DNA from: Ectobacillus antri | GTDB lineage: Bacteria > Bacillota > Bacilli > Bacillales > Bacillaceae_G | Reading direction: 5' to 3' | Assembly: GCF_003852715.1 (NCBI RefSeq) | Contig: NZ_RIAV01000025.1 | Location: 1-34,288 of the forward strand | Length of the DNA stretch: 34,288 bases | In this document: positions 1 to 34,288 of the stretch, in pieces | Layout of the letters: every line of letters starts with the position of its first letter | Numbering within the stretch: the first letter of the stretch is position 1 | Translations under genes and position numbers: made by a program | The notes under the pieces: model-generated | Databases searched by the model: none | What the model saw: only the letters and a program-made list of their open reading frames with translations | Told to the model about the DNA's origin: nothing

Positions 1-108
<108 letters not shown>

Positions 109-198
109 TATAAAAAGCAAAGGCGAGCGTGTAGCGAGCTAAAGCTAGATTACGAATACACTTTGTTATCCAGTTTTGAAGGAATATGCCTTCAAATG

Positions 199-314
199 TC
201 TAGTGATGATGGCAAAGAGGTCACACCCGTTCCCATACCGAACACGGAAGTTAAGCTCTTTTGCGCCGATGGTAGTTGGGACCTTGTCCCTGTGAGAGTA
301 GGACGTCGCTAGGC
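199..314 (+). rRNA. 5S rRNA
   Basis: About 116 nt with the typical Bacillus 5S core: TCACACCCGTTCCCATACCG at 220-239, then GAACACGGAAGTTAAGCTC, and a closing arm in which TCTAGTGATG near the start pairs with the CGTCGCTAGGC end. The exact ends are inferred by family comparison. It is co-oriented with the 23S gene and the tRNAs and is probably in the same transcript. Confidence 0.95.
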
Positions 315-322
315 ATGATTAT

Positions 323-436
323 TCCGCAATAGCTCAGCGGTAGAGCACGAACGAATAATCTTCATTGATTAGTCTTCAGCGTACTGATCGAGCTGCTTCT
401 TGAGTCATCTTTCTGAGATCAGGACGATCGGCTGTT
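323..436 (+). pseudogene. Broken tRNA-Asn copy split by a 79-bp insert
   Basis: Bases 323-347 are identical to the first 25 nt of the intact tRNA-Asn at 472-496 (acceptor strand and D arm). Bases 427-436 are identical to the next 10 nt of the intact gene (497-506, anticodon arm up to the GTT anticodon). Between them lie 79 unrelated bases (348-426). After the anticodon the similarity ends; there is no T arm or 3' acceptor strand. The intact gene follows 35 bp later. This looks like a tandem tRNA-Asn copy that took an insertion and lost its 3' half. It cannot give a functional tRNA. Confidence 0.8.
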
Positions 437-471
437 ATAAGAAGTATATATTAGGAATAAAACCTTAGCAT

Positions 472-546
472 TCCGCAATAGCTCAGCGGTAGAGCAATCG
501 GCTGTTAACCGATAGGTCGTAGGTTCGAATCCTACTTGCGGAGCCA
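472..546 (+). tRNA. tRNA-Asn (GTT)
   Basis: The 75-nt cloverleaf has acceptor TCCGCAA pairing with TTGCGGA, anticodon loop CTGTTAA with anticodon GTT, T arm GTAGGTTCGAATCCTAC, discriminator G and an encoded CCA. It is the first intact tRNA of the cluster downstream of 5S. Confidence 0.97.
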
Positions 547-547
547 T

Positions 548-620
548 GCTTCCATAGCTCAGTCGGTAGAGCACTTCCATGGTAAGGAAGAGGTCACCGG
601 TTCAAGCCCGGTTGGAAGCT
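548..620 (+). tRNA. tRNA-Thr (GGT)
   Basis: Acceptor GCTTCCA pairs with TGGAAGC. The anticodon stem CTTCC/GGAAG carries loop ATGGTAA, anticodon GGT. The discriminator is T and no CCA is encoded, so the tail must be added by the CCA-adding enzyme. It lies one base after the tRNA-Asn CCA. Confidence 0.96.
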
Positions 621-636
621 ATGCGCCATTTTTAAT

Positions 637-711
637 GGCCCGTTGGTCAAGTGGTTAAGACACCGCCCTTTCACGGCGGTAACACGGGTTCGAATCCCGT
701 ACGGGTCACCA
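637..711 (+). tRNA. tRNA-Glu (TTC)
   Basis: Acceptor GGCCCGT pairs with ACGGGTC. The anticodon stem CCGCC/GGCGG carries loop CTTTCAC, anticodon TTC. CCA is encoded. Confidence 0.97.
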
Positions 712-716
712 TATAT

Positions 717-792
717 GGAGGATTAGCTCAGCTGGGAGAGCATCTGCCTTACAAGCAGAGGGTCGGCGGTTCGAGCCCGTCATCCTCCACCA
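717..792 (+). tRNA. tRNA-Val (TAC)
   Basis: Acceptor GGAGGAT pairs with ATCCTCC. The anticodon stem TCTGC/GCAGA carries loop CTTACAA, anticodon TAC. CCA is encoded. Confidence 0.97.
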
Positions 793-798
793 TATATC

Positions 799-883
799 GG
801 AGGGGTAGCGAAGTGGCTAAACGCGGCGGACTGTAAATCCGCTCCCTCAGGGTTCGGCGGTTCGAATCCGTCCCCCTCCACCA
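799..883 (+). tRNA. tRNA-Tyr (GTA)
   Basis: This is a class II tRNA of 85 nt with a long variable arm (CTCCCTCAGGGTTCGG region). The anticodon is GTA in CGGACTGTAAATCCG. The acceptor GGAGGGG pairs with the final CCCCCTCC. CCA is encoded. Confidence 0.97.
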
Positions 884-929
884 TTTTGTATAAAATTTGG
901 ACAACATGTCTAAAATAAAAACATATTGT

Positions 930-1004
930 TGGGCTATCGCCAAGCGGTAAGGCAACGGACTTTGACTCCGTCATTCGTTGGTTCGAATCCAGCTAGCCCA
1001 GCCA
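930..1004 (+). tRNA. tRNA-Gln (TTG)
   Basis: Acceptor TGGGCTA pairs with TAGCCCA. The anticodon loop is CTTTGAC, anticodon TTG, in stem CGGA/TCCG. CCA is encoded. The 46-bp gap from tRNA-Tyr is longer than the others in the cluster. Confidence 0.96.
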
Positions 1005-1008
1005 TTAT

Positions 1009-1081
1009 GAGCCATTAGCTCAGTCGGTAGAGCATCTGACTTTTAATCAGAGGGTCGAAGGTTCGAGTCCTTCATGGCTCA
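1009..1081 (+). tRNA. tRNA-Lys (TTT)
   Basis: Acceptor GAGCCAT pairs with ATGGCTC, with discriminator A. The anticodon loop CTTTTAA in stem TCTGA/TCAGA gives anticodon TTT. No CCA is encoded. Confidence 0.97.
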
Positions 1082-1087
1082 CATTTT

Positions 1088-1159
1088 GCGGAAGTAGTTC
1101 AGTGGTAGAATACAACCTTGCCAAGGTTGGGGTCGCGGGTTCGAATCCCGTCTTCCGCT
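1088..1159 (+). tRNA. tRNA-Gly (GCC)
   Basis: Acceptor GCGGAAG pairs with CTTCCGC, with discriminator T. The anticodon arm CAACCTTGCCAAGGTTG gives anticodon GCC. No CCA is encoded. Confidence 0.97.
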
Positions 1160-1169
1160 TACTTATAAA

Positions 1170-1245
1170 GGGGCCTTAGCTCAGCTGGGAGAGCGCCTGC
1201 CTTGCACGCAGGAGGTCAGCGGTTCGATCCCGCTAGGCTCCACCA
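1170..1245 (+). tRNA. tRNA-Ala (TGC)
   Basis: Acceptor GGGGCCT pairs with AGGCTCC, including the G3-U70 wobble pair that is the main identity element of tRNA-Ala. The anticodon loop CTTGCAC gives TGC. CCA is encoded. It is the last tRNA before the terminator. Confidence 0.97.
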
Positions 1246-1264
1246 ATTACATATTATAAATGAC

Positions 1265-1300
1265 AAGCTGTAGATTCAATAATGAATTTACAGCTTTTTT
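1265..1300 (+). terminator. Intrinsic terminator of the rRNA-tRNA operon
   Basis: A 14-bp stem (1265-1278 with 1283-1296, one G-U pair, loop ATAA) is followed by a run of T to 1300. It sits 20 bp after tRNA-Ala and separates the stable RNA operon from the glycerate kinase gene. Confidence 0.93.
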
Positions 1301-1349
1301 GTGTTTTCAATAAGATCTCTCTGTCATAATAAAGATGGAGGGATGAAAG

Positions 1350-2501
1350 ATGAAAATTATCATTGCGCCGGATTCATATAAAGAAAGCTTAACAGCTATG
1401 GATGTGTGTAATGCGATTGAAGAAGGGTTCAAACAAGTATACTCAGATGCAACATACATAAAAGTGCCGTTAGGTGATGGAGGCGAAGGAACGGCCTCTC
1501 TTTTAACAGAAGCATGCGGAGGCACCTTTGTCTCTTGTAAGGTACATGACCCATTAGGAAGAGTTATAGAGGCTTTTTACGGTCTCTCACCAGACGGTAG
1601 CACCGCATTTATTGAGATGGCAGCCGCTTCCGGATTACATCTTTTATCGCCGAAGGAACGAAACCCGCTTATAACAAGTACATATGGTACAGGAGAGCTC
1701 ATATTAGATGCTATAAATGCGGGTGTTCAAAAGATTATTTTAGGATTAGGAGGCAGCGCAACAAATGATGGGGGAGTCGGAATGGCTGCTGCATTAGGAG
1801 TACGGTTTTTAAATCGAAAGCGTAGCACTATTTCTTTAAATGGAGGCGGACTAGATGAGTTGGCTTACATTGATACATCTGCTTTAGATTCTCGACTAGC
1901 TTCTATTAAAATAGAAGCTGCTTGTGATGTGAATAATCCTTTGGTAGGAGAGAAAGGTGCCTCCTATATATTTGCTCCGCAAAAAGGAGCAACATCTACA
2001 ATGGTTGAGCAATTAGAAAGAAATATGAGAAATTATGCTTATGTTCTCCAAGAATGTGTACAGCGAGATGTAAATGTCGCAGGGGCAGGTGCTGCAGGGG
2101 GAATGGGTGCGGGCGTTCTTGCTTTCCTAGGCGGAGAGCTGGTGCCTGGTATTGACCTCGTTCTATCTGTTTCTGGTATCGAGAAACACATGCAAGAGGC
2201 AGAGCTTCTTATTACAGGGGAAGGAAGAATTGATGCACAAACCATTCAAGGTAAAACGATTTCAGGTGTGGCTACATTGGCTGCACAATATGGTGTACCT
2301 GTAGTTGTAATTGCTGGCTCGGCCGATAATAATCATCAGGTTGTTTATAAGCATGGCATTGACGCGGTATTTAGTATCGTACCGGGAGCCATGTCTTTAG
2401 AAGAAGCATTACAAAATGCATACGAAAACGTGACTCTAACTGCAAGGAATGTAGCAGCTGTTTGGAAAATAGCGCAACAGAGCTTATATAAAGATAACTA
2501 G
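1350..2501 (+). CDS. glxK: Glycerate kinase (GlxK/GarK family)
   Basis: Phosphorylates glycerate with ATP, in the cytoplasm, feeding glyoxylate/glycerate carbon into glycolysis (family knowledge). The 383-residue product has the usual family length. Visible family blocks are APDSYKES at residues 6-13, LGDGGEGT at 41-48, the glycine-rich GLGGSATNDGGVGMAAALG at 132-150, AAGGMGAG near 250 and TGEGRIDAQT near 285-295. The ATG is preceded by a GGAGGGA Shine-Dalgarno ~8 bases upstream. The gene stands alone between two terminators, so it is probably monocistronic. Whether the product is 2- or 3-phosphoglycerate cannot be told from sequence alone. Confidence 0.93.
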   Translation: MKIIIAPDSYKESLTAMDVCNAIEEGFKQVYSDATYIKVPLGDGGEGTASLLTEACGGTFVSCKVHDPLGRVIEAFYGLSPDGSTAFIEMAAASGLHLLSPKERNPLITSTYGTGELILDAINAGVQKIILGLGGSATNDGGVGMAAALGVRFLNRKRSTISLNGGGLDELAYIDTSALDSRLASIKIEAACDVNNPLVGEKGASYIFAPQKGATSTMVEQLERNMRNYAYVLQECVQRDVNVAGAGAAGGMGAGVLAFLGGELVPGIDLVLSVSGIEKHMQEAELLITGEGRIDAQTIQGKTISGVATLAAQYGVPVVVIAGSADNNHQVVYKHGIDAVFSIVPGAMSLEEALQNAYENVTLTARNVAAVWKIAQQSLYKDN

Positions 2502-2607
2502 AAAAACTATGCACACCCAATAAGATGTTATAGCTCTTTCTTTTTCTTTCCCTTGGTATGTTAGGAAAAATATACAAGCTTATATAGCGTTAGTTAAAAG
2601 ATGATAC

Positions 2608-2633
2608 AAAAACGCCATTCTTGGCGTTTTTTT
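2608..2633 (+). terminator. Intrinsic terminator after glycerate kinase
   Basis: AAAAACGCCA pairs with TGGCGTTTTT around loop TTCT, and the right arm runs into seven T residues. It lies about 105 bp after the glycerate kinase stop. The rest of 2634-2840 is AT-rich and holds no gene. Confidence 0.9.
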
Positions 2634-2749
2634 ATTTGTACAAGGATATGAGAAAATGACTCAACACCTTTTTACATGTACAAAACACCTGTCTTTTTAT
2701 GTAAAATTTTATTCATTTCTTATTATAAAATATAAATTAAATAAGGAAG

Positions 2750-2767
2750 CTTGTATAAATTTTCATG
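2750..2767 (+). promoter_or_regulatory. Candidate ArgR/AhrC box upstream of arginase
   Basis: The 18-mer CTTGTATAAATTTTCATG fits the Bacillus/E. coli ARG box pattern TnTGnATwwwwATnCAnA at most informative positions (mismatches at both ends and at one central A). A looser copy, TATGTAAAATTTTATTCAT at 2698-2716, lies about 34 bp upstream. AhrC is known to act on arginine catabolic genes in B. subtilis, so the position before an arginase makes sense. The call rests on pattern matching by eye in AT-rich DNA. Confidence 0.35.
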
Positions 2768-2854
2768 TATAGGTCGTGTTTTTATGCAAGAAAATGTCGA
2801 GTTGAACCATAATATAAAAAAGATTTAAAATATTTAGTGAACGGAGGGGGAAAT

Positions 2855-3754
2855 ATGAAGAAGAAAATTTCAATTATTGGTATGCCAATGGATTTAGGAC
2901 AAACAAGACGCGGTGTTGATATGGGGCCAAGTGCGATTCGATATGCCGGGGTTGTGGATCGTATTAAAAGAATTGGCTATGAGGTTGAAGACCTTGGAGA
3001 TATTGCTATTAATAGACCAAAACAATACGAGTTGGATGAAAATCAAAAGCTAAAAAACTTACATCAAGTTGTGGAAGCATGTCAGGAGCTTGCAGAAAAG
3101 GTTGACGATGTAATAGAAAGAGGAAGCTTTCCGCTTATTTTTGGCGGTGATCATAGTATGGCGGTGGGAACGCTTGCTGGAATTGCTAAACATAACAAAA
3201 ATATCGGTGTTATCTGGTACGATGCACATGGGGATTTAAATACAGAAGAGACATCTCCTTCTGGCAATATTCATGGTATGTCATTGGCAGCTAGCTTAGG
3301 ATACGGTCATCCACTTCTTGTAAATTTATATGGTGCGTATCCTAAAGTGAAAAAAGAAAACGTTGTCATTATTGGTGCCCGTGCTCTTGATGAAGGTGAA
3401 AAAGACTTTATTCGTGAAGAAGGCATAAAAGTATATTCTATGCATGAGATTGACCGTATGGGAATGGCAGCAGTTATGGAAGAAGCTATTGCTTATTTAT
3501 CTCATACAGATGGTGTACATCTTTCATTAGATCTTGATGGTCTTGACCCGCATGATGCACCTGGTGTGGGCACACCAGTTATTGGTGGACTATCCTACCG
3601 AGAAAGTCATTTAGCAATGGAAATGCTTGCGGAAGCAGGAATTATCACATCTGCGGAATTTGTGGAAGTCAATCCAATTTTAGATGAAAAGAATAAAACA
3701 GCTGTAACAGCAGTTGCTTTAATGGGTTCACTGCTTGGCGAAAAATTAAAATAA
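2855..3754 (+). CDS. rocF: Arginase
   Basis: Hydrolyses L-arginine to ornithine and urea in arginine catabolism; a cytoplasmic binuclear manganese enzyme. Metal-ligand motifs of the ureohydrolase family are all present: GGDHS at residues 97-101, DAHGDLN at 123-129 and SLDLDGLDP at 224-232, with AEFVEVNP near 275. The 299-residue length is typical for Bacillus. I choose ATG 2855 because GGAGGGGG lies 4-11 bases upstream; an in-frame GTG at 2837 would place the Shine-Dalgarno inside the gene. TTGAAC (2802) and TAAAAT (2826) could be a promoter. It is monocistronic, with its own terminator. Unlike B. subtilis rocDEF, no rocD or rocE neighbours are seen. Confidence 0.95.
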   Translation: MKKKISIIGMPMDLGQTRRGVDMGPSAIRYAGVVDRIKRIGYEVEDLGDIAINRPKQYELDENQKLKNLHQVVEACQELAEKVDDVIERGSFPLIFGGDHSMAVGTLAGIAKHNKNIGVIWYDAHGDLNTEETSPSGNIHGMSLAASLGYGHPLLVNLYGAYPKVKKENVVIIGARALDEGEKDFIREEGIKVYSMHEIDRMGMAAVMEEAIAYLSHTDGVHLSLDLDGLDPHDAPGVGTPVIGGLSYRESHLAMEMLAEAGIITSAEFVEVNPILDEKNKTAVTAVALMGSLLGEKLK

Positions 3755-3779
3755 AATCGGCCATAGGCCGATTTTTTTG
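3753..3779 (+). terminator. Intrinsic terminator after arginase
   Basis: AAAATCGGCC pairs with GGCCGATTTT around a 3-nt loop ATA, followed by a T run. The left arm overlaps the rocF stop codon. Confidence 0.93.
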
Positions 3780-3823
3780 TGTAAAAGAAAACTGTCGTTA
3801 TACTGAATCAGCTAGTCTGAGGT

Positions 3824-3851
3824 TTGTACGTTGCATAATATATGGTATAAT
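3824..3851 (+). promoter_or_regulatory. Probable sigma-A promoter of the cdaA operon
   Basis: A perfect TATAAT at 3846-3851 is preceded at 16 bp by TTGTAC (3824-3829), a partial match to TTGACA. Transcription from here would give a leader of roughly 110 nt before cdaA, with no other obvious structure. The -10 is strong and the -35 is moderate. Confidence 0.55.
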
Positions 3852-3967
3852 AAACTGAATGTAAGTGATGTAACATTTTAACAATACATATGAAACGCTA
3901 TATAGAGCAGTATGTTTATTGTGTTCACTTATGATTGTAAATACATACTCATGGAGGAAGTGTAAGA

Positions 3968-4786
3968 ATGCCTGAAGATATGTCTGTATTCTTAAACTAT
4001 CTCAGCAAGGCAGTGGATATAGCCCTTGTATGGTTTGTTATATATAAGCTGATTATGCTGATTCGTGGGACGAAGGCAGTTCAATTATTAAAGGGAATCG
4101 CCGTTATTTTTATTGTGCGTATTCTTAGTTTTTTGTTTGAGTTACACACGTTAGAGTGGCTAATGGATCAGGCGCTTACGTGGGGATTTTTAGCAATTAT
4201 TATTATTTTTCAGCCTGAACTGCGCAGGGCGCTAGAGCAATTGGGACGAGGAAGTTTGTTTAGAGGTAGCATCCAGGAGGAGACCGAAAAAGAAACCATA
4301 GTGAAATCTATTATTAAAGCAACGGAGTACATGGCTAAGCGGCGTATTGGCGCGCTTATTTCGATAGAGCGTGAGACCGGTATGAATGACTATATTGAAA
4401 CTGGAATTTATATGGACTCTAAAGTTTCAGCGGAGCTTTTAATTAATATTTTTATCCCAAATACGCCTCTTCATGACGGTGCAGTAATTATGCAAGGTGA
4501 CAAAATTAAAGCGGCAGCTTGTTATTTACCGCTATCAGAAAGTCCGTTTATTTCAAAAGAACTGGGTACTCGTCACCGAGCGGCACTCGGTATCAGTGAA
4601 GTAACTGATAGCTTAACAATTATTGTTTCCGAGGAGACAGGGCAGATTTCTCTGACAAAAAATAGTGAACTGCATCGTAACCTAAAGATAGAGCAACTAA
4701 ATGAAATTTTAATGAAAGAACTAGATACAAATGAAAAAACCTCTTCTTCAGCTCTATGGAATTGGAGGAAAAAGCGTAATGGATAA
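3968..4786 (+). CDS. cdaA: Diadenylate cyclase CdaA (c-di-AMP synthase)
   Basis: Condenses two ATP into c-di-AMP, the essential second messenger controlling potassium and osmotic balance in Firmicutes. The 272-residue membrane protein has three hydrophobic segments in the first ~80 residues and a cytoplasmic DAC domain from about 100. The catalytic signatures are intact: LHDGAVIM with DGA at 170-172 and TRHRAALG with RHR at 202-204. GGAGGAAGTGTAAG precedes the ATG. It is the first gene of the conserved cdaA-cdaR-glmM cluster and its stop overlaps the cdaR start by 8 bp, so translation is probably coupled. Confidence 0.96.
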   Translation: MPEDMSVFLNYLSKAVDIALVWFVIYKLIMLIRGTKAVQLLKGIAVIFIVRILSFLFELHTLEWLMDQALTWGFLAIIIIFQPELRRALEQLGRGSLFRGSIQEETEKETIVKSIIKATEYMAKRRIGALISIERETGMNDYIETGIYMDSKVSAELLINIFIPNTPLHDGAVIMQGDKIKAAACYLPLSESPFISKELGTRHRAALGISEVTDSLTIIVSEETGQISLTKNSELHRNLKIEQLNEILMKELDTNEKTSSSALWNWRKKRNG

Positions 4787-6014
4787 GTTGATGGATAACC
4801 ATTGGTTTTTAAAGGGACTTGCGCTACTGTTTGCTTTAATGTTATATACGGTAGCCAGTCTTGATAATGAGTCGCAAAGTAGCGGTATTACAGGTCTTCC
4901 CGTTGGTGAAGTGACGGAAACTTTAACAGATGTGCCTGTGACTGTTAACTATGATGAAGAAAAATATGTGGTAACTGGTGCACCTAAATATATCACTTTA
5001 ACATTAGAGGGGCAAGGTAGTATAATTGCTGCGACCAAAATCAACAGGCAGTTTGAAGTATATGCGAACCTAAATGGCTATGAGCCAGGGGTATATGAAG
5101 TTAGACTGCAGCATGAAGGGATCAATGATAAAGTCAAAGTAAAGATTACGCCTCCTAAAATTAAAGTCACGATTGCTGAAAAGGTTAAAAAGCAATTTCC
5201 TGTAGAGGTTAGCTTTATTAACAGCAACCAGATGAAAGAAGGCTATAAAGCGGATAAGGTGGTAGTAAAACCAGCTTTTGTAGAGCTATCCGGCACAAAG
5301 GAGCAACTAGATAAGGTTGCAGCTGTTAAGGCGTATATTGATTTAAAAGGTGTAAATCAGTCTATTAATAAAGATGTGAAGGTCATCGTGTATGATCAAG
5401 ATGGTAATCCTTTAGATATGCCAGCAGTACCGGCAACTGTAACTGTAAATGTACCTATTATTACGCCGGAAAAGAAGGTTTCTATTGATATTACCAAAAG
5501 AGGAACTTTGCCAGAGGGTGTTACACTGACCAGCATTACAGCAGAACCTAGTCAAATTACGTTATACGGACCTAAGGATATATTAGATGACATTGAAACA
5601 TTAAATGGTATATTTGTTGATTTAGATAAAATTACAGGCAATACCAACCTAGAAGTATCAGTGCCGCTTCCTAAAGGAGTAACAAAAGCGTCAACTGATA
5701 AAATTAAGATCTTTGTGCAGGCGGAGAAACTGGAGAAGAAAACATTTTCTGATATTTCTATACGAGTTTTGGGACTATCGGAGAGTTTAAATGTAAACTT
5801 TATAGATCCTAAAAACGGGAAAGTTAGCGTTGATGCTACGGCAAATTCATCAGATTTAGATAAAGTAACGAGTGAACAAATACAGGTATCAATGAATACA
5901 CAAGGTTTAGAAACAGGCATACATGATGTTCCAATTCAATTGAATGGAATTGATAATGTGAAATTAGATGTAAAACAAAAGACCGCAAGAATAGAAATTG
6001 TAAAAAAAGGTTAA
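4779..6014 (+). CDS. cdaR: CdaR, YbbR-domain regulator of CdaA
   Basis: Membrane-anchored protein with extracytoplasmic YbbR domains that binds and modulates CdaA. The product has 411 residues: one N-terminal transmembrane segment (around residues 9-27, GLALLFALMLYTVASL), then roughly four repeated beta-rich YbbR units of ~80 residues. The PEGVTLTSITAEPSQITLYG stretch is a clear example. I place the start at ATG 4779 because GGAGG at 4764-4768 is correctly spaced. An earlier in-frame ATG at 4731 would add 16 residues lying inside cdaA. It is shorter than I recall for B. subtilis CdaR (~480 residues). The gap to glmM is 28 bp, consistent with one operon. Confidence 0.93.
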   Translation: MDKLMDNHWFLKGLALLFALMLYTVASLDNESQSSGITGLPVGEVTETLTDVPVTVNYDEEKYVVTGAPKYITLTLEGQGSIIAATKINRQFEVYANLNGYEPGVYEVRLQHEGINDKVKVKITPPKIKVTIAEKVKKQFPVEVSFINSNQMKEGYKADKVVVKPAFVELSGTKEQLDKVAAVKAYIDLKGVNQSINKDVKVIVYDQDGNPLDMPAVPATVTVNVPIITPEKKVSIDITKRGTLPEGVTLTSITAEPSQITLYGPKDILDDIETLNGIFVDLDKITGNTNLEVSVPLPKGVTKASTDKIKIFVQAEKLEKKTFSDISIRVLGLSESLNVNFIDPKNGKVSVDATANSSDLDKVTSEQIQVSMNTQGLETGIHDVPIQLNGIDNVKLDVKQKTARIEIVKKG

Positions 6015-6042
6015 GCGGACAACTTAAAGGAGCGATTGACAG

Positions 6043-7389
6043 ATGGGAAAATATTTTGGTACTGACGGTGTCAGAGGTGTAGCTAACAGTGAGTTAACAC
6101 CCGAATTGGCTTTTAAAATTGGGAGATATGGTGGATATGTGTTAACGAAAAACACAGAGAGACCTAAAATTTTAATTGGCCGTGACACGCGTGTATCTGG
6201 ACATATGTTAGAAGGAGCCTTAGTTGCCGGCTTGTTATCCATCGGGGCTGAAGTAATGCGTTTAGGTGTTATTTCAACGCCGGGGGTTGCCTATTTAACA
6301 AAAGCCTTAGGAGCACAAGCGGGGGTTATGATTTCAGCTTCTCATAATCCAGTTCAAGACAATGGTATTAAGTTTTTTGGTCCAGACGGATTTAAACTTT
6401 CCGATGAGCAAGAGTACGAAATTGAAGAACTTTTAGAGAAAGAAATAGACGAACTTCCACGACCTGTTGGCAAAGACCTTGGTCAAGTCAATGACTACTT
6501 CGAAGGCGGTCAGAAATACCTTCAATATTTAAAGCAAACGATTGATGAAGACTTCTCTGGACTGCATGTTGCTTTAGACTGCGCGCATGGTGCAGCATCT
6601 TCATTAGCACCGTATTTGTTTGCTGATTTAGATGCAGATATCTCTACAATGGGTACTTCACCAAACGGTGTAAATATTAACGATGGTGTAGGTTCGACTC
6701 ATCCAGAAGCTTTGGCAGCCTTCGTGAAAGAAAAAGGTGCAGATGTTGGGCTTGCTTTCGATGGCGACGCGGATCGTTTAATTGCCGTTGACGAGAACGG
6801 TGATATTGTAGACGGCGATCAAATCATGTACATTTGTGCAAAGCACATGAGTGAAACAGGTAAATTAAAGCATAATACAGTTGTATCGACGGTTATGAGC
6901 AATCTCGGATTCTATAAAGCAATTGAAGCGCAAGGTATGCAAAGTGCGCAGACTGCAGTAGGTGACCGTTATGTTATGGAGGAAATGAAAAAGGGCGGCT
7001 ATAACTTAGGGGGAGAGCAATCCGGGCATATTATTTTCTTGGATTATATTACAACAGGAGATGGTATGTTAAGTGCCATTCAACTTGTAAATATTATGAA
7101 GGCGACAGGGAAGTCGTTATCACAACTTGCTGGTGAAATGAAAAAATTCCCGCAGCTTCTTGTAAATGTACGTGTAACAGATAAGCAACAAGCACTTAGC
7201 AATGAGCGTATTCAACAGGAAATTCAAGCTGTAGAAGCAGATATGAACGGTGATGGCCGTGTGCTTGTTCGTCCATCGGGCACAGAGCCTTTAATTCGCG
7301 TTATGGCTGAAGCACCTTCACAAGAGCTGTGTGAACAATATGTAAATCGTATCGTAGCGGTTGTAAAAGAAGAAGTAGGCGCTGAGTAA
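6043..7389 (+). CDS. glmM: Phosphoglucosamine mutase
   Basis: Converts glucosamine-6-phosphate to glucosamine-1-phosphate on the route to UDP-GlcNAc and peptidoglycan. The product has 448 residues, the standard length. The phosphoserine loop is ISASHNP (Ser100), the metal-binding loop is FDGDADR near 240-246, the sugar-binding loop is GGEQSGHI near 325, and the C-terminal phosphate-binding RPSGTEP is near 407. AAAGGAG precedes the ATG. In other Firmicutes GlmM and CdaA interact and GlmM lowers c-di-AMP synthesis; the adjacent genes fit that. Confidence 0.97.
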
Positions 7390-7403
7390 GCGCCTATTCT
7401 TAT

Positions 7404-7457
7404 GAATACTATGCCAAGGAAGCACAACAAAGTCTTTCTCGGCATAGTATTCTTTTA
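7404..7457 (+). terminator. Intrinsic terminator after glmM
   Basis: A perfect 12-bp stem (7404-7415 GAATACTATGCC with 7441-7452) encloses a 25-nt loop and is followed by TTTTAT. A second small inverted repeat (AGGCGCT/AGCGCCT, 7377-7395) overlaps the glmM stop. This closes the cdaA-cdaR-glmM operon, so glmS has its own promoter. Confidence 0.8.
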
Positions 7458-7474
7458 TATGCAGTAATTTTTTA

Positions 7475-7504
7475 TTGACGTGTCACGCCCAATTACTGTA
7501 AAAT
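7475..7504 (+). promoter_or_regulatory. Sigma-A promoter of glmS
   Basis: TTGACG (7475-7480) and TAAAAT (7499-7504) are separated by 18 bp, with TG just before the -10 (extended -10). The predicted start near 7511 is about 26 nt before the ribozyme core, as expected because the ribozyme cleaves near its own 5' end. Confidence 0.65.
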
Positions 7505-7536
7505 TAATTTGTTCTTTTGCTCATTTTAGAACGTAT

Positions 7537-7680
7537 AGCGCCAGAACTACTGTATGTAGTTGACGAGGAGGAGTTTATCGAAAATTCGGCGGATGGCTCC
7601 CGGTTGTTCATCACAACCGAAAGCTTGCATGTAAATCGTAGGGGTGACCTTACGGACAAAGGTGCAAGTGTGATGAGGGT
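7537..7680 (+). ncRNA. glmS ribozyme-riboswitch
   Basis: A glucosamine-6-phosphate-activated self-cleaving RNA that lowers glmS expression when the product accumulates. The conserved blocks are recognisable in order: AGCGCCAGAACT at 7537 (cleavage just before the GCGCC), GACGAGGAGGAGTTTATCG, the pseudoknot core CGGCGGATGGCTCCCGGTT, the TTCATCACAACCGAAAGC arm, and the 3' domain GGGTGACCTTACGGACAAAG with GTGATGAGG. Stem P1 is AACTA/TAGTT. The short open frame across this RNA is not a gene. Ends are approximate. Confidence 0.95.
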
Positions 7681-7822
7681 AAAAGGACGATCAAACATAT
7701 AACGAAGGGAAGGTGTAGCCGCTACGGGTCCCTCAAGCAGCCACAAAAAGACGACCTCGTTACAACGAGATATAAAAATGTTTTGTTTTTGTAGGGAAGG
7801 ACTAGCGTACGGCGCCGCAACT
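7681..7822 (+). other. Structured leader between glmS ribozyme and glmS
   Basis: This 142-nt untranslated stretch contains two clear hairpins. One is a compound stem around 7706-7734 in which AGGGA pairs with TCCCT and GTAG pairs with CTAC. The other is CTCGT/ACGAG around loop TACA near 7757-7770. A purine-rich GGGAAGG at about 7794-7800 is the only Shine-Dalgarno-like sequence and ends ~22 nt before the glmS ATG. Nothing else coding is seen. Confidence 0.5.
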
Positions 7823-9625
7823 ATGTGTGGAATCGTTGGATTTATTGGACAGCAAGACGCCAAGGAAATTTTGTTAAAAGGTTTAGAAAAACTTGAGTAT
7901 CGTGGATATGACTCCGCAGGTATCGCGGTACAAGCTGAGCAAGGTGTGGTTGTATTTAAAGAAAAAGGCCGCATTGCCATTCTTCGTGAGAGCGTTGATG
8001 CATCTGTGCATGCAACTGTTGGTATCGGACATACGCGCTGGGCAACACATGGCGTGCCAAGTAAAGTAAATGCGCACCCGCATCAAAGTACGTCTAAACG
8101 TTTTACACTTGTACACAACGGTGTTATTGAAAACTACGAACTACTGAAAAATGATTACCTGCAAGGTGTAACATTTGTAAGTGAAACAGATACAGAAATT
8201 ATCGTACAATTAATTGAAAAGCATGTGAATGAAGGTATGGATGTTGAAGAAGCCTTTCGTCAAACATTAACATTGCTACATGGTTCTTATGCCATAGCAT
8301 TACTTGATAACCAAAACCAAGACATCATTTACGTTGCAAAAAATAAGAGCCCATTGTTAGTCGGTGTCGGTGACGACTTCAACGTTGTCGCAAGTGATGC
8401 AATGGCAATGCTGCAAGTAACAAATCAATACATCGAACTAATGGACAAAGAAATGGTGCTTGTGACACGCGACAGCATCACAATTAAAAATCTAGCTGGT
8501 GAAACAATTGAGCGCGCGCCTTACACGGCAGAGCTTGATGCAAGCGACATCGAAAAGGGTACGTACCCGCACTTTATGTTAAAGGAAATCGACGAGCAGC
8601 CGCTAGTAATCCGTAACATCATTCAAAAGTACCGCAATGAAGCGGGGGAAATTGAGCTTGACGCAGATATTCGTAACGCTGTACTAGATAGCGACCGCAT
8701 TTACATCATTGCATGCGGCACAAGCTATCATGCAGGTTTAGTCGGAAAGCAATTAATTGAAGGCTATGCGAAGGTACCAGTTGAAGTACACGTAGCAAGT
8801 GAGTTTTCTTACAATATGCCGCTATTGACTGAAAAGCCGTTCTTCATCTATATTTCACAAAGTGGTGAAACAGCGGATAGCCGTGCGGTGCTTGTACAAA
8901 CGAACGAAATGGGCCACAAGGCATTAACAATTACAAACGTACCAGGTTCTACACTTTCTCGTGAAGCAGATTATACATTGCCATTATACGCAGGTCCTGA
9001 GATTGCGGTTGCATCTACAAAAGCTTACACAGCACAGATTGCAGTACTAGCAATCCTTGCGGCTGATATCGCAAAAGCAAAAGGCCGTACATTGGACTTT
9101 GATTTAACACAAGAACTAGGTTTAATTGCGAATGCAATGGAAGTACTTTGCGGACAAAAAGAAGAAATGGAAGCTATCGCACGTGAATTCCTTCCGACAA
9201 CACGCAACTGCTTCTTCATTGGACGCGGCGTTGACTTCTTCGTCGGCCTAGAGGGCGCATTGAAGCTAAAAGAGATTTCCTATATCCAAGCAGAAGGCTT
9301 CGCAGGCGGCGAGCTGAAGCACGGTACAATTGCCTTAATTGAAAACGGCACACCTGTTATCGCCCTTGCAACACAGGAGCACGTAAATCTAGGAATTCGC
9401 GGCAACGTGAAGGAAGTAGTAGCACGCGGTGCAAATCCATGCATCATCTCTATGAAGGGCTTAGAAATGAACGGTGACCGCTTTGTATTACCGGCAGTAC
9501 ACGAGACACTGTCTCCGCTTGTATCGGTAATCCCGCTACAGTTGATCTCTTACTACGCAGCATTGCACCGTGAGTGTGATGTTGATAAGCCACGTAACTT
9601 GGCGAAATCGGTTACGGTGGAATAA
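7823..9625 (+). CDS. glmS: Glutamine-fructose-6-phosphate aminotransferase
   Basis: Makes glucosamine-6-phosphate from fructose-6-phosphate and glutamine, the first committed step to UDP-GlcNAc. The product has 600 residues, the family length. The N-terminal Ntn glutaminase domain begins MCGIVGFIG, where Cys2 becomes the N-terminal nucleophile after Met removal; YRGYDSAG lies at 27-34. Two SIS sugar-isomerase domains follow (ACGTSYHAG and SQSGETADS motifs). The C-terminus is the conserved [11 protein letters not shown]. The start is fixed by the catalytic Cys: an in-frame ATG at 7778 would bury it behind 15 extra residues. No good Shine-Dalgarno is adjacent to ATG 7823. Synonymous codon use is visibly different from the neighbouring glmM (more ACA/GCA/CGC), a mild oddity. 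Confidence 0.97.
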
Positions 9626-9717
9626 GGGATTAGCTTGGTTGCCTCGCAACTGTCTAAACAGAATAATGTTTGCAGAATGTTAAAAAAGTCTGCTTAAGAA
9701 GAAAAAAGTTTGCAGAA

Positions 9718-9766
9718 AGTCTCGTGGGTATATCCAGAGTATGGGTATAATCACGGGGCTTTTTTA
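9718..9766 (+). terminator. Intrinsic terminator after glmS
   Basis: AGTCTCGTG (9718-9726) pairs with CACGGGGCT (9752-9760) over 9 bp, three of them G-U, followed by TTTTTT. The loop is 25 nt. It lies ~95 bp after the stop. Confidence 0.7.
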
Positions 9767-10060
9767 TGTTTTTTGTGTGCTAACACAGGCTTTTGTGGGG
9801 ATCAAGGTTTCCCTTACGGGGTTGTGCAATTCCTTCATTAAAACATCACAGGGGACGCTCCCTTATCTCTGTGAATTAGGGAGCACTGGAACGAATCCAA
9901 TAAAGGGAAAGTCCACGTCCAGCAACGTGTAATACGCTCCAAGCAGTTCCTCGCCAATAAAAAATAAATAAATATATAAATAATTAGCATATGTGTGGGA
10001 AGTATGGGAATGACGGTGGTAAAGGAGAAACCGTACAGTACTATGAATAAGGCCGATTGA
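9767..10060 (+). other. Unassigned stretch between glmS and the first IS
   Basis: No recognisable gene. The reverse strand is open from about 10066 down to a stop at 9863-9865 and reads a plausible C-terminal peptide (GEELLGAYYTLLDVDFPF followed by IGFVPVLP). The forward strand is also open across part of it. Neither has a convincing start or ribosome binding site. It could be the end of a gene destroyed by the insertion events that follow, or chance. Confidence 0.25.
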
Positions 10061-10138
10061 TTGGATAGGCTACACTTAGTTGGACAGAAAAATTAAGGTC
10101 AAGTAGACTACAGTTAATACTATTAGGGAGAATCTACT

Positions 10139-10423
10139 ATGACGAAAAAAGCTCGACGAACATTCACACCGGAATTCAAGCAACAGATCGTTCAACTATA
10201 TCTTAACGGTAAACCACGAAAAGACATTATTCGCGAGTACGACCTTACACCCTCATCTTTGGATAAGTGGGTGAATCAACATCAAACGTCTGGATCATTC
10301 AAAGAAAAAGATAATTTGACGCCTGAACAACAAGAATTAAACAAACTTCGAAAAGAAATTAAGCAGCTTCAAATGGAGAATGACATTTTAAAGCAAGCCG
10401 CGCTGATACTAGGACGAAAGTAA
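10139..10423 (+). CDS. IS3-family transposase OrfA (element B)
   Basis: DNA-binding half of the transposase. The 94 residues comprise an N-terminal helix-turn-helix (RRTFTPEFKQQIVQLY, then DIIREYDLTPSSLDKWV, about residues 6-47) and a C-terminal leucine-zipper-like helix (QQELNKLRKEIKQLQMENDI, about 65-84). Length and layout are those of intact IS3-family OrfA proteins. The ATG follows GGGAGAATCTACT. Since orfB is deleted, OrfA cannot move this copy and would at most bind the ends. Confidence 0.9.
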   Translation: MTKKARRTFTPEFKQQIVQLYLNGKPRKDIIREYDLTPSSLDKWVNQHQTSGSFKEKDNLTPEQQELNKLRKEIKQLQMENDILKQAALILGRK

Positions 10424-10425
10424 AT

Positions 10426-11027
10426 GTGATCAAGAACAATCAACACAAATACTCGATATCAGCAATGTGTAAAGTCCTACAACTTCCGAGAAGTACGTAT
10501 TATTATGAAGCAAAAGAAAGATCTTCTGAGGATGACTTAACATCTAAAATTATTGAAGTTTTTCATGCAAGTCGCCAAAACTATGGAACTCGTAAGATTA
10601 TGTATGTGTATTTGTCGATCTCTTTAACAGAGAAATCATTGGATGTAGCACAGGGCCTAACAAAGATGCGGCATTGGTTTATCGTGCGTTTGCCTCTATC
10701 CAGAAGGATCTTCGTAAGATTCAGTATTTCCATACAGATCGAGGAAGTGAGTTTAAAAACAAACTCATGGATGAAGCGTTACAGACGTTTGATATTAAAA
10801 GATCTCTAAGTATGAAAGGTTGCCCTTATTATAATGCCGTGGCAGAGGCAACGTTTAAAATCATCAAAACCGAGTTTATCAGAGGTCGACATTTCACTAG
10901 TCTGGAAGAGTTATCAAGAGAACTACAAGACTATGTGCATTGGTTTAATCATATTCGAATTCACGGAACACTAGGGTATTTAAGCCCAATTGAATACAAA
11001 CTTGAACACCTTAAAAAAGTTGTCTAG
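10426..11027 (+). pseudogene. IS3-family transposase OrfB, deleted and frameshifted
   Basis: The N-terminal part (KNNQHKYSISAMCKVLQLPR to NYGTRKI, about 56 residues) is in one frame up to about 10598. From about 10602 the family sequence resumes in a different frame as VFVDLFNREIIGCSTGPNKD and runs through HTDRGSEF and NAVAEATFKIIKTE to the stop at 11027. The segment that normally carries the first catalytic Asp (the DLTYV region) is missing. The second Asp and the Glu of the DDE triad remain. An out-of-frame internal deletion of very roughly 90 codons explains this. Confidence 0.88.
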
Positions 11028-11045
11028 TTTTGTGTTGACAATCCA
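10831..11045 (+). repeat. 215-bp direct repeat, left copy
   Basis: The 3' third of element B from ATAATGCCGTGGCAGAGG to its right end. It is repeated in the same orientation at 13934-14147 with a single 1-base deletion there (TCTGGAAGAG here, TCTGGAGAG there). The two copies flank the IS66 fragment, the bacteriocin-like cassette and element A. Confidence 0.95.
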
Positions 11046-11391
11046 CACAACGATGATCCGGGTGATCGGTCATACGAAGCGTATGACCCGTGTGTCCCGG
11101 CTGTCCACCAGACTGCCGCCCTGTTTTCATGCGGGATGACTTTGGAATAGGAGCCCAGTCAGAAGAAGGCGGCAAATGGCTGTTAGTACTGTTTTTTTTA
11201 CCCTGTGCTTCTAGCGTTTGAATACGTGCTTCTAACGTCTGAACCTTTTCTTCTAATTCATGATTCCGTTGAAGCAATGATTGAACCTGCGCTTCTAACT
11301 CTTGATTGCGTTGAAAGAGTGTCTGAATCAGCTGTACAATCTTGTCTGGTTTTGCATGGCAGGCAGTCAAAATTTCGTCTCGTGTCATCAT
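11046..11391 (-). pseudogene. IS66-family transposase, N-terminal fragment
   Basis: Reverse-strand reading from ATG 11391 (start after AGGAGGTG, well spaced) gives MTRDEILTACHAKPDKIVQL, then a long coiled-coil region rich in Glu/Leu (about residues 20-60), then KNSTNSHLPPSSD, RQSGGQPGHTGHTL and a CxxC. This is the typical N-terminus of IS66 TnpC (coiled coil, linker, zinc-binding). The reading frame is cut at the right end of element B after ~115 residues; the catalytic DDE domain is absent from the window. Confidence 0.85.
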
Positions 11392-11400
11392 CTTGTTCAC

Positions 11401-11437
11401 CTCCTGTTTATCATGGTAGTACCATTCTTTACAGGAG
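11401..11437 (-). promoter_or_regulatory. Hairpin that would hide the IS66 transposase ribosome binding site
   Basis: CTCCTGT (11401-11407) is the exact complement of ACAGGAG (11431-11437). Between them lies the palindrome TGGTAGTACCA (11414-11424). In reverse-strand RNA the ACAGGAG arm is part of the Shine-Dalgarno of the fragment starting at 11391. A transcript entering from outside would pair both arms and close the site. Confidence 0.5.
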
Positions 11438-11468
11438 AAAGGAAATCTAAAACACAAATCTATAAAAC

Positions 11469-11495
11469 GTAACTATCAGCAAGCTGAATAGTTAC
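11469..11495. other. Short perfect inverted repeat
   Basis: GTAACTATCAGC pairs with GCTG-A-ATAGTTAC around a 2-nt AA centre, with one bulged A. It lies between the IS66 fragment and the next terminator. It could be an end-proximal structure of the IS66-type element or an extra terminator stem; no T run follows on either strand. Confidence 0.4.
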
Positions 11496-11508
11496 ACGAA
11501 ATATTTAT

Positions 11509-11558
11509 GAGAAAACGCCATCCTTTTAATAGATTACTAAAAAGGATAGCGTTTTCTC
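11509..11558 (-). terminator. Terminator-like hairpin downstream of the small membrane gene
   Basis: GAGAAAACGC..ATCCTTTT pairs with AAAAGGAT.GCGTTTTCTC across about 18 bp with one mismatch and an 11-nt loop. It stands ~50 bp beyond the stop of the reverse-strand gene at 11607-11804. T runs are within the stem rather than after it, so efficiency is uncertain. It could act in both directions. Confidence 0.6.
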
Positions 11559-11606
11559 GTCCAGATAAATACATCGCCAGAATAGCTGGATGTGCGTGGG
11601 TTTTAA

Positions 11607-11804
11607 TTATTTAGAAGGTGTTTTACCCCTAGAAATAAAATACAAGATTAAAATTACAACAAATAACGTGATGCTGACAACGCCTGTTAAGGATTCATTA
11701 TGTGTTGAATAATTAACAATGGTAATGATCAATAAAAAAAGGGCTCCAATTAAAGGTAACTTCTCTTTCAAAAAACTCCCCCATTCAATATTAAAAGATT
11801 CCAT
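11607..11804 (-). CDS. Small two-helix membrane protein, possible bacteriocin immunity protein
   Basis: Up to 65 residues: a short polar N-terminus (MESFNIEWGSFLKEK), a first hydrophobic helix (LPLIGALFLLIITIV, ~17-31), a short polar loop (NYSTHNESL), a second helix (VVSITLFVVILILYFI) and a basic tail (SRGKTPSK). No family is recognised. ATG 11804 lacks a Shine-Dalgarno. GGGGGAG lies just before an in-frame TTG at 11771, which would give a 54-residue protein, so the start is uncertain. It is transcribed divergently from the secreted bacteriocin-like gene across 59 bp. Small basic two-helix proteins next to bacteriocin genes are often immunity proteins; that role is inference. Confidence 0.65.
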   Translation of the reverse strand: MESFNIEWGSFLKEKLPLIGALFLLIITIVNYSTHNESLTGVVSITLFVVILILYFISRGKTPSK

Positions 11805-11863
11805 TTTATATATAAATTTATTACAATATTATTATACCGTATAATTACATATGAGGAATAAGT

Positions 11864-12538
11864 ATGAAGAAAAAGTTTATCCCTTTTCTAGCTTCTGTTT
11901 TTCTTTTAGGCTCCTTAGCACCGATGACTTCAAATGCAGCCGAATCACTGTATTCAGTGCAATCTGTGCAAGCAAGGGATCTTACACCGCAAGAGCTCTC
12001 AGTTGATAACAAAATTTTCGAACAATCAGAATCATTATTTGGAGCAATTGAAAATATTCCAGACAGCGTTGTAGAGCAAGGACCACAGGCAACTGCTCAA
12101 TGGTTACAAAATGAAACCGGTTATATTGTGACAGTAGATTCTCAAGAAACTTTGCGTTTTAGTGAAACATCTTCTACAGAGCTTGTTGATAATCAGGAAG
12201 GTATTGACCCTAACACTCCTGCAAAATTTTTAAAACCTACTGATCCCCAGTACGGTGTAGCAGCATGCGTCGGAGCTGTTGGAGTTGCACTCGTTAGTAA
12301 TGGACTACCATTTTCAAAGATTCTAAAAGTTAAGTCTGCTATTAAGGCACTTGGTGGAACTGCGAATGCAGTATCTAAGATTAAAGGTTTATATGATTCT
12401 TATCGTTGGAATGGTTTTTCTAGAAGTGATTCTATCAGAAAAGCCTTAAACGGTGCATCAGGTGGATTAGCAGCAGATCTGAAGTCTGCTCTTCTTGACT
12501 TCTTCAACTTGAGTAATGTTATCGCAAACTGCTTCTAA
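11864..12538 (+). CDS. Secreted closticin 574-like bacteriocin precursor
   Basis: 224 residues. There is a Sec signal peptide: MKKK, hydrophobic FIPFLASVFLLGSLAP, and a likely cut after SNA (residue 25). A polar acidic region (26-~126) follows, then a C-terminal domain (~127-224) rich in Gly/Ala/Ser and Lys with only two cysteines, Cys135 and Cys223, the latter in the terminal IANCF. From memory, mature closticin 574 of Clostridium tyrobutyricum is also a C-terminal ~82-residue peptide of a larger precursor, with an early Cys, a KIKKYIAELGG-like helix (here KVKSAIKALGG, 155-165) and a terminal IQANCF. This points to a pro-bacteriocin cleaved near residue 127. GAGG precedes the ATG and TATAAT lies at 11840-11845. 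It is flanked by IS remnants; a divergent small membrane gene may give immunity. No dedicated exporter is present, or needed with a Sec signal. Confidence 0.72.
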   Translation: MKKKFIPFLASVFLLGSLAPMTSNAAESLYSVQSVQARDLTPQELSVDNKIFEQSESLFGAIENIPDSVVEQGPQATAQWLQNETGYIVTVDSQETLRFSETSSTELVDNQEGIDPNTPAKFLKPTDPQYGVAACVGAVGVALVSNGLPFSKILKVKSAIKALGGTANAVSKIKGLYDSYRWNGFSRSDSIRKALNGASGGLAADLKSALLDFFNLSNVIANCF

Positions 12539-13016
12539 TTTTTTGGTTAGTTAGCCAAAGGTTAATATACATATCAATTACAAAATTATGAGAAAGAGCC
12601 ATAACTCGGTTATATATGAACTGCACCCCGATTGTTAGACACGCCTAACAATCGGAGGTGCAGTTTTTCTATGACCAAATATACGTTAGAGACCAAACTA
12701 GGGGTCGTTCAAGATTACTTAGAGGGGAAAGATTCCTATAAGGGTGTAGCCCGCAAGCATAGAGTGACAGAGAGTATGGTGGCGAAATGGGTAAAACGAT
12801 TTCGTCACCATGGTCTGGAGGGGCTTCAAAAACAGTATACAAACCACTCCTTGGAGTTTAAAATGGACGTACTGAATTACTTGGAACGAACAGGGGCGTC
12901 CATTAATGAAACTGCACTTGTCTTTAACATTCCTTCTGACAGTACGGTATGGAAGTGGAGGGAATTGTTTGAAGCAGGAGGACTGGACGCTCTACAACCA
13001 AAGACAAAGGGGCGTC

Positions 13017-13274
13017 TGTTTTGTGCAATGAAAAAGTGCAGAGTTGTGCAGTATATTAAATTCATTTTGTTGATTAAATATTCATTTGTGGTCGCTGAGG
13101 GTGGGCTTGACATGGAGCCTCTACAGGCATGATCCTCCTGCCAAGAATCCAGCCATTAAAGGGATTGGCAGAACCGACACAAGTCTATCATGCCTGCCAC
13201 TCCACGTAAAGCCCTGGTGCATACCAATGAATAGGAATTCTGCAATATTCTGCACTTTTATTCTGCAATAAACA
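13017..13274. repeat. 258-bp MITE with 6-bp target duplication
   Basis: The insert in orfA is flanked by GGCGTC on both sides (13011-13016 and 13275-13280). Removing it with one GGCGTC restores an uninterrupted OrfA. The ends are imperfect inverted repeats of ~36 bp: inward from the left TGTTTTGTGCAATGAAAAAG then TGCAGA, inward from the right TGTTTATTGCAGAATAAAAG then TGCAGA. Inside is a perfect 10-bp inverted repeat CAGGCATGAT (13124-13133) / ATCATGCCTG (13187-13196) with a nested TGCCAA..ATCC arm. It has no coding capacity for a transposase, so it would depend on an enzyme encoded elsewhere. Confidence 0.8.
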
Positions 13275-13380
13275 GGCGTCCATCCATGAAGAAAAAAGAA
13301 TCTAAAAACCAACCTATACCAGGCTCTGTAGAGGCACTACAAGCAGAGAATGAACTCTTACGGGCGGAGAATGCCTACTT

Positions 13381-13387
13381 AAAAAAG
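13381..13387 (+). other. Programmed -1 frameshift heptamer A AAA AAG
   Basis: AAAAAAG lies in phase with orfA as ttA AAA AAG. The orfB frame is -1 relative to orfA and is open from here on. This is the standard IS3-family arrangement for making the OrfAB fusion. Confidence 0.75.
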
Positions 13388-14076
13388 TTACAAGCCTTAA
13401 TTCAAGAAAAGGAAACGTTACAGACCAAGATAAAGCGCAAATAATTTATGAGTTAAGGCAGAAATATAGGGTCATTGATCTTGTGAAGATCGCCTGCATA
13501 GCACGCAGTACGTATTATTATTGGGTGAAACAGATGGGGCTGAAGAGCCTCGTACGCATGAAGAAATACCGTTCCTATCGAGGTAATGTCGGGAAGGTTG
13601 CCCCGAATCTTTTGGAACGTAACTTTATGGCCACGAGACCAAATGAGAAGTGGGTGACGGATGTAACCGAGTTCCACTTGCACGGGGAGAAACTCTACCT
13701 CTCGCCTGTCTTAGACCTGTATAACGGAGAAATTATTGCGTATAACGTCAAGTCTCGGCCTGTGTATGAACTCGTCTCAGAGATGTTGGACCTGGCTTTT
13801 GAGCGCCTTCCAGAAACACACTCTCTCATTCTGCATTCTGACCAGGGTTGGCACTATCAAATGGCGCAGTATCAAACGGCATTGAAGGAGCAAAACATCC
13901 AACAAAGCATGTCCCGCAAGGGCAATTGCCTCGATAATGCCGTGGCAGAGGCAACGTTTAAAATCATCAAAACCGAGTTTATCAGAGGTCGACATTTCAC
14001 TAGTCTGGAGAGTTATCAAGAGAACTACAAGACTATGTGCATTGGTTTAATCATATTCGAATTCACGGAACACTAG
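13387..14076 (+). pseudogene. Chimeric IS3-family OrfB
   Basis: Entered by frameshift, it reads IIYELRQKYRVIDLVKIACI, then ARSTYYYWVKQM joined directly to GLKSLVRMKKYRSYRGNVGK. In related transposases roughly 50 residues lie at that joint, so an in-frame deletion is likely. The catalytic core DVTEFHLHGEKLYLSP and ILHSDQGWHYQM are IS150-like and carry both Asp residues. At GNCLDNAV the protein switches to element B sequence (AEATFKIIKTEFIRGRHFTS). A single-base deletion then changes frame and stops it at 14076. A separate GTG at 13483 is not needed to explain translation. Confidence 0.83.
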
Positions 14077-14147
14077 GGTATTTAAGCCCAATTGAATACA
14101 AACTTGAACACCTTAAAAAAGTTGTCTAGTTTTGTGTTGACAATCCA
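13934..14147 (+). repeat. 214-bp direct repeat, right copy
   Basis: Identical to 10831-11045 except for one missing A in a GAA/GA position. It supplies the codon for the catalytic Glu region and the right inverted repeat to the chimeric element. See the left copy for the pair relationship. Confidence 0.95.
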
Positions 14148-14422
14148 GGGTTTGAGGGGGATTAGAGAGGGGGAGGGAGTAGGAACGGTATTATTTTGTG
14201 GGGACAGAAATACGGAAACGACTTTCTTAGGTGGATACACAAGATACAACAGGATTTCGCAATGGAAAGTGAAAATGAAACAAGTGGGGGAATATTATGA
14301 TTTGCCGACATAGTAGATAGTAAGGTGTTGTTAATTTAGTTTTAATAAAAACGTAAGGAAGTATATTCTTTTAAATGATTGAAATACTATCCTTGTATTA
14401 AAAACAAGGAGGATGTTATAAA
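14148..14422 (+). other. Unassigned stretch with a possible gene remnant
   Basis: A purine-rich start (GGGTTTGAGGGGGATTAGAG) is followed by an open frame ending at 14313 that reads FLGGYTRYNRISQWKVKMKQ and closes VGEYYDLPT. It has no start of its own and begins inside the IS, so it is at best the end of a disrupted gene. The last ~90 bp are AT-rich and should contain the hsp20 promoter, but I see no convincing -35/-10 pair, CIRCE element or CtsR site. Confidence 0.25.
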
Positions 14423-14860
14423 ATGGCATTATTACCATATGATTCATTCAGACAACTTTCAAATATGAGAAGGGAATTTGACCGTATTTTCTCTGATTTT
14501 CCAATTTCCTTTGAAAATGAGCAGGTATTAGGAAGCATCCGAGTGGATGTTCATGAAACGGCAAATGAAGTTGTGGCAACATGTGATATTCCTGGGCTTG
14601 AAAAAAAGGAAGATGTTGATATCGATATTGAAAACAATAGATTAAGCATCAGTGGTTCTATTAATCGTACCAATGAAATTAAAGAGGAAAATATGTTTAG
14701 AAAAGAACGCTTTGCAGGTCGCTTTAGCAGAATGATAACACTTCCAAGTCCTGTTTCACATGAGGGTGTAAAAGCAACCTATAAAAATGGTGTCCTTGAA
14801 ATAAAAATGCCGAAAATTGTAAAAGACACTAAAAAGAAAGTAGATGTAGATTTCCATTGA
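14423..14860 (+). CDS. Small heat shock protein, Hsp20/alpha-crystallin family
   Basis: ATP-independent holdase chaperone. The 145 residues comprise a short N-terminal arm (MALLPYDSFRQLSNMRREFD), an alpha-crystallin domain from about 38 (SIRVDVHETANEVVATCDIP) to 135, and the signature KNGVLEIKMPK near 124-134. The C-terminal tail is short (KKKVDVDFH) and lacks a clear IxI motif. AAGGAGGA precedes the ATG by 10 bases. It sits alone at the edge of the mobile-element region and is followed by a terminator. Confidence 0.92.
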   Translation: MALLPYDSFRQLSNMRREFDRIFSDFPISFENEQVLGSIRVDVHETANEVVATCDIPGLEKKEDVDIDIENNRLSISGSINRTNEIKEENMFRKERFAGRFSRMITLPSPVSHEGVKATYKNGVLEIKMPKIVKDTKKKVDVDFH

Positions 14861-14969
14861 TATTATTATCAACAATGATGTTCTTATCTCTTGGTAACCA
14901 AGTTCTTCCCTCATAATTCGAGTTTGTACCTGTGGTAATATATGTGCATCTCGTTATTCAAATGAATCT

Positions 14970-15011
14970 GAATCGGGGACCTACCATTGGTACGTCTCCC
15001 GGTTCTTTTTT
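14970..15011 (+). terminator. Terminator-like hairpin downstream of hsp20
   Basis: GAATCGGGGAC pairs with GTCTCCCGGTTC (small mismatch and G-U), with an inner TACCA/TGGTA pairing, followed by six T residues. It lies about 110 bp after the hsp20 stop. It could equally belong to a lost neighbour. Confidence 0.65.
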
Positions 15012-15176
15012 AATAAACCATTTCATAAAAGCAGTTAACCAGGGCAAATTTTCTCCATATTTTCGTGCTGAATCGGTCATTACTCTTTTGAGTGGAAAAA
15101 GCCTGATTGAGCTGATGTGAACTACTCACCACTTAGCTTTGCTTGAAGAGGGAGGCTTCCTTCAGAATTATGTTAA

Positions 15177-15607
15177 ATTGTACCTCTAAGTCCGCAAGTT
15201 TTAGCGGAACAAGTAAGGCGTGGTGATATTGTAAGTGTAAATTGTCAGGTAACATATTAGAAACTTTCTTTGAGATACAACATAAAAAGAAAGTATTAGG
15301 TGTAATTGATACAGGAAAAGTAAATGCTACACAAATATTAGGAACAACGTCTGCTACGTTTGGTATTGATGAATACACATTGAAAGCAGATATGAAAGTC
15401 ACGGTTCACAAATATGAGTACATACTTCATCACATTGATATTTCTGAATTTCTGCCATTCTTTAAAGAAATAATATAACAGTTAGATTTGAATTGGGCAT
15501 TGGTACTGGAGGATTTAAGCTCTACTTTGGACAAGAAAGGGGAGCTTTATGGTCAAGGTTTTGACGTTGGGGTGTTTTTCCGTCGCATAAAGAAAGGAGA
15601 AGAATAA
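15177..15607 (+). pseudogene. Degenerate coding remnant, several frames
   Basis: Protein-like stretches succeed one another in different frames without starts or ribosome binding sites: IVPLSPQVLAEQVRRGDIVS (15177-15260), KKKVLGVIDTGKVNATQILG then TSATFGIDEYTLKADMKVTV (15242-15478), VRFELGIGTGGFKLYFGQER (from 15481), and GQGFDVGVFFRRIKKGEE ending near 15607. The changes of frame within 430 bp suggest one or two decayed genes. I do not recognise the family. 15012-15176 contains nothing I can assign. Confidence 0.4.
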
Positions 15608-15609
15608 TT

Positions 15610-15785
15610 TATTTACATTCGCTAGAATACCATCAGCAATTGTTGTAATAGTATTAATTACCTTATCATTTTTTGTTTCAATAAAAATGTCTGAAAGAAT
15701 CTACTTTATTGTATTCATTGTGGTATGTTGGATGAGGTTACAGATTGTCGCTACGTTGCTACAAAAATGTCGTAATAAAATATGA
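15610..15785 (+). pseudogene. Remnant of a small membrane protein gene
   Basis: A frame without a clear start reads RIPSAIVVIVLITLSFFVSI then MSERIYFIVFIVVCWMRLQI and ends at TGA 15783-15785: two hydrophobic segments separated by a short polar loop. The GAAGGAGAAG-like purines upstream (15593-15604) are followed by no ATG. A following stretch (about 15787-15880) also reads as peptide (VKRNGAWNIGIRFAIKVIVS) in another frame. Probably decayed; no function proposed. Confidence 0.35.
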
Positions 15786-15937
15786 TGTAAAGCGCAATGG
15801 TGCTTGGAACATAGGAATTCGTTTTGCAATAAAAGTCATAGTCTCTAAGGTGATATGTAGACGAGCATCTTTGATTTATTAATAAAATAAGCGATTGCTG
15901 TTTTTAAGTAGGTATACAGTAAGACACTTTAAAAACG

Positions 15938-15971
15938 AAAAATCCGGCTCACTTACAGCAAGTCGGATTTT
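15938..15971 (-). terminator. Terminator of the P-loop protein gene
   Basis: On the reverse strand AAAATCCGACT pairs with AGCCGGATTTT around a loop holding the stop codon region, followed by TCGTTTTT. The stem overlaps the end of the reverse-strand gene. Confidence 0.75.
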
Positions 15972-16726
15972 ACTGTTATATACTCCTCCACCAGTTCTCT
16001 CGGTGTTCGCTCCGAGCGCTCGTTTTCAATGACCACTGAAGATATAGGCAATTTTCCTAACACCTCAACCTCTCTTCGCTTTCGTTCCTCCAGCACTGTG
16101 ACCGTACCGTCAATCCCATTTAAGCCAAGGCTTTTGCCATATCTACGCTCTGTATAGTACGCTACAAATCCGTGCTGCCAGCCTTCTGGGCGCTCTTTAT
16201 AAACGTCTAAGAAGGATTGCTTTACGTTTTGGTGGGACAGGTAATATACCACTGGATTGAGTGGCTGAATGATAGCAGCGATGCTTTGAATATAAGCCTC
16301 GATTTCTTCATGCGGTACATTTTGTGAGATCATGCCGATTGTAAACGGATTTTGCAACAAGGCACAGTCAAATAGGTAGACTGTATCTTCTGCCAAGGCT
16401 TTTGCAGCAAAGCGCTCCCAGCGTCTTAGCATGAGCGCCGCGTGCTGCGCGAATGGCATTTCGTATATGTCAAAGGCCTGAAGCTCGGGTATGTTTTCGT
16501 AGCGAACAAACCAGCCGTCTTCAAAGCGGTCAACGATGCATTCTTCTGCGATTGTGAAGCTTTCTAGCTGCGCAAGCGGTACCCATGCGGTCATGTCAAA
16601 GTCGACAGGATGATTTGCAGCTGCTTCGTGATAATATTTGATGCTCAGATATGCATCTGCGATGGCTTCCGAAAAGGAGCTTTTTCCGGTACCAGGTAGG
16701 CCTTCTACTAAAATTAACTTGTGCAT
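15953..16726 (-). CDS. P-loop NTPase of unknown function
   Basis: 257 residues, cytoplasmic, starting MHKLILVEGLPGTGKSSFSE: the Walker A loop GLPGTGKS sits at residues 9-16, as in small nucleoside/nucleotide kinases. FDCALLQNPF near 145-154 could be a Walker B-like strand. I cannot name a substrate; similar proteins in Bacillus are annotated hypothetical. The start is ATG 16726, preceded by TTAGGAGGACTTAT; the frame stays open upstream to 16810 but lacks a ribosome binding site there. It is divergent from the two-component operon and has its own terminator. Confidence 0.8.
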   Translation of the reverse strand: MHKLILVEGLPGTGKSSFSEAIADAYLSIKYYHEAAANHPVDFDMTAWVPLAQLESFTIAEECIVDRFEDGWFVRYENIPELQAFDIYEMPFAQHAALMLRRWERFAAKALAEDTVYLFDCALLQNPFTIGMISQNVPHEEIEAYIQSIAAIIQPLNPVVYYLSHQNVKQSFLDVYKERPEGWQHGFVAYYTERRYGKSLGLNGIDGTVTVLEERKRREVEVLGKLPISSVVIENERSERTPRELVEEYITVKSDLL

Positions 16727-16846
16727 ATAAGTCCTCCTAAAAGCTGTATATAGTACGTTTCTATATTTATATCTTATAATCCTTCTCAATCTTATCTTGC
16801 GGCGTGACATTTCTTTAGATATCCTATCCTAAGGAGATGTTTTTTT

Positions 16847-16870
16847 ATGGAAATTAACAAAAGCGGGTGA
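16847..16870 (+). CDS. Seven-codon leader peptide before the response regulator
   Basis: ATG 16847 reads MEINKSG then TGA and is preceded by a strong AAGGAGATG 8 bases upstream. The TGA ends 4 bases before the response regulator ATG at 16875, which itself has only a weak GGGTGA. The arrangement suggests translational coupling or reinitiation. No regulation is proven by the sequence. Confidence 0.4.
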   Translation: MEINKSG

Positions 16871-16874
16871 AGAT

Positions 16875-17588
16875 ATGGGAGAGATTCGCATTTTAGTAGC
16901 GGAAGACGATAAGGAGATTCGTGACTTAGTGCGCCGGTATTTGGAGCGAGAAATGTACCAAGTTGATACGGTAACAAATGGAGAAGAGGCTCTTCGTTTA
17001 TTTCAGGAACATACATATAATTTAGTGATGCTAGATGTTATGATGCCGAAATTAGATGGTATGGAAGTATGTCGACAAATTCGTGCCCATTCTAATGTGC
17101 CGATTATGATGCTGACAGCTAAGGACCATGAAACGGATAAAGTGCTCGGTCTTGGTGTTGGAGCGGATGATTATATTACCAAGCCATTTAGTATTAACGA
17201 AGTAATCGCCAGAGTCAAAGCATTAATGAGACGGTTTTTAGTGCTAGGAGGCGAAGGACGTTTGGCAGACGAAAGCTTACAGTGCGGGGAGATTACAATT
17301 GATTTGAAAACATATCAGGTTACCGTTCGGAAAGAATCGGTATCATTAACAGCGAAAGAGTTTGAATTACTTAAGTTTTTTATGTCTCAGCCAGAGCGTG
17401 TATTTACGAAAGTACAGTTGTTTCGCCAAGTATGGGGGAGTGGCTACATAGAAGATGACAATACGGTAATGGTACATATTCGCAAGCTGCGCAAGAAAAT
17501 TGAACTAGATCCTTCGCATCCTCAGTACATTCAAACAGTATGGGGAATTGGATATAAGTTTACAGGTGGAAACAATGAAGATAGATAA
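16875..17588 (+). CDS. OmpR-family response regulator (bacitracin-type module)
   Basis: 237 residues. The receiver domain (1-~120) has acidic residues EDD (10-12), phospho-acceptor Asp54 in VMLDVMMP, Thr in MLTAKD and Lys in YITKPF. The winged-helix DNA-binding domain (~135-230) contains LTAKEFELLKFF, then RVFTKVQLFRQVWG and the closing YIQTVWGIGYKF. It is followed by its kinase with a 14-bp overlap and by an ABC transporter and undecaprenyl-pyrophosphate phosphatase, so it most likely controls those genes in response to cell-wall antibiotics. Confidence 0.92.
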   Translation: MGEIRILVAEDDKEIRDLVRRYLEREMYQVDTVTNGEEALRLFQEHTYNLVMLDVMMPKLDGMEVCRQIRAHSNVPIMMLTAKDHETDKVLGLGVGADDYITKPFSINEVIARVKALMRRFLVLGGEGRLADESLQCGEITIDLKTYQVTVRKESVSLTAKEFELLKFFMSQPERVFTKVQLFRQVWGSGYIEDDNTVMVHIRKLRKKIELDPSHPQYIQTVWGIGYKFTGGNNEDR

Positions 17589-18600
17589 GGTGCAAAAGCT
17601 GATTCTAGCACAATTTCTTTTGACTATATGCTTGGTAATTATGGATGTATATCATGTTCCCGCTGGTATATGGAAATGGGGTATATTTGCAGGTGTTTTT
17701 TCTATTATAGTAGTTTTGTTTTTCGAGCGAAGTCAGTATAAGACAAGGTTGCAGGAATTAAATGTGGTGCTTAAGCGAGCGATGAACGGACACCCGACAA
17801 GAGTGCTGACCAATCGGGATGTACTATGGAACGAGGTGATTTTCTCTATCAACGAATTGATTGAAAGCTATGAGCGTGTCTATGCGCAATCTGTACAGGA
17901 ACAGGTGGCAAGAAAGCAGCTTTTCGCTAGTATGTCACATGATATTCGTACGCCTCTTACTTCCATTATTGGATATATTGATGCGATAAAGGATGGTGTA
18001 GTGGCGTCAACAGAAGAACGACAATCTTACCTAGAAATCGTCTCTAAGAAGTCTATATCTTTAAAAAAATTAATTGATGAGATGTTTGAGATTGCAAAAA
18101 TCGATGCTAACGAAATGTCTTTTCAGATGGAGCCGCTGGACTTAGCGGAGTTAACGAGAGAAGTGCTTATTACGTTTGTACCGCAAATCAATGAATTGCA
18201 AATAGTCCCTCATATTGATGTACCAGAACAACCATGTATCATAGAAGGGGATTATATGAGCTTGTTAAGAATGATAGAAAATGTCGTGAAAAATGCTGTG
18301 CAGTATGGATATACAGGCGGTGTGCTCGGTGTGACATTACGAGAACACAAAGATGTGTATGAGCTGCTAATTTGGGACAAGGGGCCTGGTATACAGGAAG
18401 AGGATCTACAGCGCGTATTTCATCGCATGTACCGGGGTGATGCTGCTAGAACGCAAGCTAACAGCGGAAGTGGTCTAGGTCTTTCCATTGCGAAGGCACT
18501 TGCCCAAAAACATGGCGGCAGCATATGGGTAGAAAGTATACCTTGGGAGTGTACGACATTTGGTATTATCATCCCTAAACATGATTTAAGAGATTTTTAA
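17575..18600 (+). CDS. Sensor histidine kinase (bacitracin-type module)
   Basis: 341 residues. Two transmembrane helices in the first ~52 residues with a very short extracytoplasmic link (DVYHVPAG): an intramembrane-sensing layout, where the partner ABC transporter often does the sensing. The phosphorylation motif is SMSHDIRTPLTSIIGY with His122. The ATPase domain has NVVKNAVQY (N box), WDKGPGI (G1) and GSGLGLSIAKAL (G2). The start is ATG 17575, with AGGTGGA upstream. It overlaps the regulator gene; 74 bp separate it from the ABC genes. Confidence 0.92.
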   Translation: MKIDKVQKLILAQFLLTICLVIMDVYHVPAGIWKWGIFAGVFSIIVVLFFERSQYKTRLQELNVVLKRAMNGHPTRVLTNRDVLWNEVIFSINELIESYERVYAQSVQEQVARKQLFASMSHDIRTPLTSIIGYIDAIKDGVVASTEERQSYLEIVSKKSISLKKLIDEMFEIAKIDANEMSFQMEPLDLAELTREVLITFVPQINELQIVPHIDVPEQPCIIEGDYMSLLRMIENVVKNAVQYGYTGGVLGVTLREHKDVYELLIWDKGPGIQEEDLQRVFHRMYRGDAARTQANSGSGLGLSIAKALAQKHGGSIWVESIPWECTTFGIIIPKHDLRDF

Positions 18601-18607
18601 GAAATTG

Positions 18608-18639
18608 TTAAAAGCCAATTAAAATCCGCTTCTTATAAT
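18608..18639 (+). promoter_or_regulatory. Candidate regulated promoter of the BcrAB-like operon
   Basis: TATAAT at 18634-18639 has no good -35. In its place lie two direct repeats TTAAAA (18608-18613 and 18619-18624) with an 11-bp period, i.e. one helical turn, as in direct-repeat operators of OmpR-family regulators. The expected activator is the regulator encoded at 16875. The site is read by eye. Confidence 0.45.
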
Positions 18640-18674
18640 ATAAATATGAATTTCTTCAAAGGTGGGAGAAAGAA

Positions 18675-19595
18675 GTGGCAACGATTTTAAAAACAGAGAG
18701 CCTAACCAAAGCGTACGGTGAGCAGCGCTCAGTTGACAATCTAAGCATAACGGTGAAACAGGGAGATATTTATGGCTTTTTGGGCAGGAATGGAGCAGGA
18801 AAAACAACGACTATCCGCATGCTGCTTGGTTTAATTCAACCGACTGCTGGAAGTATTGAAATATTTGGTGAGGAGCTGCAACGCAATAAAAAAAGTATTT
18901 TAAAAAGAATTGGCTCTATCGTTGAGGTGCCGGGCTTTTACGAAAATTTGACGGCAAGAGAGAACTTGCAGATTCATGCGAGAATTGCGGGCGTGCATAA
19001 AAAGACTGCGATGGATGAAGTGCTCGAGTTAGTTAGTTTGCAGCATGAAACGAAAAAGCTTGTGGGTGCATACTCGTTGGGAATGAAGCAAAGACTTGGT
19101 ATCGCAAGAGCGCTACTACATTACCCGGAATTGCTGATTTTAGATGAACCGACAAATGGATTAGATCCTATTGGTATTAAAGAAATGAGAAGGTTAATTA
19201 AAGGCTTGGTAGAGGAAAGAAAGATTACAGTTTTTATATCCAGTCATATCTTGTCTGAAATCGAACAAGTAGCTAATCATATTGGCATTATCCATAAGGG
19301 AAAGCTTCTACAGGAAATTGACTTTAAACAGCTAGCTAAATTAAATCGTAAATACCTAGAGTTTACTGTTTCTCACGAAGCAAAAGCGGCCGTTCTTTTA
19401 GAAACAGAGCTTTCTACGTATGATTACGAGATAAGAGGTGAGGGGAATATTCGCATATATTCTCACCTGGGGCAGCAGGCCCAAATTAATACTTTATTTG
19501 TTCGAAATGGCATTGAAGTATCCAAAATAAATATGAGTGCCGATCGATTAGAGGATTACTTTACAAAGCTAGTGGGAGGCGGGGAGATTGGGTGA
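18675..19595 (+). CDS. ABC transporter ATPase, BcrA-like
   Basis: 306 residues. Walker A GRNGAGKTT (about 37-45), Q-loop region VEVPGFYENLT, signature YSLGMKQRLGIARAL, Walker B LLILDEPTNGLDP, H-loop SSHILSEIEQ. The C-terminal ~90 residues are the extension common in BcrA/NatA-type ATPases. The start is GTG 18675 after GGTGGGAG. It drives export or removal of bacitracin-like compounds with the next permease (inferred from family and context). Its 3' end overlaps the permease start by 8 bp. Confidence 0.88.
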   Translation: MATILKTESLTKAYGEQRSVDNLSITVKQGDIYGFLGRNGAGKTTTIRMLLGLIQPTAGSIEIFGEELQRNKKSILKRIGSIVEVPGFYENLTARENLQIHARIAGVHKKTAMDEVLELVSLQHETKKLVGAYSLGMKQRLGIARALLHYPELLILDEPTNGLDPIGIKEMRRLIKGLVEERKITVFISSHILSEIEQVANHIGIIHKGKLLQEIDFKQLAKLNRKYLEFTVSHEAKAAVLLETELSTYDYEIRGEGNIRIYSHLGQQAQINTLFVRNGIEVSKINMSADRLEDYFTKLVGGGEIG

Positions 19596-20313
19596 CTTGG
19601 TGTATACAGAGTTATTGAAGCTCAAACGTTCTTCTATGTTTTTGATTAGCGTGCTTGGCGCCATGGTTGCACCGTTTATGATTGTCGTGGCTGCTCATGT
19701 GCAAACATCAGGTCCGAGAGCCGATTTTCGAGAGCTTTTTTATCAGACGAATTTATATACGGTGCTTGTGCTTGGAGTAGCTCTATATGGCGTTGTTGCT
19801 GCATATTTATTTCATCGCGAGTATGTGGAGGATACGCTCAAGCATATCTTGACTATTCCAGTATCAAGAGGAAATTTCATTATTAGTAAATTTGCTGTGC
19901 TGCTTCTTTGGATTATAGTCCTTACAGGAATTGCCTGGCTACTTACCTTATTATTAGGCCTTCTTTTTCGGTTTGATGGTTTGAGCTGGAACCTGCTTGT
20001 TTTTTCTTTCAAGCAGTTTTATGTCGGTGGTTTATTTTTATTCATTCTGTCACCACCGGTAGTTTTTGTGACTTTAGTGATGAAGAATTATGTTCCGCCT
20101 ATTATTTTAGCGATTGTAATTACAATGATGAATGTAATGGCAGGAAACTCTGAACATAGAGGGTTGTTTCCTTGGTCAGCAGCGGGAGACATCGCAAATC
20201 ATACATTACTTGATACGTATCCAGCAGTATATTCCTATAGTGCGATTGCGGCTGTAGCAATCCTTGGTTTTGGTGCTGTTATGTTATATTTTCAAAAAAC
20301 AGATATTCAGTGA
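19588..20313 (+). CDS. ABC transporter permease, BcrB-like
   Basis: 241 residues with about six transmembrane helices, e.g. SMFLISVLGAMVAPFMIVVA, VLVLGVALYGVVAAYLF and AIAAVAILGFGAVMLYF; ABC-2 type. HREYVEDTLKHILTIPVSRG is the cytoplasmic segment typical of this family. Start TTG 19588, with GGAGGCGGGG just upstream. It forms a complex with the preceding ATPase. Only 15 bp separate it from uppP, so the three genes are probably one transcript. Confidence 0.85.
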   Translation: MGDLVYTELLKLKRSSMFLISVLGAMVAPFMIVVAAHVQTSGPRADFRELFYQTNLYTVLVLGVALYGVVAAYLFHREYVEDTLKHILTIPVSRGNFIISKFAVLLLWIIVLTGIAWLLTLLLGLLFRFDGLSWNLLVFSFKQFYVGGLFLFILSPPVVFVTLVMKNYVPPIILAIVITMMNVMAGNSEHRGLFPWSAAGDIANHTLLDTYPAVYSYSAIAAVAILGFGAVMLYFQKTDIQ

Positions 20314-20328
20314 TAGAGGAGACAGGAT

Positions 20329-21126
20329 ATGACGGATTTGTGGATTGCTTTTGTGATGGGGATTGTAGAGGGACTCGCAGAGTTTCTACCAATCTCGTCG
20401 ACAGGGCATTTAATACTAGTAGGTCATTTGTTAGGATTTGAGGGAGAACGGGCAAAGACATTTGAAATTGTGATTCAGCTCGGCGCTATTTTAGCAATTA
20501 CTGTGTTATACCGTAATCGCCTCGTGTCTCTTTTCAATATAAAGCCAATTTTACAGCGTGAAAAAAAGTTTAATGCTCTGCATATTTTAATGGGTATTTT
20601 ACCGTTTGGCACAGTGGGTGTTCTATTTCATGACGCCATTAAAACCTATTTGTTTAGGCCGGAGACTGTGGTGATTGGTCTTTTGGCGGGAGCGGCATTG
20701 ATGCTAGTTGCAGAAAAGAAAAAGCCAATCCCGACAACGCATACTTTAGATGAGATGACATATCGCCAAGCGCTGCTGATTGGTTGTTTCCAGTGCTTTG
20801 CAGCATGGCCTGGGTTTTCGAGAGCGGGTTCTACCATTTCTGGCGGCTTGTTAAGTAAGGTAAGCTATAAAGCAACGGCAGAATTTTCATTCTTAGTCGC
20901 CCTGCCGGTAATGGTAGGTGTGACTGGTTTAGATTTGTTTAAGAGCCGAGAGCATTTGGATGTTGCTGATATTCCTATGTTCTTGGTTGGCTTTGGCACT
21001 TCGTTTGTTGTAGCACTTTTAGCGGTGGTTACTTTTTTAAAGTGGCTAGAAAGACTCGGTTTAACACCGTTTGCTTATTACCGTATTGTATTAGCTGTGT
21101 TATTTACGGTTTTTGTATTACTGTAA
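20329..21126 (+). CDS. uppP: Undecaprenyl-diphosphate phosphatase UppP (BacA)
   Basis: Dephosphorylates undecaprenyl pyrophosphate, recycling the lipid carrier for peptidoglycan; extra activity gives bacitracin resistance. 265 residues, multi-pass membrane protein. Both signature motifs are intact: EGLAEFLPISSTGH (14-27) and PGFSRAGST (161-169). GAGGAGACAGG precedes the ATG. Being in the same operon as a BcrAB-like transporter supports a role in antibiotic defence. The PGxSRSG motif reads SRAG, a small variation. Confidence 0.95.
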   Translation: MTDLWIAFVMGIVEGLAEFLPISSTGHLILVGHLLGFEGERAKTFEIVIQLGAILAITVLYRNRLVSLFNIKPILQREKKFNALHILMGILPFGTVGVLFHDAIKTYLFRPETVVIGLLAGAALMLVAEKKKPIPTTHTLDEMTYRQALLIGCFQCFAAWPGFSRAGSTISGGLLSKVSYKATAEFSFLVALPVMVGVTGLDLFKSREHLDVADIPMFLVGFGTSFVVALLAVVTFLKWLERLGLTPFAYYRIVLAVLFTVFVLL

Positions 21127-21156
21127 AAAGGGTGCAACTTTTATGCACCCTTTTTT
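21125..21156 (+). terminator. Intrinsic terminator after uppP
   Basis: AAAAAGGGTGCA pairs with TGCACCCTTTTTT around a 7-nt loop. It starts at the uppP stop codon. Confidence 0.93.
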
Positions 21157-21158
21157 AC

Positions 21159-21326
21159 AAGGCTGTGTTAGAGCCTAATGTTAATCATTTGCACTTGTTG
21201 ATGAGATGAGGTTCCTGCGAGAAAAGCGAGTACCCTACAGGCGTATAGCGCTGAGGAGGCTCCCTGACCGCCCGCGGAAAGCGAACCACTATAACGGAAA
21301 TCAACAACAAACTTTAACAGAGCCTT
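21159..21326. repeat. Bacillus-type palindromic intergenic repeat (MITE-like)
   Basis: The ends are inverted: AAGGCTGTGTTAGAG at 21159 and its counterpart CTTTAACAGAGCCTT ending at 21326 (two mismatches). Inside the ends, TTGTTGAT pairs with ATCAACAA. The GC-richer core GCGTATAGCGCTGAGGAGGC then CTCCCTGACCGCCCGCGGAA is unlike the surrounding DNA. From memory, repeats with this core (GCGCTGAGGAGGCTCCCTGACCGCC type, often between genes) occur in many copies in Bacillus genomes. It sits between two convergent genes, 21 bp from the DUF2339 gene stop. Confidence 0.7.
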
Positions 21327-21347
21327 TTGCAAAGAAACTATACACAA

Positions 21348-23015
21348 TTAGAGTTCTTTATTCTCAACCCTTGGCACTTCTTTTTGCTTTGTGTAAAACA
21401 CACGAGATACAAAAATTCCGATCGTACCGACGATAATAAAGAGAACGGAACGAATGGCAAGCGATACGCTAAACAAATCTACAAAGAACAGTTTAATGAT
21501 TGTAATTCCTATTACAATGAGACCGATGTAAGTTGCCATTTTTTCTGTTTTGGTATTTCCATAAAATACAAGAGCTAAGGCATATATCATCCAGAAGGAG
21601 GAGATGACAAGCTGGCGAATGCTAAAGTCTTGATCCTGCATCAAGGTGCTGCCAAACAATGTGATAAAAATAAAGGTACTAATCAGCAGGACAAGTGTAC
21701 TTAGTCTAGATAGATCTCGCTTAGTTGTTGCCTTTAGCTTCATAACAAGAAAAGCAAAAGTGCCTAAGTATACAAACCAAGCTAGTGTTTGAACAGAAAG
21801 CACGGCAGTATATGATGTTAAGACTGTTGAAATAGCACCTAATGCATAAACAATACCAGATGCTATAAATTTGATGTGGCTCTTTACTTTCCATGACATA
21901 TACAGTCCAAATGTTCCTTGGACAAGCCAAGCAAGCGGGTAATACGTGTTGTCGACCGTGTCAATGACGAGCAGTGTAAGGGAATAAAAAGACAAACAGA
22001 AAAATACAGTATGCAACAGTTCTATTTTGCCTTTTTGACGTTCCCATACATACGCACCAGCGTACAGTAGCGTAAGCATGGTTAAAAGTCCTTTTAATAG
22101 AAGGTTATTATCAGTAGATGCCACCCAGAGAACCGTGATAACGATACTACTTAGTAACACCTTGATTTGATCTTGCAGATAAGAATCTCGTTTCGTCATT
22201 AGTATATACAGTAGGCAAAGATGCTGGATAACAACAGCAAGTGCTGGCAGATTCAATTGCTGCAATGCGACCAACGAGTAAACTGTAAGGGTTATATGCA
22301 GCATGCCAAATGCCATGTAGTAAAGCCAACGATATGCATGTTTGGTTGCAAATGCAAGCAAGCTTACATAGAGAAGTAGCTCGTAGCCAACGAAGACATA
22401 TGTATTAGGCTGCGTGCTGTTAATGAGAAACGGTACAATATATCCTCCAACTCCCACAAAAATCGCAAGCCATTCGGAACGATGTTTGTGGGATAACCAA
22501 ATCCCCAAGGCAATCCAGCCAATATTGAGCAGAAATGCAAAAGCAGCCGGTAGATAACCATACAAATAATGCGCTGCAAAGGTTGTTAACACAAAGGTTG
22601 TTACTGTTGCGCCCAGCAAGACAAGACCGAGGGCAATTCTGCTTTGTTTGATTTGTTTTTTTCCAATGACATATAAGCCGATTGCAGTTAAGCAGCCGAG
22701 AAGCAAACGAAGCGGTGGTGTTAATATACCGGCATTTACGCCAGCTTTAAAACCCCAAGCAACGCCCAGTAGCATGATAAAAGCGAAAATACGCGGCATC
22801 CAAATTTGGCCAATTTCCTTCTCCCAATTGCGCTTCGGTTTTGGTGTTTCAGTTCGTATCGGTTTCACGGCTGCAGGCGGTTTGGGTTGTTCAGGCTGCG
22901 TGTGTATCGGTTTTATTCGCTCCGCTGCACGTTCTTGCTTTTGTAGTTCTTCTAATTCCGCTGATAAAAAGGAAATAGTCGTCTGCAAGGCTTTGATACG
23001 TTCAGAACGATTCAT
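21348..23015 (-). CDS. DUF2339-type multi-pass membrane protein
   Basis: 555 residues. The N-terminal ~65 residues are soluble: a short coiled coil (LQTTISFLSAELEELQKQER) and a Pro/Lys-rich linker (QPEQPKPPAAVKPI). About 14-16 transmembrane helices follow, starting at WMPRIFAFIMLLGVAWGF. This layout matches the DUF2339 predicted membrane proteins; their function is unknown. I place the start at ATG 23015, with GGGGTGG directly upstream; an in-frame GTG at 23024 would overlap that site. It converges on uppP, with the palindromic repeat between them. Confidence 0.8.
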   Translation of the reverse strand: MNRSERIKALQTTISFLSAELEELQKQERAAERIKPIHTQPEQPKPPAAVKPIRTETPKPKRNWEKEIGQIWMPRIFAFIMLLGVAWGFKAGVNAGILTPPLRLLLGCLTAIGLYVIGKKQIKQSRIALGLVLLGATVTTFVLTTFAAHYLYGYLPAAFAFLLNIGWIALGIWLSHKHRSEWLAIFVGVGGYIVPFLINSTQPNTYVFVGYELLLYVSLLAFATKHAYRWLYYMAFGMLHITLTVYSLVALQQLNLPALAVVIQHLCLLYILMTKRDSYLQDQIKVLLSSIVITVLWVASTDNNLLLKGLLTMLTLLYAGAYVWERQKGKIELLHTVFFCLSFYSLTLLVIDTVDNTYYPLAWLVQGTFGLYMSWKVKSHIKFIASGIVYALGAISTVLTSYTAVLSVQTLAWFVYLGTFAFLVMKLKATTKRDLSRLSTLVLLISTFIFITLFGSTLMQDQDFSIRQLVISSFWMIYALALVFYGNTKTEKMATYIGLIVIGITIIKLFFVDLFSVSLAIRSVLFIIVGTIGIFVSRVFYTKQKEVPRVENKEL

Positions 23016-23348
23016 GTTCTCCACCCCTTTTTAAAAATGTGTATATTTACACTATATCAAACATTACGTGTAAAAGAGGGAAAAATATTACAATTATTGC
23101 ATTGGATTTTCAAATATGTAGAGATAAAGGTGGGCTGAATGTTGCAATGGTGGGATTTCTTATAGAAAATATGTTACAAACCTTTATATTTCGATATAAA
23201 AGTCTCATGTTTCTGTAAACGTAAGGAAACTTTTACCTGTTATCATAGGAGTATATAAAACGGAACGGACGAGAAGCTAATGAATACAGATTTTATCTTC
23301 TTCGTCCCTACATAGGATAAACCTTTAGATAAGAGGAGGAGTAATATC
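23016..23348 (+). other. Intergenic stretch without recognised gene
   Basis: A 333-bp AT-rich region between the divergent DUF2339 gene and the short membrane ORF. It must hold promoters for both, but no strong -35/-10 pair stands out. GGACGAGAAGCTAATGAATA and CTTCTTCGTCC near 23270-23310 form a partial stem (GGACGA/TCGTCC plus GAAG/CTTC), a possible leader structure. Confidence 0.3.
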
Positions 23349-23414
23349 ATGAGATGGTTAGCATCTGTACTTGTAGTTATTATTCTGTTAGTGATTTTGT
23401 TCAGATTGATTTAA
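23349..23414 (+). CDS. 21-residue single-helix membrane peptide
   Basis: ATG 23349 is preceded by AAGAGGAGGAG, an excellent ribosome binding site, and followed within 3 bp of the stop by a terminator. The peptide starts MRWLASVLVVIILLVILF and ends RLI: one hydrophobic helix with Arg at both ends. Own ribosome binding site plus own terminator argue for a real small gene. Function unknown. Confidence 0.6.
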   Translation: MRWLASVLVVIILLVILFRLI

Positions 23415-23416
23415 AA

Positions 23417-23443
23417 AAAGGTCATCCCTAGCGGGTGGCCTTT
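23417..23443 (+). terminator. Terminator-like hairpin after the membrane peptide
   Basis: AAAGGTCATCC pairs with GGGTGGCCTTT over 11 bp (two G-U), loop CTAGC. The T run after the stem is short (TTTG). Confidence 0.65.
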
Positions 23444-23513
23444 GTGCGTACATACGTCTTATTTTGCAGCACGGCTCGTATACTAAAGAGAAGTCCATTT
23501 TAAGGAGGCGCTT

Positions 23514-24269
23514 ATGAGTAAAGCGAAGAAGTTGGCTGTGGTAAATGTAGTTGGATTTCTTCTCGTACTAATTGTTAATTATGTTTCGCAGCGTGGTGGT
23601 GAAAATACAAGCAAGATTTCAGATTCCATCGATATTTTGTTCAAGCCGGCAAATTACGCTTTTTCCATATGGGGGCTGATTTATTTACTGCTAGGTATTT
23701 GGGTGATTCGCCAGTTTTTTGCTACGGGAAACGAAGCGGCAATGTATGAAAGAATTGGCTATTGGTTCTTTATCAATTGTGTGTTAAACAGCTTATGGGT
23801 TATTTTATTCGCCTATAAAAAATTTAATCTGACCTTACTTTGTATGCTTGGCATATTAGCAACGTTAATTGTCATTTACCAAAAGATACAAACCTCGGAT
23901 GTATCTCGGTTGTATAGGTTACCATTTTCTATTTACCTAGGCTGGATCTCGGTTGCGACCATTGTAAATGTGTTTATTGTTTTTTACACGAATGAAATAA
24001 CGAGCTTTTTGGGACTAAATGAGCAAGCATGGGCGATTGTGATGGTAGTAATCGGTGGTCTACTTGGCATTTGGTTCACAACAAAACATAACGATATTGC
24101 ATATTCACTCGTATTTATTTGGGCATATGTTGCTATTATGATGCGATATGAAGCAACGGATTATATATATCGCACAGCTCTCGTGATGGTTGTTTTACTT
24201 AGTGCAAATATTGTGTGGCAGTTTGTACGGCGGATGAAGAGCAAGCAAATGGATAAAGAAGGTATATGA
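23514..24269 (+). CDS. TspO/MBR-like tryptophan-rich membrane protein
   Basis: 251 residues with about seven hydrophobic segments; conserved-looking FKPANYAFSIWGLIYLLLG (~43-61), NCVLNSLWVILFAYKKFN and YLGWISVATIVN. Trp-rich helices and the PANYAFSIWG block are typical of the long bacterial TspO-like group, which bind tetrapyrroles in characterised members; the ligand here is unknown. AAGGAGGCGCTT precedes the ATG. It is monocistronic, with a terminator overlapping its stop. Confidence 0.75.
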   Translation: MSKAKKLAVVNVVGFLLVLIVNYVSQRGGENTSKISDSIDILFKPANYAFSIWGLIYLLLGIWVIRQFFATGNEAAMYERIGYWFFINCVLNSLWVILFAYKKFNLTLLCMLGILATLIVIYQKIQTSDVSRLYRLPFSIYLGWISVATIVNVFIVFYTNEITSFLGLNEQAWAIVMVVIGGLLGIWFTTKHNDIAYSLVFIWAYVAIMMRYEATDYIYRTALVMVVLLSANIVWQFVRRMKSKQMDKEGI

Positions 24270-24287
24270 ACATACCTTCTTTTTTTA
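24255..24287 (+). terminator. Intrinsic terminator after the TspO-like gene
   Basis: AAAGAAGGTAT (24255-24265) pairs perfectly with ATACCTTCTTT (24272-24282), followed by more T. The stem contains the last codons and stop of the gene. Confidence 0.92.
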
Positions 24288-24363
24288 TTAAAAAATAATT
24301 ATACAAAAGTTATAAAAATATTATAAAATATATAAAAATTATTTTTTTAGAGAGGGATTTTGT

Positions 24364-25884
24364 ATGGTTAACAAAAATAGAATTATGATGTATTTGGCGA
24401 CTGTAGCAGTGTTTTTAGCTGTCATGGTACATATACTTCATCGCTCTTTTCACTTTTTGGGAGATTATATACGACTAGGAGGCGTTACCGAGTTTACCAG
24501 TGGTGCTGCGGTAGGGCAAAATGTGTTGTTAGGTGCGCCAATTATTTTTCTTATTTTGAGTTTTATCTTATACCGAAAGCATCATCAACATGTACCACTA
24601 TTTCTTATGCTAACAATGACTTTTAGCAGTATTTCCACTATCGCAGGCGGATATGGACTCGTGGAATATCACTTTTCTATTTTCTTTGTACTAGCATGTT
24701 TGGCTTACTTTGATTCTATTAAGCTCATTGTAATTAGTACTGTTATCTTTGCCGTGCATCACTTGGGTGGCTACTTTCTTTTACCAGAGCTTATTTGCGG
24801 AACGAGCGAATATCGCTTTAGTCTACTATTAATACATGCTATTTATTTAATTTTGACGAGCGGTGCTATTGTTTTGTTCATTTATAGTAAGATGCGTAGC
24901 AATCACGTATTTACATCACAGAAGAAACAGCATGAGCAGGCAACGCAGGAAACGATTGCAAATTTGCAAGCTGTTGTAGCAAGCATGAATGATTATGTAC
25001 AAACATTGCTAAATGGCATGTGCCAAACAAATCAAGCGGCTGAACAGATTGTCGCTTCTGTCGAAACGATGACCAAAGATATTGAAAAGCAAACAAGGCA
25101 AGCGAAGGGCAGTGCAGAAATGTTGCATCGGATGGCGGAAAGTATGAGTGAGATTATGGATGCGACAACAGCTGTTAGTGCGCAAATGCAGTATGCTACG
25201 ACGAAAGCAGATGAAGGAAGAGATACAAATTTACAGGTAATTACGAGAATGAAAGAGCTGCAATATGTGGTAACAAGTATGACAGACAGTATTCAAAAGC
25301 TAGTTTCGTTTTCTGAGGAGATTGCTGCAGCTGTTTCGGTTATTTCCGATCTTTCTGAGCAGACGAATATGCTGGCATTAAATGCATCGATCGAAGCGGC
25401 AAGAGCTGGAGAGCATGGTAGAGGATTCGCTATTGTGGCCGATGAAGTTCGTAAGTTAGCGCAGCAAAGCCGCGCGGCAACAGATGGCATTCATGCGGTT
25501 ATTACAAATGTGAAAGCAGAAACAACGCAAGCTGTAGCTGTTTCGCAGCAAGGGGAGCGAGATATGGAGCAGGCGCTTATGTTTGTAGCTTCAACAGAGA
25601 CTTTGTTTGAAGCAATTTCCGACTCGGTTATGCAGGTAGAGAAGCAGGTTAAGCATATTTTAGAGCGGTCTGAGCAAACAAAAGAGGAGTCGGCAGGTGT
25701 GACAGAGGCGGTTTCAGGTACGATTCATACTATGGAGGAAGCACTCGTATTATCAGAAGACATTGAAGGATCGACAAAACAGCAACTGTTAGTAATGGAG
25801 AACATCACGCATGTCGTTGAGCAGCTTTCTGATGTCTCTTTGCAGCTTAGGAGACAAACAGAGAAATTGCAAGAGTTGGTGTAG
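24364..25884 (+). CDS. Methyl-accepting chemotaxis protein with a six-helix membrane sensor
   Basis: 506 residues. The first ~180 residues hold about six transmembrane helices with short loops (e.g. [45 protein letters not shown]) rather than a periplasmic ligand domain, so the signal is probably sensed in the membrane. No HAMP domain is evident. The cytoplasmic helical hairpin follows; its tip [20 protein letters not shown] then [20 protein letters not shown] is the diagnostic MCP signalling sequence. Gln/Glu-rich helices either side are methylation candidates. GAGAGGGATTTTGT precedes the ATG. Signals to CheA/CheW encoded elsewhere. Confidence 0.93.
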
Positions 25885-25967
25885 GTATAAAACTGAAAAC
25901 TCTTGCAACTTATAAGGGGAAAAGCATATAATAAAAGAAATTCGTACGAAAAGGAGGTGGGGAAGAG

Positions 25968-26099
25968 ATGAATTACGTTTTGGCTGCACGCGCATCATTT
26001 TTAGATTTTATCTACATTTGCCGCGCAATTTTTCATGTTACAGCTGTTAACGGGACAGGTCTGTCCTTTTACAACTGTATAGCAGCTATAAAAAAGTAA
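25968..26099 (+). CDS. 43-residue leader peptide upstream of the ABC-F gene
   Basis: ATG 25968 has a near-perfect AAGGAGGTGG Shine-Dalgarno. The product begins MNYVLAARASFLDFIYICRA and ends SFYNCIAAIKK at TAA 26097-26099. It lies 141 bp upstream of an ABC-F gene, in front of mutually exclusive hairpins. This is the usual layout for leaders whose translation senses ribosome-targeting antibiotics. Its 3' part overlaps a hairpin GGACAG/CTGTCC (26053-26066). The peptide is probably regulatory rather than functional in itself. Confidence 0.6.
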   Translation: MNYVLAARASFLDFIYICRAIFHVTAVNGTGLSFYNCIAAIKK

Positions 26100-26102
26100 G
26101 GA

Positions 26103-26146
26103 TTCTCTTCACCTACTACTACGGAATCATAGAATGGTGAAAAGAA
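26103..26146 (+). promoter_or_regulatory. Candidate antiterminator hairpin
   Basis: TTCTCTTCACC (26103-26113) pairs with GGTGAAAAGAA (26136-26146) with one mismatch in 11. The right arm overlaps the left arm of the following terminator (26140-26150), so both cannot form together. It starts 4 bases after the leader peptide stop, where a stalled or terminating ribosome would decide which one forms. Confidence 0.55.
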
Positions 26147-26168
26147 GAGCCGCTGTGCTCTTTTTTTC
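26140..26168 (+). terminator. Attenuator terminator 1 before the ABC-F gene
   Basis: AAAAGAAGAGC pairs with GCTCTTTTTTT around loop CGCTGT, ending in a T run. It competes with the upstream antiterminator. Confidence 0.7.
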
Positions 26169-26176
26169 TATTCTTT

Positions 26177-26216
26177 AAAGGTCGCGGGGAGACATCTGTC
26201 TACTTGCGGCCTTTTT
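26177..26216 (+). terminator. Terminator 2 in the ABC-F leader
   Basis: AAAGGTCGC pairs with GCGGCCTTT (one mismatch), with inner AGAC/GTCT around ATCT, followed by TTTCC. It ends 24 bp before the ABC-F ATG, so it must be read through for expression. Confidence 0.7.
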
Positions 26217-26240
26217 CCATATCAAAAGGAGTACGAAACC

Positions 26241-28100
26241 ATGATTATTACACAAATTCATGATATTACGAAGTCGTTTGGCGGTAACATTATTTTTGAA
26301 AATTTGTCTGTGGAGATTCACGAAAAGGATCGGATTGGTCTCGTCGGCAGGAATGGAAGCGGTAAGACGACATTATTTCAATTGCTTGCTGGTGTGGAAG
26401 CGCCGGACAGCGGTATGATTCATATAAAAAAGGGACTGCGCGTTGGTTATCTTGCGCAAATTCCTGTATTCCCAGCCGGTACAACGGTACAGGAGGTTTT
26501 GGAAACAGCTTTTTCCGAGGTAAAGCAGCTAGAACGCAATATGAAGCGATTGGAAGAGCAAATGGGTAGCGAGACAGAGCAGCTCGAGAAGCTTTTGGAG
26601 GAATACGGGAAGGTGCAAGAGCGCTATCTATTTTTAGGTGGCTATGAAGTAGAGGCACAGCTTGCTAAAGTATGTAACGGATTGCAAATTACAAGCTTAC
26701 TGCCGCAGGTGTTTGCAATGCTCAGCGGCGGTGAACAGACGAAGGTGTGTTTGGCGCTGATGCTGCTGCAAAATCCTGATTTACTGTTGTTAGATGAGCC
26801 GACAAATCATCTCGACATTGGTGCAGTCGAATGGCTAGAACAATTTTTGCAGGAGTACAGCGGTACAATTGCTATCATCTCGCATGATCGCTATTTTTTA
26901 GATGCGGTTGTTACAAAAATTATTGATTTGGAGGACGGAGAGCTTCATGTGTATCACACGAACTACTCCGGTTTTGTAAAGGAAAAGCAAGAGCGCTTAT
27001 TGTTAGAGTTTCAGGCGTATGAAGAACAACAAAAAAAGATAAAGAAAATGAAGGAAGCAATTAAGCGTTTGAGGGAATGGGCCAATCAGGCAAACCCGCC
27101 GAACGAGGGTCTGCATCGCCGCGCACGTAATATGGAGCGCGCGCTGGAGCGAATGGAGAAACTGAAGCGGCCGATCTTAGAGCACAAAAAAATGGGGCTT
27201 GCGTTCCGGCAAGGAGAGCGAAGCGGGAAGGATGTTGTTCGGGTAGAGGGTGTGACGAAGTCGTTTGGCGATAAGACGTTATTTTACGACGCAACCTTAC
27301 ATCTGCAGTTTCAGGAGCGAGCCGCAATCGTTGGACAAAACGGCAGTGGCAAAACAACCTTAGTTAAAATGTTGCTTGGTGAGGAGACGATAGATGCAGG
27401 TAAAATCCAGCTTGGAGGCAGTGTAAAGGTGGGCTATCTGTCACAGCACTTACCTGGCAGTACGAATAACACAGTACTTGAAGCATTCCGCGAACAGGTT
27501 TCTGTGACGGAGGGAGAAGCGAGACACATTTTAGCGGGCTTCTTATTTTACGGATTTTCTGTATTTAAAAAGACGAATCAGCTTAGCGGCGGCGAACGGA
27601 TGCGTTTGCGCCTTGCGCAGCTTATGCACCAAGATGTAAACTTTCTTATTTTAGATGAACCGACCAATCATCTTGATATTGAGTCGCGCGAAGTACTGGA
27701 GGAAGCTCTAGAGAACTATGAAGGAACGATTTTGGCTATCTCGCATGACCGCTACTTTTTAAATAAGCTGTTTGACAAAACGTACTGGATTCAAAATGGT
27801 GCACTACATGGCTTTGCAGGAAATTATGAATGGGCTAGGAAGAAGTTAGCCGAGCGAATGCCGGTGGAGGAGAAGATAGTAGTACCAAAGCGAGTCGTGA
27901 AGGTAAAGGAAGCTTCAACTGATGCAGAATGGAAGCAATTAGAGAGAGAGCTCGAACAGATGGAGGAGCAACTGTTTGTATTAGAAGAAAAGATGACGCA
28001 GGAAGTAGACTTGCATGAGCTACAGAAACTGCAGAAAGAGAAGGATGAACTAGAGGAGAAGCGTGCTATGGTATATGAGGAGTTGGAGCGGCTGTTGTGA
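26241..28100 (+). CDS. ABC-F family ATPase (ribosome-associated, possible antibiotic resistance)
   Basis: 619 residues, soluble, no membrane helices. Two ATP-binding cassettes: the first with GRNGSGKTT (~37-45), LSGGEQTKV and LLLLDEPTNHLD; the second with GQNGSGKTT, LSGGERMRLRLAQ and LILDEPTNHLD. The linker between them is long and basic (KKMKEAIKRLREWANQA, HRRARNMERALERMEK), the part that enters the ribosome in ABC-F proteins. The C-terminal ~60 residues form a Glu/Lys coiled coil. AAAAGGAGTACG precedes the ATG. The attenuator leader upstream suggests induction by translation inhibitors, as for Vga/Msr/VmlR-type proteins; a housekeeping translation-factor role cannot be excluded. Confidence 0.9.
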   Translation: MIITQIHDITKSFGGNIIFENLSVEIHEKDRIGLVGRNGSGKTTLFQLLAGVEAPDSGMIHIKKGLRVGYLAQIPVFPAGTTVQEVLETAFSEVKQLERNMKRLEEQMGSETEQLEKLLEEYGKVQERYLFLGGYEVEAQLAKVCNGLQITSLLPQVFAMLSGGEQTKVCLALMLLQNPDLLLLDEPTNHLDIGAVEWLEQFLQEYSGTIAIISHDRYFLDAVVTKIIDLEDGELHVYHTNYSGFVKEKQERLLLEFQAYEEQQKKIKKMKEAIKRLREWANQANPPNEGLHRRARNMERALERMEKLKRPILEHKKMGLAFRQGERSGKDVVRVEGVTKSFGDKTLFYDATLHLQFQERAAIVGQNGSGKTTLVKMLLGEETIDAGKIQLGGSVKVGYLSQHLPGSTNNTVLEAFREQVSVTEGEARHILAGFLFYGFSVFKKTNQLSGGERMRLRLAQLMHQDVNFLILDEPTNHLDIESREVLEEALENYEGTILAISHDRYFLNKLFDKTYWIQNGALHGFAGNYEWARKKLAERMPVEEKIVVPKRVVKVKEASTDAEWKQLERELEQMEEQLFVLEEKMTQEVDLHELQKLQKEKDELEEKRAMVYEELERLL

Positions 28101-28142
28101 TGCGAGTTGCCAAATTAAGTGCAAAAGTCGCCAGATTCCATG

Positions 28143-28169
28143 AGGAGAGTGCCCACTCTCCTTTTTTTA
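28143..28169 (+). terminator. Intrinsic terminator after the ABC-F gene
   Basis: GGAGAG pairs with CTCTCC around TGCCCA (stem may extend by one or two pairs), followed by seven T. It shows that the downstream kinase gene starts after this point rather than at 28097. Confidence 0.88.
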
Positions 28170-28240
28170 TAGAAATAAGCAGGGATATAATCGCACTAAT
28201 AGAAGATAGTAGCGTTATATTTTATGAAAGAAGGGCTAAT

Positions 28241-29395
28241 ATGCTGAAATTCATAAGGCTTGTTATGCTGGTTTTTATCCCTATTGTGTATATGCAGCAC
28301 GCTACACTTATATCACATAAGATATTCATTGTAATGGCAATGTTGGCGTTTGTTGTCACGCATACTATGATGATGAAGATAGGTCAAAGGGTGTTTTATG
28401 CCTGTATTATAGTGGACTTTATTCTAATTGGCGCTTTCGGCTTTGTATTTGCGCCTTCTACGCTGTATTTAATTTTATTTGGTGTAGAGGGTGTTACGTT
28501 GTTTCTTATGACAGGCAATAGAATGATACTTTCTGTATTTTCACTGCTGTTTTTTGCAATTTGGGGGAGTATTGTGGGTTATACGTATATGAGGTTCGAG
28601 GTAATAGAGATTATGGGGAACTTGCTTAATTTTACGTTGATCTTGTTTCAAGTGTTGGTGGGGGGGTTAATTCGTAAGCTAGAGCAAGCAAGGATGCAAG
28701 TAAACAGGCAGTATGATGAGCTACATGAGTCGCATGCGCAGTTATCTGTATATGCAAAAGAAGTTGAGTCATTAACCGTTATTCGAGAACGAAATAAAAT
28801 TGCGCGTGATATTCATGATACGGTAGGTCATAACATGACAGCTCTGCTTGTACAATTGCAGCTCGCTGAGGAGTTAGTAAAGCAAGGGCGGCCAGAAGCG
28901 CATGAGACGTTACATATTTGTAGTCATTTAGCAAGGAGCTCTTTACAGGAAATTAGATTGTCCGTCCGTACGTTGAAAGAGGACGGAGAGAAGGACAACT
29001 TAATTGTTGGCATTCGTACGATTCTAGAAGATTTTGCAAAGTCAGCAGATGTTGAAGTTGCCTTTCAATTGCAAGGAGACCCCATGATCATTCCGATGTC
29101 ATTGCATCCGACCATTGCGAGAACGATACAGGAATCTCTTACGAATGCGAAGCGTCACGGCGATGCGACGCTTTGTCACGTAGAGCTTACCTGTGAGGAA
29201 GACCGGATTTGTCTCGTTATTTCTGATAACGGGAAGGGTGCGCACGTGTTTAAACCAGGATTTGGGCTGATAAATATGAAAGGGCGAATTGAAGAGCACG
29301 GAGGTTCTGTACAATTTAAAAGTAAAGAGGGATTTCATGTACAAGTGGAGTTTCCTCTGTTACAAAAGAAATGGGTGATTGGAGGATCCTTATGA
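28241..29395 (+). CDS. NarL-type sensor histidine kinase, LnrJ-like
   Basis: 384 residues. Five or six transmembrane helices in the first ~145 residues with short loops, a linker coiled coil, then a HisKA_3 domain with RERNKIARDIHDTVGHN (His192) and a HATPase with SLTNAKRHG, ISDNGKGAH and GFGLINMKGRIEEHGG. The start is ATG 28241 with GAAGGG upstream. The frame is open to 28097, but a terminator lies in that stretch. ATGA overlap with the regulator gene. With the following genes it matches the order and sizes of B. subtilis lnrJKLMN, a system for linearmycin-type membrane-active polyenes. Confidence 0.88.
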   Translation: MLKFIRLVMLVFIPIVYMQHATLISHKIFIVMAMLAFVVTHTMMMKIGQRVFYACIIVDFILIGAFGFVFAPSTLYLILFGVEGVTLFLMTGNRMILSVFSLLFFAIWGSIVGYTYMRFEVIEIMGNLLNFTLILFQVLVGGLIRKLEQARMQVNRQYDELHESHAQLSVYAKEVESLTVIRERNKIARDIHDTVGHNMTALLVQLQLAEELVKQGRPEAHETLHICSHLARSSLQEIRLSVRTLKEDGEKDNLIVGIRTILEDFAKSADVEVAFQLQGDPMIIPMSLHPTIARTIQESLTNAKRHGDATLCHVELTCEEDRICLVISDNGKGAHVFKPGFGLINMKGRIEEHGGSVQFKSKEGFHVQVEFPLLQKKWVIGGSL

Positions 29396-30054
29396 TACGC
29401 GTGATGATTGTAGATGATCAGCCCCTTATTAGAGACGGGTTGGCGATGCTGTTAAATCTTCGACCTGAAATTGAAATTGTCGCAGTCGCTGAAGATGGTG
29501 CGGATGCTGTAGCAAAGGCTGTAGAATTACAGCCGGATATTGTGTTAATGGATATTCGTATGCCAGGTGTCAATGGTGTGGAAGGTACAAGTCGAATACA
29601 GCAGTGTGTACCTGCAGTGAAAGTGATTATGCTGACAACGTTTAAAGATAGTGAATTAATCTTTGAAGCTTTGGAGAAGGGCGCTAGCGGCTATCTATTA
29701 AAAGATATGCCGACTGATACGATTGTCCAAGCTATTTTAACGGCGCATGCAGGCGGACTGGTTTTGCCACCGGAAATGACAGGGCAGATTTTAGTTGAGT
29801 TACGAAAAACAAAAGTAATAGAGGCAGAGAAAAAGGATGTACCTTATACATTATTTGAGCTGACTGAAAGAGAGATAGAGGTACTTAAAGAGATTGGATA
29901 TGGCTTAAATAATAGAGAAATTGCAGAGAAGCTGTATATTACGGAAGGAACCGTTAAAAATCATGTTTCTAGCCTGATACATAAGCTGGCGCTGCGAGAT
30001 CGAACGCAGGCCGCCATCTTTGCGGTTCGACATGGTATTTCGGAGTATGTATGA
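29392..30054 (+). CDS. LuxR/NarL-type response regulator, LnrK-like
   Basis: 220 residues. The receiver domain has DD at 8-9, phospho-acceptor Asp54 in VLMDIRMP, Thr in MLTTFKD and Lys in LLKDMP. The C-terminal HTH has LTEREIEVLKEIGYGLNNRE then IAEKLYITEGTVKNHVSSLI. The start is ATG 29392 after GGAGGATCCTT, overlapping the kinase stop by 4 bp. Probable target is the ABC operon starting at 30192. Confidence 0.92.
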   Translation: MIRVMIVDDQPLIRDGLAMLLNLRPEIEIVAVAEDGADAVAKAVELQPDIVLMDIRMPGVNGVEGTSRIQQCVPAVKVIMLTTFKDSELIFEALEKGASGYLLKDMPTDTIVQAILTAHAGGLVLPPEMTGQILVELRKTKVIEAEKKDVPYTLFELTEREIEVLKEIGYGLNNREIAEKLYITEGTVKNHVSSLIHKLALRDRTQAAIFAVRHGISEYV

Positions 30055-30078
30055 CTTTTGGCATAGTGAAAGTGAGAG

Positions 30079-30103
30079 AACAGCCGTTTTGGCTGTTTTT
30101 TTT
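30079..30103 (+). terminator. Intrinsic terminator between regulator and ABC genes
   Basis: AACAGCC pairs with GGCTGTT around GTTTT, followed by a T run. The ABC operon therefore needs its own promoter in 30104-30180, where GGGAAATACAGGAATGCAGAG lies but no clear -35/-10 is seen. Confidence 0.9.
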
Positions 30104-30191
30104 ATGCCGTTAATTCTATCGGAAGGTAGATGGGAAATACAGGAATGCAGAGTAAAATAAAAGTGAAATAAAAATAAGGGAGCGTGCTCAC

Positions 30192-31124
30192 ATGCTGGTC
30201 GTGCGAAATCTTACAAAGTCGTTTGCTCAAAAAGAAGTTGTAAAGGACATATCTTTTTCAATTGAAAAAGGAGAAGCGTTCGGTCTTCTTGGACCGAATG
30301 GTGCTGGTAAGTCTACCACCATCTCGATGATTTGTGGTCTTCTGCCTTATGATGGTGGAGATATTCGAATAGGCGATATTTCGGTGAAGGAAGCACCTAT
30401 GCAGGTTAAACGTAAAATAGGAGTCGTACCGCAGGAGATTGCATTATATCCAACGATGAGTGCGCGGGATAATTTAGTATTTTGGGGTAAGATGTATGGT
30501 TTACATGGGAAAGAAGTGAAAAAGCGTGCAGATGAAGTGTTAGAGTACGTTGGTCTTTATGACCGTGCTAAGGATAAGGTAGAAACATTTTCTGGGGGGA
30601 TGAAACGCCGTGTAAATATTGGCGCAGCTCTTATGCATACACCAGAGCTTCTCATTATGGATGAGCCGACTGTGGGCATTGATCCACAATCACGAAATCA
30701 TATTTTAGAAACCGTAAAGGCATTGAATGAAGATGGTATGACAGTCATTTATACGAGCCATTACATGGAGGAAGTAGAGTACTTATGCAAGAGAATTGCC
30801 GTAGTCGATCATGGTAAGTTAATTGCGCTGGGCACTAAAAGTGAGTTATGCAACCGTTTAGCGAACGGTATTGTGATTGGAATGAAGGTGAATCAAATGC
30901 AAGAGACATTTGTGCAAGAATTAAAAGCGCTACATCTGGTAGAGAGAGTTGTTACAAACGTAGAAGAACAAAGCTTTGACATATTTGTTTCAAGCGAAAC
31001 GGTGATTGGTGATGTTATCGCATGTACCACAAGACATGGCGTGCGAGTACTGGCACTAGAGGTAAGAGAACCAAACCTTGAAGCGCTGTTTCTACAATTA
31101 ACAGGACGTTCATTACGAGATTAG
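30192..31124 (+). CDS. ABC transporter ATPase, LnrL-like
   Basis: 310 residues. Walker A GPNGAGKSTT (~36-45), Q-loop VVPQEIALYPTMSARDNL, signature FSGGMKRRVNIGAALMH, Walker B LLIMDEPTVGIDP, H-loop TSHYMEEVEYLC; DrrA-like C-terminal extension. GGGAGCG precedes the ATG. Powers the two permeases encoded directly downstream (gaps of 12 and 13 bp), in one operon. Substrate is inferred from the operon layout, not visible in the protein. Confidence 0.9.
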   Translation: MLVVRNLTKSFAQKEVVKDISFSIEKGEAFGLLGPNGAGKSTTISMICGLLPYDGGDIRIGDISVKEAPMQVKRKIGVVPQEIALYPTMSARDNLVFWGKMYGLHGKEVKKRADEVLEYVGLYDRAKDKVETFSGGMKRRVNIGAALMHTPELLIMDEPTVGIDPQSRNHILETVKALNEDGMTVIYTSHYMEEVEYLCKRIAVVDHGKLIALGTKSELCNRLANGIVIGMKVNQMQETFVQELKALHLVERVVTNVEEQSFDIFVSSETVIGDVIACTTRHGVRVLALEVREPNLEALFLQLTGRSLRD

Positions 31125-31136
31125 GAGGGAAACGAT

Positions 31137-32339
31137 ATGAAAAGCTTGCTGGTTGCGTGGAAGGATTTTCGTATCCGAATCACAGACCGACGCGGTTTTT
31201 TGACAATGATACTTATGCCGCTGTTACTAACCGCGATTTTAGGGTCAGCACTTGAGAAATCGATGGGCGGTCAAGACGTCCCTAACACTACGTTAGCATA
31301 TTATCAAATGGATGAAGACAGCTTAGCTAATGAGTTTCGTAATACTGTACTAAAAAATAAGGAGTTGCGTGATTCTATTCAGCTAAAGGAAGTGTTATCA
31401 AAAGAAGAACTACAACGCCTTATACAAGATGGTAAGGCGGATGTAGGTTTAGTACTTCCTAGTCGCTGGAGTGAAAAGATAGAAAAGGGAGATTTTACAG
31501 ATACAATTTTGTTGGCAGACCCTGGGAAGGAGGTGCAAGCCACGATAATAGAGTCCATGGTACATTCATTTATGAAACGTGCATATATAATGTTTGTAGC
31601 AGCTGATGTGACTATACGTGACTTTGCCGGAGCTGAGCCTGTTATGACGGGTCAGGTCGATATGCAAGTTGCTTCGGCAGATATTATACGAAAGATAGAG
31701 GATATACAGGGGGTGACCGTGCAGGAAGAGGCGGTAGGTGAGAAGGTTGTTTCATCTATGCAATATTATGCCGCTGGTATGGGTGTGATGTTTATATTGT
31801 TTAATGCGACAATTGGCGCAAAAATGATTATGACAGAGCGAGCAACTGAAACACTAGCAAGATTATTGCGTACACCTACTACAATAAGCGATATCCTTCT
31901 TGGTAAGTTTCTCGGTACGCTGTTATTTTCAGGCACCCAGTTTTTCTTGTTTGTGGTGGTAACTCATTATGGATTTGGCGTAGCGTGGGGAGATAATATG
32001 GCGCAAATCATAGCGGTTGGATTGGCGTATATCGTTTGTGTGTCAGGTTTGTCAATGACGTTAGCAGCGTTCGTTCATAGTGAAAAAACTGCCGATATGA
32101 TAAATGGGGTAGGAATCCAGCTATTTGCTTTACTTGGTGGTTCTATGCTTCCGATCTATGCATTCTCCGACACAATGAAGACAGTATCCAACATTGCTCC
32201 TAACAAATGGGCACTTACGGGTTTGTTAGAAGTAATGGGAGGAACATCTTGGATGAATATACTGTTACCTATTAGTGTGCTTGTGATAGTTGGTATGCTG
32301 TCATTCACACTAGGGATATGGCGCTTACGTGTAAGATAA
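31137..32339 (+). CDS. ABC-2 type permease, LnrM-like
   Basis: 400 residues. One N-terminal transmembrane helix (GFLTMILMPLLLTAILGSAL), a large extracytoplasmic domain (about 45-215), then five helices (e.g. YYAAGMGVMFILFNATIGAK, FLGTLLFSGTQFFLFVVVTH, MNILLPISVLVIVGMLSFTL). ERATETLARLLRTPTTISDI is the cytoplasmic coupling segment. This is the DrrB/YhgE-like 1+5 layout. AGGAGGGAAACGAT precedes the ATG. Confidence 0.88.
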   Translation: MKSLLVAWKDFRIRITDRRGFLTMILMPLLLTAILGSALEKSMGGQDVPNTTLAYYQMDEDSLANEFRNTVLKNKELRDSIQLKEVLSKEELQRLIQDGKADVGLVLPSRWSEKIEKGDFTDTILLADPGKEVQATIIESMVHSFMKRAYIMFVAADVTIRDFAGAEPVMTGQVDMQVASADIIRKIEDIQGVTVQEEAVGEKVVSSMQYYAAGMGVMFILFNATIGAKMIMTERATETLARLLRTPTTISDILLGKFLGTLLFSGTQFFLFVVVTHYGFGVAWGDNMAQIIAVGLAYIVCVSGLSMTLAAFVHSEKTADMINGVGIQLFALLGGSMLPIYAFSDTMKTVSNIAPNKWALTGLLEVMGGTSWMNILLPISVLVIVGMLSFTLGIWRLRVR

Positions 32340-32352
32340 GGAGGAAAGAAAC

Positions 32353-33486
32353 ATGGGAAAAGTATGGGCGATTTGCTTATTTGAATTACAGCGGTTATTA
32401 GGTAACCCTCGTAGCTATTTAGTCATGCTCTTAATGCCGTTAGCCTTCACGTTTGTGTTCGGAACGCTACTTAATGGGTCTTCTACGAATAAGACCCAGC
32501 TTTTATTCGTAGAAGAAGAATCATCTATGCTTTCAAAGACATATTATCAAGAGCTGAAGGGAAATTCCTTGTTTGATGTGTCTGTTGTATCTGCGAAGGA
32601 AGCAAAAAAGCAGCTTGCAGATAAGAAGGTGGCCGGAGTCATTGTAATTCCAAAGGAGTTTACCGAAAGTTTCAATGTGAGCCTGCAATATTCACCAGAG
32701 TTTACTTCCAGAGGGAGTGTGAAGCAAGAACTAGAGCAAGCCTTAACAAAGGTGAAAACAAAAGTGGAAGCATCCAAAGTGTGGAGTAGCTACAGCAAGG
32801 AGCCTTGGGAAGGAATGTATCAAAAGCTTTCAGAGACTATTCAGCCCACTCCGTTACGTAAGGAGTTTATCATGAAGACAGCCGAGAATGTGAGTATGAG
32901 TAATGTATCAGCTCGTTCTGCGGGATTTTCGATTATGTTCGTTATGATTATTATGATGACAGCAACAGGGGCGATTTTGGAGGCGCGTAAAAATGGTGTA
33001 TGGTATAGGATGATGACCATGCCAGCTTCGAGGACGCAGGTACTGGGCGGCTATGTTTTATCATTCTTTCTTCTCGGTTGGATTCAGTTTGGTGCTTTAA
33101 TGCTGTTTACAAATGTACTATTTGATGTACAGTGGGGTGACATGCTAGGAATTGTTCTACTAGTTTCGGCATTGCTTCTCGCTATTGTTGGTATGGCATT
33201 GCTTATAGCCGGTATCGTCAAAACATCGGAACAACAGTCTGCGATAGGAAATATGGTTGTCATTTCTTCTTGTATGATTGCAGGTGTATACTGGCCAATC
33301 GAAATCGAGCCTATGTTTATGCAACGAATGGCGGACTTTGTTCCGCAAACATGGGCGATGCGCGGGTTTACAGAGTTAATTGCAAGGGGAGGCGGTATTG
33401 CGGATATCGCCGTATACGTGGGGGTACTATTCATATTTGCAATTGTATTTTTTACAGTTGGTTTGAAGCGAATTCGCTATGAGTAA
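32353..33486 (+). CDS. ABC-2 type permease, LnrN-like
   Basis: 377 residues with the same 1+5 helix layout as the preceding permease: helix NPRSYLVMLLMPLAFTFVFG, an extracytoplasmic domain to ~190, then helices from FSIMFVMIIMMTATGAILEA onward. MMTMPASRTQVLGGYVLSFF resembles the coupling segment of its neighbour, so the two probably form a heterodimer. GGAGGAAAGAAAC precedes the ATG. It is the last gene of the operon. Confidence 0.88.
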   Translation: MGKVWAICLFELQRLLGNPRSYLVMLLMPLAFTFVFGTLLNGSSTNKTQLLFVEEESSMLSKTYYQELKGNSLFDVSVVSAKEAKKQLADKKVAGVIVIPKEFTESFNVSLQYSPEFTSRGSVKQELEQALTKVKTKVEASKVWSSYSKEPWEGMYQKLSETIQPTPLRKEFIMKTAENVSMSNVSARSAGFSIMFVMIIMMTATGAILEARKNGVWYRMMTMPASRTQVLGGYVLSFFLLGWIQFGALMLFTNVLFDVQWGDMLGIVLLVSALLLAIVGMALLIAGIVKTSEQQSAIGNMVVISSCMIAGVYWPIEIEPMFMQRMADFVPQTWAMRGFTELIARGGGIADIAVYVGVLFIFAIVFFTVGLKRIRYE

Positions 33487-33506
33487 GGGGCGAGTCGCCA
33501 AATTAG

Positions 33507-33543
33507 TAAAAAAGGAGTCTACGCGCGCAGGCGTTCGACTCCT
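33507..33543 (-). terminator. Terminator between convergent genes
   Basis: AGGAGTC (33513-33519) pairs with GACTCCT (33537-33543). On the reverse strand it is followed by TTTTTTAC. It serves the small reverse-strand gene and may also stop the ABC operon. Confidence 0.75.
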
Positions 33544-33713
33544 GATTCTTCTTGTTTCTCTGGTAGAAGCGAGATAAAAATGGAAATGAGCATCATACAC
33601 ATAACAATAACAATGAGAGTCAGCATGGGGAAGAATGGAAACAAAAGCAATGAACCTAGAATGAAAAGAGTGAGAAGAATATAGTTCACAACATATAAAA
33701 ATAGACCTTCCAT
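33519..33713 (-). CDS. Small two-helix membrane protein
   Basis: 64 residues: MEGLFLYVVNYILLTLFILG then SLLLFPFFPMLTLIVIVMCM, with hydrophobic segments ~4-27 and ~30-50, and a charged tail (PEKQEESGVERLRA). GCGGAGG lies 6-12 bases before the ATG at 33713, and the stop is in a terminator. The start, ribosome binding site and terminator support a real gene. No family recognised. Confidence 0.65.
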   Translation of the reverse strand: MEGLFLYVVNYILLTLFILGSLLLFPFFPMLTLIVIVMCMMLISIFISLLPEKQEESGVERLRA

Positions 33714-33907
33714 ACAAACCTCCGCGCATCAATTTTTTTACTAGTGCCGTTTCACCTATATATATGCTTGTCTTCTAGTAAATAGACGTAAAAAAGAGAT
33801 TGAGAGATTGCTCATTCATTATCAATGCTTTGCGCATAAGTAATTTTAAAATAAAGAGGAATGTAATGAGATTTTTTACTACATGCTAGCAGGTAGAAAT
33901 CTAAAGC
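33714..33907 (+). other. Intergenic stretch before the tandem repeats
   Basis: AT-rich, no open frame with a ribosome binding site. It should contain the promoter of the reverse-strand gene at 33519-33713. CTAGT and ACTAG copies at 33738-33742 and 33775-33779 are noted without interpretation. Confidence 0.3.
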
Positions 33908-34288
33908 CTTATAAGAATACCTTGCGGACCACCAGAGAGAAGAAATGAGAGGTTAGGTGCCCCGCAAGAGAGGCTTGTGGACCACCAGAGAGAAGAAAAG
34001 AGGAGTTAGGTGTCCCGCAAGATAGCGTCCTGGACCACTTGTACGAAGAAAAGAGGAGTTAGGTGTCCCGCAAGATAGCGTCCTGGACCACTTGTGCGAA
34101 GAAAAGAGGAGTTAGGTGTCCCGCAAGAGAGCGTTGTGGACCACCTGTGTGAAGAAAAGAAAGGTTCGGTGCCCCGCAAGAGAGGCTTGTGGACCACCTG
34201 TGCGAAGAAAAGAAAGGTTAGGTGCCCCGCAAGAGAGCGTTGTGGACCACCAGAGAGAAGAAAAGAGGAGTTAGGTGTCCCGCAAGAG
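33908..34288. repeat. 53-bp tandem repeat array, continues beyond the window
   Basis: The landmark CCCGCAAG occurs at 33961, 34014, 34067, 34120, 34173, 34226 and 34279, exactly 53 bp apart each time. A degenerate first unit runs from 33908. Unit consensus, in parts: CCCGCAAGAGAGCGTTGTGG, ACCACCNGNGNGAAGAAAAG, AGGAGTTAGGTGT. Units differ mainly in the segment after CGCAAG (AGAGGCTTG, ATAGCGTCC or AGAGCGTTG) and in ACCACCAGAGAG versus ACCACTTGTGCG. The length is not a multiple of three and no frame has a start, so it is probably non-coding. Repeats abut without unique spacers. Confidence 0.95.

Follow-up and report, generated by a model that had tools for sequence, protein, structure and literature searches.

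An Ectobacillus antri gene for a predicted closticin 574-like pro-bacteriocin and its divergent candidate immunity partner

Closticin 574, reportedly described by Kemperman in 2003, is the closest comparison for the gene studied here, and a second one is offered by circular bacteriocins such as AS-48 and circularin A, whose production depends on a gene cluster and whose ends are ligated to each other. In Clostridium tyrobutyricum ADRIAT 932 closticin 574 is made as a precursor of 309 aa with a mature part of 82 aa (as relayed in PMC10888436), and the same source gives CLB, from Bacillus altitudinis ECC22, as 50% identical to it. When the predicted mature part of CLB was made by cell-free synthesis, two indicators were not inhibited; the authors consider that the indicators may have been insensitive, that the gene may be dead or that it may serve a different function (PMC10888436). 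Closticin-574 relatives are mentioned on plasmids of Clostridium butyricum MIYAIRI 588 and C. beijerinckii pNF1 (PMC5894183) and a closticin is mentioned in Paenibacillus larvae prophages (PMC9341999); PMC11322243 gives a closticin-like gene as absent from its C. tyrobutyricum strain. SacP23, considered as a further relative, is presented as a sactipeptide in PMC10731318 and was set aside. In the literature searched, which did not extend to the original closticin 574 paper, we found no immunity gene for closticin-like bacteriocins, nor a paper naming the subfamily or the partner analysed below.

The stretch of DNA analysed as a whole (34,288 nucleotides, hereafter the window) carries a gene pair downstream of glmS, between IS3-like remnants. 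Its features are these:

10139 to 11027, plus strand: IS3-like remnant, an HTH_Tnp_1 orfA with integrase-core pieces (Pfam)
11011 to 11457, minus strand: remnant with a DUF6444 match (Pfam), IS66-like
11607 to 11804, minus strand: divergent two-helix membrane protein, candidate immunity gene, likely start TTG 11771 giving 54 aa (neighbour profile)
11772 to 11863, no strand: putative shared divergent promoter region, with ATTATACCGTATAAT, an inverted repeat, at positions 11831-11845 (promoter scan not above chance)
11853 to 11858, plus strand: ribosome-binding site GAGGAA of the pro-bacteriocin gene, 5 nt ahead of its ATG
11864 to 12538, plus strand: putative pro-bacteriocin gene, 224 aa (intact ORF; PHROG 25631; relatives)
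11864 to 11938, plus strand: Sec-type signal peptide, residues 1-25, cut between TSNA and AES, predicted by eye from the sequence
11939 to 12241, plus strand: acidic pro-region spanning residues 26-126; the conserved motif IExIPDxVxxQGxxATxxWL begins at residue 62 (charge; alignments)
12242 to 12535, plus strand: predicted cationic core, residues 127/128-224, with C135 and C223 near its ends (six-helix prediction; closticin-type core homology)
12632 to 14076, plus strand: IS3-like transposase remnants (Pfam; 3' end near-identical to that of the other element)

A preliminary description of this DNA had noted a Sec signal peptide, an acidic pro-region and a two-cysteine C-terminal domain, and both the sequence, with its intact reading frame, and the computed charges bear this out. 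Specifically, residues 26-126 have a pI of 4.05 and a charge of -12.2, and core residues 128-224 a pI of 9.8 and a charge of +6.9 (+5.7 when counted from 127). The only two cysteines of the 224-aa protein are C135 and C223, and these, the KVKSAIKALGG helix (residues 155-165) and the C-terminus IANCF were all found as first noted. If the cut precedes P128, the oxidised core would have a calculated mass of ~9,994 Da; among the 34 window-type cores aligned, the D-P junction is present in the window's alone.

The AlphaFold model of the core consists of six helices (mean pLDDT 81, pTM 0.66). The full-length model has high confidence over residues 41-100 and C135 lies in a low-confidence part, so the predicted structure gives a disulfide no support. 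A single conserved pair of cysteines in an exported protein is, as a rule, joined by a disulfide. Fold searches with the full model against PDB, and with the core model against PDB and BFVD, returned no match at E <= 0.001.

Over its whole length the window protein resembles PHROG 25631 (E 5.7e-44), a group that itself has neither a name nor an assigned function. Searches of Pfam and of PDB sequences with the same protein gave nothing at E <= 10, NCBIfam gave a single sub-cutoff match (E 0.16), and profile-library searches over a 24-sequence alignment gave scattered matches, each in at most three rows; among these scattered matches, one row paired with SAR2788 at E 0.007. The strong match to an unrelated family that had been named beforehand as counting against the closticin reading did not appear in the profile libraries. 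Using tblastn, 52 plasmid records were matched (37 from Bacillus and 9 from Staphylococcus), of which 20 were itemised and 10 retrieved as sequence. Of 396 other genomes taken from the window's order, the family profile matched 24; matches also occur in 5 of 59 other relatives' genomes and in 2 of 397 others taken from the phylum, and on these counts the family is patchily distributed. Scanning genome contigs yielded 23 loci, some partial or broken, from Bacillus, Peribacillus, Anoxybacillus, Geobacillus, Paenibacillus, Staphylococcus, Streptococcus gallolyticus, Actinobaculum, Clavibacter, Pseudoclavibacter, Rothia, Curtobacterium and Arthrobacter.

The anatomy is conserved across these relatives. 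Counting the window's own, 35 window-type proteins were compared, and in 34 of them both cysteines occupy the same two end positions, the exception being L007, where the first is missing. In all 35 the presumed core contains exactly two cysteines and the pro-region is free of them, all 35 combine an acidic pro-region with a basic core, and 34 carry a loose form of the pro-motif ([IV][ED]x[ILMV]P). The plasmid records, the 24 genomes of the order and the cysteine placement together put the observation beyond chance, and by its sequence the window protein is a member of a real family found on plasmids, prophages and chromosomes.

Three architectures can be told apart. Window-type proteins (type B) have 170-262 aa, mostly ~200, with a short acidic pro-region and a core of ~97-106 aa, longer in L003. 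CLB-type proteins (type A; L067, L068 and L073) are called at 304-330 aa and consist of a long pro-region, with ADP at its end, and a core of 81-84 aa; L070, also of type A, is a fragment without the N-terminal part. Bridge-type proteins (type C), encoded at the actinobacterial loci L039-L045 and at L065, from the window's order, combine a type-B-like pro-region with a core of closticin length. One cysteine near each core end, with no further cysteine in the core, is present in 4/4 CLB-type and 7/7 bridge-type proteins, and the other traits have exceptions: the pro-region is acidic in two of the three CLB-type proteins measured and the loose pro-motif is found in none of the four, and of the seven bridge-type proteins six have a basic core, two a cysteine in the pro-region and five the loose pro-motif.

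Comparison of the core profiles with hhalign gave 94.8% and E 1.2e-8 for type B against type A, E 1.8e-17 for type B against type C and E 3.8e-18 for type A against type C, with four sequences in the type A profile and seven in that of type C. Since it matches both of the others, type C links the window's family to the closticin type. Our comparisons with closticin 574 used a provisional sequence, which has two cysteines near the ends, a KIKK..LGG helix and the end ANCF. This provisional sequence scored 29.3 bits against the type-B core profile, compared with at most 12.8 among 1,000 shuffles, and shares 24 of 82 residues (29%) with the window core; the L073 core is 58.5% identical to it, against the 50% given for CLB in PMC10888436. 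The alignment to a closticin-type core beyond mere composition, on which the preliminary description had staked its reading, was thus obtained. Since the actinobacterial loci had been found with patterns taken from the KxK...LGG stretch, conservation of that stretch is in part selected for, and the matches outside it are free of this effect. On these alignments the window core is homologous to closticin-574-type cores.

The core of L073 begins PDWSKIAA and contains, at its start, the printed CLB forward primer exactly (24/24 bases); the printed reverse primer resembles the L073 end and does not equal it. Searches of plasmids and viral contigs with CLB-type sequences found no clostridial closticin. 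One such search gave 24 records, all actinobacterial, of which H21 and H22 match well into the core and the rest end at or near its start. Relatives of the long CLB-type pro-region, as represented by L073, were seen among plasmid proteins of Streptomyces, Rhodococcus, Clavibacter, Arthrobacter and Curtobacterium, several of them annotated as other kinds of protein. Since its relatives belong to differently annotated actinobacterial plasmid proteins, this long pro-region seems to be a shared export module.

The divergent ORF on the other side of the intergenic region (11607-11804) was also present as proposed, with two hydrophobic helices predicted, and only its start had to be moved. Since GGGGGAG ends 4 nt before TTG 11771, and no ribosome site lies ahead of ATG 11804, the start first assigned, translation more likely begins at the TTG. 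Its product gave weak sub-cutoff matches, of which the antiporter-subunit model NF005623 of NCBIfam scored best (E 0.0055, 16.9 bits, cut-off 81). The inverted repeat between the two genes places one TATAAT on each strand. Some 7-nt intergenic inverted repeat occurs in 7 of 22 loci, window included, and shuffles expect ~3; the promoter scan of the intergenic region gave a signal no better than chance and an Rfam search of window positions 9600-14500 gave no match.

Small membrane ORFs of this kind are common beside type-B genes. A divergent two-helix ORF was present within 400 nt at 24 of the 33 non-redundant type-B loci (window included) and beside 2 of 65 control ORFs drawn from the same loci; when any orientation was allowed, an adjacent small two-helix ORF was found at 29 of the 33, compared with 5 of the 65 controls. 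The 33 are the 35 window-type loci, the window's among them, less L020 and L038, which are at least 90% identical to others; copies and close relatives had been left out beforehand (L004, L061, L033, L051, L021, L047, L050, L049, L053, L022, L037, L052, L048 and L064), and broken or partial loci (L018, L030, L035, L062, L066, L069, L071 and L072) were also left out. Two loci, L082 and L083, were found after the count, and L082 has a divergent 76-aa two-helix ORF. At L010 the divergent ORF is doubtful and the likely partner is a same-strand ORF downstream, which gives a strict figure of 23/33, and at 7 of the 33 loci more than one two-helix ORF lies within reach. The link expected by the preliminary description is strong; what did not hold is that the neighbour would always be there, given that the two-helix test failed at L023, L032, L059 and L063. 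The sequence of L059 stops shortly upstream, and L063 has a 62-aa neighbour under the helix threshold. As called, the 24 counted divergent neighbours range from 54 to 115 aa, and 21 fall within 54-77 aa.

These neighbours also resemble one another. A profile of 21 of them, with the window's excluded and some fairly close relatives (e.g., L019 and L024) included, found the window's ORF among 1,364 ORFs with an E value of 4.1e-18 (61.5 bits). Moreover, across 27 loci neighbour similarity followed core similarity (Mantel r 0.73, p 0.0002; 0.50 with the pro-region removed), and its correlation with pro-region similarity (r 0.63) came down to 0.17 with the core removed. A matching neighbour is intact at four loci where the toxin frame is broken or truncated (L066, L035/L062, L069 and L071); L018, L030 and L072, also broken or partial, have no matching neighbour, and in L053 both genes are shortened. 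Among type A loci, three of four have a divergent membrane protein of 115-122 aa. The conserved adjacency, the homology among neighbours, the similarity that tracks the core and the intact partners beside broken toxins all argue that the small two-helix neighbour is probably an immunity protein.

The same data bear on the alternative that the full secreted protein is active, as in the class III bacteriocin geobacillin 26, with the N-terminal half serving in targeting. Its size, Sec signal and helical make-up are similar to those given for Geo26 and Ali24 (PMC13176240), its pro-motif is conserved beyond the needs of a mere spacer, and the confidently modelled segment falls in the N-terminal half. 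We nevertheless consider this unlikely: closticin-length cores occur with either pro-region, it is the core that neighbour similarity tracks, the change of charge from pro-region to core is uniform in the window type, and NCBIfam, to the extent that it includes a Geo26 model, gave no match. As to an SdpC-type toxin, neither Pfam nor NCBIfam, again to the extent that they include such a model, gave a match and no SdpAB-like genes were noticed in the ORF lists.

Many Gram-positive bacteria carry related toxin/neighbour pairs, frequently on a plasmid or prophage. In the window itself the pair is flanked by transposase remnants only, the nearest ABC-transporter genes being at 18675. The staphylococcal plasmid of L014 is 3.3 kb long and carries the pair with just two other annotated genes, rep and a hypothetical one, which suggests that the pair can do without a linked transporter; it is found on Bacillus plasmids as well. 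On the prophage-like contig of L019 the cassette (484-3588) comes after two genes of holin type and one for an endolysin, the region after holin and endolysin genes being a usual place for lysogenic-conversion genes, and on that of L010 the toxin gene precedes terminase genes and shares its strand with its likely partner. In Priestia megaterium (L009, 1-1747) the cassette is near a SAR2788 family putative toxin gene and an S8 peptidase gene, a possible maturation enzyme.

Both prophage-like settings, together with membership of a PHROG, would fit a prophage or plasmid fitness gene (for example for superinfection exclusion or as a lysis accessory) with the small membrane protein as its partner. 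We hold this to be very improbable, since the gene is also on small plasmids and chromosomes, a search of 50,697 phage records gave no match, and the core is homologous to a bacteriocin family.

The preliminary description had also suggested horizontal transfer, pointing to the IS-rich surroundings. IS remnants alone are no proof of it; support comes from the plasmid and prophage relatives and from the interval downstream of glmS, in which other genes replace window positions 9626-15976 in the congener that is closest among three (96% identity in glmS). None of the three congeners has a match, and the window's genome as assembled has no second copy of either gene. The variable site extends from glmS up to the ORF at 15953-16810, and the closest congener has a 1,352-aa secreted-looking protein there. 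The IS3-like remnants flanking the cassette have the same orientation and near-identical 3' ends of ~215 nt (10831-11045 and 13934-14147), with two blocks, 139 and 76 nt long, in exact agreement, and resemble a composite arrangement. That the gene is a silent or decaying relative of closticin which has survived among IS remnants by chance is scarcely credible, for although IS remnants flank both sides, broken relatives exist and CLB was inactive in the one assay given in PMC10888436, each of the two reading frames is open and has a ribosome site, and the family-invariant residues are kept in the window protein.

The preferred explanation, and one in which we have good confidence, is a self-contained cassette of pro-bacteriocin and immunity gene, with Sec export, proteolysis near residue 127 and an end-to-end disulfide. 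The precursor would be exported via the Sec pathway and lose its signal peptide, and the acidic pro-region would balance the cationic core and keep it inactive or soluble. Outside the membrane a host protease would cleave around residue 127, the D-P junction of CLB suggesting by analogy a cut before P128, and oxidation would join C135 and C223, the eighth and next-to-last residues of the core. The product would be an end-tied, all-helical bundle of ~97 residues attacking the membranes of related Gram-positive bacteria, and the divergent 54-aa two-helix protein would block the peptide in the producer's membrane. The gene probably encodes a secreted weapon against relatives of the producer. The strongest caution comes from CLB, of the other subtype, whose predicted mature part left two indicators uninhibited (PMC10888436); a core that requires its disulfide might also fail in a cell-free assay. 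Further points against the model are the absence of a fold match, the low-confidence placement of C135, the D-P junction seen in the window's core alone, the loci at which no two-helix or matching neighbour was found, and the weak sub-cutoff matches of the small protein.

We regard as an evenly balanced proposition that the window represents a large subfamily of minimal two-gene killing cassettes, spread by plasmids and prophages through Bacillota and Actinomycetota, each encoding a disulfide-tied, pseudo-circular bacteriocin with an acidic pro-region and a coevolving two-helix immunity protein, and having no linked transporter or modifying enzyme. The cassette is very small (~0.95 kb) and is carried by plasmids and prophages in several genera. 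Closticin-like matches turn up in genome mining, and a conserved, coevolving membrane partner makes immunity directly testable; the natural combinations of pro-region and core, for their part, show where the predicted active part begins.

Finally, the locus can be set against the known systems. Like circular bacteriocins, the window core is predicted to be a small cationic helical bundle with its ends brought together, and membrane action is expected of it; unlike them, it would be closed by a disulfide, and no dedicated cluster genes lie beside the pair. The dedicated cluster of a circular bacteriocin is missing both in the window, where transposase remnants alone adjoin the pair, and on L014, with only rep and a hypothetical gene. 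Like closticin 574, in its provisional sequence, the window protein is a predicted Sec precursor with a C-terminal mature part, two end cysteines, a helix of the KIKK..LGG kind and an ANCF end; it differs in precursor length (224 vs 309 aa), in a mature part of ~97 rather than 82 aa, with an insert in the second half, and in its pro-region, judged from CLB-type relatives. The pro-region carries the IExIPD motif and is not of the closticin-574 type, which corrects the preliminary description. Drawn broadly, by core homology, end cysteines and a signal plus pro-region, the closticin 574 family includes the window protein; drawn strictly, it does not, given the 224 aa, the IExIPD pro-region and the 97-98-residue core. 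The C. butyricum and C. beijerinckii plasmid bacteriocins, compared by description, have a closticin-type core, unlike the window's (PMC5894183). CLB, compared here through L073, has a homologous core and, as in the window, a divergent upstream membrane protein, but it is 304 aa long with a long ADP-ending pro-region, and CLB-type neighbours measure 115-122 aa (three loci) against mostly 54-77 (PMC10888436 for CLB itself). By these sequence comparisons the window gene is a variant of closticin 574 with a shorter and different pro-region, a longer core and a smaller partner.
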